This document shows, one piece after another, positions 1 through 64,000 of a stretch of DNA of 64,000 nt (position 1 is its first letter; every line of letters begins with the position of its first letter). The translations under genes were made by a program, and so were the position numbers. The DNA is from Natranaeroarchaeum sulfidigenes (GTDB taxonomy: Archaea > Halobacteriota > Halobacteria > Halobacteriales > Natronoarchaeaceae), in the NCBI RefSeq assembly GCF_017094485.1, contig NZ_CP064786.1:2856788-2920787 (forward strand), in the 5' to 3' direction. The notes below the pieces were generated by a model, which was not told where the DNA came from, ran no database searches, and saw only the letters and a program-made list of their open reading frames with translations.

Positions 1-981
1 ACTGACCACGGGCCGGGGATCACCGGTGGCACCGCCCAGAGCGATCTGGCAGCCAATCGACGCGCACGACGTGTACTCTTTGGCTGTGCCGCCATCACGG
101 TCCTCACGACGCTCGCGATCTTTTTCGTGTTGCTGGATAATGCTGCGAGTTACTTCTTCGGATCGCGACTCACCCAGATGCTGCTCGGCGCGAGTACCGA
201 GCAAGTAATCACGTTCACCGAGTTCTTCACTGGTACGCGGTGGGCACCGACCCACGCGACGCCCGCTCACGGTGTCCTGCCGATCGTCTTCGGAACGATC
301 GTGATCACCGTCGGCGCGGCGTTCGTCTCGATCCCGATCGGGACGGCGACCGCGATCTACCTCTCGGAGTACGCCTCGCCCGGCGTCCGAGCGAAGCTCA
401 AACCGACGCTGGAAGTGCTGGCCGGGATCCCGACGATCGTCTACGGCTACTTCGCGATCGCCTTCATCAACCCGGTGTTGCTCGGTCCGATCGCCGACTC
501 GCTGTTCGGCATCAACATCGGCCGGTACAGCATGCTCTCGGGGATGCTCGTGGTCGGTATCATGACGATCCCGATGGTCTCCTCGATCAGCGAGGACGCC
601 ATGTCCGCGGTGCCCGACGACCTGCGAAACGGCGCGTACGCCCTCGGCGCGACGAAGTTCGACGTGTCGACGAAAATCGTCCTTCCGGCGTCGATCTCGG
701 GCGTGTTCGCATCCTACATTCTCGCGGTCTCGCGCGCGATCGGCGAGACGATGGCAGTGACACTGGCGGCCGGGTTCAACGCCAACATCACCGCGAATCC
801 GTTCGACGAGATCATGACGATGACCGCCTACATGGTCTCGATGGCCCGCGGAACGTCCGCGGTCGGGACTATCGAGTACCAGAGCCTGTTCGCGGTCGGA
901 CTGTTCCTGTTCGTAATGACGCTGACGATGAATCTGCTCAACGACCGGTTCAAACGCCGCTTCCAGGAGGAGTACCGATGA
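1..981 (+). CDS. pstC: Phosphate ABC transporter permease PstC, 5' end outside window
   Basis: Inner-membrane permease subunit of the high-affinity phosphate importer, pairing with PstA and driven by PstB. The frame is open from base 1, so the true start lies upstream; 326 codons are visible. The first hydrophobic helix is at visible residues 30-45. The C-terminal half carries the permease coupling loop (GAYALGATKFD) and then SRAIGETMAVTLAAG, typical of Pst permeases. The stop overlaps the pstA start by 4 nt (ATGA). A phosphate-binding PstS would be expected upstream, outside the window. The gene opens the pst operon, so phosphate-responsive control from an unseen promoter is likely. Confidence 0.95.
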   Translation, partial: TDHGPGITGGTAQSDLAANRRARRVLFGCAAITVLTTLAIFFVLLDNAASYFFGSRLTQMLLGASTEQVITFTEFFTGTRWAPTHATPAHGVLPIVFGTIVITVGAAFVSIPIGTATAIYLSEYASPGVRAKLKPTLEVLAGIPTIVYGYFAIAFINPVLLGPIADSLFGINIGRYSMLSGMLVVGIMTIPMVSSISEDAMSAVPDDLRNGAYALGATKFDVSTKIVLPASISGVFASYILAVSRAIGETMAVTLAAGFNANITANPFDEIMTMTAYMVSMARGTSAVGTIEYQSLFAVGLFLFVMTLTMNLLNDRFKRRFQEEYR

Positions 982-1898
982 GCCTCGACACGGAGACTAG
1001 TGGGGAGGCCGACGACGAAGCGCTGTTCACTGAGATCGATCTCGGTTGGGAGCACCTGAAAAACCGGATCTTCCTCGGGATCATCTTCGCGGCGTCGATG
1101 TTCGGCGTCGTCATGCTTGCGCTCCTGTTGTTTGACATCATTACCGACTTCTACGTCGGGATGACGGAGTTCAACATCAGTATGGGTGACTTCCTTACGC
1201 GGGACGGCTCCCGCCGCGAGGAGCTCTCCGGGTTCCGCGGTGCGATCGTTGCCTCGATCATGCTGATGGTCCTGACGGCGATCCTTTCGTTTTTCGTCGG
1301 CGTCGGGTCGGCGATCTACCTCGAAGAGTACGCGCCGGACAACCGGGTCACGCGGCTTATCGAGGCGAACCTCGCGAACCTCGCTGGCGTCCCCTCGATC
1401 GTCTACGGACTGCTCGCGCTCGCCGCGTTCGTCAACGGGATCGGTATGGGGCCGATCCTGCTCGCCGGGGCGATCGCGCTCGCCCTGCTCGTGATGCCGA
1501 TCATCATCGTCTCGACCCAGGAGGCGCTCCGGGCCGTTCCGGACGGCGTCAGGAACGGTTCCTACGCGACCGGTGCGACGAAGTGGCAGACGATTCGGAA
1601 GGTCGTGTTGCCCGCTGCGATGCCCGGTATCATGACCGGGACCATCCTCGCGCTGGCCCGGGCGATCGGCGAGACGGCCCCGCTGATCATGGTCGGCGCG
1701 CTGTTTACCAACCGGATGCCGTTTGGCCCGCTCGATCGGTTCAGCGCGATGCCGACCCAGATCTACAACTGGGCGAACGAACCGAGCCAGCATTTCATCC
1801 ATCTGGCGGCAACCGGTATCGTCGTCCTGCTTGCGTTTATGTTCGCGATGAACGGAATCGCGATCTACCTGCGAAACAGGTACGAGACGGAGGTCTAA
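978..1898 (+). CDS. pstA: Phosphate ABC transporter permease PstA
   Basis: Second permease subunit of the Pst phosphate importer, 306 residues. An acidic N-terminal tail of about 35 residues is followed by about six membrane helices. The coupling loop [24 protein letters not shown] and the conserved [10 protein letters not shown] segment identify it. The ATG overlaps the pstC stop by 4 nt and is preceded by an AGGAGGAG ribosome-binding sequence at 965-972, so start choice and translational coupling are well supported. pstB follows after 1 nt. Confidence 0.95.
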
Positions 1899-1899
1899 C

Positions 1900-2730
1900 A
1901 TGGCAACAGAAGGAGATAAACTCATCACGACCGACGTGCAGACGAGTAGCACAGGACGGGTCGAGCGGCCGGACGAGACAGTTGTCGCTTCACGACACCT
2001 CGATGTCTACTACGGCGACGAGCAGGCCCTCGATGACGTCTCGATGGAGATCCCCGAACACAAAGTCACCGCGATCATCGGGCCATCGGGCTGTGGGAAA
2101 TCCACCTTCCTGCGGTGTGTCAACCGCATGAACGACCAGATCGACGCGTGTCGGATCGAGGGGGATCTTCGCTTCCACGGGAAAGACGTCTACGACGACG
2201 ACGTCGATCCGGTCGCGCTCCGGCGGAAGATCGGCATGGTGTTCCAGAAACCGAACCCCTTCCCCAAATCGATCTACGACAACGTCGCCTACGGCCTGCG
2301 CGTGCAGGGGAAAGCCGACGATGTCGACCTCGACGATGCTGTCGAGGAGGCGCTCCGTGGCGCGGCGCTGTGGGACGAAGTGAAGGATCAGCTCGATTCG
2401 TCGGGGCTGGACCTCTCCGGCGGGCAGCAACAGCGCCTCTGTATTGCTCGCGCGATCGCAACCGATCCCGAAGTAATCCTGATGGACGAGCCGACTTCCG
2501 CGCTCGATCCGGTCGCCGCCTCGAAGATCGAGGATCTGATCGCCGATCTGGTCGAGGAGTACACCGTCCTCATCGTCACCCACAACATGCAACAGGCCGC
2601 CCGGATCTCCGACAAGACCGCCGTGTTCCTCACCGGCGGCGAGCTCGTCGAGTTCGACAACACGAACAAGATCTTCGAGAACCCGGAACACGACCGGGTC
2701 GAGGATTACATCACCGGGAAGTTCGGATAA
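1900..2730 (+). CDS. pstB: Phosphate ABC transporter ATP-binding protein PstB
   Basis: Cytoplasmic ATPase that powers phosphate import through PstC/PstA; 276 residues. Walker A GPSGCGKS is at 61-68, the Q-loop glutamine at about 116, the ABC signature LSGGQ at 172-176, Walker B VILMDE at 193-198 and the switch histidine in VTHNMQQA at 228. The first 30 residues are an acidic/polar extension absent from short bacterial PstB proteins, a common haloarchaeal trait. GGAGGT at 1889-1894 lies just before the ATG. It sits between pstA and phoU in one operon. Confidence 0.97.
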
Positions 2731-2732
2731 CC

Positions 2733-3398
2733 ATGCCACGACACGACTACCAACGACAGCTCGAACGGCTCCGCGGGAACGTCCTCGACATGAGCGAGCT
2801 CGTCGTCGAGCGGCTCGAACTGGCGCTTGACGCGCTGGAGACCGGCGACGAGGAGGTCATCGAGCGAGTTGTGAGCGGTGACGACGAGATCAACCAGCTG
2901 TATCTGGATCTCGAACAGGACTGCGTCGACATCCTGGCGCTCCAGCAGCCCGTCGCCGGAGATCTCCGATTCATCGCCGCCTCGTTCAAGATCATCACGG
3001 ATCTGGAGCGGATCGCGGATCTGGCGACCAACCTTGCAGGGTATGCCCGCCGGATCGACGTCGATCCGGACGCGATCGCGGGGCTTCGATCGATCGGCGA
3101 GACGACGATCGAGATGGTCGAGGCGGCGATGAGCGCGTACGCCCGCGACGACGCCGACACGACCTACGACGTTGCCGATCGAGATGATGCGGTCGACGAG
3201 CGCTGCGAGCAAGCCAGCGAACGGATCGTCCGGGACCTGCTCGAACGCTCGGCGGCGGACACGACCGAAGCGATCCTCGACGAGGTCTCGATACACCTGC
3301 TGGCGATCCGGGACCTCGAACGCGTCGGCGACCACGCGGTCAACATCGCCGCCCGGACGCTGTACATGGTCGAAAGCGACGACGAGTTGATCTACTGA
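2733..3398 (+). CDS. phoU: PhoU family phosphate signalling regulator
   Basis: A 221-residue, all-helical PhoU protein with two tandem PhoU helical bundles (about 10-100 and 120-210). In known systems PhoU binds metals and restrains the Pst transporter and phosphate signalling. The repeated pattern of acidic residues and FKIITDLERIADLATN / RDLERVGDHAVNIA is the family's metal-binding signature (E/DxxxD). It starts 2 nt after the pstB stop, so it belongs to the pst operon. Many haloarchaea have several PhoU copies; another follows immediately. Confidence 0.95.
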   Translation: MPRHDYQRQLERLRGNVLDMSELVVERLELALDALETGDEEVIERVVSGDDEINQLYLDLEQDCVDILALQQPVAGDLRFIAASFKIITDLERIADLATNLAGYARRIDVDPDAIAGLRSIGETTIEMVEAAMSAYARDDADTTYDVADRDDAVDERCEQASERIVRDLLERSAADTTEAILDEVSIHLLAIRDLERVGDHAVNIAARTLYMVESDDELIY

Positions 3399-3429
3399 GC
3401 ATGCCCGACGGAACAACAGGCACTGATCG

Positions 3430-4455
3430 ATGCGTATGAACGGGAGCCCCGAACCGGTCGAACGAAAGGTCCAGCTCACCGGCGGATCGACGTATACGAT
3501 CTCGCTGCCCAAGGAGTGGGCGACGACGAACGACGTCGAGACCGGGACGCCACTGGTCCTCTATCCGAGTGAGGAACGGCTCGTGGCGCTCAAGCGGTCA
3601 GCACGCAACAGCGACAACTGGATCGCGATTGACGTGCGCGACGTCGACCCCGAGGCGCTCAAAAAGACACTCGAAACTGCCTACGTCACCGGCTACGACG
3701 AGATCACGCTCGAATCACCGACCGGGCTGACGGCCGAACAGCGCCGGGCCGCCCGCTCGGCAGTCAACGGCCTCGTCGGCGTCGAGATACAGGACGTTAC
3801 CGAGGATTCATTGCTGGTGCATAGCCTGCTCGACGGGACGGAAGTATCGCTCCGCCAGACCGTCGTCCAGATGCAGCTGACGGCGCTGTCGATGCACGAG
3901 GATGCGATCCGTGCGATCCTCGAAAACGACGACGAGCTCGCCCGTCGCGTGATCGATCAGGACGACGACGTCGACCGGCTGTTTGCCCTTGTGAGCCGCC
4001 AGTTCCACCGCGGCCTCGCGGAGTTCCGCGAGATTGCCCAGCTCGATGTCGACCGCCCGACTGCCTTCGCGTACTATCGGATGGCGCGACAACTGGAACG
4101 GGTCGCTGACCACGCCGAGAAGACGGCAACCGTGGCGACCCGCCAGCACGAGGCTCCGCCCGAACGGTTCCACGAGGAGCTGCTGACGCTGGGCGAACGC
4201 GCTCGCGGGGTGCTCCGGGCGGCGCTGGAGGCCGGGCTCGACGACGGATCGGTCAGCGACCTGCAGACCGTCTTCGTCGATCGGGACAGCGTCGTTGCGG
4301 ATGTCCGCGCGCTCGACCGGTCGCTGTACGACGAGGACGTACCGGAACCACAGCTCCTGGCAAGCGTCCTCGACAGCATCGAGCGGATCGCCGAGTACGG
4401 CGCGAACGTCGCCGAGACGGGACTCCAGTCGGCGCTGGGCTCCGCCAACGAGTGA
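3430..4455 (+). CDS. AbrB/SpoVT-type DNA-binding domain fused to PhoU domain
   Basis: A 341-residue protein. Residues about 8-55 (VERKVQLTGGSTYTISLPKEWA) form a swapped-hairpin AbrB/SpoVT DNA-binding domain; the rest is PhoU-like helical bundle, including MARQLERVADHAEK and DSIERIAEYGANVAE. The combination suggests a transcription regulator whose DNA binding responds to phosphate status, possibly acting on this pst operon; the target is inference. ATG at 3430 is used; a second in-frame ATG at 3436 is possible. It follows phoU by 31 nt and is probably co-transcribed. Such fusions are common in haloarchaea. Confidence 0.88.
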   Translation: MRMNGSPEPVERKVQLTGGSTYTISLPKEWATTNDVETGTPLVLYPSEERLVALKRSARNSDNWIAIDVRDVDPEALKKTLETAYVTGYDEITLESPTGLTAEQRRAARSAVNGLVGVEIQDVTEDSLLVHSLLDGTEVSLRQTVVQMQLTALSMHEDAIRAILENDDELARRVIDQDDDVDRLFALVSRQFHRGLAEFREIAQLDVDRPTAFAYYRMARQLERVADHAEKTATVATRQHEAPPERFHEELLTLGERARGVLRAALEAGLDDGSVSDLQTVFVDRDSVVADVRALDRSLYDEDVPEPQLLASVLDSIERIAEYGANVAETGLQSALGSANE

Positions 4456-4456
4456 C

Positions 4457-4816
4457 CTATCGATTCAGGACATCGTCTTCTAGCTCCGCGACCGCGCTCA
4501 TTACCGCTGCGCGGTCCTCGTCATCGACCTCGAACTCGGCGAGCGCGTCGTCAAGGTGGTCCGCGACGGCCGCGAAATCCTCCGCCTGCAGATCGAGATG
4601 TGCGTGTGCCCGTCGCATGTCCACGCCGTCGTACAGGTCTGGCCCACCCGTCACGCTCGTGATGAACGCGGTCTGATGAGCTCGCTGGCGCTCCATGTCG
4701 ACGTCCTCGAAAAACGGTGCTAGCTGGTCGTCTGCGAGCACACGGTCGTAGAACTCATCGACGACAGCGGCAATGGCCTCCTCACCGCCGAGTCGGTCGT
4801 ACAGCGTCCCGGTCAT
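4457..4816 (-). CDS. Truncated haemoglobin, group I (trHbN-like)
   Basis: A 119-residue haem protein of the 2-on-2 truncated globin family, probably binding O2 or NO in the cytoplasm. Visible features are the N-terminal LYDRLGGEEAI motif, the B10 tyrosine in DEFYDRVLAD (about 23), a phenylalanine-rich CD corner (APFFEDVD) and the proximal histidine in MRRAHAHLDL at about 71. Length matches the group I family. It converges on the PhoU fusion gene with 1 nt between stops and is followed in the same direction by nothing close, so it may be monocistronic. Confidence 0.93.
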   Translation of the reverse strand: MTGTLYDRLGGEEAIAAVVDEFYDRVLADDQLAPFFEDVDMERQRAHQTAFITSVTGGPDLYDGVDMRRAHAHLDLQAEDFAAVADHLDDALAEFEVDDEDRAAVMSAVAELEDDVLNR

Positions 4817-4856
4817 GGTCCCGCTACGGACGCCCCCGAAGAAAACGTTTCTCCGA

Positions 4857-5291
4857 TCAGTCGCCGATGTTCACGACCAGCACGGTCCGTTCGGCCTCCC
4901 GCACGACCCGTTCGGTGACGCTCCCGAGGTTCTCCAGTCGATCGCGGCCCGTCCGGCCATGGGTACCGATCGTGACCAGATCGATATCGTGTTCGTCGGC
5001 GTACCCCAGAATCTCCTTGTACGGCGTCCCATCGACCACCGACGTTTCGAGGTCGAGATCCGTCTCGGCGACTCGCTCGGCGATGTCCTCGATCGCCGCC
5101 TCTGCGTCCCGACGGAGCCGGTCGACGATCTCCTCGCGCTCATCGTCCTCGGCCGCGAGATAGACACGCTGGTCAATCACCGAGACTGCGTGCAGAATTG
5201 CGTCGTGGTTTCCGGCGATCTCGATCGCGTGATCGAGCGTCTGTGCGGTCCCCTCGCTCCCGTCGGTCGGCACCAGTATGTCGTCGTACAT
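4857..5291 (-). CDS. Universal stress protein (UspA family)
   Basis: A 144-residue single-domain Usp. The N-terminus MYDDILVPTDGSEGT and C-terminal GTHGRTGRDRLENLGSVTE contain the G-2x-G-9x-G(S/T) ATP-binding pattern, so it probably binds ATP. The start is placed at the ATG giving MYDDILV; an in-frame ATG 21 nt upstream would add an unusual seven-residue leader. It lies divergent from the aldo/keto reductase. One of three Usp genes in the window. Confidence 0.93.
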   Translation of the reverse strand: MYDDILVPTDGSEGTAQTLDHAIEIAGNHDAILHAVSVIDQRVYLAAEDDEREEIVDRLRRDAEAAIEDIAERVAETDLDLETSVVDGTPYKEILGYADEHDIDLVTIGTHGRTGRDRLENLGSVTERVVREAERTVLVVNIGD

Positions 5292-5420
5292 CTCTCCCGA
5301 GATATTCTTCACTATCGTACGTGAATCTTATCCCGCGGGTGGTCCGGTGTTCCGGACGATATCGCGTACACAGCCTGCCGCCGGACGAACCGTTAGGTGG
5401 CTGGCGACGAAAGGAGGGGT

Positions 5421-6410
5421 ATGCAACACCGACGACTCGGCGACACTGGCTTTGACGTCTCGGAAATCGGCCTCGGGACCTGGAACATCGGTTCGGACTG
5501 GGGCGAGGTATCGGAAGCGGAGGGCCGCGAGGCTATCCGGACCGCCCTCGACGCCGGGATCGACTTCATCGACACCGCCGACGTCTACGGCGACGGGCGC
5601 AGCGAACGCCTGATCCGTGAGGTGCTCGACGAGCGCGACGCTCACGACGAGGTCACGGTCGCGACGAAGGCCGGGCGACGACTCGACCCGCACGTCGCGG
5701 AGGATTACGACCGCGAACATCTCGAAGCGTTCGTCGATCGGTCCCGGGAGAACCTCGGCGAGGACACGCTTGATCTCCTGCAGCTGCACTGCCCGCCGAC
5801 CGACGCGTACTACCGGGCCGAGCCGTGGGACGCGCTGGCCGCCCTCGCCGACGCGGAGAAAATCGACAGCTTCGGCGTCAGCGTCGAGCGCGTCGAGGAG
5901 GCGCTCAAGGCCATCGAGTACCCCGGCGTCGAGACCGTTCAGATCATCTTCAACCCGTTCCGCCAGCGTCCCGCCGAACTGTTCTTCCGCGAGGCGAAAC
6001 GGCGAAACGTCGGCGTCATCGTCCGCGTCCCCCTCGCGTCGGGCCTGTTGACCGGCAAACTCGACCGCGAGACGGAGTTCCCCGAGGACGACCACCGCAA
6101 CTACAACCGCGACGGCGACGCCTTCGATGTCGGCGAGACGTTCGCGGGCGTCCCATACGAGACCGGCCTCGACGCCGCCGAGGAGCTCCGCCCGCTCGTC
6201 CCCGAGGAGCTCACGATGGCCCAGTTCACGCTCCGCTGGATCCTCGACCACGAGGCCGTCTCGACCGTGATACCCGGTTCGACATCGCCCGAGCACGTCC
6301 GCCAGAACGCCGCCGTCTCCGAGGCAGGCTCGCTCTCACACGCAACACACGGTGCGGTCCGGGACATCTACGAGGCGTCCATCCACGAGCACGTTCACCA
6401 CCGCTGGTAG
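5421..6410 (+). CDS. Aldo/keto reductase
   Basis: A 329-residue NAD(P)H-dependent oxidoreductase of the AKR superfamily. The (beta/alpha)8 signatures are clear: RRLGDTGFDVSEIGLGTWNIG at the N-terminus, catalytic Asp51 and Tyr56 in DTADVYGDGRSE, the catalytic lysine in VATKAGRR and the histidine in LLQLHCPP. The C-terminal cofactor loop reads STVIPGSTSPEHVRQNA. The substrate is unknown. The start is fixed by a strong ribosome-binding sequence AAGGAGGGG at 5411-5419. It converges on the synthetase-like gene. Confidence 0.94.
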   Translation: MQHRRLGDTGFDVSEIGLGTWNIGSDWGEVSEAEGREAIRTALDAGIDFIDTADVYGDGRSERLIREVLDERDAHDEVTVATKAGRRLDPHVAEDYDREHLEAFVDRSRENLGEDTLDLLQLHCPPTDAYYRAEPWDALAALADAEKIDSFGVSVERVEEALKAIEYPGVETVQIIFNPFRQRPAELFFREAKRRNVGVIVRVPLASGLLTGKLDRETEFPEDDHRNYNRDGDAFDVGETFAGVPYETGLDAAEELRPLVPEELTMAQFTLRWILDHEAVSTVIPGSTSPEHVRQNAAVSEAGSLSHATHGAVRDIYEASIHEHVHHRW

Positions 6411-6421
6411 GCCGAGTCGTT

Positions 6422-8149
6422 CTACTCCGACCTGCCGACAACCAGTCGATCGCTCAGACACAGCGGCCCGCGGCGCGACACGGGGCGATCCAGCGGCACC
6501 GACGCCCCGATTCGATCGGCGAGCGCCTCGATTGTCGCCTCCTCCGTCCTTCCGGTGTCGCTGTCGGTAACGCGCACCGTGTCTTCATCCCCCCGATCAC
6601 TGACCACTACGTAGTACGGCACCCGATCCACCACAGCCGCGATGCGCTCCCCGACTGCCCGCGCTCTGTCGTCGATATCCACACGAACTCCTGCCCCCGA
6701 CAGCGTCGCCGCAACCGACCGACAGCGCTCAATCTGGCCCTGATCGATCGGAAGCAGTCGGACCTGCGTGGGGGCGATCCACGTCGGAACCCCCCGGTCG
6801 AGCACCGTCGCGGCCAGCGCCTCGATGGACCCGACAGGGGCGGTGTGAACGATGACCGGCGTCGAGCGGCGTGTTCCATCGGCGTACTCGACGCCGAACC
6901 GCTCCGGGCCGTCGACATCGACCCGGAGCCAGCCCAGCTCGACGATGTCGTCGCCGACCGACGCGAAGAACGTCACCGAGAAGGGATGCTCGACCGCGCC
7001 GCGCTCGACGGCGACCGGCCCCTCGAAGCGCCCAACGACCCCCTCGATCCACTGCTCGTGGGCCGCATAGAACTCGTCGGTGACGCGCACGACCGGCACG
7101 CGATCGATCCCGAGCGTCGAATCGAGGTCGTCGAGCAGCGCCAGCCGCTCCTCGACGACCGTCAGCGCGGCGTCGAGATCGGTCGTCGCGGTGTGAGCCT
7201 CCGGGAGCGTCACCTTCTGGGGGACCGAGTCCGGTCGCTCACACTCGCCGACCTCCCACAGCGCCGCCGGAAGCGCGTCGGCGTCGAGATCGGCGTCCGC
7301 GAAAGCCGAGAGATGGCCGGGACAGAGTGCCCGACGGGTCACCGACGCCCCCTCCACGGCCCAGCCCGCGGCCGCGACGTGCTTGCGGATCGCCGCAGTC
7401 GCCGGATCCAGTCGCACCGGCGTCCGGACCGGCGTCGCGTCCACAAACCGCTCGTCAAGCAGCGCCCGGATGCACGCACGCATCGTCAGGCCCCGGGGCG
7501 TCCATCGTAGTCCGCCTCCTGTCGCCCCTTCGTCACTCGTTGTGATCCCGTGGGCTATGAGGATCTCGTCGAGTCGGGCGGGGCGTCGCTCCCCGCGTAC
7601 GATCCCGTCGAGCACAGCCGGAACCGCGGTGGCGTTCTCGATCGGTACCAGCAGGTCGTCGGTTTCCCGGCCGTCTGCACTCGTATCGCCCGCCAGGAAC
7701 CACCTGGTCTCGCCCGCCGCTTCGTCCACGTGGTCCTCGCCGGTGAGTCGTCTGGAGCGAACCGCGTGTGGGTGGCCCTTCGTCCGCAGCTCACATTCGA
7801 GATGCCAGCCCGCCGGAACCGATCGGACGTCTCGATCGGAGAGCCCGACGCGTATCCCGTCGAGCACGTCCGTCACGACGCCCCGCCCGGCCGGGTCGTC
7901 GACGAGGTGGGGCGTCGGAACGAGTACCACCGTGTCGGTGTTGAGCTGGTCGCTCGCCCCGCGGAGTTCGGCGGCCGCCGCTGTGGCGACCGGCCCCAGT
8001 CGGCCGCCGTCGCCCGTTTCGACGCCGACGAACGCGCCGATACATCCGTCAGCAGACACCGGATCGGGATACTCCTCCGGCTCTACGTCCCCCCGTGAGT
8101 GGACCGGCTCACAGGACAGCGCGTCGGCGTGAACGGCGAGCAATCGCAT
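6422..8149 (-). CDS. Threonyl-tRNA-synthetase-like protein with degenerate catalytic core
   Basis: A 575-residue protein laid out like an archaeal ThrRS. Residues 1-145 resemble the archaeal editing domain (MRLLAVHADAL, KGHPHAVRSR). Residues 213-250 resemble class II motif 1 (GLRWTPRGLTMR). LCPGH at 275-279 matches a zinc-ligand segment. Residues 455-545 match the anticodon-binding domain (IAPTQVRLLPID). The motif 2 region near 300 (EVGECERPDSV) lacks the usual Arg-containing strand, and motif 3 reads VGSIEA at 439-445 where active enzymes have SIER. It is therefore unlikely to charge tRNA; an editing or regulatory role is inference. A TATA-like CGCTTTTTTCACC lies about 27 nt upstream. Confidence 0.8.
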   Translation of the reverse strand: MRLLAVHADALSCEPVHSRGDVEPEEYPDPVSADGCIGAFVGVETGDGGRLGPVATAAAAELRGASDQLNTDTVVLVPTPHLVDDPAGRGVVTDVLDGIRVGLSDRDVRSVPAGWHLECELRTKGHPHAVRSRRLTGEDHVDEAAGETRWFLAGDTSADGRETDDLLVPIENATAVPAVLDGIVRGERRPARLDEILIAHGITTSDEGATGGGLRWTPRGLTMRACIRALLDERFVDATPVRTPVRLDPATAAIRKHVAAAGWAVEGASVTRRALCPGHLSAFADADLDADALPAALWEVGECERPDSVPQKVTLPEAHTATTDLDAALTVVEERLALLDDLDSTLGIDRVPVVRVTDEFYAAHEQWIEGVVGRFEGPVAVERGAVEHPFSVTFFASVGDDIVELGWLRVDVDGPERFGVEYADGTRRSTPVIVHTAPVGSIEALAATVLDRGVPTWIAPTQVRLLPIDQGQIERCRSVAATLSGAGVRVDIDDRARAVGERIAAVVDRVPYYVVVSDRGDEDTVRVTDSDTGRTEEATIEALADRIGASVPLDRPVSRRGPLCLSDRLVVGRSE

Positions 8150-8186
8150 ACCGATAGCTCCGGCGGTCGGTGAAAAAAGCGTGGCG

Positions 8187-8555
8187 CTACCGGCGCAAAC
8201 TCCAGATCAGGGATCGCAGTTTGTATCCGAGCGAGCCCGACTGGTAGCCGTTCCAGCCGCTCATCCCGCCCGCGAGCGTGGTCGCGTCGTAGCCCTCATC
8301 GGTCAGGATTCGCGTTGCTCGCTTCGCGACGACGCCCATCTTGCACACGACGACGATCTCCTCGTTATCGGGCAACTCCTCGAGCGCCGCGCGGAACGAC
8401 GACTCGTCGCCGCCGCGGAGTTCGTCGTAGACGGGGATGTTATGGCTCCCATCGATCGCCCCCGACTGGTAGGCAGTTCGGGGCCGAATGTCGAGGACGA
8501 ACGGGGCGTCGTCGTCGAGTCGGTCGTCCAGCTCGTCCGGATACGTGGGTGACAC
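8187..8555 (-). CDS. Rhodanese-like sulfurtransferase domain protein
   Basis: A 122-residue single rhodanese domain. The N-terminal segment FVLDIRPRTAYQSGAIDGSHNIP and active-site loop CKMGVVAKRA (Cys71) are intact, followed by AGGMSGWNGY, so persulfide transfer is plausible. No ATG occurs at the domain start; the GTG at 8555 is chosen because a TATA-like CGTTTTTGC lies about 27 nt upstream, consistent with a leaderless transcript. It sits 38 nt after the membrane protein gene and 37 nt before the synthetase-like gene. Confidence 0.85.
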   Translation of the reverse strand: MSPTYPDELDDRLDDDAPFVLDIRPRTAYQSGAIDGSHNIPVYDELRGGDESSFRAALEELPDNEEIVVVCKMGVVAKRATRILTDEGYDATTLAGGMSGWNGYQSGSLGYKLRSLIWSLRR

Positions 8556-8593
8556 GGGCGACAGTAGAGCGTGGCCGAGCAAAAACGATCCGA

Positions 8594-9592
8594 CTACGTC
8601 GTCTCCCGATCTGTCTCCCGGAGCACGAACGGTCCCATCGCCAGCGTTCGCCTGGCGACACTCAGGATTCGCAAGACGTAGACGATGAAGACGACGAACG
8701 GAGCGATTCCGACGGCAAAACCCGCGCTCGTGAGCCAGACGAGGTGATCGACGCCGAGCGTCGCGCCGGGGACTGCCGCCGCGTCGACGTACATGATCAA
8801 CCCGCCCATCACGACCAGCGCGGGGATCGAGACGTACAGCATCGCGCGGGACAGCTCGATCAGCTCCCACTGGAAATACAGCGTCTTGAAGTGTTCCCGC
8901 GCCGGACCAAAGAGCGTCAGGTCCTCAATTAACTCGTCGAGTGCGTCGTGGGAGTGCTCATCCAGCATCTCCCTGTGGGCCTCGCGGAGCCGCCGTGCGT
9001 GGTATAGCTGCAGCGAGTAGTCGAACCGCAGCGCTGCCCGGATGACGTCGAACGTCCCGAACTGGGCGTCGTCGAGAGCCCCGGTCACCGCCCCGGTTCG
9101 ATCGACCAGCCGCTGGACGTACTCGTCGATCTCGGTCCCCGACGGCGTCGTCTCGTCGAGTGTCCGTGCCTGACGCTCGATCCCGTCCAGCAGCTCGGCG
9201 AGAAACGCGGCTGGCTCGGGTGAGCTGATCCCGACCCCGACAGCGCGCTCGACGTCCTCGCGGAACGCCATCGACTCCTCCATGCGTTCGCGCTGGTCGC
9301 CGACTGCACCTAGCTCCTGAGCGAGCACGAGCTGGCTGATCGTGACGACGATCGAGGTCCCCGTGATGATCGCACCGATAAAGGCGGTGAAGAGAAACTG
9401 GACGCCACCCTGCTCGTCGACGATCCGGGCCAGCGGCGCGAGTTCGAGCAGGCTCGCGGCGACGAGCGTCGCGAACACCGCACCCAGCACACAGGCGGTC
9501 AGGAGCCACCGATCAGTCGTCAGTAAAACGCTACTGCGGAGCCCGTTTTCGTCGCGACTCCCACCGAGTGAGCCAGGATCGCGCTCTTCCAT
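8594..9592 (-). CDS. Haloarchaeal four-helix membrane protein of unknown function
   Basis: A 332-residue protein I do not recognise by name. Two membrane helices at about 25-50 and 65-95 (FTAFIGAIITGTSIVVTISQLVLAQ) precede a soluble, mainly helical region of about 140 residues containing a possible coiled coil (QRERMEESMAFREDVE). Two more helices at about 245-270 and 285-315 follow. The ATG at 9592 is preferred; the frame extends to a TTG at 9622, which is a poor start. GTTTTTG about 33 nt upstream may be its TATA box. It lies between the 47-residue membrane peptide and the rhodanese, downstream of PspA. Confidence 0.8.
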   Translation of the reverse strand: MEERDPGSLGGSRDENGLRSSVLLTTDRWLLTACVLGAVFATLVAASLLELAPLARIVDEQGGVQFLFTAFIGAIITGTSIVVTISQLVLAQELGAVGDQRERMEESMAFREDVERAVGVGISSPEPAAFLAELLDGIERQARTLDETTPSGTEIDEYVQRLVDRTGAVTGALDDAQFGTFDVIRAALRFDYSLQLYHARRLREAHREMLDEHSHDALDELIEDLTLFGPAREHFKTLYFQWELIELSRAMLYVSIPALVVMGGLIMYVDAAAVPGATLGVDHLVWLTSAGFAVGIAPFVVFIVYVLRILSVARRTLAMGPFVLRETDRETT

Positions 9593-9633
9593 CTCCTGTA
9601 TACTGTCGATCTGACAGCACAAAAACAGCCAGT

Positions 9634-9777
9634 CTAGAGACCGAACAGCCGAAGGGCCACTCCGAACAGGAGCAACAGGATTCCCCCGATGAGCCCGATT
9701 CCGGGAATCGGCAGTGGGATTGGCACGAGCGCGATCAGGACGCCGAGGCCGATCAGTATCGTCGAGAGTCGAACCAT
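9634..9777 (-). CDS. 47-residue hydrophobic membrane peptide
   Basis: A short frame (MVRLSTILIGLG start, ALRLFGL end) that is almost entirely hydrophobic. It forms two short membrane segments separated by a proline/glycine turn (PIPLPIPGIG). Codon use, in-frame ATG and a TATA-like GGTATTTCC about 30 nt upstream support a real gene. It follows pspA by 39 nt and precedes the larger membrane protein by 41 nt. Small membrane proteins often accompany PspA systems as membrane recruiters, but a partnership here is inference only. Confidence 0.72.
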   Translation of the reverse strand: MVRLSTILIGLGVLIALVPIPLPIPGIGLIGGILLLLFGVALRLFGL

Positions 9778-9816
9778 ATGGCTACTGGGGTCCGAAGCCG
9801 GAAATACCCCGGTTGA

Positions 9817-10665
9817 TCAATTCTCGTCGTCCCGGAGCTCTTCGAGCTCCTCGTCGATCTCCGGGTCGGCGAGTTCGGCCTCGACATCGACATCGTCGTC
9901 GAGTTCCGTATCGAGGTCCGGCTCCGCGATCGACTGGGCATCATCGGACGTGGAGTCACTCTCGGTCTCTTTTCCCATATCTGCTTTCAGCGTATCGAGT
10001 TCGGCCTCGACAGTCCCCTGTGTGTGGACGTCTTCGAGTTCGCGTTCGAGGTCGCTCTTGTCCGAGAGCTGGTCTTCGAGGACGCCTTCCTCCTGTAGTT
10101 CGTCAAGTGCTGCGGAGCGAGCCTCCAGTTCCTCGGTGTTCTCCTCGGCGCGCTCGATCGCCCGGCTCACGTCGCCGAACTGGTCGCCAGCTCCCGTGAC
10201 GGCTTCTGAAACGCGCGCGCTCGCCTCGGCGGCCTCGTGGCGGGCCTTGATCGTCTCCTTTTTGGTGCGGAACTCCTCGATGCGCTGCTGGAGGGTCTCT
10301 TTCTGTTCGACGAGCCCGTCCTGTGTGTTCTGGAGGTCGGCGATCTGCCCCTCCAGCTCCTCGATCTGGGTCATCTTCGTCTTCTTTTTCTCGAGGGCGC
10401 GGCGGGCCAGATCCTCGCGGTCCTGTTTGACCGCCTGTCGGGCCTGCTCGTTGTGTTTCTCGACGTTGTCCTCGAGTTTGCGCTTTTGCATCTCCAGACG
10501 TTTCTTCTGGGTCGTCAGGTCGGCGATTCCCTTCTTGACGTCCTGGAGCTCGTCGCGGAGCTGTTCGTACGAGTAATCGAGCGTCTCACTCGGGTCTTCG
10601 GCCCGGTTGAGGAGGGCGTTTACCTTCGACCGGATAACGTAGCTGGCGCGCGAGAGTACTCCCAT
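9817..10665 (-). CDS. pspA: PspA/Vipp1 (IM30) family membrane-remodelling protein
   Basis: A 282-residue peripheral membrane protein of the PspA/Vipp1 (ESCRT-III-like) family, expected to bind and stabilise the cytoplasmic membrane under stress. The N-terminus MGVLSRASYVIRSKVNALLNRAEDP matches the family's amphipathic helix 0 and first core helix. Long heptad-rich coiled coil spans about 25-190 (RKLEDNVEKHNEQARQAV). An acidic tail of about 60 residues (ending EELRDDEN) is a haloarchaeal addition. The ATG lies about 25 nt from an AT box shared with the divergent hydrolase gene. Confidence 0.92.
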   Translation of the reverse strand: MGVLSRASYVIRSKVNALLNRAEDPSETLDYSYEQLRDELQDVKKGIADLTTQKKRLEMQKRKLEDNVEKHNEQARQAVKQDREDLARRALEKKKTKMTQIEELEGQIADLQNTQDGLVEQKETLQQRIEEFRTKKETIKARHEAAEASARVSEAVTGAGDQFGDVSRAIERAEENTEELEARSAALDELQEEGVLEDQLSDKSDLERELEDVHTQGTVEAELDTLKADMGKETESDSTSDDAQSIAEPDLDTELDDDVDVEAELADPEIDEELEELRDDEN

Positions 10666-10683
10666 ACCTCTTGTGTGTACCGC

Positions 10684-10698
10684 GTGATTAAAAACATC
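10684..10698. promoter_or_regulatory. Shared AT-rich core promoter between pspA and hydrolase genes
   Basis: Only 52 bp separate the divergent starts 10665 and 10717/10718. The single AT-rich element (GATTAAAAACATC on plus, TTTTTAATC on minus) lies about 25-27 nt from both ATGs, the distance expected for a TATA box of a leaderless archaeal transcript in each direction. Confidence 0.6.
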
Positions 10699-10717
10699 AT
10701 CGACGTAACCGGAACGT

Positions 10718-11317
10718 ATGTCGGAATCGGTGCTCGTGCCCGGCGGGCGCGACGTTCGGGCATCGCTCGATCAGGACGGTGGTGCGAGCGACGCAGTTGT
10801 GGTCGCCTGTCCACCCCATCCCGAACACGGCGGGAGCCGTCACGACGCCAGACTGACCGCCGTCTCGGACGCGCTCGTCGGGAGCGGGGTCGACTGTCTG
10901 CGCTTCGATTACGGCCCGTGGGATGAAGGGCGCGGCGAGCGCGTCGACGCCGAGAACGCGGTCACGTGGGCCAGCGACCGGTACGATCGGGTCGGGATCT
11001 TTGGGTACAGCTTCGGCGCGACGATAGCGCTGCTCGCGGGCGCCGAGGTCCGGGTCGACGCCGTCTCGGCGCTCGCCCCGACCGCTGCACTCGGCCCGGA
11101 ACTGGACGCCACCGCTGCACTCGAAGCGATCGGTTCGCCGGTACAGGTCGTTTACGGCGCGCGGGACTCGACAGTCGAGTGGGAGCCAGTCGTCGAGCGC
11201 GCCCGGGAACTGGGCCACTGCACCGACGACCTCGCCGCCGACCACTTTTTCGTCGGCCAGCACGGGACGATTGCCGAGACGGTCGTCTCGTTTCTCGGCA
11301 AGGCTCTCACGAAGTGA
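10718..11317 (+). CDS. Alpha/beta hydrolase
   Basis: A 199-residue alpha/beta-fold hydrolase. The nucleophile elbow GYSFG (Ser about 96), a likely acid in GARDSTV and a histidine in AADHFF near the C-terminus form a plausible catalytic triad. CPPHPEHGG near the N-terminus resembles the oxyanion strand of short dienelactone-hydrolase-like proteins. The substrate is unknown. It is divergent from pspA across a 52-bp shared promoter, hinting at co-regulation with membrane stress. Confidence 0.85.
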   Translation: MSESVLVPGGRDVRASLDQDGGASDAVVVACPPHPEHGGSRHDARLTAVSDALVGSGVDCLRFDYGPWDEGRGERVDAENAVTWASDRYDRVGIFGYSFGATIALLAGAEVRVDAVSALAPTAALGPELDATAALEAIGSPVQVVYGARDSTVEWEPVVERARELGHCTDDLAADHFFVGQHGTIAETVVSFLGKALTK

Positions 11318-11333
11318 TTTCCCACCCCGGCAG

Positions 11334-11367
11334 CCCACACTCGCCAACAAGGTTTCAACAGTGTGGG
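11334..11367. promoter_or_regulatory. Inverted repeat flanking a TATA-like box (candidate operator)
   Basis: Perfect 8-bp arms CCCACACT (11334-11341) and AGTGTGGG (11360-11367) bracket an AAGGTTTCAAC segment about 29 nt before the ATG at 11385. A dimeric regulator bound here would cover the core promoter of the downstream sensor-domain gene. Confidence 0.45.
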
Positions 11368-11384
11368 AGTACTAGTCCCGATAG

Positions 11385-11876
11385 ATGCCTCCGAAAACAG
11401 CCCTCGTCGGTTTTCTCGAACACACGCTCGACACCAGTCTCGACAAACTGGAGGCCACGACGACGATCACGGGACCGGAGCCGACACCCGCCGAGCAGTT
11501 GCGCTCGCTCGTCGTCGACGCCGACGCCGCGGTCGGCGTCCTGCCCACGCTTCCCACATCCCTGCTTGATTCCGCGGGTGGTATCGACGGCCTGCGTGCC
11601 TCGGTCGTCCTCACGGGCGCGGCCCGCGAACGCCTCGACGGCCCAGCGCTCGCGGTCGTCGAGTCCCGCCTGACAGATACGTCGGTCACCCTCTATAGCC
11701 ACGACGGGGACTCACCGGCCGGACTCGTCTTGCTGGACGAGACCGCCGTCTGTGTGGAGTTCGACACGGCAGGCGAGCCGACCGCACTGGTCGTGAGTCG
11801 CGCGCCGGAGCTGCGGGCGTGGGTCGCCGAGACCTGCAGCCGGTATCAGGATGAAGCCGACGTGTTGGTCGGGTAG
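11385..11876 (+). CDS. Stand-alone sensor-like domain protein, resembling C-terminal domain of haloarchaeal TrmB-type regulators
   Basis: A 163-residue protein with no clear helix-turn-helix. The second half (AGLVLLDETAVCVEFDTAGEPTALVVSRAPELRAWVAETCSRYQDEA) looks like the C-terminal effector domain of haloarchaeal TrmB/HTH regulators, ending in the helix ELRAWVAETCSRY. The first half may be a divergent paralogous lobe. It could sense a ligand or act by hetero-oligomerising with a full-length regulator; function is inference. An inverted repeat surrounds its putative TATA box. Start ATG 11385 is the only convincing one. Confidence 0.68.
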   Translation: MPPKTALVGFLEHTLDTSLDKLEATTTITGPEPTPAEQLRSLVVDADAAVGVLPTLPTSLLDSAGGIDGLRASVVLTGAARERLDGPALAVVESRLTDTSVTLYSHDGDSPAGLVLLDETAVCVEFDTAGEPTALVVSRAPELRAWVAETCSRYQDEADVLVG

Positions 11877-11910
11877 CGATTTCGTGGTATCTCCGGGCAT
11901 GAGCCCACTG

Positions 11911-11976
11911 CTACAGTATTCGAAGTAATACACTACAGTATGTGAAGTCATATGCTACAGTCTCCGAAGCGAGCAG
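11911..11976. repeat. Three 22-bp direct repeats between convergent genes
   Basis: CTACAGT recurs at 11911, 11933 and 11955, exactly 22 bp apart (two helical turns). Each unit has a GAAG core at the same offset: CTACAGTATTCGAAGT, CTACAGTATGTGAAGT, CTACAGTCTCCGAAGC. The first two cores sit inside small palindromes (GTATT/AATAC and TATG/CATA). The same motif on the opposite strand occurs before hmgA at 20347-20384. The location is between two gene 3' ends rather than in an obvious promoter. Confidence 0.75.
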
Positions 11977-11997
11977 CAACAGAAGCGGTATGCATAT

Positions 11998-12016
11998 CTG
12001 CCGGATGTGTCGGCAG
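11998..12016. other. Perfect 6-bp stem-loop near usp 3' end
   Basis: CTGCCG (11998-12003) and CGGCAG (12011-12016) enclose a 7-nt loop, 19 nt past the end of the minus-strand usp gene. It could protect or terminate that transcript, though no T-run follows it on the minus strand. Confidence 0.3.
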
Positions 12017-12034
12017 GGCAGGCGTGAAATCGGT

Positions 12035-12412
12035 CTAGAGTGCCTCCAGCGGAACCACGACGACCGGTATCGAGGACTGCGAGAGGAGTTCGGTAGCGAC
12101 GGAGCCAGCCCTGCTATCGCTGCCGGGTTCGCCGCTCCGGGGACCGATAATCAGTTCGTCGACATCGTGATCGGTGGCACTGGCGAGCAACTCCTCGGCC
12201 GGATCGCCAGTGCGCTGTTCGGTCACGACATCGGCGATGGCGCCGAGCCGAACGGTCGCGACGTTGAGCGCCTCACGGCCGTCCCGCGTGTCGTCCTCCG
12301 CCGACTGGACGTGAACCGCGACCACGGTATCGGCGGCGTCAACACGCGCCTCCAGATAATCACAGGCGCTCGCGGTGGTATGGACCGAGTCCGTGCCGAG
12401 AAGATAGTTCAT
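12035..12412 (-). CDS. Universal stress protein-like, short
   Basis: A 125-residue Usp-fold protein starting MNYLLGTDSVHTTASACDYLE. The usual Val-Pro-Thr-Asp-Gly-Ser start is replaced by LLGTDSVHT, but the C-terminal IIGPRSGEPGSDSRAGSVATELL keeps part of the nucleotide-loop pattern before the final strand SIPVVVVPL. ATP binding is therefore less certain than for the other two Usp proteins here. The start codon abuts a 7-bp inverted repeat (12412-12428). Confidence 0.85.
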   Translation of the reverse strand: MNYLLGTDSVHTTASACDYLEARVDAADTVVAVHVQSAEDDTRDGREALNVATVRLGAIADVVTEQRTGDPAEELLASATDHDVDELIIGPRSGEPGSDSRAGSVATELLSQSSIPVVVVPLEAL

Positions 12413-12428
12413 GTGTGATGTTCACACA
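12412..12428. promoter_or_regulatory. Inverted repeat abutting usp start codon
   Basis: TGTGTGA-TGT-TCACACA forms perfect 7-bp arms directly before the minus-strand ATG. On the minus strand it reads TGTGTGAACATCACACATG, closely matching TGTGTGAACACATG at 16365-16378 before a zinc-finger gene. Confidence 0.45.
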
Positions 12429-12672
12429 CCCGTCCCCCGTAAACCCGCCGATGCGTTCCGGGAACTCGCCGTACAACCCGTCGATCGGAGCAAAGTTAAT
12501 CAGGTATCGGTGTCTGGATGGGGATAGTACCGCACCGAGTGCCGGTTACCAGCGTCGTCTCCGAGAATGAGTTACCTGATCAAGCCCGAGCAGGACCGTC
12601 CGTCCCACGTCCACGACGAATGTCGTGCAGCGACGGCCATGCTGTTCGGGTCGGGACCGGCCGGTGATCACG

Positions 12673-13914
12673 ATGGGTGACGACGAACCGGCGGAAGACT
12701 GGTTCGAACAGGACGCCGACGACCAGACAGACGACCTGTTCGTGGGGGAATGGGCTGTCGAAGCCGAGGACGACACGGATGGAGCTGACGGGGAGGGAAC
12801 AACAGAGGAGAGCGACGCCGAAGGCACCGCCGAATCGGACGCCTCGACGGAGTCCACCGAAGCCGCCGAATCAGACGCCTCAACACCGTTCGACGAAGCC
12901 GCCGCCGACCTCGATGCGGCATTCGAGGACATCGCGGACCAGGACGATACCGGCGAGGAGTACGGGTTGATACCGCCCGCAGAGACGGTGCCCGAACTGG
13001 AGAGCGACGAGTCACCTGGCGACGACACCGGCGAGGGACTCTTCGATCGGGGCTTTGGCGAAGCCCTCGAGAGCGCTCCCGACCTGCCGACTGACACGAC
13101 CGACGACATCGACGACGACCTCGGTGAGGAGTTCGACTTCGGCGGGGAGTTCGACATGGGAACGGACGACTTCGAGACCCTCGACAGCGGAGGGTTCGAT
13201 GAGGATCCCGACTCCGATATCGACCGGATCGTGCTCGGCATCGAGGGCCTCGATGCGATGATTCAGGGGGGCGTCCCCGCCCAGTCGCTAATGGTCGCAA
13301 TCGGGAGCGCCGGAACCGGCAAGACCACGCTCGGCCTGCAGTTCCTCGACGAGGGGCTTCGCAACGGCGAGCGGGGCGTCTACATCACGCTGGAGGAATC
13401 ACGGCAACGCGTCATCCGGAGCGCGACCGAGAAGGGGTTTGCCTTCGACGAGTATGCCGACGCGGGCGACCTCGCCGTCGTCGACATCGACCCCGTCGAG
13501 ATGGCAAACAGCCTCGGGAGCATCCGGAGCGAACTCCCACGGCTGGTCGACGAGTTCGGTGCCTCCCGGCTCGTGCTCGATTCGGTCTCTCTCCTGGAGA
13601 TGATGTACGACGAACGGGCGACGCGACGGAACCAGATCTACAATTTCACCAAGAGCCTGAAGAAGTCCGGCGTCACGACACTGATGACAAGCGAAGCCAG
13701 CGAGGAAACGGCCTACGCCTCCCGGCACGGTATCGTCGAGTATCTGACCGACGCCGTGTTCGTGCTCCGGTATATCCGGCCCTCGGACTTCCGGGAGACA
13801 CAGATGGCGATCGAGATCCAGAAGATCAGGGACGCAAACCATTCGCGAGAAACCAAACCGTACGAGATCACCAGCGAGGGGATCAACGTCTACCGGCAGG
13901 CCAACATCTTCTAG
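12673..13914 (+). CDS. KaiC-like RecA-superfamily ATPase with acidic N-terminal extension
   Basis: A 413-residue protein. Residues 1-180 are extremely acidic and low in complexity, rich in Asp/Glu/Ser/Thr. Residues 185-413 form one KaiC/RAD55-type ATPase domain: IVLGIEGLDAMIQGGVP, Walker A GSAGTGKTT at 211-219, catalytic-region YITLEES and Walker B-like SRLVLDSVSLL. One ATPase domain, against two in cyanobacterial KaiC, suggests a signalling or scaffold ATPase; partners are unknown. ATG 12673 is used; a GTG at 12625 would extend the frame but adds non-acidic sequence. It converges on the next gene with a shared CTAG stop. Confidence 0.87.
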   Translation: MGDDEPAEDWFEQDADDQTDDLFVGEWAVEAEDDTDGADGEGTTEESDAEGTAESDASTESTEAAESDASTPFDEAAADLDAAFEDIADQDDTGEEYGLIPPAETVPELESDESPGDDTGEGLFDRGFGEALESAPDLPTDTTDDIDDDLGEEFDFGGEFDMGTDDFETLDSGGFDEDPDSDIDRIVLGIEGLDAMIQGGVPAQSLMVAIGSAGTGKTTLGLQFLDEGLRNGERGVYITLEESRQRVIRSATEKGFAFDEYADAGDLAVVDIDPVEMANSLGSIRSELPRLVDEFGASRLVLDSVSLLEMMYDERATRRNQIYNFTKSLKKSGVTTLMTSEASEETAYASRHGIVEYLTDAVFVLRYIRPSDFRETQMAIEIQKIRDANHSRETKPYEITSEGINVYRQANIF

Positions 13915-14882
13915 TCGACGACGGCGATTCCGGCGAGTCGATCCCCGACGGTAACTGTTGCTTCCCGTGTGAGCGCGTAGAGTACACCTGCACGGTCAGT
14001 ACGAACGGTCTGGAGCCGTTCGTACGTCGTCGGGTCGTACACCGTTCCGAGCGTCGCACCATCCGGGAGCCGCTCCCCGAGTTCGTACTCCGAAGTCACG
14101 CGAAACAGCCCCGATGCAGTGGCGTCGACGTTGCCGAGGTGGTTCCGCGCCTCTCTCGTGTCACCGTTTCCGACCGGTGACCCGGACAGGATGTCGAGCG
14201 CACGGAAGACGTTGAACAGCCCCGTCACGCCGGTGTCGATCGCCGACTCGACGAACTGTTTGTTATGCGCCAGCTCGGGCGTGATCGCCGGAATCCCTTC
14301 CTCGGCCGCGGCGACCCGTAGCTTCCCACCAAAGCCGCGCTGTTGCCACTCGTCGGGCGTGTCCTCACCGGCCGGTTCCGCCAGTAGAAGGTCGGTACCG
14401 AATGCTTCGGCCAGCTCCCGGGATCGCTCGTCACCTGCGGTGTAGACGACGTGCGGTAACATCTCTGGACTGCCGGTGTGCAGGTCCACGACGAGATCCG
14501 CATCCGCCGCGTACGCCCAGAGTCGAGCGGCCATCCGCTGATGAAGTGTCCCTGCTTCGCGACCCGGCCAGACCCGGTTCATATTCGGGTTGACGCTGTC
14601 CAGTTGCTCGGGCGTCGTGTAGGACACCCGATCGAACGTGAGGGGATTCGCGACCGGGACTGCGATCACCGTGCCAGCCTGTACGTCGGCGGTGAGTCGG
14701 TCGTGGACCCGACGAAGTACCTCGGTACCGTTGATCTCGCGGCCGTGCTGGGCGGCCTGCACGTAGACCATCGGCCCCGACTCGACGCCCTCGTACCGGT
14801 GGACCGTTGTCGAGATCTCGGTGCCCGAGGGAAGCCGGGCCAGCGTCACGCGCTCGGTCGTGTGCCCGGGACTGTCGTCCAT
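13911..14882 (-). CDS. Succinylglutamate desuccinylase/aspartoacylase-family zinc deacylase
   Basis: A 323-residue M14-like metal-dependent deacylase. Zinc ligands are visible as His46 and Glu49 in AAQHGREING and a histidine in VVDLHTGS at about 137; NPNMNRVWPG supplies the family's substrate-binding Asn-Arg segment. A C-terminal beta domain (VTVGDRLAGIAVV) resembles the lipoyl-like barrel found in this family. The substrate cannot be told from sequence. The gene overlaps the KaiC-like gene end by 4 nt, with the palindrome CTAG serving both stops. Confidence 0.88.
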   Translation of the reverse strand: MDDSPGHTTERVTLARLPSGTEISTTVHRYEGVESGPMVYVQAAQHGREINGTEVLRRVHDRLTADVQAGTVIAVPVANPLTFDRVSYTTPEQLDSVNPNMNRVWPGREAGTLHQRMAARLWAYAADADLVVDLHTGSPEMLPHVVYTAGDERSRELAEAFGTDLLLAEPAGEDTPDEWQQRGFGGKLRVAAAEEGIPAITPELAHNKQFVESAIDTGVTGLFNVFRALDILSGSPVGNGDTREARNHLGNVDATASGLFRVTSEYELGERLPDGATLGTVYDPTTYERLQTVRTDRAGVLYALTREATVTVGDRLAGIAVVD

Positions 14883-14942
14883 ACCTGATCCTTTGTGAGC
14901 GCGACAATAGACCTTCGGCCCGGTACACCGACCCCTGCCGAC

Positions 14943-15767
14943 TCACTCCGCGCCGATCGAGCACGTCTCGACGTACTCGACGTCGTGGACGGTTTCGATC
15001 TCGGGGTTCTCCCCACAGACCGGACAGTCGGGGTTCTTCCGGATCTCGATTTCGTCAAACTCCATGGCCATCGCGTCGTAGAACAGGAGTCGGCCATCCA
15101 GCAGATCGCCGTCTCCGAGGATCATCTTCACGGCCTCTGTCGCCTGAATGCAGCCGACGGTGCCGGGCAGTACGCCGAGTACGCCCGCAGTCGCACAGTT
15201 GGGCACCATCCCCTCGGGCGGCGCTTCGGGGAACACACAGCGGTAACACGGCGACTCCTCGTCGGCGGGGAACGTGGTGATCTGTCCCTCGAACTGGAAG
15301 ATCGCACCGTGCGTGAAGGGGACGCCCGCGAGCGTGCAGGCGTCGTTAACCAGATAGCGCGTCTGGAAGTTGTCGCTGCCGTCGACTACCAGATCGTAGT
15401 CGGCGATCAGCCCGTCGACGTTCTCGGCGGTGACACGGAGATCGTGTTTGACGACATCGACATCGGGGTTCAGTGCCTCGACGAACTCCGCGGCGCTGTC
15501 GACTTTCGGCCGTCCGACGTCCGCATCGGCGTGAATCACCTGCCGCTGGAGGTTGGACCGCTCGACGACATCGTCATCAGCAATACCGATTCGGCCGACA
15601 CCCGCCGCGGCGAGATACTGGATAATCGGCGCTCCTAGCCCGCCAGCACCGATCACGAGCACCGAGGCGTCGAGCAGGCGTTTCTGGCCCCCCGGCCCCA
15701 CGTCGTCCATGATGACGTGTCGGGAGTACCGGTCCAGCTGGACCGGATCGAGGTTCAGATCGGTCAT
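14943..15767 (-). CDS. ubaA: E1-like ubiquitin-activating enzyme homologue UbaA (ThiF/MoeB family)
   Basis: A 274-residue adenylyltransferase expected to activate small archaeal modifier/sulfur-carrier proteins (SAMPs) for protein conjugation, molybdopterin synthesis and tRNA thiolation, as known for Haloferax UbaA. Nucleotide-binding GAGGLG is at 40-45, the ERSNLQRQ arginine segment at about 69, zinc cysteines at 174/177 and 248/251 and the conserved active-site cysteine in NCATAG at 191. The start ATG 15767 gives the standard MTDLNLDPVQLDRYSRH opening. A rhodanese lies divergently 100 nt away and MobB-MoaE lies at 56138. Confidence 0.95.
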   Translation of the reverse strand: MTDLNLDPVQLDRYSRHVIMDDVGPGGQKRLLDASVLVIGAGGLGAPIIQYLAAAGVGRIGIADDDVVERSNLQRQVIHADADVGRPKVDSAAEFVEALNPDVDVVKHDLRVTAENVDGLIADYDLVVDGSDNFQTRYLVNDACTLAGVPFTHGAIFQFEGQITTFPADEESPCYRCVFPEAPPEGMVPNCATAGVLGVLPGTVGCIQATEAVKMILGDGDLLDGRLLFYDAMAMEFDEIEIRKNPDCPVCGENPEIETVHDVEYVETCSIGAE

Positions 15768-15867
15768 ACCAGAGGGTACGAGAACGAGCCGAATAAACGG
15801 GACGGTCGAGCCAGTAGCTGGGACCCTGTCGAAGCCCTTTACTCGAATCACAGCGAACTCCCTTCCA

Positions 15868-16188
15868 ATGGTCGAGGATATCGCGCCCGAAACGGTCTCC
15901 GAGAAGCTCGAAAACGGCGACGACCTGCAGGTCATCGACATCCGACAGCCGCCACAGTTCGCACAGGGACACATCCCCGGCGCGGAGAACATCCCGTTTC
16001 CCGAACTCCCCCAGCGCGTCGACGAGCACGACTGGGGCGACGAGATCGTCGTCGTCTGCCCGATCGGGCAGAGCTCCCAGCAGGCCGCCCGAATGCTCGA
16101 ATCCTACGAGGGCGTCGACGAGGACGCACGCGTACTCAATCTCGAAGGCGGATACCGGGACTGGGATGGAGTGCTCGAAGAGGCCTGA
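15868..16188 (+). CDS. Rhodanese-like sulfurtransferase
   Basis: A 106-residue single rhodanese domain: IDIRQPPQFAQGHIPGAENIP, then active-site loop CPIGQSSQQA with Cys64, then LEGGYRDWDG. The catalytic cysteine is intact, so sulfur relay is plausible. It is divergent from ubaA across 100 bp, a sensible place for a sulfur donor to the UbaA/SAMP system, although this link is inference. Confidence 0.92.
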   Translation: MVEDIAPETVSEKLENGDDLQVIDIRQPPQFAQGHIPGAENIPFPELPQRVDEHDWGDEIVVVCPIGQSSQQAARMLESYEGVDEDARVLNLEGGYRDWDGVLEEA

Positions 16189-16351
16189 TCGCTATTCTAT
16201 ATCGCCGTATCTGGTTTGCCCACCGGCCTTCCTGCGGATAGAAGACAGAAAGAGGTTGAGAAATCGCCGCCAATATACGGATAGTTGCACGTTCATCCAC
16301 TGATGACTTCATTTGCGAGAAGAGTTGGCAAGACCTGCAGCGCCACCAACC

Positions 16352-16359
16352 TTTATTAG
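16352..16359 (+). promoter_or_regulatory. TATA-like box of zinc-finger gene
   Basis: TTTATTAG lies about 29 nt before ATG 16385, favouring that start (leaderless) over the in-frame ATG at 16376. A TGTGT-GA-ACACA palindrome lies between box and start. Confidence 0.5.
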
Positions 16360-16384
16360 CGTGGTGTGTGAACACATGTCGTGT

Positions 16385-16573
16385 ATGGCGTCCGCACCCA
16401 ACGATGCCGGTGACGACCTGATCGACAACTTCCTTTCGCGAAACGGTCACGAGACAGAACCCGTAGGATGGGAGCGGAACTATAACAAGTTACAGTGCCC
16501 CGAATGTGGCGGTCTCCACGATCAAGAGGCGTCCAGTTGCACCGTCTGTGACTGGACGCCGGGCCGGAGGTAG
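16385..16573 (+). CDS. Small zinc-ribbon protein
   Basis: A 62-residue protein beginning MASAPNDAGDDL and ending in a compact two-knuckle zinc site: CPECG then CTVC 14 residues later. The length and the WERNYNKLQCPECG segment look like one of the haloarchaeal small zinc-finger families named after Haloferax loci (HVO_0416-like, from memory). It may bind nucleic acid or protein; function unknown. ATG 16376 would add three residues. Confidence 0.82.
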   Translation: MASAPNDAGDDLIDNFLSRNGHETEPVGWERNYNKLQCPECGGLHDQEASSCTVCDWTPGRR

Positions 16574-16590
16574 CGACGTATACAACAGAA

Positions 16591-16598
16591 TATTTTTC
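16591..16598 (+). terminator. T-rich candidate terminator
   Basis: TATTTTTC with a run of five T lies 18 nt after the zinc-ribbon stop, consistent with the short U-tract terminators of archaea. No hairpin is visible. Confidence 0.3.
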
Positions 16599-16695
16599 GA
16601 ACCTGACGAGACCCCTGGAGCGTCTGGAACGCGCCCCAGAGGGCTTTCGATCCGTAAGGCGTGACGTTAATTCTTAAAAACAGATCGCCAGCAAA

Positions 16696-16705
16696 ATTAT
16701 ATAGG
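16696..16705 (+). promoter_or_regulatory. TATA-like box for 52-residue zinc-finger gene
   Basis: ATTATATAGG lies about 34 nt upstream of ATG 16735, in an otherwise GC-rich stretch; it is one of the clearest TATA boxes in the window. Confidence 0.6.
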
Positions 16706-16734
16706 TGTGTTCCTCACGTTAGTCTGGGAGAACT

Positions 16735-16893
16735 ATGCCACACTGTCAGAACTGCGATTCGTTTGTCACGGTAGACTATGCCCGAGTATTCACACCGCGC
16801 GGTGTCGACGAGCCGCGAGTCTGTCCCCAGTGTGACGATCTGATCCGGGAGGGCAACGACGTCCGTAAAGCGCGCTCCTCACGGGGGAACTGA
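16735..16893 (+). CDS. 52-residue zinc-finger protein (DUF7563-like)
   Basis: A short protein with two CxxC knuckles: HCQNC near residue 3-7 and CPQCD near residue 31, separated by SFVTVDYARVFTP. The spacing and the sequence RVCPQCDDLIREG closely resemble a very widespread haloarchaeal family that I recall as DUF7563. It has its own TATA box and is followed 51 nt later by the helicase gene. A role in nucleic-acid binding is plausible but unproven. Confidence 0.82.
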   Translation: MPHCQNCDSFVTVDYARVFTPRGVDEPRVCPQCDDLIREGNDVRKARSSRGN

Positions 16894-16913
16894 CCCCGAT
16901 AGAAGCCACGGGG

Positions 16914-16921
16914 CTTATAAT
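16914..16921 (+). promoter_or_regulatory. TATA-like box for SF1 helicase
   Basis: CTTATAAT lies about 27 nt before ATG 16945, consistent with a leaderless helicase transcript. Confidence 0.55.
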
Positions 16922-16944
16922 CGTTCGAATCGTGTAACTGTGTA

Positions 16945-18789
16945 ATGACTGCAGCCGAAACGCACGTCACCCGTCTGTTCGGTGGTCCCGGAAGCGGGAA
17001 GACGACGGCGCTTCTCGACCGGGTCGAAGATCTGCTCGAGGACGGGACGGTGAGCCAGCGTGACGTGCTGGTCGTCTCCTACACCCGTGCTGCCGCCGCC
17101 GAGATCCGTGAGCGGCTGGCCGAACGTCTCGATGAGAACCCGCGGGCGCTCAAGGGCAACGTCTGTACGATGCACGCGAAAGCCTACGAGCTGCTCGATC
17201 TCTCCCGGAACGATGTCGTCGGCGAGTCCGACAAGGAGGAGTTCTGTGACGAGTACGGCATCGAGTTCGAGGACGAGTACGGTGGCGCGGGCCGCCGCAC
17301 CGCCCGCTCGACGACGCTTGGCAACAAGATTATCGCGACGAGCCAGTGGCTCCAGCGCACCCGCCGTGACGTCGCCGACTGGTACGACGTCCCCTTCCAA
17401 TGGGACGTAGAGGAAGTTCGGCTACCCCCCGACGTCGACCCGAACGCACAGGAGGGTAACAAGTACACGCCGACGTGGCCCAGCGACGACGACCGCGTTG
17501 ACGTCCCCGAGGTGATCCGGGCGTGGCGCAACTACAAGGGAGATCAGGGCATCGTCGGCTTCGCCGACATGCTCGAACGCGTCAAGCAACGTTCGCTGCT
17601 CCCGAACGTCGACCATCTGGTGATCGACGAGTTTCAGGACATAACGAAACTCCAGTACGACGTCTACGAGGAGTGGAAGCCGTACATGAAGAAAGTACTC
17701 CTCGCCGGGGACGACGACCAGGTCGTCTACTCCTGGCAGGGGGCCGATCCCGCCCTGTTGCTCGACGAAGAGGTCGACGAGGACGTCATCCTGCCGAACT
17801 CCTACCGGCTGCCTTCGAACGTCCTGAACGTCGTCAACCGGGAGATCCGCCACATCGACCAGCGTCAGGACAAGGATCTCAACCCACGCAAGGAAGGCGG
17901 GATAGTGCAGGCCGAGGAGAGTCCGTCGATGCTCGATATCGTCCGTGAGGTCCGGGCGACGGTCGAGGAGACCGACGACGAGACGGTGATGTTGCTCTTC
18001 CGGGCGCGCTATCAGATGTTCCAGTTCATCGACGAGTTCATCACCGAGGGGATCCCGTTCAGCGTCCTCACCGACCAGCGGATGTGGACCGATCGGCTCA
18101 CCCAGTTCGTCCGTGCGATCGAGGCGCTCGATGCCGACGAGCCGATTAACGGGCTCGAAGCCCGACGTCTGGCCGATATGCTCGCCGACTCCGCGTTCGG
18201 CTCGAACGATCGCGATGAACTGTTCGACGCGATCGAGGAACGCGAGGAGGAGGCCGGTGTCGACGACATCGTGAACCTGACGATCGAACCCGAACTGATC
18301 GGCGAACACGTCCCGTTCATGCCCGGTCCGAAGTCGGCCGCGGATATGTCCCGCAAGGTGACGAGCTTCCAGAAAAAGAGCGTCACCGCCTACTTCGCGG
18401 TCGGCGAGTATCTCGGTATGGACACCGAGCGCGTCCGGCTGGGGACGATCCACAGCGCGAAAGGTCGCGAAGCGGATCACGTCTTCGTCGCGACCGACCT
18501 GACCGAGAAGGTCGTCGAGCAGATGGCAGCGACGGTCGAGGACCCGACCGACGTGCCGGGCTGTGAGGAGTTCACAAAAACGACCAGCCCCGTGCCGACC
18601 CTGACCGACAACGAACGCCGCGTCTTCTACGTCGGGATGAGCCGCGCTCGCGAGCGGCTGGTCATCATGGAGAATCTGGTCAGCGGCGCGCCGACGCTGC
18701 CGATCGACGTCTTGCTTCACAACGAGCCCGACGAGCGACCGGTCGACGAGTTACTGACGGACGCGCTCGAACCGATGGAAGCGCAGTAA
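16945..18789 (+). CDS. UvrD/Rep-type superfamily 1 DNA helicase
   Basis: A 614-residue ATP-dependent 3'-5' DNA helicase of the UvrD/Rep class. Motifs in order: I GGPGSGKTT (13-21), Ia VSYTRAAAAEIRERL, II LVIDEFQDITK, III AGDDDQVVYSWQGADP, IV NSYRLP, V LGTIHSAKGREADHVFVAT and VI VFYVGMSRARERLVI. All ATPase residues appear intact. It is somewhat shorter than bacterial UvrD, with reduced insertions. Likely roles are repair or replication-fork restart. The M24-like gene starts 4 nt after its stop, so the two are probably co-transcribed. Confidence 0.95.
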   Translation: MTAAETHVTRLFGGPGSGKTTALLDRVEDLLEDGTVSQRDVLVVSYTRAAAAEIRERLAERLDENPRALKGNVCTMHAKAYELLDLSRNDVVGESDKEEFCDEYGIEFEDEYGGAGRRTARSTTLGNKIIATSQWLQRTRRDVADWYDVPFQWDVEEVRLPPDVDPNAQEGNKYTPTWPSDDDRVDVPEVIRAWRNYKGDQGIVGFADMLERVKQRSLLPNVDHLVIDEFQDITKLQYDVYEEWKPYMKKVLLAGDDDQVVYSWQGADPALLLDEEVDEDVILPNSYRLPSNVLNVVNREIRHIDQRQDKDLNPRKEGGIVQAEESPSMLDIVREVRATVEETDDETVMLLFRARYQMFQFIDEFITEGIPFSVLTDQRMWTDRLTQFVRAIEALDADEPINGLEARRLADMLADSAFGSNDRDELFDAIEEREEEAGVDDIVNLTIEPELIGEHVPFMPGPKSAADMSRKVTSFQKKSVTAYFAVGEYLGMDTERVRLGTIHSAKGREADHVFVATDLTEKVVEQMAATVEDPTDVPGCEEFTKTTSPVPTLTDNERRVFYVGMSRARERLVIMENLVSGAPTLPIDVLLHNEPDERPVDELLTDALEPMEAQ

Positions 18790-18793
18790 CCGG

Positions 18794-19936
18794 ATGCACG
18801 GCGACCCCCCGCTATCGATTCCACCCGCGCACCCGGACTGGCTCGACGCCGAGCTACGAGAGCGCGACGCCACCGCGTTCGTCCACGTCGGAAGTGGGTC
18901 GATGCTGCGATATCTCACCGGCTACGAGGGCCACGCGACTACCGTATTCGTATACACACCCGATGCGACAGTGCTCTGTGTCCCGCAGACCGTCGAGTCA
19001 GTTCCCGATAGTCCCGAACGGGTCAGGCGGTTCGACGCGCGACAAAAGCACCCAGGACAGGTAGCCGTCGACGTGCTCGACGAACTGCTGGAGTCCCGCG
19101 TCGAGACCGTTCTGACACCGCCAACCATCCCACACGACGCCGCCCTCTATCTGTCTGCGGAGTACGAACTCGCATCGACGGACGCCATCGAACGCGCCCG
19201 CCGGGAGAAAGCCGAGAGCGAGCGAACCCGGATTGCGGTCGCACAGGGCGTCGCCGCGACCGGACTGGACCGGGCCCGCGAGGTGCTTGCGGCAGCCGAC
19301 CGATCCGGCGACCGACTGCTGTGGGAAGGTGACGTGTTAACGACCGGGCGCTTGCGGGATGCGATCAACACCGAAATAGCGACCGCTGGCGGCGTCCCCT
19401 GTAACGGGACGCGGATCGGCGTCGGTGGGCCGCCAGAATCGACACGGACAGACGTGGCGATCCCACCAGCGACAACTATCGCAGTGTCGGTCGCCCCCCG
19501 AGAGCCGGAGGGCTATCACGGCCATCTCACCCGGACGCTGGTCGTGGACGGCGACGGCGGTTGGGAGCGGCGCGCCCACGTCGCGGTCACCAACGCCCGT
19601 TCCGCAGCGCTGGCGACGCTCGACGCCGGGGCGGGCGTCACGACCGGCGAACTGCACCGCGAACTGGTCGCCGAACTCGGCGCGTACGGCTTCGATCCGT
19701 CGCCGGAATCTGGTGACGTCATCGCGAACCTCGGCCACGGCGTCGGGCTCGATCCACGGGAGCCCCCAGCCGTGGACGGTACGACGGAGCTCTCGGCCGG
19801 GACGATACTCGCAGTTCGGCCCGGACTCGCCGACGCCCAGCAGGGCTACGTGGCGCTGGGTGACGTTATCGTCGTCGAGGAAGACGGCGTTCGAAGGCTG
19901 GTCGAGTATCCGCTGTCGATGGAGCCGGGGAGTTGA
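18794..19936 (+). CDS. M24 (Xaa-Pro aminopeptidase-fold) protein with lost metal ligands
   Basis: A 380-residue protein with an N-terminal creatinase-like domain (about 1-130) and a pita-bread domain (about 135-375). The fold landmarks are visible (GYHGHLTRT, NLGHGVGLDPREPP, VRPGL). Of the five metal ligands of M24 enzymes, the first Asp is replaced by Ser232, the second by His244, the Glu of the EPG motif by Arg343, and the final Glu is absent; only His316 in GHGVG remains. It is probably not a metallopeptidase and may be a binding protein. It follows the helicase by 4 nt. Confidence 0.85.
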   Translation: MHGDPPLSIPPAHPDWLDAELRERDATAFVHVGSGSMLRYLTGYEGHATTVFVYTPDATVLCVPQTVESVPDSPERVRRFDARQKHPGQVAVDVLDELLESRVETVLTPPTIPHDAALYLSAEYELASTDAIERARREKAESERTRIAVAQGVAATGLDRAREVLAAADRSGDRLLWEGDVLTTGRLRDAINTEIATAGGVPCNGTRIGVGGPPESTRTDVAIPPATTIAVSVAPREPEGYHGHLTRTLVVDGDGGWERRAHVAVTNARSAALATLDAGAGVTTGELHRELVAELGAYGFDPSPESGDVIANLGHGVGLDPREPPAVDGTTELSAGTILAVRPGLADAQQGYVALGDVIVVEEDGVRRLVEYPLSMEPGS

Positions 19937-19939
19937 GCG

Positions 19940-20200
19940 TTACTTGCCGTCGGCGGCGTCCGGCTCGGTCTCCTCGGGATCCCTCATGAAGCGCCCGACG
20001 GTCTTTTTCGCGACGATCGAGGGAATATCGAAGGGAGTCGTGATGAACCGCTCGGCGAGCACCATTACCACGCCGAGGGCGACGAAGAACAGTCCAATCG
20101 TATTTCCTGCGAGATAGATGTTGGTTCCCGCATAGACCATCGGGATAGCGACCGCGAGCGCGCCGACCATCGTCAGCGACTCGAAAAACCCCAGTTTCAT
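19940..20200 (-). CDS. Small two/three-helix membrane protein
   Basis: An 86-residue membrane protein: LGFFESLTMVGALAVAIPMVYAGTNIYLAG followed by TIGLFFVALGVVMVLAERF, then a polar acidic tail (DPEETEPDAADGK). The ATG at 20200 is preferred; an upstream in-frame start at 20236 would add a polar leader. It resembles a conserved haloarchaeal membrane family, but I cannot assign a role. It ends 3 nt from the convergent M24-like gene. Confidence 0.8.
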   Translation of the reverse strand: MKLGFFESLTMVGALAVAIPMVYAGTNIYLAGNTIGLFFVALGVVMVLAERFITTPFDIPSIVAKKTVGRFMRDPEETEPDAADGK

Positions 20201-20346
20201 TGTATCGGCGTAGGCGAGGCGCGGCCAAAAGGACACCGACCGATCACGATATTAGGCGATGGTCGGTGGATTGGTTTAACTGCCGGCCCGAGACGCGACA
20301 GAACGTACCGGCGACCGGTGTGTTCGATCACAGTGGGACCGTCTTT

Positions 20347-20384
20347 ACTTCGAATTTATAAGTAATACACTTCGAATTCTGTAG
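20347..20384. repeat. Two 22-bp-phased ACTTCGAATT copies upstream of hmgA
   Basis: ACTTCGAATT occurs at 20347-20356 and 20369-20378, exactly 22 bp apart; the second copy continues into CTGTAG. Read on the minus strand this is CTACAGAATTCGAAGT, differing by one base from the repeat at 11911-11926. TTTATAAG at 20355-20362, a possible TATA box, lies between the two copies. The site sits in the 265-bp divergent region between 20200 and 20466. Confidence 0.7.
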
Positions 20385-20465
20385 TTTGTTTTGACGGGAT
20401 GGACTTGCCGACATAACCGCCCACAAAGAGCAACTGTTAGGGGCCGGGCGACACTCTCCCGAACT

Positions 20466-21677
20466 ATGACCGACGCTGCCGACCTCGCCGACCGCGTTCA
20501 GGACGGCGACCTGCGCCTGTACGAACTCGAAGAGCACGCGGATCACGAGACCGCCGCGACCGCCCGCCGGCTGCTGGTCGAGCGCGAGACCGGAGCCGAT
20601 CTGTCGGCCGTCGGCCAGTACGCCTTCGACGCCGCCGACGCCGACGCGAACATCGAGAACGCCATCGGCGGCGCACAGCTCCCGATGGGCGTCGTCGGCC
20701 CGGTCGAGGTAGACGGCGGGGCCGCCGCGGGCGAGTATTATCTCCCGCTCGCGACGACCGAGGGCGCGCTGCTGGCGAGCGTCAACCGTGGCCTCTCGGC
20801 GATCCGCTCGGCGGGCGGCGCGCAGGCCCGCGTCACGAAAAACGGGATGACCCGCGCGCCGGTCTTCCGTGTGCAGGGTATCGTCGAGGCGAAGGCAGTC
20901 GTCGAGTGGGTCGAAGAGAACGTCGACCGCCTGCGCGAGGCCGCCGAGTCGACGACGAACCACGGCGAACTACTGGACGTCGAACCGTACGTCGTCGGCG
21001 ATTCGGTCTACCTCCGGTTTGCCTACGACACGAAAGACGCGATGGGGATGAACATGGCGACGATCGCCACGGGCGAGGCCTGCGAACTCGTCGAAGACGA
21101 AACCCCGGCTGATCTCGTTGCGCTCTCGGGCAACCTCTGTTCGGATAAAAAGCCCGCCGCGATCAACGCAGTTCAGGGCCGTGGCCGGAGCGTCACCGCC
21201 GACGTGGAGCTGGATCGTGAGCTCGTCGAGGAGCGACTCGGCACGACGCCCGAGGCCATCGAGGAGGCAAACACCAGAAAGAACCTCGTCGGCAGCGCCA
21301 AGGCGGGCAGTCTCGGCTTCAACGCCCACGCCGCGAACGTCGTCGCCGCCGCCTTCCTCGCGACCGGCCAGGACGCCGCACAGGTCGTCGAGGGCTCGAA
21401 CGCAATCACGACGATCGAGGAGCGCGGCGACAGCCTCTACGCCAGCGTCAGCATCGCCAGTCTCGAAGTCGGGACTGTGGGCGGGGGAACGAAACTCCCC
21501 ACGCAGGCCGAGGCGCTGGACGTGCTGGGGGTCCGCGGCGGCGGCGATCCCGCCGGTTCGAACGCCGACGAGCTCGCCGAGATCATCGCGGTCGGCGCAC
21601 TCGCCGGAGAGCTCTCCTTGCTCGCGGCGCTGGCGTCCCGGCACCTGTCGAGCGCGCACGAGGATCTCGGGCGGTAG
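20466..21677 (+). CDS. hmgA: 3-hydroxy-3-methylglutaryl-CoA reductase, class I
   Basis: A 403-residue NADPH-dependent enzyme making mevalonate, the committed step toward archaeal isoprenoid lipids. Family signatures are ENAIGGAQLPMGVVGPVEVDG (including the substrate-binding region), DAMGMNMAT, DKKPAAINAVQGRGRSV with the catalytic lysine, and GGGTKLPTQAEALDVLG near the cofactor site. The length matches soluble archaeal HMGR without a membrane anchor. ATG 20466 gives MTDAADLADRVQDGDL. The upstream region holds phased repeats that may bind a regulator. Confidence 0.97.
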   Translation: MTDAADLADRVQDGDLRLYELEEHADHETAATARRLLVERETGADLSAVGQYAFDAADADANIENAIGGAQLPMGVVGPVEVDGGAAAGEYYLPLATTEGALLASVNRGLSAIRSAGGAQARVTKNGMTRAPVFRVQGIVEAKAVVEWVEENVDRLREAAESTTNHGELLDVEPYVVGDSVYLRFAYDTKDAMGMNMATIATGEACELVEDETPADLVALSGNLCSDKKPAAINAVQGRGRSVTADVELDRELVEERLGTTPEAIEEANTRKNLVGSAKAGSLGFNAHAANVVAAAFLATGQDAAQVVEGSNAITTIEERGDSLYASVSIASLEVGTVGGGTKLPTQAEALDVLGVRGGGDPAGSNADELAEIIAVGALAGELSLLAALASRHLSSAHEDLGR

Positions 21678-21694
21678 GGAAGACTACGGACCGA

Positions 21695-22783
21695 CTACTC
21701 GTAGCTCGGTAGCCGCGCTGACCGGTCGCTCCCCTCGACGAACGGAAGCTCAGTGATCGTCGCCGAGACGTCCTCGCCATCGACTCGCACCGTGAACTCC
21801 TCGGCCTCGGCGGCGTCGACCCCGACCAGCGCGAGCGCGATGGGCTGGTCGATCAGCTCGGTCTCGGCGGCACGGGTCACTTCGCCGGCCGAGGCGTCAC
21901 CGTCGAACACCGCCGCACCGGTCGCGGGCAGAGCCTCGCAGGTCAGGCCGACGAGTCGCTTGCTCGGCCGACCGCGGTTCTCGACGCGGGAGACGACCTC
22001 CTGGCCGACGAAACAGCCCTTCTCGAAGTCGACGGCGTTGCGAAGTCCGAGCACGTTCGGAACGGTCCCCGCGAGTTCGGTTTCGAACAGCGGCGTCCCG
22101 GCTTCGAGCGTCAGCGTCTCCCAGCTGTCGTAGCCGAAGGGGGCAGCGTTGAGCCCGTGGTTCAGCAGGGTATCGTAGACGTGTTCGGCCTCGCTGGCGG
22201 CACAGACGACCTCGTAGCCGTCCTCACCGGCCAGCGCGTCGGTACGGATCACCGTAACACCCGCATCGCCCATCGAACCCCGGACAAAGGAGAGGGTCTG
22301 ATCCGGCGCTCCAGTCTTGTTGAGGACGCTTGCGACCTTTTCAGTCGATTTCGGGCCGTGGAGGCCGAAGACGGCGAACTCGTCGGTCGCCACGTCGATC
22401 TCGACGTCCTCGATGAACGTCTTTCCGCGCCACTCCTCGGCGAGCGGTTCGGCGCGCTGCGGTGGGAGAAAGAGCAGCAAGCGTTCGCCCGCGTTATAGA
22501 CGTACATATCGGTCTCGATGCCGCCCTGTGGATCGAGTACGAGCGCGTAGGTTCCCTCGCCGTTCTCGGTCGGGACGGTGTTCGAGACGACGTTGTCGAC
22601 GTAGCTCACACGATCGTCGCCCTCGATCGTGAGGACGCCGTATGCCATCTCGATCAGGCCGACGCCGTTGCGGACCGCGCGGTGGGTTCGAGCAGGGCGG
22701 CCGAAGTGACGGACGACCTGGCGTCCGCCACGATCGCCGAAGGTAGCGCCGTGGTCCTCGTGAACGGAACGGATGACGGTCAT
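21695..22783 (-). CDS. YgfZ/GcvT-like folate-binding aminomethyltransferase-family protein
   Basis: A 362-residue protein of the GcvT/YgfZ superfamily. The segment DFEKGCFVGQEVVSR carries the KGCxxGQE signature of YgfZ proteins, which use folate in maintaining some Fe-S enzymes. That favours YgfZ over glycine cleavage T protein, although the N-terminal HEDHGATFGDRGGR segment resembles GcvT-like annotations often given to this gene. The C-terminal barrel is present (about 275-355). It converges on hmgA with 17 nt between stops. Confidence 0.85.
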   Translation of the reverse strand: MTVIRSVHEDHGATFGDRGGRQVVRHFGRPARTHRAVRNGVGLIEMAYGVLTIEGDDRVSYVDNVVSNTVPTENGEGTYALVLDPQGGIETDMYVYNAGERLLLFLPPQRAEPLAEEWRGKTFIEDVEIDVATDEFAVFGLHGPKSTEKVASVLNKTGAPDQTLSFVRGSMGDAGVTVIRTDALAGEDGYEVVCAASEAEHVYDTLLNHGLNAAPFGYDSWETLTLEAGTPLFETELAGTVPNVLGLRNAVDFEKGCFVGQEVVSRVENRGRPSKRLVGLTCEALPATGAAVFDGDASAGEVTRAAETELIDQPIALALVGVDAAEAEEFTVRVDGEDVSATITELPFVEGSDRSARLPSYE

Positions 22784-22849
22784 TGTCCGTACTCGGGCCT
22801 GTGATCGAAAAAGATCAGCGGTTCTGGCACGGGGACGGTACGAAGAAGC

Positions 22850-23146
22850 TCAGAACGGCAGACGTTCGCGTAACTCCTCGAAAAACGACGTTTCGTCCGT
22901 GTCGGCTGTCGTCTCCGGAATGACGCGCTCGTCGGCCCTGATCACCGTGCGATTGCCGGACTCCTCGACCTCGATGAGTCCGTCGGCTTTCAGCGATTCG
23001 AGCGCGTCTTCGAGGTCGTGGATGCTGACCTCGGCGTGGGACCGTAGCTCGAATACGGTCATCCCATCCTCGTTTCGGTCGACCAGCGCATCGAGCACCG
23101 CGACCTCGACTGCGGGTCTGTCGCGGAACTCCGGCCGTGCCTTCAT
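22850..23146 (-). CDS. Winged-helix-like protein (DUF6432-like)
   Basis: A 98-residue haloarchaeal protein. Residues about 10-60 (EVAVLDALVDRNEDGMTVFELRSHAEVSIHDLEDALESLKADGLIEVEE) read as a winged helix-turn-helix with three helices and a wing. The C-terminal FFEELRERLPF is a short conserved tail. It may be a DNA-binding regulator; the target is unknown. ATG 23146 is favoured by a TATA-like box about 28 nt upstream. It is divergent from the acidic zinc-ribbon gene. Confidence 0.8.
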   Translation of the reverse strand: MKARPEFRDRPAVEVAVLDALVDRNEDGMTVFELRSHAEVSIHDLEDALESLKADGLIEVEESGNRTVIRADERVIPETTADTDETSFFEELRERLPF

Positions 23147-23169
23147 ACCCGATACATACACCCCACCCG

Positions 23170-23230
23170 CTTTTATCCTTACCTTCAGCGCTCGGCGCGA
23201 GAACCACTCGTTGGCGGCAACTTTTTACGG
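23170..23230. promoter_or_regulatory. Divergent promoter pair
   Basis: GGATAAAAG on the minus strand (23170-23178) and CTTTTTACGG on the plus strand (23221-23230) each lie about 26-28 nt from the starts at 23146 and 23253. Confidence 0.55.
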
Positions 23231-23252
23231 TCCGGTTGGGTAAGCGTGGACA

Positions 23253-24125
23253 ATGGCTCTCAGGTGTTCGCTCCTCGGACACGCCTACGGCGACAGCGAA
23301 GTCGAGCGTGAGCGCGAGGAACAGGGGAACGAGGTCGTGGTAACGATCCGGGAGGAACAGACGTGTGCCCGCTGTGGCAAAACCAGACTCGTCAGCGAGA
23401 ACAAAGAGGTAACGGCGATCAGGGAACCCGCCGACGAGTCGGAAGATCAAAAGTCAGCTGCAGGGACGGCCGACAAGGGCGTCTCCGTCGACGCCGACGG
23501 GGACGAACCTGAAGATATCGCTGACTCCGCCACTGAAGCGGTCGAGGCCGGGGAAGACGGCCACGACGCCGAGTTCGTCGAGGAGGGGCCCGACGACACC
23601 GGCGAGGTGCCGGCCGCGACGCGGGAGGCCGGAACCACGACGGACGACGAGAGTGAGGAGATCGATCCGGTAGAAGACGATGCCGTGATCCTGGATGCGG
23701 ACGACGAATCCGACGACGAGCAGGAGCGTGATCGCGGACACGGCGAGTGGCCCGACTCGGACGACGTCCGGGCCGACGAACCGGGCGGCGAAGACTGGCC
23801 GTCGGTCGACGGCGAAGACGAGGGGTTCGACGCGGAGGGCGGAAGCGGCGAGCCCGAAGACGTCGAGTTCGGGGGCGGGCTGCGTCCCGAATCGGGGGGA
23901 TCGGGGGAGGAGGGCGAAACCGTCGTTGAACGACCCGAGGGCACTACCGAAACGACCTTTACAAGCGTCGACAGTGCGCCGACGCCGGTCGAGTCAACCG
24001 GTAGCGGCGACGGATCACAGTACGTCTGCCCGGAGTGTGGCTTTACAGCACCGGGTTCGGGGAGTTCGCTTCGGGCAGGAGACATCTGTCCCGAGTGTCG
24101 CAGCGGCTACCTCGCGGAGCGATAA
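23253..24125 (+). CDS. Acidic protein with zinc knuckles at both ends (DUF7093-like)
   Basis: A 290-residue protein. The N-terminus MALRCSLLGHAYGD...CARCGK supplies a first CxxC site. Residues about 65-245 are a disordered, highly acidic linker. The C-terminus QYVCPECGF...CPECRSGYL is a classic zinc ribbon. I recall a haloarchaeal family DUF7093 with this layout. Function unknown; the two metal sites joined by an acidic tether suggest a scaffold or nucleic-acid-associated factor. It has a TATA-like box at 23221-23230 and the DUF5611-like gene follows after 39 nt. Confidence 0.82.
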   Translation: MALRCSLLGHAYGDSEVEREREEQGNEVVVTIREEQTCARCGKTRLVSENKEVTAIREPADESEDQKSAAGTADKGVSVDADGDEPEDIADSATEAVEAGEDGHDAEFVEEGPDDTGEVPAATREAGTTTDDESEEIDPVEDDAVILDADDESDDEQERDRGHGEWPDSDDVRADEPGGEDWPSVDGEDEGFDAEGGSGEPEDVEFGGGLRPESGGSGEEGETVVERPEGTTETTFTSVDSAPTPVESTGSGDGSQYVCPECGFTAPGSGSSLRAGDICPECRSGYLAER

Positions 24126-24164
24126 ACGTAACGGGTAAATCAACGCCGACCGATTCCATCAAGC

Positions 24165-24557
24165 ATGAAAGAGTACAAGATGCGCCGCGGCGAGTATCTC
24201 GAAGAACGTGTACCGGATATGGAAGCCACCGTCGAGGAGTACTTCGGTACGGTCGACGGGACGGAGGAGTTCAAAGGGAACGACCTCTATGTCGTCAGTG
24301 ATCCTGATAATCCCGTGTTCGAACGAGTCGTCGCCGGAACCGCCGAGTACGGCAGCAAGAAAGACAAGCTCGCAGTCCATTTCGAGGAGCGACCCGCCGA
24401 GGAGGTCATCGCGGAGGGCAACGCCGACGCGGCCGCCGACGCCGTCGACGCGAAAAACGAATTCCTGCTCGAAGCCACCGGCCGGGACGCCAAATCCCGC
24501 CGGGAGTCGATGAAGCGGCAGGTCGAGGACGATCCAGACCACGATTTCGAGGCCTGA
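24165..24557 (+). CDS. DUF5611-like haloarchaeal protein
   Basis: A 130-residue soluble acidic protein beginning MKEYKMRRGEYLEERVPDMEA, an opening I associate with the conserved archaeal family DUF5611. Predicted alpha/beta N-terminal part (YFGTVDGTEEFKGNDLYVVSD) followed by helices. No catalytic motif is visible and function is unknown. It converges on the YeiB-type membrane gene with 21 nt between stops. Confidence 0.82.
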   Translation: MKEYKMRRGEYLEERVPDMEATVEEYFGTVDGTEEFKGNDLYVVSDPDNPVFERVVAGTAEYGSKKDKLAVHFEERPAEEVIAEGNADAAADAVDAKNEFLLEATGRDAKSRRESMKRQVEDDPDHDFEA

Positions 24558-24578
24558 GCAACGGCACCCGGTGAGTGG

Positions 24579-25775
24579 TTATTTTCTGAGTGGTTCACGC
24601 GTCCGGTAGGTGAGAGTGCGCCAGACCCACTCGACTGGGCCGAACCGGAAGTAGCGGAGCCAGAGCACGGAGAGTACCACCTGCACTGTCCAGATGACCA
24701 GGACGATTCCCAGCAGCTCGACCCGTTCGACGTGGCCGAAGAGTCCGAGACCGTGACCGTAGAAAATGAAGGTCGCCGCGGCCGTCTGGAACAGGTAGTT
24801 CGAGAAGGCGGTGCGACCGACCGCGGCGAGCCCCCGCGTCACCGGCCCGTCGGGACGCCAGCCCGCATAGAGGAACACGAGTCCGAGGTAGGCACACGCA
24901 AGCAGCGGTGCGCCCCAGTAGTTGAACTGCCGCCAGTACAGCGCCGCGTCCGCCGACCAGTCCGTTGCGGTGATGAATGCGACACCCGCGAGGATCAGGG
25001 AGAGTCCAGCGACTGCCCCGACGACCACGAGTCGCCGATAGAACCCGGTCGATCGCCCGCCGGTAAGGACGTCGAGCCGGAACAGCCCCATCCCGACGAG
25101 CATCAGTCCACTGACCCGCCAGAACGAATAGCTGAAAAACCCGGATGTCTGTCGCTGGAGGGCGGCGGAAACGCGGTGGTCGAGCTGCTCGCGCCAGCCG
25201 CTCCGATACGTCTCGACTTCCGCCTGAATGGTGCTCCTTGCGGGGTTCCACTGGGCCGCGATGTCGGCCCCGGGCTGGAGTGCAACGAGTAGTTCGAGAG
25301 CGGATGGAACGGCAAAGAGCGCCACCCCAGCCAGCAGCTGCTTGGTCGCCTCCCAGTGCCGCAGCGTGACGACCCACAGCGCGCTCAGCCCGTACGCGAC
25401 AAGGATGTCGCCGAACCACAGCAGGTAAGCGTGGGCCAGCCCGATGACGATCAGCCAGAACGTCCGACGGTAGTACAGCGTCCGGGCGTTCTGTCCCTTG
25501 CGCTCCTTACTCGTGGTGAATAGGACGATCCCTGCGCCAAAGAGCATGGTAAACAGCGCGATGAACTTCCCCTCCGCGAAGACGTGGGTGAGAAGCCACG
25601 CGTAGTAGTTCGTGCCGGTGAAATCGCCGTAGATAGTAGGGTTAAGCAGGACGTCCTCGGGCATCGAAAAGACCCAGATGTTGATCAGCAGGATGCCGAG
25701 CAGGGCGAAGCCGCGTAAGGCGTCGAGCGCGACGATGCGGTCCTCGGGCGGCGTGGGACCGGAGCTGTCACTCAT
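24579..25775 (-). CDS. DUF418/YeiB-family membrane protein
   Basis: A 398-residue polytopic membrane protein with about 9-10 helices. The start DRIVALDALRGFALLGILLINI is the hallmark of the YeiB/DUF418 family, related to the acyltransferase-3-like heparan acetyltransferase fold. The C-terminal DUF418 region ends LRYFRFGPVEWVWRTLTY, also typical. Transported or modified substrate is unknown. It starts exactly where the upstream FAU-1-like gene ends, so it is in an operon with that gene and the 124-residue protein. Confidence 0.9.
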   Translation of the reverse strand: MSDSSGPTPPEDRIVALDALRGFALLGILLINIWVFSMPEDVLLNPTIYGDFTGTNYYAWLLTHVFAEGKFIALFTMLFGAGIVLFTTSKERKGQNARTLYYRRTFWLIVIGLAHAYLLWFGDILVAYGLSALWVVTLRHWEATKQLLAGVALFAVPSALELLVALQPGADIAAQWNPARSTIQAEVETYRSGWREQLDHRVSAALQRQTSGFFSYSFWRVSGLMLVGMGLFRLDVLTGGRSTGFYRRLVVVGAVAGLSLILAGVAFITATDWSADAALYWRQFNYWGAPLLACAYLGLVFLYAGWRPDGPVTRGLAAVGRTAFSNYLFQTAAATFIFYGHGLGLFGHVERVELLGIVLVIWTVQVVLSVLWLRYFRFGPVEWVWRTLTYRTREPLRK

Positions 25776-27218
25776 TTACAGGGCGTTCTCCACGGCAGCG
25801 GCGACGCTGCGAGCCTTGTCAGCGAGCGCTTCGGTGACGTGGCCAGCCTCCACGGCGGCGGCGAGTTCGTCCTCGTCGACGCGCTCGACCGATCCGTCGG
25901 GGCGTTTGATCACGTCGACGTGCAGGTCGACATATCGTGCACTCTCCGGAAACAGTTCGACCGGCGTGCAGATGTTGACGTACGTTCCCTTTCGCTCGCC
26001 GTCCTCGCCGCGGTAGATCGTGGGGTACCACCACCGTCCCTCGACGAGTTTCGTGATGGCGACATCGCCGCGCACTCGCTCGGTCCCGAGCGCGTCGTAG
26101 GTTCCCGGACTCCGCATCTTCCGGCGGAGGGTCACCCGGTCGCCGTCGATCGCGGTGACCTCGCCGCGGCCGAGCTGGATGAGTCTGCCGTCGGGCTTGC
26201 CGTGACCGAGACCGATCCGATCGCCCTCCCGTGGACCGAACTGGTCGGCGACCGCGGTGAAGGGAAACTCGCCAGTCGGCTCGCAGACGGCCTCGACGAA
26301 ATCGACCGCGTCGCTCGCTGAGCGGTCGCCCGCCTTGATCCGGTGATGTCCGGACATGGTCGTCGTGACGTCCCGGCGAATCACGTCGAGTTCGCTGCGT
26401 GACTCCCGGCCGAACCAGCACCACGCGGTCGCGTTCGGCGCCGCGATCCGGGTGTCGGCCTCCGGCGTATCGGGAGCATCGACGAGCGTGTCCTCCAGCC
26501 GCTTTGCACGGTCGGCGGTCCGGTCGAGCGCGTCGCCGAGCGTGCTGATCTCGGCGTCAGCGGCGGCGCGCTCCCAGCGGATCCCCCACCCATCGGGCGG
26601 ATCGACCGGTAGCATCTCCGTGGTACGGACGAGTTCGGTGCCGCGCTCGCCGCGTACGTCCGCCCGGACGTCGCTGCGGTCGCGTGCAAGCGAGACGAGG
26701 CCGCCGCCGATCTCGATGGCTGTGCTCACCTGCGGGCGGCGGTCGGCCCACGGTGGAGCAGCCTCGTGGACCTGTACGCGAACCTGATCACCGTCGTCGA
26801 CGTAGCCATCTGCGTCGTCGTATGGGAGAAATCCCTCGGCGTTGATACCGTGGAACGGAACGCTATCGAGTCGGGGGGTGGCTGGCTCGTCGAGCGCGAC
26901 GACCGCGCCGCTGCCGAGCGCGTCAGTGACGTAGGCGTCAAAAACCGCGCCAGCGGGTGCTGGGTCGGCCCAGATGAACGTGTCGCGGGCGGGCCGCAGA
27001 TCGTCGAGGACGGTCGCGACCGCGTCGATGGGCCCCGACACACCGATCCCCTGCCGGTCGTCGGTATCCGTGATCCACACGTCCCGCGGGGCCGCGTCGA
27101 GGGGGACGTCGAAGCGCTCGCGAATCGGCGGTGACGCCTGCACGACCTCGTGTCCCGCGTCGAGTAGTCGCCGCGTAAGCCCAGTCGTGTAGATTCCCCG
27201 GATCCGAACCCGCGTCAT
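25776..27218 (-). CDS. FAU-1-like RNA-binding protein / RNase E/G-type S1 domain with DUF402
   Basis: A 480-residue archaeal protein related to FAU-1, an RNase E/G-like AU-rich RNA-binding protein implicated in rRNA maturation. The N-terminal half (VRIRGIYTTGLTRRLLDAGHEVVQASPPIRERF) matches the RNase E/G-related region; the C-terminal third (SPGTYDALGTERVRGDVAITKLVEGRWWYP, TYVNICTPVELFPESARYVDLHVDVIKRPDG) is a DUF402 domain. It overlaps the preceding gene by 4 nt, showing tight coupling. RNA substrate here is unknown. Confidence 0.9.
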   Translation of the reverse strand: MTRVRIRGIYTTGLTRRLLDAGHEVVQASPPIRERFDVPLDAAPRDVWITDTDDRQGIGVSGPIDAVATVLDDLRPARDTFIWADPAPAGAVFDAYVTDALGSGAVVALDEPATPRLDSVPFHGINAEGFLPYDDADGYVDDGDQVRVQVHEAAPPWADRRPQVSTAIEIGGGLVSLARDRSDVRADVRGERGTELVRTTEMLPVDPPDGWGIRWERAAADAEISTLGDALDRTADRAKRLEDTLVDAPDTPEADTRIAAPNATAWCWFGRESRSELDVIRRDVTTTMSGHHRIKAGDRSASDAVDFVEAVCEPTGEFPFTAVADQFGPREGDRIGLGHGKPDGRLIQLGRGEVTAIDGDRVTLRRKMRSPGTYDALGTERVRGDVAITKLVEGRWWYPTIYRGEDGERKGTYVNICTPVELFPESARYVDLHVDVIKRPDGSVERVDEDELAAAVEAGHVTEALADKARSVAAAVENAL

Positions 27219-27589
27219 AGCCGCTCTCGCGAGCGAGCGAAGCGAACGCGGTCGTGGACCGTCGGACCGAGCGTGAGTTCGACCAGACCATCGTCGAGGA
27301 TCCGACCGTCCTCGACGTACGCGCCCCAGGTGTCGAAGCGGAGCCAGCCGCGCATCTCGGCGGCGTGGGTCGTCAGGTCGAGGTATTCCACGGAGTGTTC
27401 GGGGAACTCGGCGGTGCTGTGGGCCATCTCCATATCGGAGTAGACGGTGTCGGCGTCGGCGAAGAAAGACTCCAGTTCGTCGGCTGTCTGGCGGGTAGAG
27501 TCGACGACCGCCTCGGAGGTCCGCTTGAGGTCGTCAACGTCGAGACCGGCCTCGCGCAGTGCGTCCTGTGTGCGCTGGTTGAAATGCAT
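27215..27589 (-). CDS. Conserved haloarchaeal protein of unknown function (DUF7532-like)
   Basis: A 124-residue acidic soluble protein. The N-terminal helix MHFNQRTQDALREAGLDVDDLKRTSEAVVDSTRQTADELESFF is followed by mixed alpha/beta sequence with AEMRGWLRFDTWGAYVEDGRI. No catalytic motif is seen. It overlaps the FAU-1-like start by 4 nt and is first in that operon, which suggests a role linked to RNA metabolism by context only. Name recalled, not searched. Confidence 0.8.
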   Translation of the reverse strand: MHFNQRTQDALREAGLDVDDLKRTSEAVVDSTRQTADELESFFADADTVYSDMEMAHSTAEFPEHSVEYLDLTTHAAEMRGWLRFDTWGAYVEDGRILDDGLVELTLGPTVHDRVRFARSRERL

Positions 27590-27758
27590 ACGACTTCGTT
27601 AGCGGGCCATCGTTTTCAACGTGACGCGAGAGCCGGAGCTATCGAGAGGCAAGACACTGTCCATAATCGAACAGTTCGTTTCACCGACCGGTCGAGAAAA
27701 ATAGAGGTCGGGAAAGGACTTTACAGGGACCTGTGGTAGTGATGTGCAGGGGGAAAAT

Positions 27759-28226
27759 ATGGACAACGAACAGCTTCGAGTCGAGGTGTATATGCGCGGG
27801 TTCACGCCGGACGCCACACAGCGCCAGCAGGAGGCGATACTGGATCGACTCCACGGGCTACAGGAGGCCGGGATCGTCGACGAGGTGACGGTCACCCACT
27901 GGAGCCGGAAAGTCTGCTTTCGACAGGGGAGTCGTGGGGGGCTCCCCGAAGAGGTGGCGCTGTACAGGGAGTTACAGCGTGCGATGGACGGGACCGACCA
28001 GTCCGTCGATCGATTCTTTCGAGTACGGCGAGGGGCCGCCGGTCGGACGGTGATGTTCCTGCCTGTACTCTGTCTCGTCCTCCGCGAGGGCGACCGGTTG
28101 CGCGGGGTGTACCCCTGTGATGACGCCGAAACGACCCACCCGGTCATGGAGTGTGTGCGGGCACTCGAAAACGGACGGGCGGTCGAGGACGTTCCGGGCG
28201 TCAGGCCCGATCCGACGCCGGTCTGA
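27759..28226 (+). CDS. Haloarchaeal HTH-family regulator-like protein
   Basis: A 155-residue protein with the opening VEVYMRGFTPDATQRQQEAILDRLHGLQEAGIVDEVTVTHWSR, which I associate with a large haloarchaeal family annotated as HTH_20-type. The middle QSVDRFFRVRRGAAGRTVMFLPVLCLVLREGDRLRGVYPCDD and final helix HPVMECVRALENG also fit. Direct DNA binding is not certain. ATG 27759 is used; ATG 27744 is possible but leaves the GGGGG tract inside the coding region. Confidence 0.75.
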   Translation: MDNEQLRVEVYMRGFTPDATQRQQEAILDRLHGLQEAGIVDEVTVTHWSRKVCFRQGSRGGLPEEVALYRELQRAMDGTDQSVDRFFRVRRGAAGRTVMFLPVLCLVLREGDRLRGVYPCDDAETTHPVMECVRALENGRAVEDVPGVRPDPTPV

Positions 28227-28244
28227 GCGGGAGAACTCGTCAGT

Positions 28245-28253
28245 CCTATATCC
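28245..28253 (+). promoter_or_regulatory. TATA-like box for argS
   Basis: CCTATATCC centred about 26 nt before ATG 28275, implying a leaderless argS transcript. Confidence 0.5.
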
Positions 28254-28274
28254 GGCGCTCGAATAGGTGGGCAC

Positions 28275-30032
28275 ATGTTCCTCTCTATCCGCGACGAAGT
28301 GGCCGACGCGCTGGCGAGCGCGCTCGACACACTCGACCTGCCCGACGACGATCTGGGTATCGAGGAGCCGCCCGAGGACGTCGACGCCGTACTGGCGTCG
28401 AGCGTCGCCTACCGGCTGGCGGGCGAGGTCGGCGCACCGCCACCGAAAGTGGCCGCCGACATCGCAGACGAGATCGACGCCGAGGAGTACGAGTATATCG
28501 CCGCCGTCACGACGCAGGGACCGTACGTCAACGTCCTGCCGAGTGATCGGTACTTTGCCGACACGCTCGACGCAGCCCAGTCCGACGAGTTCGGCCGTCT
28601 CGACGACCGCGAGACGAGCGTCGTGGTCGAACATACCAGTGCCAATCCGACCGGCCCGGTCCACGTCGGCCGGGCGCGTAACCCGATCATCGGTGATGCG
28701 CTCTGTCGCGTCCTCGATTATGCGGGCTACGACGTCGACCGGCACTACTACGTCAACGACGCTGGACGACAGATCGCCGTCTTCACGTGGGCCTACGAGC
28801 GCTTCGACGAGGCCGACCTGCCCGAACCGGAGCGTGAAAAGCCCGATTACGAGTTCGTCCGCTACTACCGCAAGGGCAACGCCTATCTCGACGACGCACC
28901 CGAAGACGAGACCGAGGCCGCCGAAGCCGAAATCGAGGCGATCATGCAGGGCCTGGAGGCGGGCGACGAGGCGACCTACGAGCGAGTAAGCGAGGTCGTC
29001 GACAGCGTCCTTTCGGGGATGCAGGAAACGCTCGGTCGCCTGCCAGCCGAGTTCGACGAGTTCGTCAAGGAAACGCGGTTCATGCGCGACGGCTCGACCG
29101 ACGACCTCGTCGAGCGGCTCAAGCAACTCGATCAGGCGGTCTACGACGAGGAGGCCTGGCAGCTGGAGCTCGACGGGTACGGCATCGAGAAGAACCTCGT
29201 ATTCCTCCGCTCGGACGGCACCAGCCTCTACCCCACGCGCGATCTGGCCCACCACGAGTGGAAGTTTGACAACTACGACCGCGCGGTTACCGTGATCGGC
29301 GAGGACCACCGCCTCGCCTTCGAGCAACTCGACGCCGCGCTCGATCTCCTGGGCAACGACACCGACCAGCTCGACCAGCTCTTTTACTCGTGGGTCAACC
29401 TCCCCGGCGGCGAGGGGATGAGCACCCGCGAGGGGACCGGGGTCGACCTCGACGACCTGCTCGACGAGGCGGTCGACCGCGCCCGCGAAGAGGTCGAAGA
29501 CCGGCTGGACGACCGCATCCGCGACGACGATCTGGACGAAAACGATGTCGATCGGATCGCCCGTCAGGTCGGTATCGGTGCAGTGCGGTACGATATCGTC
29601 GCCAAGCAGCCGACCAAATCGATTACGTTCGAGTGGGAGCGCGCCCTCGATTTCGAGGCGCAATCCGCTCCCTACGTCCAGTACGTCCATGCGCGCTGTT
29701 GTGGTATCATCAGCGAGGCAGCTGCTGAACCGGCCACTGACGTCGATCCCGATCTGCTTGAGACCAATGCGGAGCGCGATCTCCTCCGGACGATCGCCCG
29801 TTTCCCGGCGGTAATCGAAGAATCCGCCGACGAACTCCACCCCCACGTGGTCGCAACGTACACCCGCGACATCGCCGAACGGTTCAACGTCTTCTACCGC
29901 GAGTGTCAGGTGCTCGGCGAGGACGTCGACCCCGAGGTGCGCGACGCCCGTCTCGCGCTGGTTGCCGCCGCAAAACACGCGGTCGCCAACGCACTGGACG
30001 TGCTCGGGGTCGAAGCGCCGGAATCGATGTAA
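28275..30032 (+). CDS. argS: Arginyl-tRNA synthetase
   Basis: A 585-residue class I synthetase charging tRNA-Arg. The N-terminal tRNA-recognition (Add-1) domain spans about 1-110. The HIGH-type motif is in [13 protein letters not shown] at about 120-132, the KMSKS-equivalent region is GMSTREGTG near 378, and the C-terminal DALR anticodon-binding domain ends [14 protein letters not shown]. Length agrees with archaeal ArgRS. It ends directly against the convergent minD-type gene, with no intergenic base. Confidence 0.96.
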
Positions 30033-31337
30033 CTAGAACAGACCGCCGAGGAACCCCTTCCCCTCTTTTTCGTCGTCTTTCCCATCCGCGTCATCGTCGT
30101 TTGTCTCATCCTCGGGCAGTTCCGCTTCGTCACTCTCCTCGGTGTCGTCGTCTGTACCATCGTCGTCCCCAGCAGCCGCCCCGGCCCCGGAATCGCCGCC
30201 CCGGAACGGTATCGCCTCGTCGTCCAGTTCGGCCGATGAGTCGGTCTCTTCCGCATCGTCTTCGGCGTCGGGGATCGTCACCCCCTCGTCGTCGCTCGAC
30301 GCGCCACGGTCGAAGCTCTCCGAGGGATCGTCGACTCCCGCGGTGGCCGCTTCGACAGCGTCGGTTTCAGCCTCGACAACGGCGTCGTCGTCCGCGTCGT
30401 CCGCCGCGAGGTCTGACACCGCCTCTCCGTCGTCCTCGTCCAGCGAGAGGTCGAGATCTTCGTCGGGCAGGTCGTCCGCGTCGTCAGTCTCGGTCTCATC
30501 AGCCGCGTCGTCGACGTCCGAAAGAGCGTCCGAGACATCGGTCGCCGAGGCTGGTTGCTCGGCATCGGCCCCGTCTCCGGAGTCGTCCGTCCCTTCGGAG
30601 GATGCCGTGGTCGCGTCGGAGTCGACAGCATCCCCAGCAAATGCAGCAGCGAGGTCACGGTAGGCTGTCGCGGCGGGTGATTCGGGCGTGTTGACGACCA
30701 GCGGCGTTCGCGCGTACACACTGTCCCGGACCGCATCGTCCTCCGGGATCGTCCCGAACAGTGGGATATCGAGTCGGGCCGCAATTTCGTCGTAAGAGAC
30801 GCTGTCCCCGGCTCTGGTTCGGGTGAGTACCAGTCCTGCCACATCTCCCCCCGAGCGTTCGGTGAGATCGATCGTCTTCTTTACGTCCTGGACGGACGCC
30901 GGTTCGGGCGTCGAGACGAGGATCGTCTCGTCGGCGATGCCGAGGGGCAACACGGACTCGTGGCTGATCCCTGCGCCGACATCGAGCAAAACGTAGTCGA
31001 ACTCCTCGCGCAGTCGGTCGATCACGTCGCGCAGTCCGGTCGCCTCGGTGTCTGCGAATCCGGCGAGTTCGGTTCCGCTGGGAATCGCACAGATCCCCGC
31101 TGCGACCTCGTACGTCGCCTCGGCGATCGTCGCCTCACCGGCGAGTACGTCGTGTAGCGTCGGCCCGTCGGGCGAGAGGTTGACGAATCCGGCGAGATTG
31201 GCCATCCCGAGGTCGGTGTCGACTATTGCAACCCGGTGGCCCGCCCCCGCCAGCGTGGTCCCAAGGTTGACCGTAGTCGTGGTCTTTCCGACCCCACCTT
31301 TGCCGCTTGCGATAGCATAGACTGTTGTCGAAGACAT
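30033..31337 (-). CDS. MinD/ParA-family ATPase with long acidic C-terminal tail
   Basis: A 434-residue protein. Residues 1-235 are a MinD-type deviant-Walker ATPase: GKGGVGKTT at 12-20, DTDLGMANL, LLDVGAGIS and the switch region. Residues about 240-425 are a disordered tail rich in Asp/Glu/Ser, ending in the conserved-looking EGKGFLGGLF, which could be a membrane- or partner-binding tip. Haloferax MinD4, which positions archaella and chemosensory arrays, also has a long acidic extension, so this is a candidate relative. ATG 31337 has a TATA-like TTTTATTACG about 30 nt upstream. Confidence 0.88.
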   Translation of the reverse strand: MSSTTVYAIASGKGGVGKTTTTVNLGTTLAGAGHRVAIVDTDLGMANLAGFVNLSPDGPTLHDVLAGEATIAEATYEVAAGICAIPSGTELAGFADTEATGLRDVIDRLREEFDYVLLDVGAGISHESVLPLGIADETILVSTPEPASVQDVKKTIDLTERSGGDVAGLVLTRTRAGDSVSYDEIAARLDIPLFGTIPEDDAVRDSVYARTPLVVNTPESPAATAYRDLAAAFAGDAVDSDATTASSEGTDDSGDGADAEQPASATDVSDALSDVDDAADETETDDADDLPDEDLDLSLDEDDGEAVSDLAADDADDDAVVEAETDAVEAATAGVDDPSESFDRGASSDDEGVTIPDAEDDAEETDSSAELDDEAIPFRGGDSGAGAAAGDDDGTDDDTEESDEAELPEDETNDDDADGKDDEKEGKGFLGGLF

Positions 31338-31462
31338 TGGTTGGTATATGGCAAACACCCGTGCGTAATAAAACATCGTGCGAAGGGAATCGGAAGGTTC
31401 GAGAGAGTGATGATCGGGCAGGGGGACGACTCCGCCGCGGCTCGACGTCCCTGCAGGTCAAA

Positions 31463-31473
31463 GCATACTTAGG
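31463..31473 (+). promoter_or_regulatory. TATA-like box for prf1
   Basis: GCATACTTAGG lies about 29 nt before ATG 31497, fitting a leaderless transcript. Confidence 0.5.
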
Positions 31474-31496
31474 CGGGCCAGCGGTTAGTACAGACA

Positions 31497-32750
31497 ATGA
31501 GCCAGCAGGAAGAGGACCACTCCGACCGGAAAAAATACGAGTTCCGGAAGGTCATCGAGGACCTCAAAGAGTACGAGGGATCGGGGACCCAGCTCGTCAC
31601 GATCTACGTGCCCCCGGACAAGCAGATCAGCGACGTCGTCGCCCACGTCACCCAGGAACACAGCGAGGCGGCCAACATCAAGTCAAAACAGACCAGAACG
31701 AACGTCCAGGACGCCCTCTCGAGCATCAAGGCGCGTCTGAAATACTACGACACCTATCCGCCTGACAATGGGCTCGTCCTGTTTTCGGGCGCGGTCAACA
31801 CCAGCGGCGGACGCAGCGAAATGGTGACCGAGGCGCTGGAGAACCCGCCCCAGCCGATCCAGTCGTTCCGCTATCACTGCGACTCGGATTTCCTCACCGA
31901 GCCGTTAGAGCACATGCTGGCGGACAAAGGCCTCTACGGCCTCATCGTGCTCGACCGCCGCGAAGCCAACGTCGGGTGGCTGAAAGGCAAACGCGTCGAG
32001 CCGGTCAAGTCCGCCTCCTCGCTGGTCCCCGGCAAGCAGCGCAAAGGTGGCCAGTCCGCCCAGCGATTCGCCCGCCTGCGCCTCGAGGCGATCGACAACT
32101 TCTATCAGGAGGTCGCCGAGATGGCAAACGACCTGTTCGTCGCCAAACGCCACGAACTCGACGGCGTGCTCGTCGGCGGTCCATCGCCGACCAAAGACGA
32201 GTTCCTCGACGGCGACTATCTCCACCACGAGATTCAGGACAAAGTCCTCGGGAAGTTCGACGTCTCTTATACCGACGAGTCCGGCCTGCATGACCTCGTC
32301 GACGCAGGGCAAGAGGCGCTCGCCGACGCCGAGCTCATGGAGGGCAAAGATCTCATGGACACCTTTTTCAAGGAGCTTCACGACGGCGAGAAAGCGACCT
32401 ACGGTTTCGAGCAGACCCGCAAGAACCTCATCATGGGATCGGTCGAGACGCTCCTGATCAGCGAGGACCTCCGGCGGGACGTCATTACCTACGAGTGCTC
32501 GGCGGGCCACGAGGAACGCGAGGTCGTCGACAGCCGGGCCGCGACGCCAGATCACACCTGCACGGAGTGTGGCGAAGAGATCGATGCCGACGAAGGCGAA
32601 CGCGAGGACGCCATCGACCATCTCATCGAGATCGCAGAGCAACGCGGGACCGAAACGAAATTCGTCTCCACCGATTTCGAGAAGGGCGACCAGCTTCTCA
32701 ACGCCTTCGGCGGATTCGCCGGAATCCTGCGGTACTCGACCGGCGTCTAA
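31497..32750 (+). CDS. prf1: Peptide chain release factor aRF1
   Basis: A 417-residue class I release factor that recognises all three stop codons in archaea. The NIKS stop-codon motif is at 60-63, the peptidyl-hydrolysis GGQ motif at 184-186 within GKQRKGGQSAQRFARLR, and the C-terminal domain includes a zinc-type pair (TCTECGEEI). Length and domain order are standard. It ends 1 nt from the convergent Tat lipoprotein gene. Confidence 0.97.
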   Translation: MSQQEEDHSDRKKYEFRKVIEDLKEYEGSGTQLVTIYVPPDKQISDVVAHVTQEHSEAANIKSKQTRTNVQDALSSIKARLKYYDTYPPDNGLVLFSGAVNTSGGRSEMVTEALENPPQPIQSFRYHCDSDFLTEPLEHMLADKGLYGLIVLDRREANVGWLKGKRVEPVKSASSLVPGKQRKGGQSAQRFARLRLEAIDNFYQEVAEMANDLFVAKRHELDGVLVGGPSPTKDEFLDGDYLHHEIQDKVLGKFDVSYTDESGLHDLVDAGQEALADAELMEGKDLMDTFFKELHDGEKATYGFEQTRKNLIMGSVETLLISEDLRRDVITYECSAGHEEREVVDSRAATPDHTCTECGEEIDADEGEREDAIDHLIEIAEQRGTETKFVSTDFEKGDQLLNAFGGFAGILRYSTGV

Positions 32751-32751
32751 A

Positions 32752-33537
32752 CTACTCCTCGCTGGCGTCGAACGTGATCTCGTACTCCTCACTGGCCGTG
32801 ATCAGGACCCAGCCCCACTCCTCGTAGTCGATCTCGAGTTCCTCCTCGAACGCTCCGTCCTCGTGGTGAAGCTCTTCGATGTACTCGCCGTCGAGTGCGT
32901 ACAGCTTGAGGAAGAACTCGCCCTCACCCTCGTACTCGACCGAGGCTGTCACGCCCTCCTCGAAGTCGATCGGGCCGGTGTACTCGGGCTCTGACCCCTC
33001 GACTGTCGTCGGCAGGTCGAGCGCCGTTGCGCCGTCGGCGGGGTCGTTGTACACTGTGATGGACCACTCGACGTCCTCGTCGACGTCGATGTCGAGTTCG
33101 TACTCGCCAGCGCCCATACTCAGCGGCAGGAATCCCTGGTAGTTCCGGATGTCCCATTCGGCGGAACGGGGCACGTTGCCGTCCATCGTGACGACGTCGA
33201 CACCGATATTCTCGATTGGATCGATCCGGAGCGCGGCAAAGCCGTCTTCGAGCTCGAAGCTGTCGGTGGTCTCCGGGCCGGTTCCGGTGAACTCCGCTAT
33301 CGCGGGCGAGTCGTCTTCCTCGCCGTTGTCTTCGTCTCCGTTCTCCTCGTCGCCGTTTTCATCACCGTTTTCTTCCTCGCCGTTGTCTTCGTCTCCGTTC
33401 TCGTCGCCGTTTTCATCACCGTTCTCGTCGCCGTTGGCTGCTTCGCCGTTTTCCTCGTCATCGTCGTCACCGAGACAGCCCCCGATGGCGGCCATACTTG
33501 CGATACCACACGTGCCGATGAACGTTCTCCGTCGCAT
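32752..33537 (-). CDS. Tat-exported lipoprotein with Asn-Gly-Asp-Glu repeats
   Basis: A 261-residue surface lipoprotein. MRRRTFIG supplies the twin-arginine signal and AIGGC the lipobox with Cys21 as lipid site. Residues 35-74 are tandem NGDE/NGEE repeats, an acidic spacer. The C-terminal region (about 80-261) looks like repeated beta sandwich strands (FELEDGFAALRI, YELDIDVDEDVEWSITVY, YEGEGEFFLKLYAL). Ligand unknown. ATG 33537 is used; the frame extends one codon further to TTG. Confidence 0.86.
   Translation of the reverse strand: MRRRTFIGTCGIASMAAIGGCLGDDDDEENGEAANGDENGDENGDENGDEDNGEEENGDENGDEENGDEDNGEEDDSPAIAEFTGTGPETTDSFELEDGFAALRIDPIENIGVDVVTMDGNVPRSAEWDIRNYQGFLPLSMGAGEYELDIDVDEDVEWSITVYNDPADGATALDLPTTVEGSEPEYTGPIDFEEGVTASVEYEGEGEFFLKLYALDGEYIEELHHEDGAFEEELEIDYEEWGWVLITASEEYEITFDASEE
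33316..33435 (-). repeat. In-gene 12-bp tandem repeat coding NGDE
   Basis: About ten imperfect 12-15 bp units coding NGDE, NGDED or NGEEE repeats just after the lipobox. The near-identical units could vary in copy number by slippage. Confidence 0.7.
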
Positions 33538-33688
33538 CAACTGAACAGGCAGGGGAGTAGGTGAAAGGTATACACACTATATCGAAATAGAAGTAGCTGT
33601 ATACTGAATCTATACAGAGCTTACCCGCTGGTATCGCTGAGTAGATAGTGGCTACTCTATCAGACCCCTCGACCGTCCGAGTACGACG

Positions 33689-34030
33689 TCACAGGAACTC
33701 CCGGACGTCCGAGTACCACATATCGTGGTGGTCGACGGCGTCGATCCGGCGCGCGATCATCACCGCGAGGGCGTGCCAGCAGAGATCGGTCGGGTCGCTC
33801 TCGTCGAGATTGTAGAGGCTGTCCTTGCAGGTACAGCCCCGTCCCTCGATGACGTACTCCTCGGTGTAGCCGACAACGACGGTGAAATCACGGTACTGTT
33901 TGACCCGCTCCTCGGCGACGGCTTCGATGGCGCGCGCGCCACGGTCGCCGTGGACGGCGGTGATTCGCTCGACCGCGTCGGGCGTCAACTCGCCCGCTTC
34001 CGAGAGGATAGCCTGCCAGTCGTCGGTCAC
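33689..34030 (-). CDS. SWIM-type zinc finger protein
   Basis: A 113-residue protein with one SWIM zinc finger, CxCx15Cx[11 protein letters not shown]...DLCWHALAV at about 65-85. SWIM fingers occur in proteins that act on DNA or partner with recombination mediators. The N-terminus [23 protein letters not shown] is helical. No ATG is available; GTG 34030 gives [13 protein letters not shown]. It is divergent from trm1 with 155 nt between starts. Confidence 0.82.
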
Positions 34031-34185
34031 GACTGACCACCTGCAGTCGGCGATGGCGCGGGAGCGGGGCGGGACACAGGTCTGTCATTGGAACGGGCCT
34101 GTCAAAACAGGTTCGGATATGTGGAGTGTCTCCGACTACGCGGCGGCATCGTGGGGCTTTTCGCGCGTGGGCGGCGAGAACCTGT

Positions 34186-35298
34186 ATGGAGATTCGGGAG
34201 GGTGCAGTCGAAATCGAGGTGCCCGAGCAGGAATCCGAGGGCGTCGACGACGCGGTCTTTTTCAACCCGGTCCAGGAGTTGAACCGGGATCTGACGGTCG
34301 CAACGCTCCGGGCCTACCGGGACCGGGAACCACGTGCGAGTTCGTATCTGGATGCGATGGCCGCAAGCGGGATCCGCGGGGTCCGCGCCGCGGCCGACGG
34401 CTGGGAGGCAACGCTCTGTGACACCGACCCCGACGCAGTTGCGCTCTGTAAGCGCAACCTCGCACGCAACGACCTCGACGGCGAGACGGCCCAGCGCGAC
34501 GTCAACGCGCTGTTACACGAGGAGCTGTACGACGTCGTCGATATCGACCCGTTCGGGACGCCGATCCCCTTCGCCGACGCCGCCTTCGCCAACGTGCGGA
34601 ATCTGGTCTGCGTGACCGCAACCGACACCGCACCGCTATGTGGTGCGCACTTCCACAGCGGCGTCCGGAAGTACTCTGCGATCCCGCGCAACACCGAGTA
34701 CCATGGCGAGATCGGCATGCGGATCCTGCTGTCGGCGCTCGCCCGCACCGCGGCCCGGTACGACGTGGGCGTGACGCCGCTGTTTTCCCACGCGACGAAC
34801 CACTACGTCCGGACCTACCTCGAACTCGACCACCGGGCGACCGACGCCAACGAAACGATCGAGGAGATCGGTCACATCCACCACTGTGAGGACTGTCTGC
34901 ACCGCGAGCACGAACACGGCCTGATCGCGCACCCACCCGAGACGTGTCCCGCCTGTGAGGGCAACCGGGTCCTGACGGCGGGCCCGATCTGGCTCGGCGC
35001 GACGAGCGAGTCGGCGTTCGTCGTGCGCGTCGGCGACCACGTCACCGATGACATGGGAACCGCCGAGACGGCCCGCGAACTGACCGCAACGATCGCGGCC
35101 GAACTCGACCGACCCACCCACTACGATCAGCACCGCCTCTGCAGGCAGTGGGGCGTGACGGCGATCGGAATGGACGACTTCCTCGATCGACTTCGAGCGG
35201 CGGGCTACGGGGCCTCTCGCACCCATTTCGGCGGCACGACGTTCAAGACAGAGGCGAGCGTTGCGGAGATCCGGGCGGCGGCGCTCGACGACGGGTGA
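34186..35298 (+). CDS. trm1: tRNA (guanine26-N2)-dimethyltransferase Trm1
   Basis: A 370-residue SAM-dependent enzyme that dimethylates G26 of tRNA. Motifs include [21 protein letters not shown], the SAM-binding [24 protein letters not shown] with catalytic Asp-Pro-Phe-Gly, and [12 protein letters not shown] zinc site ([13 protein letters not shown]...CPACEGN) lies in the C-terminal domain, typical of archaeal/eukaryotic Trm1. ATG 34186 ([15 protein letters not shown]) is preferred over an upstream in-frame start. Confidence 0.96.
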
Positions 35299-35356
35299 CT
35301 CTATGACCAGCGGACGTGACCGACGAGGAACGGGCTCGGACTACCGACACGCAACC

Positions 35357-35366
35357 AATTTTTGTA
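35357..35366 (+). promoter_or_regulatory. TATA-like box supporting a GTG start
   Basis: AATTTTTGTA is centred about 27 nt before GTG 35389 and would be inside the coding region if the upstream TTG were used. Confidence 0.5.
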
Positions 35367-35388
35367 CGGTTCCCCCGACAGTCTATCT

Positions 35389-36780
35389 GTGGGACAGTTA
35401 GCACCTACACTCGACAGACTCCGAACGATCGTCGAGACCGCCCAGTCGGCCGGAATCACGTTTCTGGCTGCGGGCGTCGCCTACTACGCGTTCGTCTCGC
35501 TGATCCCGCTAACGATACTCACGCTGGCGATCGGCTCCGTGATGGGCGGGGAAGTATTCGAGGGTCAGATCATCGAGTTCGTCGGCGAGTTCCTGACACC
35601 GGAGGCCCAGGAGACGCTGGTCGAGGCGCTGACGGCCCAGGCGGGACGTGGCGGGGCGACCGTCGTCGGGTCCCTCGTACTGTTCTGGAGTGCATTGCGA
35701 CTCTTCCGCGGACTCGACCGGGCGTTCTCGCAGGTGTATGGAACCAGCTACTCCTCGCTCGTAAGCGAGCTACTGACCGGCGCGGCGGTACTCGCCTCGA
35801 TCGTTATCGGTGTCGCTGCAGTGACTATCGTAGGGACGGCGATCGGCCGACTTCCACTCGGACCCTTCGGGGCCGAGATCGCGACGGCCCTACTGCTCGT
35901 GACGTTGCTGGTGGTCTTTTTTCCACTCTACTTCGTCATGCCGGGCATGACGATCGCACCCCAGGAGGCGGTGCCCGGGACGGTCGTCGCTGCAATCGGC
36001 TGGATGCTGTTGGGGCAGGGGTTCCAGCTATACACGGCGTACGCCGCCGATTTCGCGGCGTACGGTATTCTGGGGGGCGTTTTACTCTTGCTCACCTGGC
36101 TGTACTTCGGCGCACTGATCGTAATGGTCGGTGCAGTCATCAACGCAGTGATGGCGGAGGACGTCGTCGAGGAACTGGTCGGACCGGACAAGCGCCAGCC
36201 CGACAATCGAGAGGAAACAGCTACCGGACAGGACCGGCAATTACAACGTGATGGGGTTCGACGTGACACACAATTGGAAGCGATGACCGACGACGAACCC
36301 ACCGAAGATGACGAGGAGGATCGTGGCGTCGGAATGGCTGGCCCCGGACCCGAAGAGGCCGGCATCGACGCTGATAGCGACGAGGACGTGACGACCGGGA
36401 CGGCTCCCAGAAGCGAGGTGCAGCGACTCAACCGCGAACTGGCAGAGCTCCGCGAACAGCTCGACGAGTTCGAAGACGATATCGAAGACCGGACAGTCGA
36501 CCGGGACTCGGTCGAAAACGACCTCAAGCGTTACGTTCGGCGGCGGATCCGCCGGGGTCACGCGCGGGGGTGGGGTCCGTATCTCGTCTTGCTCTATGGG
36601 ACAGCGATGACGATCGGCGCGTTCGTCTATCTGGATGGCGGGTGGGCGATCCTGGCGATGCTCGTCCTCTGGCTGTCGACGCTCGGACTCTACGTGCTCA
36701 TGATGCTGGTGACGACCACGCTAAACGTGCTCGGGATTCCCGGTCGGCTCCGGAACGCGATCGGCGACTGGCGCTCCTAG
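35389..36780 (+). CDS. YihY/BrkB-family membrane protein with acidic C-terminal extension
   Basis: A 463-residue membrane protein. Residues 1-270 form the YihY/virulence-factor-BrkB domain with about six helices: GITFLAAGVAYYAFVSLIPLTIL, LFRGLDRAFSQVYGT, PGTVVAAIGWMLLGQ and LTWLYFGALIVMVGAVINAV. Residues 275-365 are an acidic linker ending in a short coiled coil (VQRLNRELAELREQLDEFEDDIE). Two more helices follow (LVLLYGTAMTIGAFVYL, LAMLVLWLSTLGLYVLMMLV). GTG 35389 is chosen from promoter spacing. Its stop abuts the PAP2 gene. Confidence 0.85.
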   Translation: MGQLAPTLDRLRTIVETAQSAGITFLAAGVAYYAFVSLIPLTILTLAIGSVMGGEVFEGQIIEFVGEFLTPEAQETLVEALTAQAGRGGATVVGSLVLFWSALRLFRGLDRAFSQVYGTSYSSLVSELLTGAAVLASIVIGVAAVTIVGTAIGRLPLGPFGAEIATALLLVTLLVVFFPLYFVMPGMTIAPQEAVPGTVVAAIGWMLLGQGFQLYTAYAADFAAYGILGGVLLLLTWLYFGALIVMVGAVINAVMAEDVVEELVGPDKRQPDNREETATGQDRQLQRDGVRRDTQLEAMTDDEPTEDDEEDRGVGMAGPGPEEAGIDADSDEDVTTGTAPRSEVQRLNRELAELREQLDEFEDDIEDRTVDRDSVENDLKRYVRRRIRRGHARGWGPYLVLLYGTAMTIGAFVYLDGGWAILAMLVLWLSTLGLYVLMMLVTTTLNVLGIPGRLRNAIGDWRS

Positions 36781-37662
36781 ATGACGCCGTGGTTTTCGGG
36801 AGTCGAGACGGTACAGGGGGCGACACCCGAATGGGCCGCGCTCCCGTTTGCAGGCGTGACGCTGCTGGGAGATATCTGGGTCTTCGTCGTGGCGCTGACG
36901 CTGGCATACTGGTTCACTGGGCGCAGTGAGATCGCTGCGCTGTTCGGCGTCGTGCTGACGGCGCTCTCTGCCGGACTGGTTCTGAAGCTGCTGTTCGGCC
37001 TCCCTCGGCCGGCCACTGGTCCAGCCGTCCCCGTCGAGGCGGTCGCGTCGATCGCACAGCCGTTTTACGAGCACGAAACGACAGCACGGCTACCGGGACT
37101 GCCGAGCGGGCACACCCTCGGAGCAACGGTGACGTGGGGCGCGCTCGCCGCGTTGCTGGATGTGTGGTCCACCGAGCGCCGCTTCGTGATGGCCAGCGTG
37201 GCAGTCGTCTTGGTGGGACTATCCCGGATCGTCCTCGGTGTCCACTACCCGATCGACGTGCTTGCCGGAGCCCTCCTGGGCGTCGCTATCCTCGCCATTG
37301 CGCTACCCGCGTGTCGACGCCTCGACGATCCGGCGACCCCACTGCTCGGGAGTGCGGTGGTGCTGGGAGCACTCGCAGTCGTCGTTACAGGCGATACTGC
37401 TGCCGCGAACGCGACCGGAGCAGCTATCGGTGGACTACTGGCCTGGCAGCTCATCGAAGCTCCAGCGCCGCTTGCAGGTAGCGTCGCTGATGTCACACTT
37501 GCCGTCTGTGGGCTGGCTGGCATCATCGGACTGGGCGTCGGCCTCGGCGTACTCGTTGGATCGCCTGTGGGGCCGTATCTCGGGACGGCAGTGATCGACA
37601 GCGGCGTACTGGCGTTTCCGGTCGCCCTCTCAGCGCGTGGAGATCGCCAGCCGATAGCCTGA
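36781..37662 (+). CDS. PAP2-family membrane phosphatase
   Basis: A 293-residue integral membrane phosphatase. The three PAP2 motifs are present: KLLFGLPRP, LPSGHTLGATVTW and SRIVLGVHYPIDVLAG, with the catalytic histidines intact. It probably acts on lipid phosphates at the outer face, such as polyprenyl diphosphates, though substrate is inference. Extra C-terminal helices of about 110 residues follow the phosphatase core. The ATG follows the YihY stop with no gap, so the two are translated from one message. Confidence 0.92.
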   Translation: MTPWFSGVETVQGATPEWAALPFAGVTLLGDIWVFVVALTLAYWFTGRSEIAALFGVVLTALSAGLVLKLLFGLPRPATGPAVPVEAVASIAQPFYEHETTARLPGLPSGHTLGATVTWGALAALLDVWSTERRFVMASVAVVLVGLSRIVLGVHYPIDVLAGALLGVAILAIALPACRRLDDPATPLLGSAVVLGALAVVVTGDTAAANATGAAIGGLLAWQLIEAPAPLAGSVADVTLAVCGLAGIIGLGVGLGVLVGSPVGPYLGTAVIDSGVLAFPVALSARGDRQPIA

Positions 37663-37673
37663 TCGCCGCCACC

Positions 37674-37682
37674 CTTTTTATG
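37674..37682 (+). promoter_or_regulatory. TATA-like box for RCK gene
   Basis: CTTTTTATG lies about 28 nt before ATG 37706. Confidence 0.5.
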
Positions 37683-37705
37683 CCCCGGTTGCGTATCTCT
37701 CGCGC

Positions 37706-38359
37706 ATGAAGTTCGTTATCGTAGGCTACGGTCGTGTGGGCATCCGGACCGCACGCATCCTCAGCGAGGAGGGCCACGAAGTGATTGTCGTCGACAGCGA
37801 CCCCGAGAAGATCCGTCGTGCCCAGTCGGACGGGTTCGAGACGATCGAGGGCGACGGAAGCGAGGACAGCACGCTGGAGCAGGCGGCCCTCGAAACGGTC
37901 GACGCGGTCGGCGGCCTGACAGGCGATCTCAACGCCAACTTCGCCGCCTGCATGATCGGCAAACATCACGGCTGTCGGACGGTTCTCCGGATCGACGAGG
38001 ACTACCGCCAGGACATCTACCGGAAGTACGCCGACGATGTCGACGAAGTGGTCTACCCGGAGCGTCTCGGCGCAGCGGGCGCAAAGACCGCGCTACTCGG
38101 TGGCGACTTTAACGTCGTCTCCGATCTGACTGAAAAGCTTCAGCTATCGGTGTTCCGGATCGGCGAGGGTGCTAGCGCAGTCGGCAAGCAAATCCACGAT
38201 GTCGGCCTTCCCGAAAGCGCACGGATCTACGCCCACGGCCGTGAAGACGAATCACTAACGATCCCGCTTCCCGGCACGACACTGGAGGTCGGCGATCAGG
38301 TCGCGGTCATCGTCGAGACCGAAAGCCTTGACGGAGTCAAACAGGCGCTGTCGGGCTGA
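37706..38359 (+). CDS. trkA: TrkA/RCK potassium-channel regulatory subunit
   Basis: A 217-residue cytoplasmic RCK protein. The N-terminal Rossmann domain has GYGRVG at 7-12 for NAD binding and GDGSEDSTLEQA; the C-terminal TrkA_C domain covers about 135-215 (LSVFRIGEGASAVGKQIHDVGLP). It would gate a Trk/Ktr-type potassium transporter, essential in salt-in organisms; no transporter subunit lies beside it. It precedes a Usp gene, a frequent haloarchaeal pairing. Confidence 0.93.
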   Translation: MKFVIVGYGRVGIRTARILSEEGHEVIVVDSDPEKIRRAQSDGFETIEGDGSEDSTLEQAALETVDAVGGLTGDLNANFAACMIGKHHGCRTVLRIDEDYRQDIYRKYADDVDEVVYPERLGAAGAKTALLGGDFNVVSDLTEKLQLSVFRIGEGASAVGKQIHDVGLPESARIYAHGREDESLTIPLPGTTLEVGDQVAVIVETESLDGVKQALSG

Positions 38360-38407
38360 ACTACCGCTGGTATTTTCAGCACCCCGGTAGAAACACAGAG
38401 TCACAGT

Positions 38408-38842
38408 ATGTACGACGATATCCTGCTTCCGACGATCGGTAGCCCCGGTGGCGAGCGCGCCGTCGCCGAAGCGATCGACCTTGCCGAACTCACCGGTGCC
38501 CGACTGCATATCCTCTACGTCGTCGAGGACGATTCCCGAAAGGGACTCTCCGATGGCCGCTGGGAGACCATCCGGGAGGCGCTCCGCTCGGAGGCCCGAG
38601 ACGTCCTGGCGGGCGTCGAAAGTGAAGCGACTGCGGCAGGGGTCGAAGCTATTACCCATGTCGGCGAGGGGCGTGCGGACGAGGCGATTACCGACTACGC
38701 GAGCGAGAACGGAATCGATGCCATCGTGATGGGAACGCACGCCCGCACGGGAGTGAACAAGTTTTTGCTCGGCAGTGTCACCGAGAACGTGATCCGGCGG
38801 GCCGAACAACCGGTACTGGTCGTGCGCCTCGACGAGGACTGA
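38408..38842 (+). CDS. Universal stress protein (UspA family)
   Basis: A 144-residue Usp with MYDDILLPTIGSPGGER at the N-terminus and MGTHARTGVNKFLLGSVTENVIRRAEQPVLVV at the C-terminus. The nucleotide-binding G-2x-G-9x-G(S/T) pattern is conserved. It follows the RCK gene by 48 nt. Usp proteins often sit with transport regulators in haloarchaea. Confidence 0.93.
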   Translation: MYDDILLPTIGSPGGERAVAEAIDLAELTGARLHILYVVEDDSRKGLSDGRWETIREALRSEARDVLAGVESEATAAGVEAITHVGEGRADEAITDYASENGIDAIVMGTHARTGVNKFLLGSVTENVIRRAEQPVLVVRLDED

Positions 38843-38877
38843 ATATCAGTCGATAGTGGCTGTTTCAGCCACGTCTG

Positions 38878-39255
38878 TCAACGATCTGCCAACACTGCAC
38901 GACCGGCGATGACCACCAGTGCGAGACCGAGAGCGATCATGATCGCTTGAGAAGCCACGCCGACAGTGGAGTCAACCGCTTCGCCGGTCGCAAGCGCGAT
39001 TATATCGGGTACCGCACGTAGAGACCCCAGAACACCTACCGCCCCCAGTGCAGCAATCCCGTAGACTGCAAGCTGTTCACGGTTTGTTTCCCGACCGATA
39101 GATGCCAATCCGACGGCAACGACGCCGAAGAAAGCCGGAATGAGGGCCGTCATATGCGCGAAGTCGGTGAGCGTCCACGACCCGACGCCGAGGACAACCA
39201 GTGCAACACCGATGCCGAGTGCACTTTTGAATGCGAACGTCGTACTGTCGGCCAT
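38878..39255 (-). CDS. Four-helix membrane protein of unknown function
   Basis: A 125-residue membrane protein with four hydrophobic segments: SALGIGVALVVLGVGSWTL, MTALIPAFFGVVAVGLASI, LAVYGIAALGAVGVLGSL and SQAIMIALGLALVVIAGRAVL. ATG 39255 is favoured; ACTTATAATTG about 33 nt upstream on the minus strand looks like its TATA box. I do not recognise a family function. Confidence 0.8.
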   Translation of the reverse strand: MADSTTFAFKSALGIGVALVVLGVGSWTLTDFAHMTALIPAFFGVVAVGLASIGRETNREQLAVYGIAALGAVGVLGSLRAVPDIIALATGEAVDSTVGVASQAIMIALGLALVVIAGRAVLADR

Positions 39256-39340
39256 ACCTCGGTGTTGAGCCACCAGACAATTATAAGTTGGTCATTACAA
39301 CCCGTCGGGGAGAACACCTCGTGGAAGGCACCTACTACCG

Positions 39341-40090
39341 TCAGCTGAAACAGCGCTCGAATCCCTCATTTTCCCAGATTTCCAGTAGCTCCTCGACCGC
39401 CGACGGCTCGAATCGCATCGGGCGACGCCACCACGGCCCCTTGCCGGAGTCGCTGGACAGCTCGGTTACGATCCGATTCGCTTCGCTCCCCGCCTCGGCG
39501 GTACTCAGTGGAAAAGCCTGATCGTACAGCATCGATTCTTCGTGATCTCCGGCGAGCATGACCTCCGCGTCGAAGCGCTCGCGGCGGACGTGTGCGTTCG
39601 CATCGAACCAGGCCCGGTCTGTGGGCGATAGCGCTCCATACTCCTCGCCCGAAAGCGGATCACTGGCGAGCCGAAACTGTCCGATCACGTACGCGCCCCA
39701 CTCGGGGGCGATCCACGAGGCAGGGTCGTCTCCAGCACCCTGCGTATCCACATCTCGGCGGGTTGTCGAGAGCGTCGCATAGAAGAACACGTAGTCGCCA
39801 GCCGCAAGGTCGAGCAGCGGCCGGGCCTTGACGCCGTAGTCGTCGCCGTAGGTATAGCGATCACAGCAGGAATACTCCGCGAACGTCGGGTCGAGATGAA
39901 CCGGTTTGTCGAGGATGTCCTCGGGGAGTGCGGTATCGAGATCGAGATCGGCGTACGTCGGGACAGGCTCACTGACTGGTTCACGCTCCGGAATCGGGAG
40001 ATACTCGAACCTGCCATCGGGATAGATCGGTCCGCGGACGCCCGGGAGATTGGTGTTCGCGCCGACGTTGATTGCAACTGCTCGGGGCAC
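39341..40090 (-). CDS. Nmad3-like protein (nucleotide-modification-associated domain 3)
   Basis: A 249-residue protein. Segments AINVGANTNLPGVRGPIYPDGRFEYLPIPE, PTYADLDL, VHLDPTFAEYS, AGDYVFFYATL and WGAYVIGQFRL follow the order and wording I know for the Nmad3 family, predicted from genome context to act in nucleic-acid base modification. No experimental function is known to me. The frame extends to a TTG at 40117; GTG 40090 gives the natural domain start MPRAVAINVG. No phage or restriction genes are adjacent. Confidence 0.78.
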   Translation of the reverse strand: MPRAVAINVGANTNLPGVRGPIYPDGRFEYLPIPEREPVSEPVPTYADLDLDTALPEDILDKPVHLDPTFAEYSCCDRYTYGDDYGVKARPLLDLAAGDYVFFYATLSTTRRDVDTQGAGDDPASWIAPEWGAYVIGQFRLASDPLSGEEYGALSPTDRAWFDANAHVRRERFDAEVMLAGDHEESMLYDQAFPLSTAEAGSEANRIVTELSSDSGKGPWWRRPMRFEPSAVEELLEIWENEGFERCFS

Positions 40091-40138
40091 AGCAGGTGAG
40101 AGGGGACGGACACCCAAAATAGCTACTACGAGAGGTTA

Positions 40139-40480
40139 CTAGATCTCCAATTGCGACGTACAGCTCCGGCAGAAGGTGTAAATCCCCTCCCGTTCGTTTC
40201 GTGCGCCGCAGTGTCGACAGACGATCGCTTCCTCCTCGGGCGATACGGCGTGGTGGGGCTCCGGTCGAGAGCCGGGCAGGTCAGTGTTGCTCGAGTTCTG
40301 TGAGTGGGGCGCGAACGGCTGGCTGGGGGCGGCGCTCGGCGGGGTTCCCCGTCCTCGCTCGCCCTCATCGGACAGGTCTAACGATCGCTCCCCATCGTCG
40401 CCACGCAGATACAGGTAGACGAACACCTGTACGACCACGAGCACGAGTGCGTACACGAGGACCCACTGCCACACCTCCAT
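40139..40480 (-). CDS. Membrane-anchored zinc-ribbon protein
   Basis: A 113-residue protein: one N-terminal membrane helix (WVLVYALVLVVVQVFVYLYL), a polar proline/serine-rich linker, and a C-terminal zinc ribbon VCRHCGARNEREGIYTFCRSC. This layout is common in haloarchaea (I recall DUF7577-like proteins). The ribbon faces the cytoplasm if the positive-inside rule applies. Role unknown. It ends 48 nt before the Nmad3-like start on the same strand and may be in one unit with it. Confidence 0.82.
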   Translation of the reverse strand: MEVWQWVLVYALVLVVVQVFVYLYLRGDDGERSLDLSDEGERGRGTPPSAAPSQPFAPHSQNSSNTDLPGSRPEPHHAVSPEEEAIVCRHCGARNEREGIYTFCRSCTSQLEI

Positions 40481-40593
40481 GTCTTATGATACACATGCAC
40501 ACGCCTTCAGTGTTCGCCCGGCTTGGCCCGTCGTGGTCCGGAAAACGGCCCGTCCCGGCGACACTGGTCGGCAGACCGCCGATTGCCCGTGGA

Positions 40594-40602
40594 GTTTATA
40601 CT
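40594..40602 (+). promoter_or_regulatory. TATA-like box for PRC-barrel operon
   Basis: GTTTATACT lies about 27 nt before ATG 40625. CTACAGTAGG follows at once, resembling the CTACAG-containing repeats elsewhere in the window. Confidence 0.55.
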
Positions 40603-40624
40603 ACAGTAGGTAAAACGAAGCCAT

Positions 40625-40870
40625 ATGTCCGACATACTCGCGGAGAACCTCTCGGGGAAAGCCGTCATGGGTACTGACGGAACCGAGCTCGGCATGCTGT
40701 ACAACATCACGATGGACCTCAAAAGCGGCGAGCTCCACGACGTCGTCATCGAACCGGACGATGAAACGTCGTTCCGCGGCAGCGACATGCAGACCGACGA
40801 GAACGGTCGCTATCGCGTTCCCGTACAGGCGGTTCAGGCAGTCAAAGACTACATCGTCGTAAAGCGGTAA
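40625..40870 (+). CDS. PRC-barrel domain protein
   Basis: An 81-residue single PRC-barrel: LSGKAVMGTDGTELGMLYNITMDLKSGELHDVVIEPD and YRVPVQAVQAVKDYIVVKR. The family includes the C-terminal domain of the ribosome maturation factor RimM and photosystem proteins. Its stop codon overlaps the start of the Nob1-like gene by one base (TAATG), so translation is coupled. This suggests a role in small-subunit maturation, by context only. Confidence 0.92.
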   Translation: MSDILAENLSGKAVMGTDGTELGMLYNITMDLKSGELHDVVIEPDDETSFRGSDMQTDENGRYRVPVQAVQAVKDYIVVKR

Positions 40871-41334
40871 TGTACGTTCTCGACTCCTCAGCGTTTATCA
40901 ACGAGTATCACACGAACAGCAAAACCGCCAGCATCCCACTCGTCCGGGAAGAGCTCGAAGACGAGAGCGCCTACCGGTATGATGCGATGGAAGGCTCGGG
41001 GATGCACATCCACATTCCCGGCGGCGAGACCGTCGAAAAGATCGAACGCGCCGCCAGAGAGAGCGGAGATCTCGACGAACTATCCGAGACTGACATCCGA
41101 CTGATCGCCGCGACCTTCGAACTGGACGGTCGACTGGTGACCGACGACTACGCAATGCAAAACGTCGCCGACAAGCTAAACGTTGACGTCGAGGTGATCG
41201 CCCGTGACGGCATCGCCGAACAGCGCGACTGGAAGTTCCAGTGTCAGGGCTGTGGGCGCGAGTTCGACGAGAACAAAGAGCGCTGTCCGATCTGTGGTAG
41301 CCCGCTCTCCAGAAAGAACCCCTCGAACGCCTAG
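40870..41334 (+). CDS. Nob1-like PIN-domain endonuclease with zinc ribbon
   Basis: A 154-residue endonuclease of the archaeal Nob1 type, which matures the 3' end of 16S rRNA. The PIN domain has MYVLDSSAFINEY with Asp5, SETDIRLIAATFEL and LVTDDYAMQN supplying the acidic metal site. The C-terminal ribbon is CQGCGREF...CPICGSPL. Length matches archaeal Nob1. It is coupled to the PRC-barrel gene and overlaps the convergent RHH gene at a CTAG palindrome. Confidence 0.94.
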   Translation: MYVLDSSAFINEYHTNSKTASIPLVREELEDESAYRYDAMEGSGMHIHIPGGETVEKIERAARESGDLDELSETDIRLIAATFELDGRLVTDDYAMQNVADKLNVDVEVIARDGIAEQRDWKFQCQGCGREFDENKERCPICGSPLSRKNPSNA

Positions 41335-41465
41335 ACCGAGTCTTCGAGTCCCTGCTGGATCAACTGGCGGAGCACCTCCTGCTCGGTCAGTTCGTACTCC
41401 CTGGCGAGTCGCTCCACGCGTTCACCGACTTCGTCGTCACAGACCACGGAGTACTGGCGTGGCAT
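41331..41465 (-). CDS. 44-residue ribbon-helix-helix-like protein
   Basis: A short frame (MPRQYSVVCDDEVGERVERLA, then EYELTEQEVLRQLIQQGLEDSV) with the beta-strand, helix, turn, helix pattern of CopG/MetJ DNA-binding proteins, as a minimal domain. Its TAG and the Nob1-like TAG share the palindrome CTAG. It may regulate nearby genes; no partner toxin is visible. Not a well-known family to me. Confidence 0.68.
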   Translation of the reverse strand: MPRQYSVVCDDEVGERVERLAREYELTEQEVLRQLIQQGLEDSV

Positions 41466-41569
41466 GGGAGAACATATCTTTCCGGGAACCATAAAATTCA
41501 GTCAGACGATCGTCAGACACCCGCCCGTGAGCGATGGCCCACTACCTTCACAAAAAACCATCACAAATA

Positions 41570-41578
41570 GTTTTTATG
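41570..41578 (+). promoter_or_regulatory. TATA-like box for first HExxH surface protein
   Basis: GTTTTTATG lies about 27 nt before ATG 41601, preceding the signal peptide. Confidence 0.5.
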
Positions 41579-41600
41579 CGCCTGTCACGATACTGTGACC

Positions 41601-43238
41601 ATGCGTCAGCGACTGGCCGTATGCATTGTGCTTCTGTTTGCTTGCTCACTGGTGGCGGTTCCCGTCACCGGCGGAGTCCCAGGAGACGATACGACGGCTG
41701 GCGTCGCTGACACGCTTCAACCTGACGAGAGCGTGATTCACGAATGCGCCGCGGAGCCGCCCGAAGACCACGCGGATCCCGAGGAGGACGTGCTGGGCTG
41801 GTCGAACGGCTACTGGTACGACGAACAGCTCGATATCAACACGACCGACGGTCTCGACGAGGACGAACTCGACGCGCTGGTCGCACGGACGGAAGCGCGC
41901 ATCGAGGCGATCCGGTGTCTCCCCTTCGAGAACGAAACCGACGTGGACGTGATTACGCGCGAAGAGTTCGAGGAGGAAACGGAGGCGTGGGATAGCCCCG
42001 AAGACGTTCAGCGCTTCGAGGATGTTGTCTACCGGGCGATGTTGCTCGTCGACGAAGAAGACCCACAGGAAGTCCAGCAGGAGAATCTCGGGACGGGAGT
42101 TGGTGGCTACTACGATCCGGCGACAGAACAGATCGTGGTAATCGCCGAGGATGAAGAATCCCTGGAGTTCGACGAGACACTGCTCGCCCACGAACTGGGA
42201 CACGCCCTGCAGGACCAGCACTTCGATCTTGGCCGCTTCGACGAGCAAACCATCGACGGCTCCCTCGCCGACGAGGGACTGATCGAGGGTGACGTCGTCT
42301 ACGTCGAACAGCTGTACGAGCACGCCTGTGAGGACGGTGCCTGGGAAGGGACGTGTGTCGAGGTGGCTGATCCCGAACAGCCGACGCCGGACGACCTCGC
42401 GAACATCGGACTCTATCTGCTATCGTTCCAGCCCTACAGCGACGGCCCCGCGTTCGTCGACGACATCTACGAGTACGAGCCGGGCGAGCGCGCGGCAGGA
42501 GACTGGGAACCGGTAGACGAGCTGTACGATGATCCCCCGGGAACGTCCGCGGAGATCATCAGTCCGGATCGGTATCCGAACTACGAGTCCACGAACGTGA
42601 CAGCTTCTGACAACAGCACGGACGAGTGGGAGCAACTGACCGTCGAGGACCGTCCCGACTATGAGACCGTGGGCAAAGCCGGACTATCGGCGATGTTCGC
42701 GTATCCCACGTTCGCGCCGGACGTCGACGAATCGGTAATCGATCAGAGCGAGTTTCAGGACGACGGGACAGCCTTCAGTACGTTCGAGTATCGACACGAG
42801 TACGTGACCGGCTGGAACGGTGACCGACTCCAGCCCTACGAGAACGACGCGGGTGAGACGAGCTACGTCTGGACGACAGAGTGGGAAACCGAGGCGGACG
42901 CCCAGACGTTCAGAGTCGGCTACGATCGGCTACTCGACAACGTGTGGGGGATGGAGCGCGTCGACGGACAGGCGGGGACCTACGAGTCCGACGACGCATT
43001 CGCCGGGGCGTACTACGTCGACCGTGAGGGCGACCGGGTATCGATCGTCCACGCCCCGACGATCGAGCAGCTCGGCGAGCTTGAACCGGACGCCGAATCG
43101 ACGACGGAGTGGGAGCTTCCACAGTCGACTCCCAGTAACGACGCCGACGACGGCGACGAGATCCCCGGCTTCGGCATCGGAGTGGCAGTCGTCGGCATTC
43201 TGGGAACGCTGTTGGTCGTCCGACGTTGGGCCGCGTGA
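41601..43238 (+). CDS. Surface HExxH protein with PGF-CTERM-like anchor (Hvo_1808-like)
   Basis: A 545-residue exported protein. A Sec-type signal (RLAVCIVLLFACSLVAVPVTGG) opens it. LLAHELGHALQDQHF provides an HExxH zinc motif and LIEGDVVYVEQLY a likely third glutamate ligand, as in gluzincin-type proteases. The C-terminus IPGFGIGVAVVGILGTLLVVRRW fits the PGF-CTERM signal processed by archaeosortase A, which attaches a lipid anchor. It resembles the Hvo_1808 family of surface proteins. ATG 41601 is used; a GTG lies at 41595. A paralogue follows at 43434. Confidence 0.88.
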   Translation: MRQRLAVCIVLLFACSLVAVPVTGGVPGDDTTAGVADTLQPDESVIHECAAEPPEDHADPEEDVLGWSNGYWYDEQLDINTTDGLDEDELDALVARTEARIEAIRCLPFENETDVDVITREEFEEETEAWDSPEDVQRFEDVVYRAMLLVDEEDPQEVQQENLGTGVGGYYDPATEQIVVIAEDEESLEFDETLLAHELGHALQDQHFDLGRFDEQTIDGSLADEGLIEGDVVYVEQLYEHACEDGAWEGTCVEVADPEQPTPDDLANIGLYLLSFQPYSDGPAFVDDIYEYEPGERAAGDWEPVDELYDDPPGTSAEIISPDRYPNYESTNVTASDNSTDEWEQLTVEDRPDYETVGKAGLSAMFAYPTFAPDVDESVIDQSEFQDDGTAFSTFEYRHEYVTGWNGDRLQPYENDAGETSYVWTTEWETEADAQTFRVGYDRLLDNVWGMERVDGQAGTYESDDAFAGAYYVDREGDRVSIVHAPTIEQLGELEPDAESTTEWELPQSTPSNDADDGDEIPGFGIGVAVVGILGTLLVVRRWAA

Positions 43239-43283
43239 AGCCAATGACGAGGTGCGGAATTTCCGCTGGGAGTAAAACGGATA

Positions 43284-43355
43284 CTACGATATCTATAGAC
43301 GCTACAATTCTTACACATTCTACAATGTTCACGCATTCTACAGTACCCGCACATC
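43284..43355. repeat. Four 18-bp tandem repeats between surface protein genes
   Basis: CTAC(A/G) recurs at 43284, 43302, 43320 and 43338, every 18 bp. Units 2 and 3 are CTACAATTCTTACACATT and CTACAATGTTCACGCATT; unit 4 begins CTACAGTACC. They lie about 45-115 nt upstream of the TATA-like box of the downstream paralogue, where a regulator could bind in phase. Confidence 0.72.
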
Positions 43356-43401
43356 GTGTGGGGTGGTCGAACCCAGAGAGCACACCCCCTGCGGAGCGAA
43401 C

Positions 43402-43409
43402 GGTTTAAC
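43402..43409 (+). promoter_or_regulatory. TATA-like box for lipoprotein paralogue
   Basis: GGTTTAAC lies about 28 nt before GTG 43434, supporting that GTG over the TTG at 43419. Confidence 0.5.
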
Positions 43410-43433
43410 AGTCGATAGTTGCTGTATAGGGAC

Positions 43434-44852
43434 GTGAATCGAAGGTTCGTGACCGCGCTCGTCGTCGGCGTGCTCGTGTTGCTCGCTGGCTGTACCGTCC
43501 CAGCGGCCGACGTCGACGATGGGCCACAGCCGCTCGATGACGACGAACTCGGCTACGTGGACGGCTACTGGTACAACGACTCGCTCGACATCGATACGAG
43601 CGATGGGCTGAGCGAGGACGAACTCGACGCCGTCACGAAACGGGCGATGGCACGGATCGAACACGAGCGGGGGCTGAACTTCGAGCGAACCGTCCCGGTC
43701 GAAGTCATCAGCCGCGAGGAGTTCCAGCAAAGCGACACCGCAAGCGGAGAGTACGGTGCGTTCGACGAACAGCTCTGGCGCTCGACGTTCGTCGTCGGTG
43801 ACGACAGCAGCGTCGGCGAGGAGTTCGACGCGCTGTACGGCGCGTCAGTCCAGGGCTACTACACGAGCGCCGACGACGGGCGGGTCGTCCTCGTCGCCGA
43901 CGATCCGGACGCAGTCGAAGTGGACCGGGGGACGCTCGTTCACGAACTGACCCACGCACTTCAGGACCAGCACTTTGGCATCTCGCGGGACACGACGACC
44001 CGTGACGAACGGCTCGGCTGGCTCGGGCTGCTCGAAGGTGAAGCCAACTACATGATGGACATCTACGAGGAGCGCTGTGAGGCGGAATGGGAGTGTATCG
44101 ACTCAGCGACGAGCGGCGGTGGCGGCGGTCAGCAGTCGTTCAACGAGGGGCTCTTCCTGACGATTTTCCACCCGTACTCTGACGGCCCCCAGTTCGTCCA
44201 CGAACTGCGCGAGCGCGAAGGGTGGGAAGGAGTAAACGACGCATACGAGGAGTACCCGGCCAGTACGGCACAGGTGATCGACCCTGACAGATACCCGGAC
44301 GACCCCGGTGAAGACGTGGACATCGACGATCGCAGCGACGGGTCCTGGGAACGACTCGGTGAGGACGAACCGCGAGTCGAAACTGTTGGCGAGGCTGGGC
44401 TCTTTGCCGCACTCTGGTACAACGGCGTGATCGATCAACAACACATCGCCGCGGCAAGCGGCGAGTACGCCCGCTACAACTACGCCCATCCGATAACGAA
44501 CGGCTGGAACGGTGACAGCCTCGTCGTCTACGAGAATGACGACGAGTACGCCCACGTCTTCGAGTCCGAGTGGTCGGGCGCGGACGATGCCGAAGAGTTC
44601 GCCGCAGCATACGAGGAGCTGCTGACCGCAAACGCCGCGGAGTCGGTCGACGAACGGACCTACCAGGTCAGCGAGGACGAGCCGTTCGCCGGGGCGTACC
44701 GCGTCGTACAGGACGGAGCAACGGTGACCGTCGTCCACGCACCGACGGTCGAGGAACTGGGCGAGGTTCACGCTGTCGAGGAACCGGTTCCAGCGTCGAT
44801 GAGCGCCACGGTACCCGGTGATTCGGCAGTCACCGCCACTGCGGTATCCTGA
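43434..44852 (+). CDS. HExxH surface lipoprotein, paralogue of upstream gene
   Basis: A 472-residue exported protein homologous to its upstream neighbour. The signal peptide ends in the lipobox VLLAGC. LVHELTHALQDQHFG gives HExxH, and LGLLEGEANYMMDIYEERC gives a likely third zinc ligand. Shared landmarks include GYWYND, FHPYSDGPQFV and PFAGAYRVV. Unlike its paralogue it has no PGF-CTERM tail, so it should be anchored by N-terminal lipid. GTG 43434 is chosen on promoter spacing. Confidence 0.86.
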   Translation: MNRRFVTALVVGVLVLLAGCTVPAADVDDGPQPLDDDELGYVDGYWYNDSLDIDTSDGLSEDELDAVTKRAMARIEHERGLNFERTVPVEVISREEFQQSDTASGEYGAFDEQLWRSTFVVGDDSSVGEEFDALYGASVQGYYTSADDGRVVLVADDPDAVEVDRGTLVHELTHALQDQHFGISRDTTTRDERLGWLGLLEGEANYMMDIYEERCEAEWECIDSATSGGGGGQQSFNEGLFLTIFHPYSDGPQFVHELREREGWEGVNDAYEEYPASTAQVIDPDRYPDDPGEDVDIDDRSDGSWERLGEDEPRVETVGEAGLFAALWYNGVIDQQHIAAASGEYARYNYAHPITNGWNGDSLVVYENDDEYAHVFESEWSGADDAEEFAAAYEELLTANAAESVDERTYQVSEDEPFAGAYRVVQDGATVTVVHAPTVEELGEVHAVEEPVPASMSATVPGDSAVTATAVS

Positions 44853-44901
44853 CCGCGCGCGAACGGACGTTTTTTGCCACCGCTCCCGGAAGGGTACACG
44901 C

Positions 44902-46050
44902 ATGAGCGATCAGTTCGGGACGGTTTCCGCCGAGGCTATCATCGAGGGAACCGCGACCGACGCGTATTTTGACCGGACCGAGCGGACCCTGAAACACGCC
45001 GGAAAGAATCCACACGTCGTCGCGGAAGTGACCGTGGACCAGTTCCCGACGGGCCAGTTCGAGCTCGTTACCGGGATCGAGGACGTCGCACGCCTGCTCG
45101 AAGGCCGGGACATCGACGTCGACGCGCTCCGCGAGGGGCGACTGTTCGACGGCGGCCCCGTGATGCGCATCGAGGGACCATATCTGGAGTTCGCCAGATT
45201 CGAGACCTCGATACTGGGCTTTCTCTCGCAGGCCAGTGGCTACGCGACGAACGCGCTCCGGGCGCGTCGGGCCGCCCCCGACTCGCAGGTGCTCTCCTTT
45301 GGCGCACGACACGTTCACCCGTCGATCACGCCGCTCGTCGAGCGTGCCGGGCTGCTCGCGGGGATGGACGGCATCTCCCACGTCGCCGCCGGGGACGTTC
45401 TGGGCCGGGAGGCAGGGGGAACGATGCCCCACGCCCTGATGCTGTGTTTCGGCACGGGAAATCAGGAGGCCGCGTGGCTCGCGTTCGATGAAGCAGTCGA
45501 CGAAGAAGTGCCACGGGTCGCACTCTGCGATACCTTTACCGACGAGGTCGATGAGACGCTCCGGGCCGCCGCGGCGCTCGGCGAGAACCTCGACAGCGTC
45601 CGGATCGACACGACGAGTTCACGTCGCGGCGACTTCCGGCACATCCTCAAGGAGTTGCGCTGGGAACTGGACGCCATCGGACGCGAGGATGTGGACCTGT
45701 TCGTCAGCGGCGGGATCACTCCCGACGCGATGTGGGAGTTACAAGACGTGGCCGATGGCTTCGGTGTCGGGAGCTACGTCACCGACGCCGATCCGCTGGA
45801 TTTCGCGCTCGATATTGTCTCCATCGACGGCGAGGCTATCTCGAAACGCGGGAAACTCTCGGGCGTCAAAGACGTGTACCGGACAGCCGACGGCGGCCAC
45901 CACGTCGGACTGGCTCATCGGGACGGGCCGGAGGACGGTGAGCCACTGCTTGAACCGCTGATTCGAGATGGGGAGGTCGTGCGGGAGTTCGATCTGGACG
46001 ATGCCGCTGAACGGGCCGCGGCGGACGCAAAACTCGTCGGCTTCGAGTAG
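44902..46050 (+). CDS. pncB: Nicotinate phosphoribosyltransferase
   Basis: A 382-residue type II phosphoribosyltransferase salvaging nicotinate to nicotinate mononucleotide for NAD. Motifs include EVTVDQFP, RFETSILGFLSQASGYATNA, SFGARHVHPSI, RIDTTSSRRGDF and FVSGGITPDAMWEL with GVGSYV in the phosphate-binding part. The length is typical. ATG 44902 (MSDQFGTVSAEAII) follows a TTTTTTGCC segment about 29 nt upstream. It converges on the AMMECR1 gene with 1 nt between. Confidence 0.94.
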   Translation: MSDQFGTVSAEAIIEGTATDAYFDRTERTLKHAGKNPHVVAEVTVDQFPTGQFELVTGIEDVARLLEGRDIDVDALREGRLFDGGPVMRIEGPYLEFARFETSILGFLSQASGYATNALRARRAAPDSQVLSFGARHVHPSITPLVERAGLLAGMDGISHVAAGDVLGREAGGTMPHALMLCFGTGNQEAAWLAFDEAVDEEVPRVALCDTFTDEVDETLRAAAALGENLDSVRIDTTSSRRGDFRHILKELRWELDAIGREDVDLFVSGGITPDAMWELQDVADGFGVGSYVTDADPLDFALDIVSIDGEAISKRGKLSGVKDVYRTADGGHHVGLAHRDGPEDGEPLLEPLIRDGEVVREFDLDDAAERAAADAKLVGFE

Positions 46051-46051
46051 G

Positions 46052-46657
46052 TCAGGAGAGGTGTTCGACGCTGCCGCCCGGATCGCGCTCGCGGTAGATT
46101 TCGCCCTCGAACAGCGTCACCATCACGTCCTCGCGTTGCCACGCCCCCGGTGCCAGACCGGCCTTGCGGCAGGTCCGACCGAGGTACTCCTCTGCTGACC
46201 AGCCGTTCTCGACCGGAACAGTGGGGTAGAGCCACGCGCTCGATCCCCCGGCATCGACGACGACGCCATGTGCGCCGAGTTCCATGTCTTCGAGCGGATC
46301 GTCAGTGAGAAGCAGGTTCGTCACCGCACAGACGGAGACGGTGATGTTCGATAGTTCGGCCGGACGGACTTCGGAGCCACAGGAATCACCGCTTGCAGCC
46401 TGGATGGCGGCGTCGACGATGACGTGGCCCAGCTGGTCGTTCTCCTGATGTGCACCGGCACACCCACGCAGACTCCCCCTCCCGCGGGTCGATTCCAGCC
46501 GAACATAGGCCCCAGTGCGCGCGTAAAACGACTCACGCATACTTCCAGGCTGTTCACGCTGTCCGTTCTGGACGTACGCCTCGACGGCCTCCCGTGCCAG
46601 TTCGACCGCCCGCGCCCCGTCCTCGTAAGAGAGACTGACGCTCTGTGCCTCGGACAT
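46052..46657 (-). CDS. AMMECR1-domain protein
   Basis: A 201-residue protein with the conserved AMMECR1 core: SLRGCAGA (usually LRGCIG), followed by AIQAASGDSCGSEVRPAEL and the C-terminal WLYPTVPVENGWSAEEYLGRTCRKAGL and GEIYRERDPGG. The family is widely conserved in archaea and eukaryotes; in eukaryotes it has a protein-interaction role and in archaea its function is unknown. It is divergent from the prenyl synthase gene across 172 nt. Confidence 0.92.
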   Translation of the reverse strand: MSEAQSVSLSYEDGARAVELAREAVEAYVQNGQREQPGSMRESFYARTGAYVRLESTRGRGSLRGCAGAHQENDQLGHVIVDAAIQAASGDSCGSEVRPAELSNITVSVCAVTNLLLTDDPLEDMELGAHGVVVDAGGSSAWLYPTVPVENGWSAEEYLGRTCRKAGLAPGAWQREDVMVTLFEGEIYRERDPGGSVEHLS

Positions 46658-46829
46658 ATACCCTATGACGGCGTTGAACGTCTTGAGTCCTTTCCTTCCA
46701 GTTGGATTAGCTTACCTGTCGGTATGATATACATACTCGACGCGTAAACAAAGCATACTGGCAACCGAACTGTCCACGGCGTCCACGGATTCGTCACCTA
46801 CTTGCCCACGGGACCCTAACCTTGCTTCG

Positions 46830-47672
46830 ATGAAGTTTCTGGAGCGCCGACGGGGACTGGTCGAAAATCGACTGGAGGCGGTGCTCGACGAGGTCGAACC
46901 CACGGAGCTGTCCGAGGAGCTCGAACACGTCGCGCTCTCGGGCGGAAAACGCGTCCGACCGCTCGTCACGATCCTCGCGTGTGAGGCCGCCGATGGGGAT
47001 GCCGAGGACGCCGTCGACTTCGGCGTCGGCATCGAACTGGTCCACAACGCCTCGCTAGTGATCGACGACGTGATCGATCAGTCGGAGATGCGCCGGGGCG
47101 TCGAAAGTGCCTGGACCGCCCACGGCTTCGGTCCCGCGATCATCGCGAGCGATGGCCTGCTCGGCGAGGCGTTCGAACTCTTTTCCGACGAACCACGAGC
47201 GATGCAGGCCGCGACGGAATCGATGATAGAACTGGGTGAAGGCGAGGCGACAGAACTCGTCGCTCAGCCGACAAACGAAGCCGAGTATATGCAACTCGCC
47301 CGCCGAAAAACCGGCGCACTGTTTCGCGCTGCAGCAGAACTGGGCGCGATCGCGGCCGACGCCGACCCGTTCACCGTCGAAGCCTTCGGCGAGTACGCCG
47401 AACGAATGGGGGTTGCCTTTCAGATCCGTGACGACGTGCTCGATGCGACTGCGGACGCAGAGAAACTCGGCAAGCCGACGAATCAGGACGCCGAGATGGA
47501 GCGCCCCTCGGTCGTACAGGTGACGGAGCTAACTCCCGACGAGGCGAACGCGCTCGCACGCAAAGAAGCGGACAGGGCGATCGACGCCCTCGAACGGACG
47601 GGGACGGCAGACACCGACCCGGGCGAGTACCTCCGCGACCTCGCGGAGTTCGTCGTCGTTCGAGAGCACTGA
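46830..47672 (+). CDS. Polyprenyl diphosphate synthase (geranylgeranyl type), short
   Basis: A 280-residue trans-prenyltransferase. The first Asp-rich motif is in LVIDDVIDQSEMRRG (DDxxD) and the second in FQIRDDVLDAT (DDxxD). GGKRVRPL near the N-terminus binds diphosphate. It is shorter than the usual 320-350 residues, mainly in the loop before the first motif, so product length may differ. Probable role is supplying geranylgeranyl diphosphate for archaeal lipids or carotenoids, linking with hmgA at 20466. Confidence 0.9.
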   Translation: MKFLERRRGLVENRLEAVLDEVEPTELSEELEHVALSGGKRVRPLVTILACEAADGDAEDAVDFGVGIELVHNASLVIDDVIDQSEMRRGVESAWTAHGFGPAIIASDGLLGEAFELFSDEPRAMQAATESMIELGEGEATELVAQPTNEAEYMQLARRKTGALFRAAAELGAIAADADPFTVEAFGEYAERMGVAFQIRDDVLDATADAEKLGKPTNQDAEMERPSVVQVTELTPDEANALARKEADRAIDALERTGTADTDPGEYLRDLAEFVVVREH

Positions 47673-47689
47673 GCGGCTGCGGTCCGGAG

Positions 47690-48778
47690 CTACGACGCCG
47701 ATTCGTCGGCAGTCGGATACCGGTCTTCGGCGATGGCGAACGCGAGCGTACTGCCGATCCCCAGAAGTGTTCCACTCGTGAGCGCCGCAGCGAGGTAGGA
47801 CAGCCCCTCGATCCCGAGTACGTACGCGCTGACGCCATGGAGTACGACCGCGATAGCGAGGACGTAAAACGGGGCGTTGAGATAGCGCCACTCCAGCCCA
47901 TCCGCCAGATACTCGTCGGTAATCTGTCCCAGACTCGTTGTGACGCCCGCCGCTGCGAACCACTGGACGGCACCGTAGACGAGCGCGGACAACGTCTCCA
48001 GCGCGCCGAGAGCACCCGGCTCACCGGCCTGTACGGCTTCGAGCTGGTCAACGCCGCTGACCCCGCCGATAACGAGCAACACGGCAGCGACGAGATAGGT
48101 TATCAGCGTTACTCGCCCTGCGTAGAGGCTCCGACGGGCGCGCTCGGCTGTGGCATCGAGGTGCTCACCGAGCCCCAGCCCCCGAGAGAGCAGATAGAGA
48201 CCGAGCAGACCCGAAGTGACGCCAAGCACGAGCCCGGGGAGATCAAAATAGCTCGCAAGCACCGCCAGCGGATACATAAGGAGGAGAATACCAAGCGGCA
48301 TCAACAACGTCCCCCGTGTCTCGGGGTCGTCCAGGACCTGCTTGATCGTGTAGTAGATCGATTCGAGGTCTTGCGCCTGTCGAACGACGACCCGCGAGAC
48401 GCCGTCGACGGTAACCCGCGAGCGAATCACCGGGACGACGCTCTCGTCCTGTGCGCCGTCGGTGACGATGAGTGCCCGAACCTCCTCGCGCGTCGAGAGG
48501 CTCGCGAGGACGGTATCGACCTCCTCGCCGACCTTCCGGTTCGCCGCGACGTCGCTCCCGTTCGTCCCCGTCACCGCGGCGACCTCGACCGTCTCGTCAG
48601 TGATAGACTGGGCGATATTGAGCCCCTTGAACAGGACGTTGACGTCGCTGTCCTCGGGATCGGCGGTCGCGAGTTCGACGGCCGCATCGCGGATGGCCTC
48701 TCGACCGATCACGGGCGTCGTGACGCCGGTCTTCCGGCCGAGGTCGTCGTCGAGGTCGACACAGAGGACGAGCAGCAT
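47690..48778 (-). CDS. DUF373-family membrane protein
   Basis: A 362-residue archaeal protein. The soluble N-terminus (about 1-135, MLLVLCVDLDDDLGRKTGVTTPVIGREAI, VLFKGLNIAQSI, RKVGEEVDTVLA) is a receiver-like alpha/beta domain. The C-terminus carries about five membrane helices. The layout matches archaeal DUF373. Function unknown. It starts 42 nt after the DUF6517-like gene end and converges on the prenyl synthase. Confidence 0.88.
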   Translation of the reverse strand: MLLVLCVDLDDDLGRKTGVTTPVIGREAIRDAAVELATADPEDSDVNVLFKGLNIAQSITDETVEVAAVTGTNGSDVAANRKVGEEVDTVLASLSTREEVRALIVTDGAQDESVVPVIRSRVTVDGVSRVVVRQAQDLESIYYTIKQVLDDPETRGTLLMPLGILLLMYPLAVLASYFDLPGLVLGVTSGLLGLYLLSRGLGLGEHLDATAERARRSLYAGRVTLITYLVAAVLLVIGGVSGVDQLEAVQAGEPGALGALETLSALVYGAVQWFAAAGVTTSLGQITDEYLADGLEWRYLNAPFYVLAIAVVLHGVSAYVLGIEGLSYLAAALTSGTLLGIGSTLAFAIAEDRYPTADESAS

Positions 48779-48820
48779 CCGATCGGAGGTAGAACGGCCC
48801 GTGATTTACGTGTTTGGTCC

Positions 48821-49480
48821 TCACCCCTCGTGCTCGATGCCGTCGTACAGCGTCCGAACGGCATCGTCCTCGCCCGGCAGGTCATCGGGATAGACTGCGA
48901 GGCCGAGCAGGAAGTCGTCGCCGTGGTCGACAGCCCCGGAGACGTGCAGCTGGAGATCGATCGTCACGCCGGTGCCAGTGATGTCCGCACGGCCCTCGTA
49001 CTCGGTGATCGTCGGTTCCGCGCCGAGCATCGGTGTCGTATACTCCCCGGTCCGGCGGAGGTCAGCCAGCCCCTCGTAGCGGTCCTGCACCATCCCGACG
49101 ATCCGGTCGGTATCCCAGCGATCGATCGGGTTGATCGATCGGCCCGCTATCTCGAACTTCGGCGTCGAGAAGACGCTGAAGACTGCACCCTGAAACCGGT
49201 CGAGGAGTTGGAGATCGACCGCGCGGTCGTACTGGGCGTGCCAGTTGGTGAGTCGAACTGTACGACTCTGTCCGGCGACCTCGAACGTCTCCTCGACTGG
49301 AGCCTCCTCGATCTCGTGTTCGCCGTAGCCGGTGCTATCGAGTGCGTCCTGCGAGACGCTTCCCGGCGATGACGAGAACTCCAAGTCCTCGTTGCGGTTT
49401 ATAAAGCCTAGACAGCCCGCGAGGCCGCCGGTGAGCGCCCCACCGGAGACAGCAAGTAGACGCCGTCGTTGCGAGTTCAT
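48821..49480 (-). CDS. Tat lipoprotein, DUF6517-like
   Basis: A 219-residue exported protein. The signal RRRLLAVSGGALTGGLAGC combines a twin-arginine-type start with a lipobox cysteine at about 22. The mature part (VEETFEVAGQSRTVRLTNWHAQYDR, VFSVFSTPKFEIAGRSINPI) resembles the haloarchaeal DUF6517 lipoprotein family. Role unknown, outer face of the membrane. ATG 49480 is used; the open frame extends upstream without support. Confidence 0.85.
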   Translation of the reverse strand: MNSQRRRLLAVSGGALTGGLAGCLGFINRNEDLEFSSSPGSVSQDALDSTGYGEHEIEEAPVEETFEVAGQSRTVRLTNWHAQYDRAVDLQLLDRFQGAVFSVFSTPKFEIAGRSINPIDRWDTDRIVGMVQDRYEGLADLRRTGEYTTPMLGAEPTITEYEGRADITGTGVTIDLQLHVSGAVDHGDDFLLGLAVYPDDLPGEDDAVRTLYDGIEHEG

Positions 49481-49617
49481 CGGCGGGATGGTGGTCCCCG
49501 ACGTATGAATACTCTGTGGCCCGATAGCACTGTGATAACCGGGCACAAACACCGCGTTTGGGCCGGAGCACTGATCCGGACGCTTTTTCAGGACCCGAAA
49601 CATACGGGGAACAACGA

Positions 49618-50613
49618 ATGATCTCGAAGGGGTGCGAGCAGTGCGCAAAAGGGGGGAAGATGGTCATGTTCGTCTACGGCTACTGTGACCAGCGCGACTG
49701 CTTTTACTGCCCGCTCGGCGAGAACAGAAAGAACGTCACGGACGTCTACGCCAACGAACGACTTGTCGAGTCCGACGAGGATGTCCTGGAGGAAGCCCAC
49801 CGGATGGACGCGCTTGGTACCTCGATTACCGGCGGGGAGCCCCAGGAGGCGATGGACCGGACCTGCCACTATCTCGAACTCCTGAAATCGGAGTTCGGCG
49901 AGGACCATCATACGCATCTGTACACCGGGATCACGGGCGGCCGTGAGAACATGCACCGGCTCTCGGAGGCGGGCCTCGACGAGATCCGGTTTCACCCACC
50001 GTACGATCAGTGGGGCGATCTCCACGGTACCGAGTGGGAGGAGATCCTCTACATCGCTCGCGAGGAGGGGATGACACCCGCCTTCGAGATTCCCGGCATC
50101 CGCGCCGAGACCGAGTTCCTCGACTTTCTGGACGAGGGCGCAGCCGAGTTCTGTAACGTAAACGAGTTCGAGATGAGCGACGGCAACTACCGCCGGATGC
50201 AAGAGCAGGGCTACGAACTCAAAGACGGCCACATGAGCGCGGTCGACGGGGACCGTGAGGAGATCCTTGACATCATGGGCGATCACGAGAAGGTCTACTT
50301 CTGTACCAGCGTCTTCAAAGACGCCGCCCAGCACCGTCGCCGCCTGAAGCGGATGGCCCGGAACATCCGCCGCGAGTTCGACGAGATCACCGACGACGGC
50401 ACTATCGTCTACGGAAAGACGTGGGTCACCGAACAGCGACTCGACGAACTGGGCGTTCCCGAGGAGTTCTACACGGTCAAATCCGACCACGTCGAGATCG
50501 CGTGGTGGCTTCTCGAAGAGATGGTTGATGAAGGTGACGTGTCGGATGGCGAGATAGTCGAGCAGTACCCAACCGTGAATGGGACAGTGGTCGAGCGGAC
50601 GCCGCTGGCGTAA
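49618..50613 (+). CDS. Radical SAM protein with Cx4Cx2C cluster motif
   Basis: A 331-residue radical SAM enzyme. The [4Fe-4S] motif is YCDQRDCFYC with Cys23, Cys28 and Cys31, spacing Cx4Cx2C instead of Cx3Cx2C. TSITGGEPQEA is the GGE motif that binds SAM. EIRFHPP and TPAFEIPGI complete the partial TIM barrel. An extra cysteine pair CEQC lies at 6-9. The C-terminus is rich in charged residues. Substrate unknown; archaeal relatives are annotated only as radical SAM. Confidence 0.88.
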   Translation: MISKGCEQCAKGGKMVMFVYGYCDQRDCFYCPLGENRKNVTDVYANERLVESDEDVLEEAHRMDALGTSITGGEPQEAMDRTCHYLELLKSEFGEDHHTHLYTGITGGRENMHRLSEAGLDEIRFHPPYDQWGDLHGTEWEEILYIAREEGMTPAFEIPGIRAETEFLDFLDEGAAEFCNVNEFEMSDGNYRRMQEQGYELKDGHMSAVDGDREEILDIMGDHEKVYFCTSVFKDAAQHRRRLKRMARNIRREFDEITDDGTIVYGKTWVTEQRLDELGVPEEFYTVKSDHVEIAWWLLEEMVDEGDVSDGEIVEQYPTVNGTVVERTPLA

Positions 50614-50789
50614 CGTCGGGGATCAACTCTTTGGCGAGCAACTCTTCGACCATACGTGCGGATCGACGGCCGACGGGAAGGTCCTTTTGACCAGTGCGAT
50701 CCCGGTAGGTGTCAATTGTGAACGTGTAGTTTCGGGAACCCGACGATACGGCTGTGTAACACAGGTGTGTCCGCGACGCAATCACCGAC

Positions 50790-51395
50790 TCACTCGTCCC
50801 CAGCCGCTCGTACGTCGGTCACGTGCGTCTGCTCGTGATCAGGGAATACCTCGCCGATCGCATCGGAGCCATATTCGTCCCCCAGTAGCGCACGCAGTTC
50901 CGCCTCGTAGTCCGAACGGGAAATCTGCTCGCTCGGCCCGACCGTGACGTCGAGCGTCGCGTCGACGATGCGGTCGACCGCGCCCCGTCCGAAGCCTGAA
51001 AGCGGCGCGATGTAGTCGATCCCATGACGGTCTTCGAGGCTCTGGGCCTGTGCACGCGACACCGAAGGGACACGGTCGTCACGGCGTGTTCCATCAGCGA
51101 CGGCGTCAAAATCCATCTCGGCGACGGATTCGAGGGCGTGAACGTGGACGTCCTGAATGGCGTTTCGTGGATAGCCATCCTCGCGCATCTGCTCGACAGC
51201 CTCGTGGGCAACTGACTCGTCGAGTTCGACGCGCTCGAAGGAATACGCAAGCGTTTCGGCGGTGTCGCGAGCGTGTTGCCAGTCGTCGGTGACGCCGAAA
51301 TGGGCGGTGACCAGCGTCAGGTCGTAAAACTCGTCGAGCAACAGGGCGGCGAGCGTGGAATCTTTTCCACCGCTAAAGAGGAGGCCGAGTCGCAT
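50790..51395 (-). CDS. PP-loop ATP-pyrophosphatase-family protein
   Basis: A 201-residue protein with the N-terminal PP-loop SGGKDST (8-14) that binds ATP as in thiouridylases, queuosine-pathway and diphthamide synthases. AVADGTRRDDRVPSVSRAQAQSLEDRHGIDYIAPLSGFGR is a second conserved block. The substrate is unknown. It starts 1 nt after the PDCD5-like gene, in an operon with S19e, so tRNA or ribosome modification is a fair guess. Confidence 0.86.
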   Translation of the reverse strand: MRLGLLFSGGKDSTLAALLLDEFYDLTLVTAHFGVTDDWQHARDTAETLAYSFERVELDESVAHEAVEQMREDGYPRNAIQDVHVHALESVAEMDFDAVADGTRRDDRVPSVSRAQAQSLEDRHGIDYIAPLSGFGRGAVDRIVDATLDVTVGPSEQISRSDYEAELRALLGDEYGSDAIGEVFPDHEQTHVTDVRAAGDE

Positions 51396-51396
51396 C

Positions 51397-51750
51397 CTAC
51401 CGCCGCCGGATGTTGAAGCTCTGGGAGTCAGGTTTGAGCTCTTCGAGCAGGTCTTTCATCTGGTCCTCGTCGATCTGTCCCTGTACGCGACCGCTCTGGG
51501 CGAGCGCGACGACCTGCCGTTCGACCTGCTCGCCGAAGTCCGGCTTGGACATCTTGACAGTGTTGAGTCGCTTTCGTGCGCCATCAGTGAGATGCTGACG
51601 AAGCATCGCCTGTTTCTGGGCGTCGGCCTGCTCCTGTCGCGCCTGCTGGGCCTCCGCGGCGTCGCCGCCACTCTGTTGTTGTTCTTTGAGCTGTTCCATC
51701 TTCTTCTGACGGATCTCGTCGAGTCGGTCCTCGTCGGGGTTGCCACTCAT
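51397..51750 (-). CDS. PDCD5-like DNA-binding protein
   Basis: A 117-residue helical protein of the archaeal PDCD5/TFAR19 family. Residues 1-45 are a charged coiled coil; the core is [60 protein letters not shown], the standard three-helix bundle. It probably binds nucleic acid. Located between rps19e and the PP-loop gene, as in many archaea. Confidence 0.95.
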
Positions 51751-51878
51751 GTCTGTCTAGACGATGCTTCGCTGGCGGCAAAATCATTACGGACGCGTCA
51801 GGAAAAGGGCGGGCGGACCGCTCGACGGTGAAGCGACTAGGCGAAAGCGGAGGGTGACAGAACGAAACTACGGGACGT

Positions 51879-52328
51879 TTACGCGTACTTTTCGAGTTCG
51901 GGGCGATCGAGATCCTCGAGTACGGCGTCGGCGGTATCGGTGAGGAGGCTCTCGCCCTCGGGTGTGATGCGTCGACCTTCGCCGTCAGCCGTGGTGACGA
52001 GGTCCTCGTCTTCGAGCTGCTGGAGGATCGTTCGGATAACGTTCTGGCTGCCGTCGACGCGCTTGTCGGGGGCGACGCGGTAGCGGTTCGAGCCGTTCTT
52101 CGAACCACCGTATTCGGTGGAAAGACGCTCGACACCGACGGGGCCGCTGATCGCGACCTTGCGGAGAAGGCTGGCGGCGCGGGTGGCCCAGAAGTCCTCC
52201 TGTTCTGGCGGCAGTTCGGCGTCGACGCCGGTCGTGGCGAACTCGGCCCAGTCGGGTTCTTCGATCTCGATCTCCTCGGCGAGCGCCTCGATGAGCGCGT
52301 CCGCAGGTACGTCGTACAGCGTTGTCAT
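51879..52328 (-). CDS. rps19e: 30S ribosomal protein S19e
   Basis: A 149-residue archaeal/eukaryotic small-subunit protein. TTLYDVPADALIEALAEEI, FWATRAASLLRKVAISGPVGVERLSTEYGG and the winged-helix end ITPEGESLL are characteristic. It leads the operon S19e, PDCD5-like, PP-loop (gaps 128 and 1 nt). Confidence 0.96.
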   Translation of the reverse strand: MTTLYDVPADALIEALAEEIEIEEPDWAEFATTGVDAELPPEQEDFWATRAASLLRKVAISGPVGVERLSTEYGGSKNGSNRYRVAPDKRVDGSQNVIRTILQQLEDEDLVTTADGEGRRITPEGESLLTDTADAVLEDLDRPELEKYA

Positions 52329-52385
52329 AGGGATTTCTTCCCTGCCGCGCCATTTAAGACCATCGTATCGTGGTCGTGCCGGCGT

Positions 52386-53366
52386 TCAGGCGCTCGTGGT
52401 GTGGGAATCGAACTCGTAGGAGACACCGGTTAGCTCCACAGAGATCCTCCAGAGTTTACGGGCGAGTTCGCGATCGTACGAGGCCTCACTTGAGCGCTGT
52501 CGCTCGGGGTACCCACGCATATTAAGGAGACCGCCGGGCCCGATGTACTCGCCCCCCTCGATATCGGCGGCGGTAGCGGCGTACAACAGTGGTAGCGAGC
52601 CTCGCTCGGATGGCTGAGCGAACAGCCGATTTGCCAGCGAGGCGAGCCGTTCTCTGATGGCCGACCCCGACAGCTTCGGCCCGCGCCGCTGGAGGTTCGT
52701 ATCGGCGTAGCCGGGATGGCAGGTGAGACTCGTCACGTTCATCCCGGCGTCGTCGAGCCGCCGGTTCAGCTCGTACGCGAAGAGGACGTTCGCGAGTTTG
52801 CTCCGGCCGTACGCGTCCCACTTGTCGTACGAGTGCTTTGCGTCTTCGCCCGCAATACGGGAGACGAGACGCTCCGGATCGATCTCCCCGCGTTCGTGGA
52901 TCTCACTGGCGTGTGTGACAACACGGCTTTCGGCGTCAGGGGCGGCGAGCAGATCGAGCAACTGTTCCGTGAGTGCGAAGTGCCCGAGGTGGTTGACGCC
53001 GAACTGGCGCTCGAACCCGTCCGCCGTTTCGCGGTACGGAATCGCCATCACGCCGGCGTTGTTACAGAGAACGTCGAGTTCGTTGTAGGCTTCCTGGAGG
53101 CGATCGGCGAACGCCTCGATCGAATCGAGATCGGCGAGATCACAGCGTTCGACGACCAGGTCGGCGTCCGGAACCTCCGTCAGGATCTCGTCCCGGGCCC
53201 GTTCTCCACGTCCGCGGTCCCGACAGGCCATCACGACCTCGCCGCCCTTGCGTGCGAACGCTTTCGTCGCCTCGAAACCGAGCCCGCTGTTCGCGCCAGT
53301 GATGACGATCCGTCTCCCGGACTGATTCGGCATGTTCTCTATCGTCCATTGATCCGCCGCTGACAT
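52386..53366 (-). CDS. Short-chain dehydrogenase/reductase (retinol-dehydrogenase-like)
   Basis: A 326-residue SDR. The cofactor motif TGANSGLG, DVLCNNAGVM and catalytic YGRSK are intact, followed by THASEIHERGEI in the substrate loop. Sequence type matches the RDH/WWOX-like group with a longer C-terminal extension. Substrate unknown. The start MSAADQWTIENMPNQ is kept, though a later Met at residue 12 is possible. Confidence 0.9.
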   Translation of the reverse strand: MSAADQWTIENMPNQSGRRIVITGANSGLGFEATKAFARKGGEVVMACRDRGRGERARDEILTEVPDADLVVERCDLADLDSIEAFADRLQEAYNELDVLCNNAGVMAIPYRETADGFERQFGVNHLGHFALTEQLLDLLAAPDAESRVVTHASEIHERGEIDPERLVSRIAGEDAKHSYDKWDAYGRSKLANVLFAYELNRRLDDAGMNVTSLTCHPGYADTNLQRRGPKLSGSAIRERLASLANRLFAQPSERGSLPLLYAATAADIEGGEYIGPGGLLNMRGYPERQRSSEASYDRELARKLWRISVELTGVSYEFDSHTTSA

Positions 53367-53490
53367 TTCGAGCCCGTATGGACTACGTCAGCTAAACGCT
53401 TTGGTGGACCTACCTGACAGCGAACGGACCGGTAGCCGCTACGTTCGGTCTGCGTGACGGACGGCTAGCAGCGAACCGACATCGATCGCG

Positions 53491-53500
53491 TCGCTTTTTG
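53491..53500 (+). promoter_or_regulatory. TATA-like box for thiL
   Basis: GCTTTTTGTA lies about 28 nt before ATG 53524. Confidence 0.5.
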
Positions 53501-53523
53501 TACCGCCCCGGAAAGTACTCGAC

Positions 53524-54396
53524 ATGGACGAGCGCGCCGCGCTGTCGATGCTCGAAACCGAACTAGAAGCCGCCGGAGACGACGCCGCCGTCGTCGGCGA
53601 GCAGGTCATCACGACCGACATGCTCCACGAGCGGTCCGACTTCCCCGACGGCACGAGCCGGTACACAGCAGGCTGGCGCGCGGTCGGTGCGTCGCTGTCG
53701 GACGTCGCCGCGATGGGGGCAACGGCGACGGCCGCGGTCGCCGTCTACGCCACACCCGAGTTCGATCGGGCTGAACTCACCGAGTTCGTCGAGGGAGCCC
53801 GGCACGTCTGCGAGGCGGTCGGCGGGGCCTACGTTGGGGGCGATCTCGACACCCACGTCGAGTTTACTGTTGCGACGACCGCGATCGGCCGAACCGACGA
53901 TCCGGTACTGCGGAGCGGTGCAGAGCCGGGTGATGCAGTCTGTGTGACAGGAGCGTTTGGCCGGAGCGCCGCCGGACTGGAGCTGTTTCGGGTGGGAGAT
54001 GTAGAGCGCGGGAACGAGCTCTTCCAGTTCACTCCCAGGATAGCCGCAGGGAGAGCGCTCGCGCCGGACGCAACGGCCATGATGGATTCGAGCGACGGGC
54101 TTGCACGCTCGCTCCACCAGATGGCCGAGAAAAGCGACTGTGGGTTCGAGATCGAGTTCGACGCCGTCCCGGTTGCAGACGCCGTTGAGGAGGTAGTGGA
54201 CAGTGAGGACGAGCGCCGCGAAGCAGCCCTCTTTTTTGGCGAGGACTTCGAGCTCGTGTTCACGGTGCCCGAGGATGCCATCGACAGTCTCGCCGAGCGA
54301 TCACCGGCACCGATCAGTCGGATCGGTCGGGTGACAGAGCAGAACGTGCTGCTCGACGGGGATTCACTGCCGGACCGGGGCTACACACACGGCTGA
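53524..54396 (+). CDS. thiL: Thiamine-monophosphate kinase
   Basis: A 290-residue PurM-like ATPase converting thiamine monophosphate to the diphosphate cofactor. Motifs: VVGEQVITTDMLHERSDFP, VGASLSDVAAMGATATAAV, YVGGDLDTH, MDSSDGLARSLHQMAEKS and LFFGEDFELVFT. Magnesium-binding aspartates are retained. It converges on a site-2 protease gene, 8 nt between stops. Confidence 0.95.
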   Translation: MDERAALSMLETELEAAGDDAAVVGEQVITTDMLHERSDFPDGTSRYTAGWRAVGASLSDVAAMGATATAAVAVYATPEFDRAELTEFVEGARHVCEAVGGAYVGGDLDTHVEFTVATTAIGRTDDPVLRSGAEPGDAVCVTGAFGRSAAGLELFRVGDVERGNELFQFTPRIAAGRALAPDATAMMDSSDGLARSLHQMAEKSDCGFEIEFDAVPVADAVEEVVDSEDERREAALFFGEDFELVFTVPEDAIDSLAERSPAPISRIGRVTEQNVLLDGDSLPDRGYTHG

Positions 54397-54404
54397 ATCG
54401 CCAG

Positions 54405-55526
54405 TCAGCCGATAACCTCGAACGGGACCGGCGTGAAACACAGCGCTGCAAGGAAGAACGTAACCATACCGACAGCCATGCGTTTCGGGCCGAGTGACGC
54501 TTCCGAAAGGGGTTGTGCCGGTCCGGCAGCGACAAAAAACAGCGCTATCAGCCCCCAGAACAGCCAGATGAAGGAGCCAGCGAAGCTCACACCGGCGCCG
54601 TAGTAGAGGTATCCGGCGAGGCCGAACAGCGCCCACGGTACCAGAGCGGCCGCCGCTTCCATCTTCCGGCCGAACATAGCTCGGGAGATGTGGCCACCGT
54701 CGAGCTGGCCAACCGGGATCATGTTCAGGAAGGTGATGAACATGCCGACCCACCCACCGATGACGACCGGATGGACGCTCCGCATCGGATCGTCGGCGTA
54801 TAGTGACTCGCCGAGTGCACTGGCGAGGAGCTCCAGCAGTGGCGGGTGTCCGAGCATGACTGTAATCCCGTCGTCGCTTTCGGCGAACTCCGCTGGAACC
54901 GTCATCGGGTCGAGCGTCAGTCCGATCGCGGTAACGATCACGGTCGCAACGAGGCCCGCAAGCGGCCCGGCAACGCCGATATCGAACTGAGCACGTCGAT
55001 CCGGGATCGGTCCGCTCATTTTGATAACTGCTCCTGCCGTTCCAATGATCGAAGGAATCGGAATAAAATACGGCAGGGTCGCGTTGACGCCGTGGTATCG
55101 ACTCATTACGTAGTGCCCCAGTTCGTGGATTCCGAGCACAGTGAGCAACGCGACGGTAAACGGCCAGGCATCTAGTATGGCAAAGACGCCATCTGACGGA
55201 TCGATGTGAAACCAGAGCGCGCCCGCGATCAGCGTCGAGATGATCGTCGCGAGCAACAGTACGACGTTCGTCCACGGGATTCCATCCATCCCGGTATCGA
55301 TCGGTTCCGCGACGATGACGTCGGTCCGCCCACGTCTACTGAAGCTAATCCTGTATCCGGCGTCGTTGAACACCGGCCACAGTTCGCGAAGCAGATGCTC
55401 GTAGGATACAAGCGGTACTCCGTAGTACTCGATTCGGTCGTCCTCGGTACGTACTTCGTGGACGTGAAAGCGACCAGTAAGAGCCGATAGTGGCGGGCCA
55501 GCATCGGGCGACTCCGTCGCGTGCAT
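54405..55526 (-). CDS. Site-2 protease (M50) without PDZ
   Basis: A 373-residue intramembrane zinc protease. HELGH at 134-138 and LDGGH at 275-279 are the metal site; about six helices surround them. The N-terminal 80 residues (RTEDDRIEYYGVPLVSYEHLLREL) form a soluble cytoplasmic domain. No PDZ is visible. It could release membrane-bound regulators in envelope stress. A second, PDZ-containing site-2 protease is at 61013. Confidence 0.93.
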   Translation of the reverse strand: MHATESPDAGPPLSALTGRFHVHEVRTEDDRIEYYGVPLVSYEHLLRELWPVFNDAGYRISFSRRGRTDVIVAEPIDTGMDGIPWTNVVLLLATIISTLIAGALWFHIDPSDGVFAILDAWPFTVALLTVLGIHELGHYVMSRYHGVNATLPYFIPIPSIIGTAGAVIKMSGPIPDRRAQFDIGVAGPLAGLVATVIVTAIGLTLDPMTVPAEFAESDDGITVMLGHPPLLELLASALGESLYADDPMRSVHPVVIGGWVGMFITFLNMIPVGQLDGGHISRAMFGRKMEAAAALVPWALFGLAGYLYYGAGVSFAGSFIWLFWGLIALFFVAAGPAQPLSEASLGPKRMAVGMVTFFLAALCFTPVPFEVIG

Positions 55527-55587
55527 CTATTCGATCATAATGCTCGCCACGGTTAAAGAGTCCACGGCGCGGGGACGGGCAACAGGG

Positions 55588-55848
55588 TCACGCGGGTTCG
55601 ACACGCCACGTCGTCGCGCTCGTGTACGACCATTTTTCGACTTCCAGGTCTGGACAGGAATCCCGAAGCTTGACCATCAGGGCACCGATCTCCTTAGGCG
55701 AGAGGCCGACCTCGTCCGCGATGAACTTGCCCTTGAAGTAGAGTTCGCCATCGTTAGCTTTCTCCGCAAGGTACTCGCGAAGGCGCTCTTCTTTGGTGCG
55801 GTTATTTTGCGGATCGTCGTTCGTGGAGGGCTGTGGAGTTGCGCTCAT
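55588..55848 (-). CDS. DUF7123-like winged-helix protein
   Basis: An 86-residue protein: KEERLREYLAEKANDGELYFKGKFIADEVGLSPKEIGALMVKLRDS fits a small winged helix, followed by WSYTSATTWRVEPA as a wing. The N-terminus is polar and low in complexity. A TATA-like CCTTTATAAC lies at 55886-55895. Likely a DNA-binding regulator; target unknown. Starts at ATG 55848; an in-frame start at 55875 is possible. Confidence 0.8.
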   Translation of the reverse strand: MSATPQPSTNDDPQNNRTKEERLREYLAEKANDGELYFKGKFIADEVGLSPKEIGALMVKLRDSCPDLEVEKWSYTSATTWRVEPA

Positions 55849-56137
55849 TGATACCACCTGATTCCATCTAACCATCCGGGATATGTTATAAAGGAAGGTT
55901 ACTTCGACCTGTTTCGGCCCGATTTGCCGATTTTGCCAACAATAGCAGACGTTTTATCGCCCGACGCGATATTTCATAACTCCCTCAAAGCAGCTAAGAC
56001 GTTTTAAAACCACCTCTAAGTCAGTAATAGTGTATTTCTATGCGATAGTCAATTACTAACTGACACGAGAGGATAACGACGAGATCGAAGGCTCCCGGCT
56101 AGCTTCTGGCCCGGGCTGGCACCGCGGCCGCGAACTC
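55849..56137. other. AT-rich intergenic region upstream of DUF7123-like gene
   Basis: 289 bp without a supported gene. It holds a minus-strand TATA-like box near 55886-55895, two copies of AGACGTTTTA at 55947-55956 and 55997-56006 (50 bp apart), a GTTTTAAAAC palindrome at 56001-56010 and a loose inverted repeat (GTCAGTAAT at 56020, ATTACTAACTGAC at 56052). Base composition is clearly more AT-rich than the surroundings. Confidence 0.5.
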
Positions 56138-56968
56138 CTACTCCCGCTGATGGACCCAGAACTCCTCGTCAACCGTGACCTCTTTTTTGAACAGCGGCAC
56201 TTCGTCCTTGAGGCGGTTGATCCCATCTTCGACGGTGCGGAACGCCTCCTCGCGATGCCCAGCGAGGACGACGACGAAGACGATGTCCTCGCCGTACTCG
56301 ATGACGCCGGTCCGGTGATGCAATAGCACACGCTGGACGCCCTCGCGGGCCTCCAGTTCCTCACGGATCGTCGCCATCCGATCGTCGGCAACGCCGTCGT
56401 ACTTCTCGAACTGCAGGTACTCCGTCGGGGCGTCATCGTCGGCGTCTTTCGCTCTGACGCGCCCGGTGAACGTGGCGATCGCGCCCGCGCGTTCGGCTTC
56501 CGGCGCGCGTTTTGCGCTCGCTACGAGCGATTCGAGCGACTCGAACGGTTCGAGTTCCTCGATCCGCTCGACAACGGAGGAGATATCGATAGCGGCGGCG
56601 TCTTCGCCACGGGCAATGGCAGTGCCCGTATGCTCTCGACCTGCGAGTACCACTTGCGGGAGATCCGCCTCGCTATACCCTTCGACAACTGTGTAGTCGT
56701 GGGCTATCGACAGTTCTGCGAGCGTCCCGTCAAGCGTCCGTTCTTCGCCGGTAGCGAACCAGCCATCGTCATCGGTCACTCCGTAGGTTGTCTCTGCACC
56801 GGCGTTCCGGTGGCGGTGTGTGTCCTTTCCGTCAGTATCTATCTCTGGGGCGTGGGTCATGCGTTTGATCGTCGCGACCCGACCACGCTCGCTCAGTCGG
56901 TCGACGATCCGTTCGACGAGCGTTGTCTTTCCCGAGTCCGAGGGACCGACGACACCAAGTAGTTGCAT
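56138..56968 (-). CDS. moaE: MobB-MoaE fusion: molybdopterin synthase large subunit
   Basis: A 276-residue fusion. Residues 1-140 are a MobB-type GTP-binding domain with P-loop GPSDSGKTT (8-16). Residues about 150-276 are MoaE: GAIATFTGRVRAKDADDD, TEYLQFEKYDG and the catalytic lysine region RLKDEVPLFKKEV. The product catalyses sulfur insertion into precursor Z with a SAMP/MoaD-type carrier charged by UbaA (14943). Fusion of MobB to MoaE is known in haloarchaea. It starts divergent from the CNNM gene. Confidence 0.93.
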   Translation of the reverse strand: MQLLGVVGPSDSGKTTLVERIVDRLSERGRVATIKRMTHAPEIDTDGKDTHRHRNAGAETTYGVTDDDGWFATGEERTLDGTLAELSIAHDYTVVEGYSEADLPQVVLAGREHTGTAIARGEDAAAIDISSVVERIEELEPFESLESLVASAKRAPEAERAGAIATFTGRVRAKDADDDAPTEYLQFEKYDGVADDRMATIREELEAREGVQRVLLHHRTGVIEYGEDIVFVVVLAGHREEAFRTVEDGINRLKDEVPLFKKEVTVDEEFWVHQRE

Positions 56969-57061
56969 ACGTCACCCCACGGTTGCCCGGGGTTTGTACG
57001 TTCTGGAGCATGCGCCGACCATCGAGTGAAACTATACGGCTGGAACCGGAACGTTTCCGCA

Positions 57062-58441
57062 ATGATGCCGTTCGTATCCGATCCGGTCGTACTCGATCTA
57101 CTGTCGACGGTGCTCGCCGGGGGAGCGCCACCGGTCGACGGTGCAGTCGACGTGTTGTCACGTGAAGCAGTGACAGCGGGTGGAATCCTCGCAATTGTCG
57201 TACTGATCGGCCTCTCGGCCTTCTTTGCCTCCTCGGAGATCGCTATCTTCTCTCTCGGGAACCACCGCGTCAGCGCGCTCGTCGAGGAGGGTGCTCGCGG
57301 AGCGAGGACACTCGAAGCCCTGAAATCGAAGCCGAGACGACTGCTGGTGACGATTCTGGTCGGAAACAACATCGCCAATATCGCGATGTCCTCGATCGCG
57401 ACTGGTCTGCTCGGCATGTATTTCGACGGCGGACAGGCCGTCCTCATCGCCACGTTCGGGATCACGTCGATCGTCCTGCTGTTCGGCGAGAGCGCACCCA
57501 AATCCTATGCCGTCGAAAACAGCGAATCGTGGGCCCTGCGGATATCAAGGCCCCTGAAACTGTCCGAATATCTGCTCTTTCCGCTGATCGTTATCTTCGA
57601 CAGGTTGACGCGGATCATCAACCGGCTCATGGGAAGCGAGGGGAACTTCGAGAACGCCTACGTCACGCGCTCGGAGATTCAGGACATGATCGAGACGGGC
57701 GAGCGCGAGGGCGTCCTGGAGGCCGACGAACACGAGATGCTCCAGCGGATTCTCCGGTTTCGCAACCGGATCGCCAAGGAGGTGATGGTGCCCCGTCTCG
57801 ATGTCGTCGGCGTCCCCGCCGAGGCGAGTGTCGAGGAGGCAGTCGACGTCGCAATCGAAAGCGGCTACTCCCGGCTTCCGGTGTACGAGGGGACGCTCGA
57901 CGACGTGGTCGGCGTCGTGGAAGTGAACGACCTTGTCGATGCGAGCGGTAACGGCGAAAACCTGACCGCACGTGATGTCGCAATCGATCCCTACATCGTC
58001 CCGGAATCGAAAGACGTCGACGAGATCCTGACCGAGCTCCGGGAGGATCGACGCAGACTGGCGATCGTCGTCGACGAGTTCGGCACGACCGCCGGAATCG
58101 TCACCATGGAGGATATCGTCGAGGAGATCATCGGCGAGGTGCTCGGCAAGACCGAACAGGTGCCGATCCGGTGGCTCGCCGAGAACGTCGTACTCGTCCG
58201 GGGGGAGGTGAACGTCCACGAAGTCAACGAGGCGCTCGATATCGAGCTACCGGAGGGCGGCGAGTTCGAGTCGATTGCTGGTTTCGTGTTCGACCGGGCG
58301 GGACGCCTCGTCGAGGAGGGCGAGACGGTTACACACGACGGGGTGAAACTGGTCGTCCAGACCGCGGAGAACAACCGAATTCTGGAGGTTCGGGTCGAGC
58401 TTCCGAAGGAGCAAGTCCCGGACGAGAGTGACGAACAGTAA
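57062..58441 (+). CDS. CNNM/CorC-family transporter-like protein (hemolysin C type)
   Basis: A 459-residue membrane protein. A CNNM/DUF21 domain with about four helices (LAIVVLIGLSAFFASSEIAIFSLGNHRVSAL, LLVTILVGNNIANIAMSSIATGLL) is followed by a CBS pair (about 215-345, MVPRLDVVGVPAEASVEEA, SRLPVYEGTLDDVVGVV) and a CorC_HlyC domain (ENVVLVRGEVNVHEVNEAL). Relatives export magnesium or other divalent cations. ATG 57062 and 57065 both possible. Confidence 0.93.
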   Translation: MMPFVSDPVVLDLLSTVLAGGAPPVDGAVDVLSREAVTAGGILAIVVLIGLSAFFASSEIAIFSLGNHRVSALVEEGARGARTLEALKSKPRRLLVTILVGNNIANIAMSSIATGLLGMYFDGGQAVLIATFGITSIVLLFGESAPKSYAVENSESWALRISRPLKLSEYLLFPLIVIFDRLTRIINRLMGSEGNFENAYVTRSEIQDMIETGEREGVLEADEHEMLQRILRFRNRIAKEVMVPRLDVVGVPAEASVEEAVDVAIESGYSRLPVYEGTLDDVVGVVEVNDLVDASGNGENLTARDVAIDPYIVPESKDVDEILTELREDRRRLAIVVDEFGTTAGIVTMEDIVEEIIGEVLGKTEQVPIRWLAENVVLVRGEVNVHEVNEALDIELPEGGEFESIAGFVFDRAGRLVEEGETVTHDGVKLVVQTAENNRILEVRVELPKEQVPDESDEQ

Positions 58442-58467
58442 CACCCACGGAACGCCGGACTTGGCAA

Positions 58468-58475
58468 CCCTTAAG
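58468..58475 (+). promoter_or_regulatory. TATA-like box for pyrH-lysS
   Basis: CCCTTAAG lies about 30 nt before ATG 58503. Confidence 0.45.
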
Positions 58476-58502
58476 ACTGCAACAGGGGTATCGTGGAGTA
58501 GT

Positions 58503-59228
58503 ATGAAAGTGGTCGTTTCTATCGGCGGGAGCGTACTCGCGCCGGATCTGGGGGCCGAACGGATCCGCGAGCACGCCGCCGTCATCGAGGGACTGGTCGA
58601 GGACGGCTGTACCGTCGGTGCAGTTGTCGGCGGCGGCACCGTCGCGCGCGAGTATATCGGTACTGCACGGGATCTGGGCGCGAACGAGATGAGACTCGAC
58701 GAGATCGGGATCGATGTCACACGTCTGAACGCACGTCTCCTGATCTCCGCATTGGGACAAGAAGCCGTACCCTCGCCCGCCAAAACCTACGAGGAGGCGG
58801 GCGAAGCGATCCGGCGCGGTGACATCTGTGTGATGGGTGGCGTTGCTCCGGCACAGACGACCGATGCCGTCAGCGCGGCTCTCGCGGAGTACGTCGACGC
58901 CGACCTGCTGGTCTACGCCACCAGCGTTCCCGGCGTCTACAGCGCCGATCCGAACGAAACCGATGACGCGACGAAACACGAGCGGCTTTCGGCGGCGGAA
59001 CTCGTCGACGTGATCGCCGGGATCGAGATGAACGCAGGGAGTTCGGCACCGGTCGACCTGCTCGCCGCGAAGGTGATCCAACGGTCCGGGATGCGAACCA
59101 TCGTTCTGGACGGTACGAAGCCCGAACGCATCTCGGGAGCGGTCCGCTACGGCGATCATGAGGGGACCGACGTGATCCCAGAGGGCGCAGGCGATGAACC
59201 GACCTACTGGGCCGACGAGGAGCGATGA
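58503..59228 (+). CDS. pyrH: UMP kinase, archaeal type
   Basis: A 241-residue amino-acid-kinase-fold enzyme phosphorylating UMP. Motifs: MKVVVSIGGSVLAPD, VVGGGTVAREYI, MRLDEIGIDVTRLNA, VYATSVPGVYSADPN and MNAGSSAPVDLLAA. The length and lack of an N-terminal extension suit archaeal PyrH. lysS overlaps its end by 4 nt (ATGA), a typical haloarchaeal pyrH-lysS pair. Confidence 0.95.
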   Translation: MKVVVSIGGSVLAPDLGAERIREHAAVIEGLVEDGCTVGAVVGGGTVAREYIGTARDLGANEMRLDEIGIDVTRLNARLLISALGQEAVPSPAKTYEEAGEAIRRGDICVMGGVAPAQTTDAVSAALAEYVDADLLVYATSVPGVYSADPNETDDATKHERLSAAELVDVIAGIEMNAGSSAPVDLLAAKVIQRSGMRTIVLDGTKPERISGAVRYGDHEGTDVIPEGAGDEPTYWADEER

Positions 59229-60961
59229 GCGAGGAATCAGACGCCAGCGTGGACTCCGATCCGGAGCGTCCCGATCACGGTGTCCCGCCGGAGTACGACC
59301 CGTACCTCTTGCGAGAAGAGAACGAGGGCGACCACCACGCGTTCTGGGCCGATCGCGTCGCCGATCAGGTCGAGGCACGCGAGCCAGACGAACCGATCGT
59401 GATCAAGGGCGGTATTTCTCCGTCGGGTATCCCACATCTTGGCAACGCAAACGAGATCGTGCTGGGCTACTTCGTCGCCGAATCGCTCCGCGAGCGGGGT
59501 CACGAGGTCGAACAGATCTTCACGACCGACGATCGCGATCCCCTGCGCGGGCTCCCACGCAAACTCGCTGATCTGGACGGCGAGATCGTCGGGCTCGGTG
59601 AGGTCGACGCCAGTGCCCTCGGCCGAAATCTGGGCAAGCCCTACACCGCGATACCCGACCCCTTCGGGTGCTGTGACTCCTATGGCGACCACTTCTCGAC
59701 GCTGATCGCCGGAATCGCCGAAGATCTCGACATCCCGATCGAACTCGTCTCGAACACCGCCTGCTACGAGGACGGTCGGTTCGAGGATGCGACCGAGTTC
59801 CTGCTGGAGAACCGGGAAACTGCGCGGAACGTCCTCGCGGACTATCAGGACAAGGTCGACGAGGAGTACGTCCCGTTCAACCCGATCTGTGGGGAGTGCG
59901 GGACGGTAACAGAGACCGTGACCGGCGTTGACCCCGACGCTGGCACCGTCGACTATCGCTGCACCGACATGGAGGCGGGCGACCAGACGATCGAGGGCTG
60001 TGGCCACGAGGGAACCGCGACGCTCCGGGACGGCAAGCTCCCCTGGCGCTTCGAGTGGGTAACCCAGTGGCGCGAGCTCGGCGTCGACTTCGAGCCTTTC
60101 GGCAAGGACCACGCCGAGGGGTCCTGGCCAAGCGGCGTCGATATCGCGCGTTCCGTCTTCGATGTCGAGCCGCCGGTACCGATGGTCTACGAGTGGTTTA
60201 CCCTCGACGGCGAGCCGTTCTCCTCCTCTGCGGGCAACGTCGTGATGGTGCCCGAAGTGCTGGAGCTGATCGAACCCGAAGTGCTCCGGTACTTTTTCGC
60301 GAAGGACCCCACGCGCTCGCGGGATTTCTCGATTCCACGCCTCGACCAGCTCGTCGACGAGTTCGACCGCCTCGAAGCGATCTACTACGGGGATATTGAT
60401 CCCGGCGAGGAGTCGGAGACGGCGTTCGCCAAGCGAGTTTACCCCTTCCTCGTTGACGATCTTGAACCGGGGGCCGATCCGAGGGAGACCGAGCGACCGG
60501 TCCGGATTCCGTTCCGCTTTGCCGCGGTGCTTGGCATGACCGAAGATCCCGAACTCCGCGAGGAGATCGCAAAGCGCGAAGGCCACATTCCAGAGGACGC
60601 GAGCGACGAAGTAGTCGAAAACGCCCTGGCGCGGGTCGAACGGGCGCGGCGGTGGGCACGTCGGACGGACAACGCCTACAACTACGAACTCAAACGCGAG
60701 TCGATACCCGACATCGAGTTCGACGCCGACACCAAGGCGGCGCTCGACGAACTCGCTGACTTCATCGAGACCCACGACGATCCCGAGGCGATCCAGAGCG
60801 AGATCTACGAGATCGCTCGACGCCACGATGTCGAGGTCGGCGACTTCTTCGCCGCTGGCTACCGACTCTTCTTCGATCAGGAACAGGGGCCGAAGCTGGG
60901 AACCTTCCTCGCGAAACTCGATGAGGCGTTCGTGCTGGCCCGGCTCCGACGTGAGCGCTAG
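59225..60961 (+). CDS. lysS: Lysyl-tRNA synthetase, class I
   Basis: A 578-residue class I LysRS charging tRNA-Lys. ISPSGIPHLGNANE contains the HIGH-type motif and EPFSSSAGNVV the KMSKS-equivalent. A zinc-type site appears as CGECGT, CTDME and GCGHEG at about 220-260. The C-terminal helical anticodon domain follows from about 420. Class I LysRS is typical of archaea. Coupled to pyrH by a 4-nt overlap. Confidence 0.96.
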   Translation: MSEESDASVDSDPERPDHGVPPEYDPYLLREENEGDHHAFWADRVADQVEAREPDEPIVIKGGISPSGIPHLGNANEIVLGYFVAESLRERGHEVEQIFTTDDRDPLRGLPRKLADLDGEIVGLGEVDASALGRNLGKPYTAIPDPFGCCDSYGDHFSTLIAGIAEDLDIPIELVSNTACYEDGRFEDATEFLLENRETARNVLADYQDKVDEEYVPFNPICGECGTVTETVTGVDPDAGTVDYRCTDMEAGDQTIEGCGHEGTATLRDGKLPWRFEWVTQWRELGVDFEPFGKDHAEGSWPSGVDIARSVFDVEPPVPMVYEWFTLDGEPFSSSAGNVVMVPEVLELIEPEVLRYFFAKDPTRSRDFSIPRLDQLVDEFDRLEAIYYGDIDPGEESETAFAKRVYPFLVDDLEPGADPRETERPVRIPFRFAAVLGMTEDPELREEIAKREGHIPEDASDEVVENALARVERARRWARRTDNAYNYELKRESIPDIEFDADTKAALDELADFIETHDDPEAIQSEIYEIARRHDVEVGDFFAAGYRLFFDQEQGPKLGTFLAKLDEAFVLARLRRER

Positions 60962-61012
60962 CTGTCCTTCCAAACCAAACCCATATCAAACCGCCTCCCC
61001 GAGGATAGGCCA

Positions 61013-62806
61013 ATGAGTACGCTGGTTTGGGTCGTGGGCGGGATCCTCGCCTACTGGGCCCTCGTACGGACGGCGAACCAGCGCGGCTGGCTGCCTGAAT
61101 ACGTCAAGACCCAGGGCCCGATTACGACGATCCACACGAAACGCGGTCGGGAGTTCCTCGACTGGCTCTCCCAGTGGGATCGGTTCTGGCGGGCCTGGGC
61201 GAACGTGGGGCTCGGTATCGCTCTCGTCGTGATGGTCGGGGCCTTCCTGATGCTCGTGCTCTCGGCGGCACTGGCGCTCTCCTCGCCACAGCCGAGTCAG
61301 GTCACACAGCCACGGAACGTGCTGGCGATCCCCGGTGTCAACGACTTTCTCCCACTGTCGATGGCTCCCGAGATCGTGTTTGCCCTGCTCGTCGGCCTCG
61401 TCGTCCACGAGGGGGGCCACGGCCTGCTCTGTCGCGTCGAGGACATCGACATCAACTCGATGGGCGTCGCGATGCTGGCAATCATCCCGATCGGCGCGTT
61501 CGTCGAACCCGAACAGGAGAGCCAGCGCAATGCGAGCCGTGGTGGAAGTAGCCGGATGTTCGCGGCGGGCGTGACGAACAACTTCGTGCTCTCGGTGCTC
61601 GTGTTCGCGCTGCTCTTTGGCCCGGTCGCCGGTGCAATCGCCGTCGCACCCGGCGCGTCGATCGCCGGGCCCGTTCCCAACTCGGGGGCAGAAGCGGCCG
61701 GTGTCGATCGGGGCGACCGCATCACCGCACTGGATGGCGAGCCGATCGAGACGAACAGCGACCTCGAAGGGGCGCTCGCTGATACTGACCAGGAAGCGGT
61801 GACCGTCGAACTCAACGACGACGAAGAGACGACGATCGAACAACGACTCGTCGTTCAGGGCGTCACGCAGGGCGGCCCCGACAACGTCGAGATGGGTGAC
61901 CGGATCACCGCTGTCGACGGCGAGACGGTCGATACACGGGACGAACTGCAGACTGCGCTTGGTGCTGAGGAGGTCGTCACTGTGGACATGGATCGGAACG
62001 GTGAGGCCGTGGACGAGACCTTCGCTACCGGAGCGCTCGTCGTCGTAGCCGAGGACGGACCCCTCGCCACCGATGCAGGTCTCGAACCGGGATCGAGCGT
62101 CGTTATTACGGAAATCGCCGGGGAACGGGTCCTGACGGGCGACGATCTCAGCGAGGTGATGGACGAGCAATCACCCGGTGAAACCGCCGAGATCGTGGTG
62201 TACGAAGGGACCGACCGTACTACCCACGAAGTGACGTTCGCGGAAGCCGATGACGGGGGAGCACTCGTCGGGGCGGCTTCGGTTGCACCCGGCGTGAACG
62301 GTATCACGACCAGCGAGTGGGGGCTACAGTACTACCCCGCAGGCACGTACCTCGAAATCCTCGGCGGGGAGAACGACGAGGAAGCCGCGATCGATCCCGC
62401 CGTCACTGATTCGTTCATCGGCAAGACGCTACTCGTGTTGTTCCTCCCACTCGCCGGGATCATCGGCGGTGACACGTTCCCCGAGAGCTTCGCCGGCTTC
62501 ACGAGCGAAATCATGAACTTCTACGTCGTCGATGGCCCGCTGGCGGCGCTTGGAGCCGGGACCTTCGTGCTGGCGAACATCCTGTTCTGGGTCGGCTGGA
62601 TCAACATCCAGCTTGGCTTTTTCAACTGCATTCCCGCGTTCCCGCTCGATGGCGGGCACATCCTGCGAACCAGCACAGAGGCCATCGTCTCGCGGCTGCC
62701 GATCGAGGGCTCGTATCAGCTGACAAAGACGGTTACGACAACGGTCGGGCTGACGATGTTGCTCTGTCTGTTGCTGGTCATCTTCGGCCCCCGGCTACTC
62801 GCGTAG
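61013..62806 (+). CDS. Site-2 protease (M50) with three PDZ-like modules
   Basis: A 597-residue intramembrane zinc protease. HEGGH is at 132-136 and LDGGH at 545-549. Between them lie three PDZ-like units: GAEAAGVDRGDRITALDGEPI, DNVEMGDRITAVDGETV and ATDAGLEPGSSVVITEIAGERV. About eight membrane helices. The PDZ series suggests it trims a substrate already cut by another protease. TATA-like CATATCAAAC lies about 28 nt upstream. It converges on the 2H gene without a gap. Confidence 0.94.
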   Translation: MSTLVWVVGGILAYWALVRTANQRGWLPEYVKTQGPITTIHTKRGREFLDWLSQWDRFWRAWANVGLGIALVVMVGAFLMLVLSAALALSSPQPSQVTQPRNVLAIPGVNDFLPLSMAPEIVFALLVGLVVHEGGHGLLCRVEDIDINSMGVAMLAIIPIGAFVEPEQESQRNASRGGSSRMFAAGVTNNFVLSVLVFALLFGPVAGAIAVAPGASIAGPVPNSGAEAAGVDRGDRITALDGEPIETNSDLEGALADTDQEAVTVELNDDEETTIEQRLVVQGVTQGGPDNVEMGDRITAVDGETVDTRDELQTALGAEEVVTVDMDRNGEAVDETFATGALVVVAEDGPLATDAGLEPGSSVVITEIAGERVLTGDDLSEVMDEQSPGETAEIVVYEGTDRTTHEVTFAEADDGGALVGAASVAPGVNGITTSEWGLQYYPAGTYLEILGGENDEEAAIDPAVTDSFIGKTLLVLFLPLAGIIGGDTFPESFAGFTSEIMNFYVVDGPLAALGAGTFVLANILFWVGWINIQLGFFNCIPAFPLDGGHILRTSTEAIVSRLPIEGSYQLTKTVTTTVGLTMLLCLLLVIFGPRLLA

Positions 62807-63307
62807 TCAGGCCGGGAGCGGGATCGTTCTCGCCGCTTCGCCGTGTTTCGCATCCCAGAGCCGAAGCTCCGTAATCGTCCACGTGATCGGCTCAATCTCC
62901 CGTTCGGCGAGCGCCCGGGCCGCCTCAATATCCCCGCCACCGCGCGCGAGCGTAACGTGCATCACGTAGTCCTCCCCTTCGAGTCCGTCGATCGCGCCGA
63001 AGGCGTCGACGAGTTGCTCGTGGAGCTGTTGTAGTCCCGGCGACGCGACACTGAGGTAGACGACGGGCTGGGACCCCCGGGGAGGCTCCGCGAAGTAGTC
63101 GATGCCGGTCACGCGGGCTTCGACGGCTGGTGCACCCTGCAGTTCCTGACGCACCTGCTCGGCGAGGTGCGAAAATTCGTCGTCTCCAAGGCGTTTGAGC
63201 AGCACCGAGTGCTCCTGGCGGACCGACTCGAAGCCGACGAGTTCGGGGAATAGATCGCCTGCGAGGGCGGCGACACGACCGGGAACGGGAGCGTTGAGAC
63301 TGTACAC
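62807..63307 (-). CDS. 2H phosphoesterase / 2'-5' RNA ligase family protein
   Basis: A 166-residue 2H protein. The second motif HVTLARGG (HxTx) is intact. The first reads HSVLLKRL, where valine stands at the usual Thr/Ser position, so phosphoesterase activity may be weakened. Start GTG 63307 gives MYSLNAPVPGRVAAL; no ATG is available. The role is probably RNA end processing. Confidence 0.84.
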   Translation of the reverse strand: MYSLNAPVPGRVAALAGDLFPELVGFESVRQEHSVLLKRLGDDEFSHLAEQVRQELQGAPAVEARVTGIDYFAEPPRGSQPVVYLSVASPGLQQLHEQLVDAFGAIDGLEGEDYVMHVTLARGGGDIEAARALAEREIEPITWTITELRLWDAKHGEAARTIPLPA

Positions 63308-63347
63308 TGGCGATGGCTATCCGGGCCAGCGAAATGAGACTGTCGGC

Positions 63348-63539
63348 CTACAGTCGGTCGAACAACCAGAGCACGATCAGGACCGCAACAGCAAGCAGGA
63401 TTAGCGGCTGAAGAAAGCCAAGCAGGGATGCCAGCCCGCTGATTAGCATCGAGAGCAGTTCGAGCACGAGAACGACGATTACCAGCACGAGCGCGATACG
63501 GAGGAGGGTCTCGACCTCGACATCTGCACGGGAGTCCAT
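63348..63539 (-). CDS. Small hydrophobic membrane protein (DUF7554-like)
   Basis: A 63-residue membrane protein with two helices: LLRIALVLVIVVLVLELLSML and LLGFLQPLILLAVAVLIVLWLFDRL. Polar acidic start MDSRADVEVE. ATG 63539 or 63542 are both possible. It matches a recurrent haloarchaeal small membrane family, function unknown. Confidence 0.75.
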   Translation of the reverse strand: MDSRADVEVETLLRIALVLVIVVLVLELLSMLISGLASLLGFLQPLILLAVAVLIVLWLFDRL

Positions 63540-63602
63540 CATACCGGCAGCGTTGTCACGGAGCGGTGAAAAAGACACCGGCCGACCAGGTGAGAGCAAC
63601 AA

Positions 63603-63611
63603 GGCTTTAGC
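63603..63611 (+). promoter_or_regulatory. TATA-like box for final partial gene
   Basis: GGCTTTAGC lies about 30 nt before ATG 63637. Confidence 0.4.
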
Positions 63612-63636
63612 GATCAGGGTGAGAATGTTGCCAACG

Positions 63637-64000
63637 ATGAATTCGAGGGAACGGTTGGGACTCGCCCTCTGTATCGCCGTGGGGATCGTAGCAGTTCTCA
63701 CAATGGTGGGAGTCGCTGGTGCGGTCGACGGCGGGAGTCACTCGCTGCAAGAAGCCGGTCCAGAGAGTCCCACGGCACAGGAGTCGTTCGACGCCGACGA
63801 CGCACGGCTAACCGTAACCGTCGACAGCGACGGGACGGCGACCTGGACAGTCGAGTACTGGAAACGGCTCGACGACGATGAGAGTGAAGAGGCCTTCGCA
63901 TCAATCGAGTCCGATGTCGAGGAGAATCCCGAGGAGTACGTCGACGGATTCGCCGAGTCGATGAACGATACGGTGGCGTCGGCCGCGGACGACACGGACA
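63637..64000 (+). CDS. Exported/membrane-linked protein, N-terminal part (DUF7345-like)
   Basis: 121 codons are visible before the window ends. An N-terminal hydrophobic signal (LGLALCIAVGIVAVLTMVGVAGAV) precedes a beta/helix domain: ARLTVTVDSDGTATWTVEYWKRLDDDESEEAFASIESDVEENPEEY. This wording is familiar from haloarchaeal DUF7345 proteins whose C-terminal part, outside this window, is often a membrane helix plus a helix-turn-helix domain. If so it would be a membrane-spanning regulator. The 3' end is not seen. Confidence 0.75.
   Translation, partial: MNSRERLGLALCIAVGIVAVLTMVGVAGAVDGGSHSLQEAGPESPTAQESFDADDARLTVTVDSDGTATWTVEYWKRLDDDESEEAFASIESDVEENPEEYVDGFAESMNDTVASAADDTD

Follow-up and report, generated by a model that had tools for sequence, protein, structure and literature searches.

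A degenerate archaeal-type threonyl-tRNA synthetase maintained beside a bacterial-type enzyme in Natranaeroarchaeum sulfidigenes and other haloarchaea

Background

The stretch of the Natranaeroarchaeum sulfidigenes genome analysed here (contig NZ_CP064786.1, positions 2,856,788 to 2,920,787; 64,000 nt, hereafter "the window") contains a gene whose product resembles an archaeal threonyl-tRNA synthetase (ThrRS) over its full length and yet appears to lack a working active site. An earlier note, made from the DNA letters alone, had proposed that this protein is unlikely to aminoacylate and might serve as a trans-editing factor or as a tRNA-binding sensor. The locus raises the question of why a haloarchaeon would keep a synthetase that probably no longer charges tRNA, and whether the gene is still in use or is slowly disappearing.

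Domain organization and predicted fold

The open reading frame, Pfam and NCBIfam matches, an orthologue and the purifying selection described below all point to a degenerate archaeal-type ThrRS gene, or pseudo-ThrRS gene, on the minus strand (6422..8149; 575 aa and a stop codon), exactly where the earlier note had placed it. As the note had also read, the domain order is that of archaeal ThrRS, with an editing domain followed by a remnant of the catalytic core and by an anticodon-binding domain. The N-terminal region (residues 1-140; 7730..8149, minus strand) has the archaeal ThrRS editing-domain fold, is matched by PF08915 at residues 1-134 (E = 3.5e-15) and represents the sole PF08915 domain of the genome; it keeps 19 of the 31 residues that are invariant in the family, the reference being a set of 52 functional archaeal ThrRS. 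It is connected by a poorly conserved linker (residues 141-212; 7514..7729, minus strand; one of eight invariant residues kept) to the class II core remnant (residues 213-452; 6794..7513, minus strand), in which 26 of 62 invariant residues are found and which has no match to the class II core model PF00587 although its fold is predicted to persist. The C-terminal anticodon-binding domain (residues 453-575; 6425..6793, minus strand) is matched by PF03129 at residues 462-547 (E = 3.9e-10) and has 15 of its 20 invariant residues.

The archaeal ThrRS model PRK03991/NF003068 covers the protein from end to end with a score of 222.6 bits, which is below its curated cut-off of 484 bits. The structure predicted from 27 sequences (the window protein and related loci) has a mean pLDDT of 85, with most blocks of the core at ca. 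90, and the PDB structures nearest to this model are ThrRS fragments made of the core and the anticodon-binding domain (TM-score up to 0.76 when normalized by target length). The product is thus a real and probably folded relative of ThrRS over its full length. Its orthologue in the other genome of the same genus included in the comparison (G001) is 87% identical.

Degeneration of the aminoacylation site

In class II synthetases, the motif 3 arginine and the motif 2 loop serve the use of ATP. This arginine occurs in all 21 intact haloarchaeal and all 31 other archaeal sequences. In the window protein, the motif 3 remnant VIVHTAPVGSIEALAATVLDR (residues 432-452; 6794..6856, minus strand) carries Ala444 instead, the SIER of functional enzymes having become SIEA (within GSIEA) as reported in the earlier note. 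Orthologues with intact motif 2 and motif 3 arginines would have spoken against the earlier note; the G001 protein has the same alanine at motif 3, and the note's observation of a degenerate ThrRS stands, with the correction to motif 2 given below.

For motif 2, the earlier note had concluded that the whole arginine strand was replaced by EVGECERPDSV. The predicted structure, however, retains the motif 2 hairpin (residues 295-322; 7184..7267, minus strand), with strands at 295-304 and 312-322 and a loop that is ca. 9 residues shorter. The first motif 2 arginine may survive as Arg305, which an ungapped alignment (EFGSCHRNE / EVGECERPD) and one of the multiple alignments pair with Arg363 of E. 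coli ThrRS; another multiple alignment and the HMM alignment do not. The note's claim thus goes too far, and what has been lost, as judged from the alignments, is the loop with its later arginine; if Arg305 is indeed the motif 2 arginine, the Glu of the fRxE signature corresponds to Asp307. Because the motif 3 arginine and the motif 2 loop are both missing, the window protein is unlikely to use ATP.

The three ligand positions of the zinc/threonine site, which the earlier note did not mention, are retained in both the window protein and the G001 orthologue (Cys276, His319 in the motif 2 hairpin and His435 in the motif 3 remnant). This Cys-His-His site, kept in the genus, might still hold metal or threonine, which opens the way to a threonine or zinc sensor built on the same logic as HisZ. 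Three ligands are likewise found in the degenerate protein of a Halostella genome (G053), and two g3 species have a His in place of the Cys and keep the other two His. The ligands have nevertheless been lost in most other degenerate members, the position of E. coli Asp383, which binds the amino group in that enzyme, is occupied by Glu317, and no partner gene was identified for a sensor; this interpretation seems improbable.

Degeneration of the editing site

The segment PAGWHLECELRTKGHPHAV (residues 112-130; 7760..7816, minus strand) corresponds to the editing site in the alignments. Following the P. abyssi numbering, the window protein carries the changes F117A, Y120H, K121L and E134V (its Ala113 and Leu117 occupying the positions of Phe117 and Lys121, respectively) and retains His83 and the KGHP motif. 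Three of these positions are affected in nearly all of the 20 degenerate sequences detected in haloarchaea (see below): Lys121, which 51 of the 52 functional archaeal ThrRS have, is found in none of them, the near-invariant Phe117 in only one, and Tyr120 in none. Judged from these alignments, the N-terminal editing site of the window protein is broken, which the earlier note had overlooked.

These changes bear directly on one proposal of the earlier note, that the protein acts in trans by hydrolysing mischarged Ser-tRNA(Thr), as does crenarchaeal ThrRS-ed, a Ser-tRNA(Thr) hydrolase. The two end domains are indeed those of ThrRS-ed, since all 17 aligned degenerate proteins match both the editing-domain and the anticodon-domain models (none matches the PF00587 core), and His83 and KGHP are still in place in the window protein. 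Moreover, Tyr120 and Glu134 are dispensable, Y120A and E134A mutants being still able to edit, and catalysis in the editing fold depends on the main chain and on the tRNA (PMC4491819). In the same study, H83A was dead in one archaeal editing domain and moderately affected in another, while K121M severely impaired three of them (PMC4491819); as for Phe117, which packs against the A76 adenine by stacking, its counterpart mutant in DTD, F137A, has no activity (PMC3845328). The case for trans-editing is thus weak because Lys121 and Phe117 are precisely the residues that are gone from the window protein and from nearly all its degenerate relatives (20 and 19 losses out of 20, respectively). Furthermore, the bacterial-type ThrRS of the genome has N2 editing motifs of its own, and the ThrRS-ed model NF011500 gives only 68.2 bits for a cut-off of 362. 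Altogether, trans-editing has little chance of being the explanation.

A pocket shifted towards another aminoacyl-tRNA, i.e. a deacylase of altered specificity, has also been considered. Position 121 is a Met in DTD, so that the fold tolerates a hydrophobic side chain at this site; the window protein has Leu, the rest of the family shows L, A, T, I, H, Y or V, and the residues of the editing-fold core (H7, V43, E44, D47, H126 and P127) are retained. The very diversity of the residue at 121 within one family and the absence of the Phe that stacks on A76 make such a shift highly improbable.

A second ThrRS and the distribution of degenerate copies

The genome (one contig of 3.04 Mb, 99% complete) was searched for a second, intact thrS, whose absence would have spoken against the earlier note. 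Such a gene is located at G000:C1:419169-421118, within an open frame of 669 codons. It is of the bacterial, N2-editing type and carries the motifs of an intact synthetase together with the editing motifs HSASH and CAGPH.

Across 392 haloarchaeal genomes, PF08915 was detected in 46, the majority having no such gene. The scores are bimodal, and a clean gap separates 26 genomes (151-177 bits) from the other 20 (46-118 bits). A full-length bacterial-type ThrRS (at least 58% identical to that of the window genome) is present in 20/20 of the low-scoring and in 11/26 of the high-scoring genomes. Accordingly, the archaeal-type gene is intact in all 15 genomes where it is the only ThrRS found; where it lies beside a bacterial-type enzyme (31 genomes), it is intact in 11 and degenerate in 20, and the restriction of degenerate genes to this second group has a hypergeometric P of 1.5e-5 when kinship among genomes is ignored. 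The carriers include Halostella, Halorussus and Halovenus. The earlier note's central idea, an aminoacylation-deficient, full-length ThrRS relative beside an intact thrS, is thereby supported at the sequence level, and such a pairing recurs in other haloarchaea. A survey published in 2011 stated that no single genome had both ThrRS forms (PMC3191353); this contrasts with the 31 of 392 haloarchaeal genomes that do here, 11 of them with both forms apparently intact.

Several copies differ from this general picture. In G171 (L067), the archaeal-type ThrRS has intact core motifs but the K121T change and occurs beside a bacterial-type ThrRS, an apparent early stage of decay as far as its motifs indicate. 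Two copies are broken: that of G327 (L061) is interrupted by an in-frame TAA, and G338 (L054) has only a relic of the anticodon domain with a TAG.

The bacterial-type ThrRS of the 31 genomes fall into two groups with either 66-100% or 58-62% identity to that of the window genome, which suggests two haloarchaeal subtypes of this enzyme. Separately, stand-alone archaeal ThrRS editing domains (frames of ca. 137-230 aa with high PF08915 scores) occur in addition to full ThrRS in many genomes of the phylum (e.g. G393:C1:383524-383931 and G402:C1:172605-173012).

Genomic context and ancestry

Upstream of the ThrRS-like gene and on the same strand lie a gene for a rhodanese-like protein (8187..8552), which ends 37 bases before it, a gene for a predicted membrane protein that is part of a conserved block (8594..9622) and a pspA-like gene (9817..10665). 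Together with additional neighbours, pspA and the membrane protein gene form a block that encloses the degenerate genes of families f1 and f4 as well as the intact archaeal thrS of f8 and f3. Because this block is common to degenerate and intact copies, the window gene occupies the ancestral archaeal thrS locus, of which pspA is a marker. The rhodanese-like gene may be co-transcribed with the ThrRS-like gene; a functional link between the two was rejected, because within the loci searched the rhodanese-like gene was detected in the sister species alone. Elsewhere in the window (4457-4816, minus strand), a small protein that by eye resembles a truncated haemoglobin is encoded next to a UspA-like gene. 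In three loci of family f8, genus g40 (L060, L064 and L065), and in L045 (G389), a bacterial-type thrS stands head to head with the archaeal-type gene; the pair is at the ancestral pspA locus in f8, and its archaeal-type member is degenerate in G389.

In maximum-likelihood trees, the degenerate genes form a single clade (100/100) with long branches, nested among Halorussus copies, and eight of eleven degenerate lineages, when tried singly, are placed next to one and the same pair of Halorussus copies (support of 72-100). Independent decay in each lineage was tested, and a Halorussus-only clade was rejected (p-AU 1.5e-10), the branches being long. With regard to position, a degenerate Halorussus copy (L048) has an nhaC-like neighbour as do intact Halorussus copies, and the f1 and f4 copies are at the pspA locus. 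The degenerate genes may thus have a single origin with later exchange, or have arisen by several decays in place. A bacterial protein of Streptomyces triticirhizae (L179, NZ_RFFJ01000041.1) was also found to have 25% identity to residues 39-548 of the window protein.

Selection and domain-wise conservation

The window gene and its G001 orthologue differ at 157 nucleotides, resulting in 74 amino-acid changes for 104.5 +/- 5.5 expected under neutrality. None of 2000 neutral simulations had as few changes, and the chance of a stop-free reading frame was 0.027. The pair is under purifying selection, with a dN/dS of 0.38 (0.32 for the editing domain, 0.39 for the core, 0.31 for the anticodon domain and 0.75 for the linker). 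Constraint is nonetheless relaxed, since intact archaeal-type pairs have values of 0.09-0.29 and degenerate pairs range from 0.38 to 0.81.

Conservation is unevenly distributed along the degenerate proteins. The share of invariant residues that they keep as a family falls from 92% for the anticodon domain to 63% for the editing domain, 33% for the core and 16% for the linker. Sequence identity tells the same story: in intact enzymes it decreases from the core (75%) to the editing domain (68%) and the anticodon domain (63%), and this order is reversed in degenerate copies (anticodon domain 50%, editing domain 40%, core 30%). The preferential conservation of the anticodon domain, together with the poor conservation of the core, disfavours uniform decay and leaves the earlier note's second proposal, tRNA binding, standing as a possibility. 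Within the family, the window protein is the lowest in this domain (the 15/20 residues given above), which lowers confidence in tRNA binding for this particular genome.

Relaxed constraint could also mean that the gene is a slowly decaying relic, i.e. a redundant second synthetase with no present function. Consistent with this, it is always redundant with a bacterial-type ThrRS, dN/dS is elevated in the degenerate pairs, broken copies exist in G327 and G338, G171 provides an intermediate, and the gene has been lost from most of the 392 genomes. Uniform decay, however, would not yield the contrast between anticodon domain and core, the reading frames are intact in 17 divergent genes and neutrality is rejected for the window gene and its orthologue. 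A relic is rather unlikely on balance; it heads the alternatives, followed by trans-editing, the threonine or zinc sensor and the deacylase of changed specificity.

Proposed role and comparison with known systems

The interpretation that we favour, and to which we give an even chance, is that the gene is a displaced ancestral haloarchaeal ThrRS kept as a non-catalytic, probably tRNA-binding pseudo-synthetase. The ancestral archaeal-type thrS would have stayed at its old locus while the synthetase role was taken by the bacterial-type ThrRS. Its product would no longer charge or proofread tRNA and would bind tRNA-Thr, or a related tRNA, through the anticodon domain without performing any chemistry, with the editing and core folds serving as a scaffold. 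Its role would be one of tRNA binding or regulation without catalysis, as a regulator, a chaperone or a competitor. More tentatively, and with somewhat less than an even chance in our estimate, there would be a widespread haloarchaeal family of pseudo-ThrRS that descend from the synthetase displaced by the bacterial one, lost both catalytic sites and were re-used as dedicated regulators binding tRNA-Thr.

The genomes compared can be arranged as a series of stages that follow the replacement of a core synthetase by a foreign one: first an intact gene as sole copy, then an intact gene together with the incoming one, then incipient decay (K121T), then genes that have lost both active sites but keep the end that binds tRNA and, finally, broken copies, part of the series being found within one genus (Halorussus). 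The window protein has the attributes of a pseudo-synthetase, being derived from a synthetase, having lost its active site, coexisting with a working synthetase encoded elsewhere in the genome and being under selection. No published description of a haloarchaeal pseudo-ThrRS family was found in the literature searched, though one may exist elsewhere.

Among known proteins, the direct ancestor would be archaeal-type ThrRS (ThrRS-R; PRK03991/NF003068), with which the window protein shares domain order, the locus occupied in other haloarchaeal families and, in the tree, a position nested among intact haloarchaeal copies; it differs by the absence of the motif 3 arginine, the motif 2 loop, most core-invariant residues and key editing-site residues, and its score of 222.6 bits is far below the cut-off of 484. 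Crenarchaeal ThrRS-ed (ThrRS-2; NF011500) similarly combines archaeal editing and anticodon domains without a working core and coexists with a separate synthetase. Unlike it, the window protein is predicted to retain the core fold over its full length and has lost the editing Lys and Phe; its score is 68 bits for a cut-off of 362, and the partner ThrRS has an N2 domain for its own editing.

LeuRS-I of Sulfolobaceae and LeuRS2 of haloarchaea are also archaeal synthetase paralogues occurring beside a working enzyme (PMC9437257), although they are of class I and relate to another amino acid. In LeuRS-I the editing domain is disrupted, and the protein binds tRNA without charging it, matters for growth and still makes adenylate (PMC9437257). 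SLIMP, the SerRS-like protein of insects, and HisZ are class II synthetase paralogues without aminoacylation, and SLIMP retains tRNA binding; they belong to other lineages, have other partners and have established functions, whereas that of the window protein is deduced from its sequence. By analogy, the window protein most likely works like LeuRS-I or SLIMP, in that it would be unable to charge tRNA and would bind it. If tRNA binding is its true role, culturable haloarchaea would offer, in a protein derived from ThrRS, an archaeal equivalent of SLIMP or LeuRS-I.
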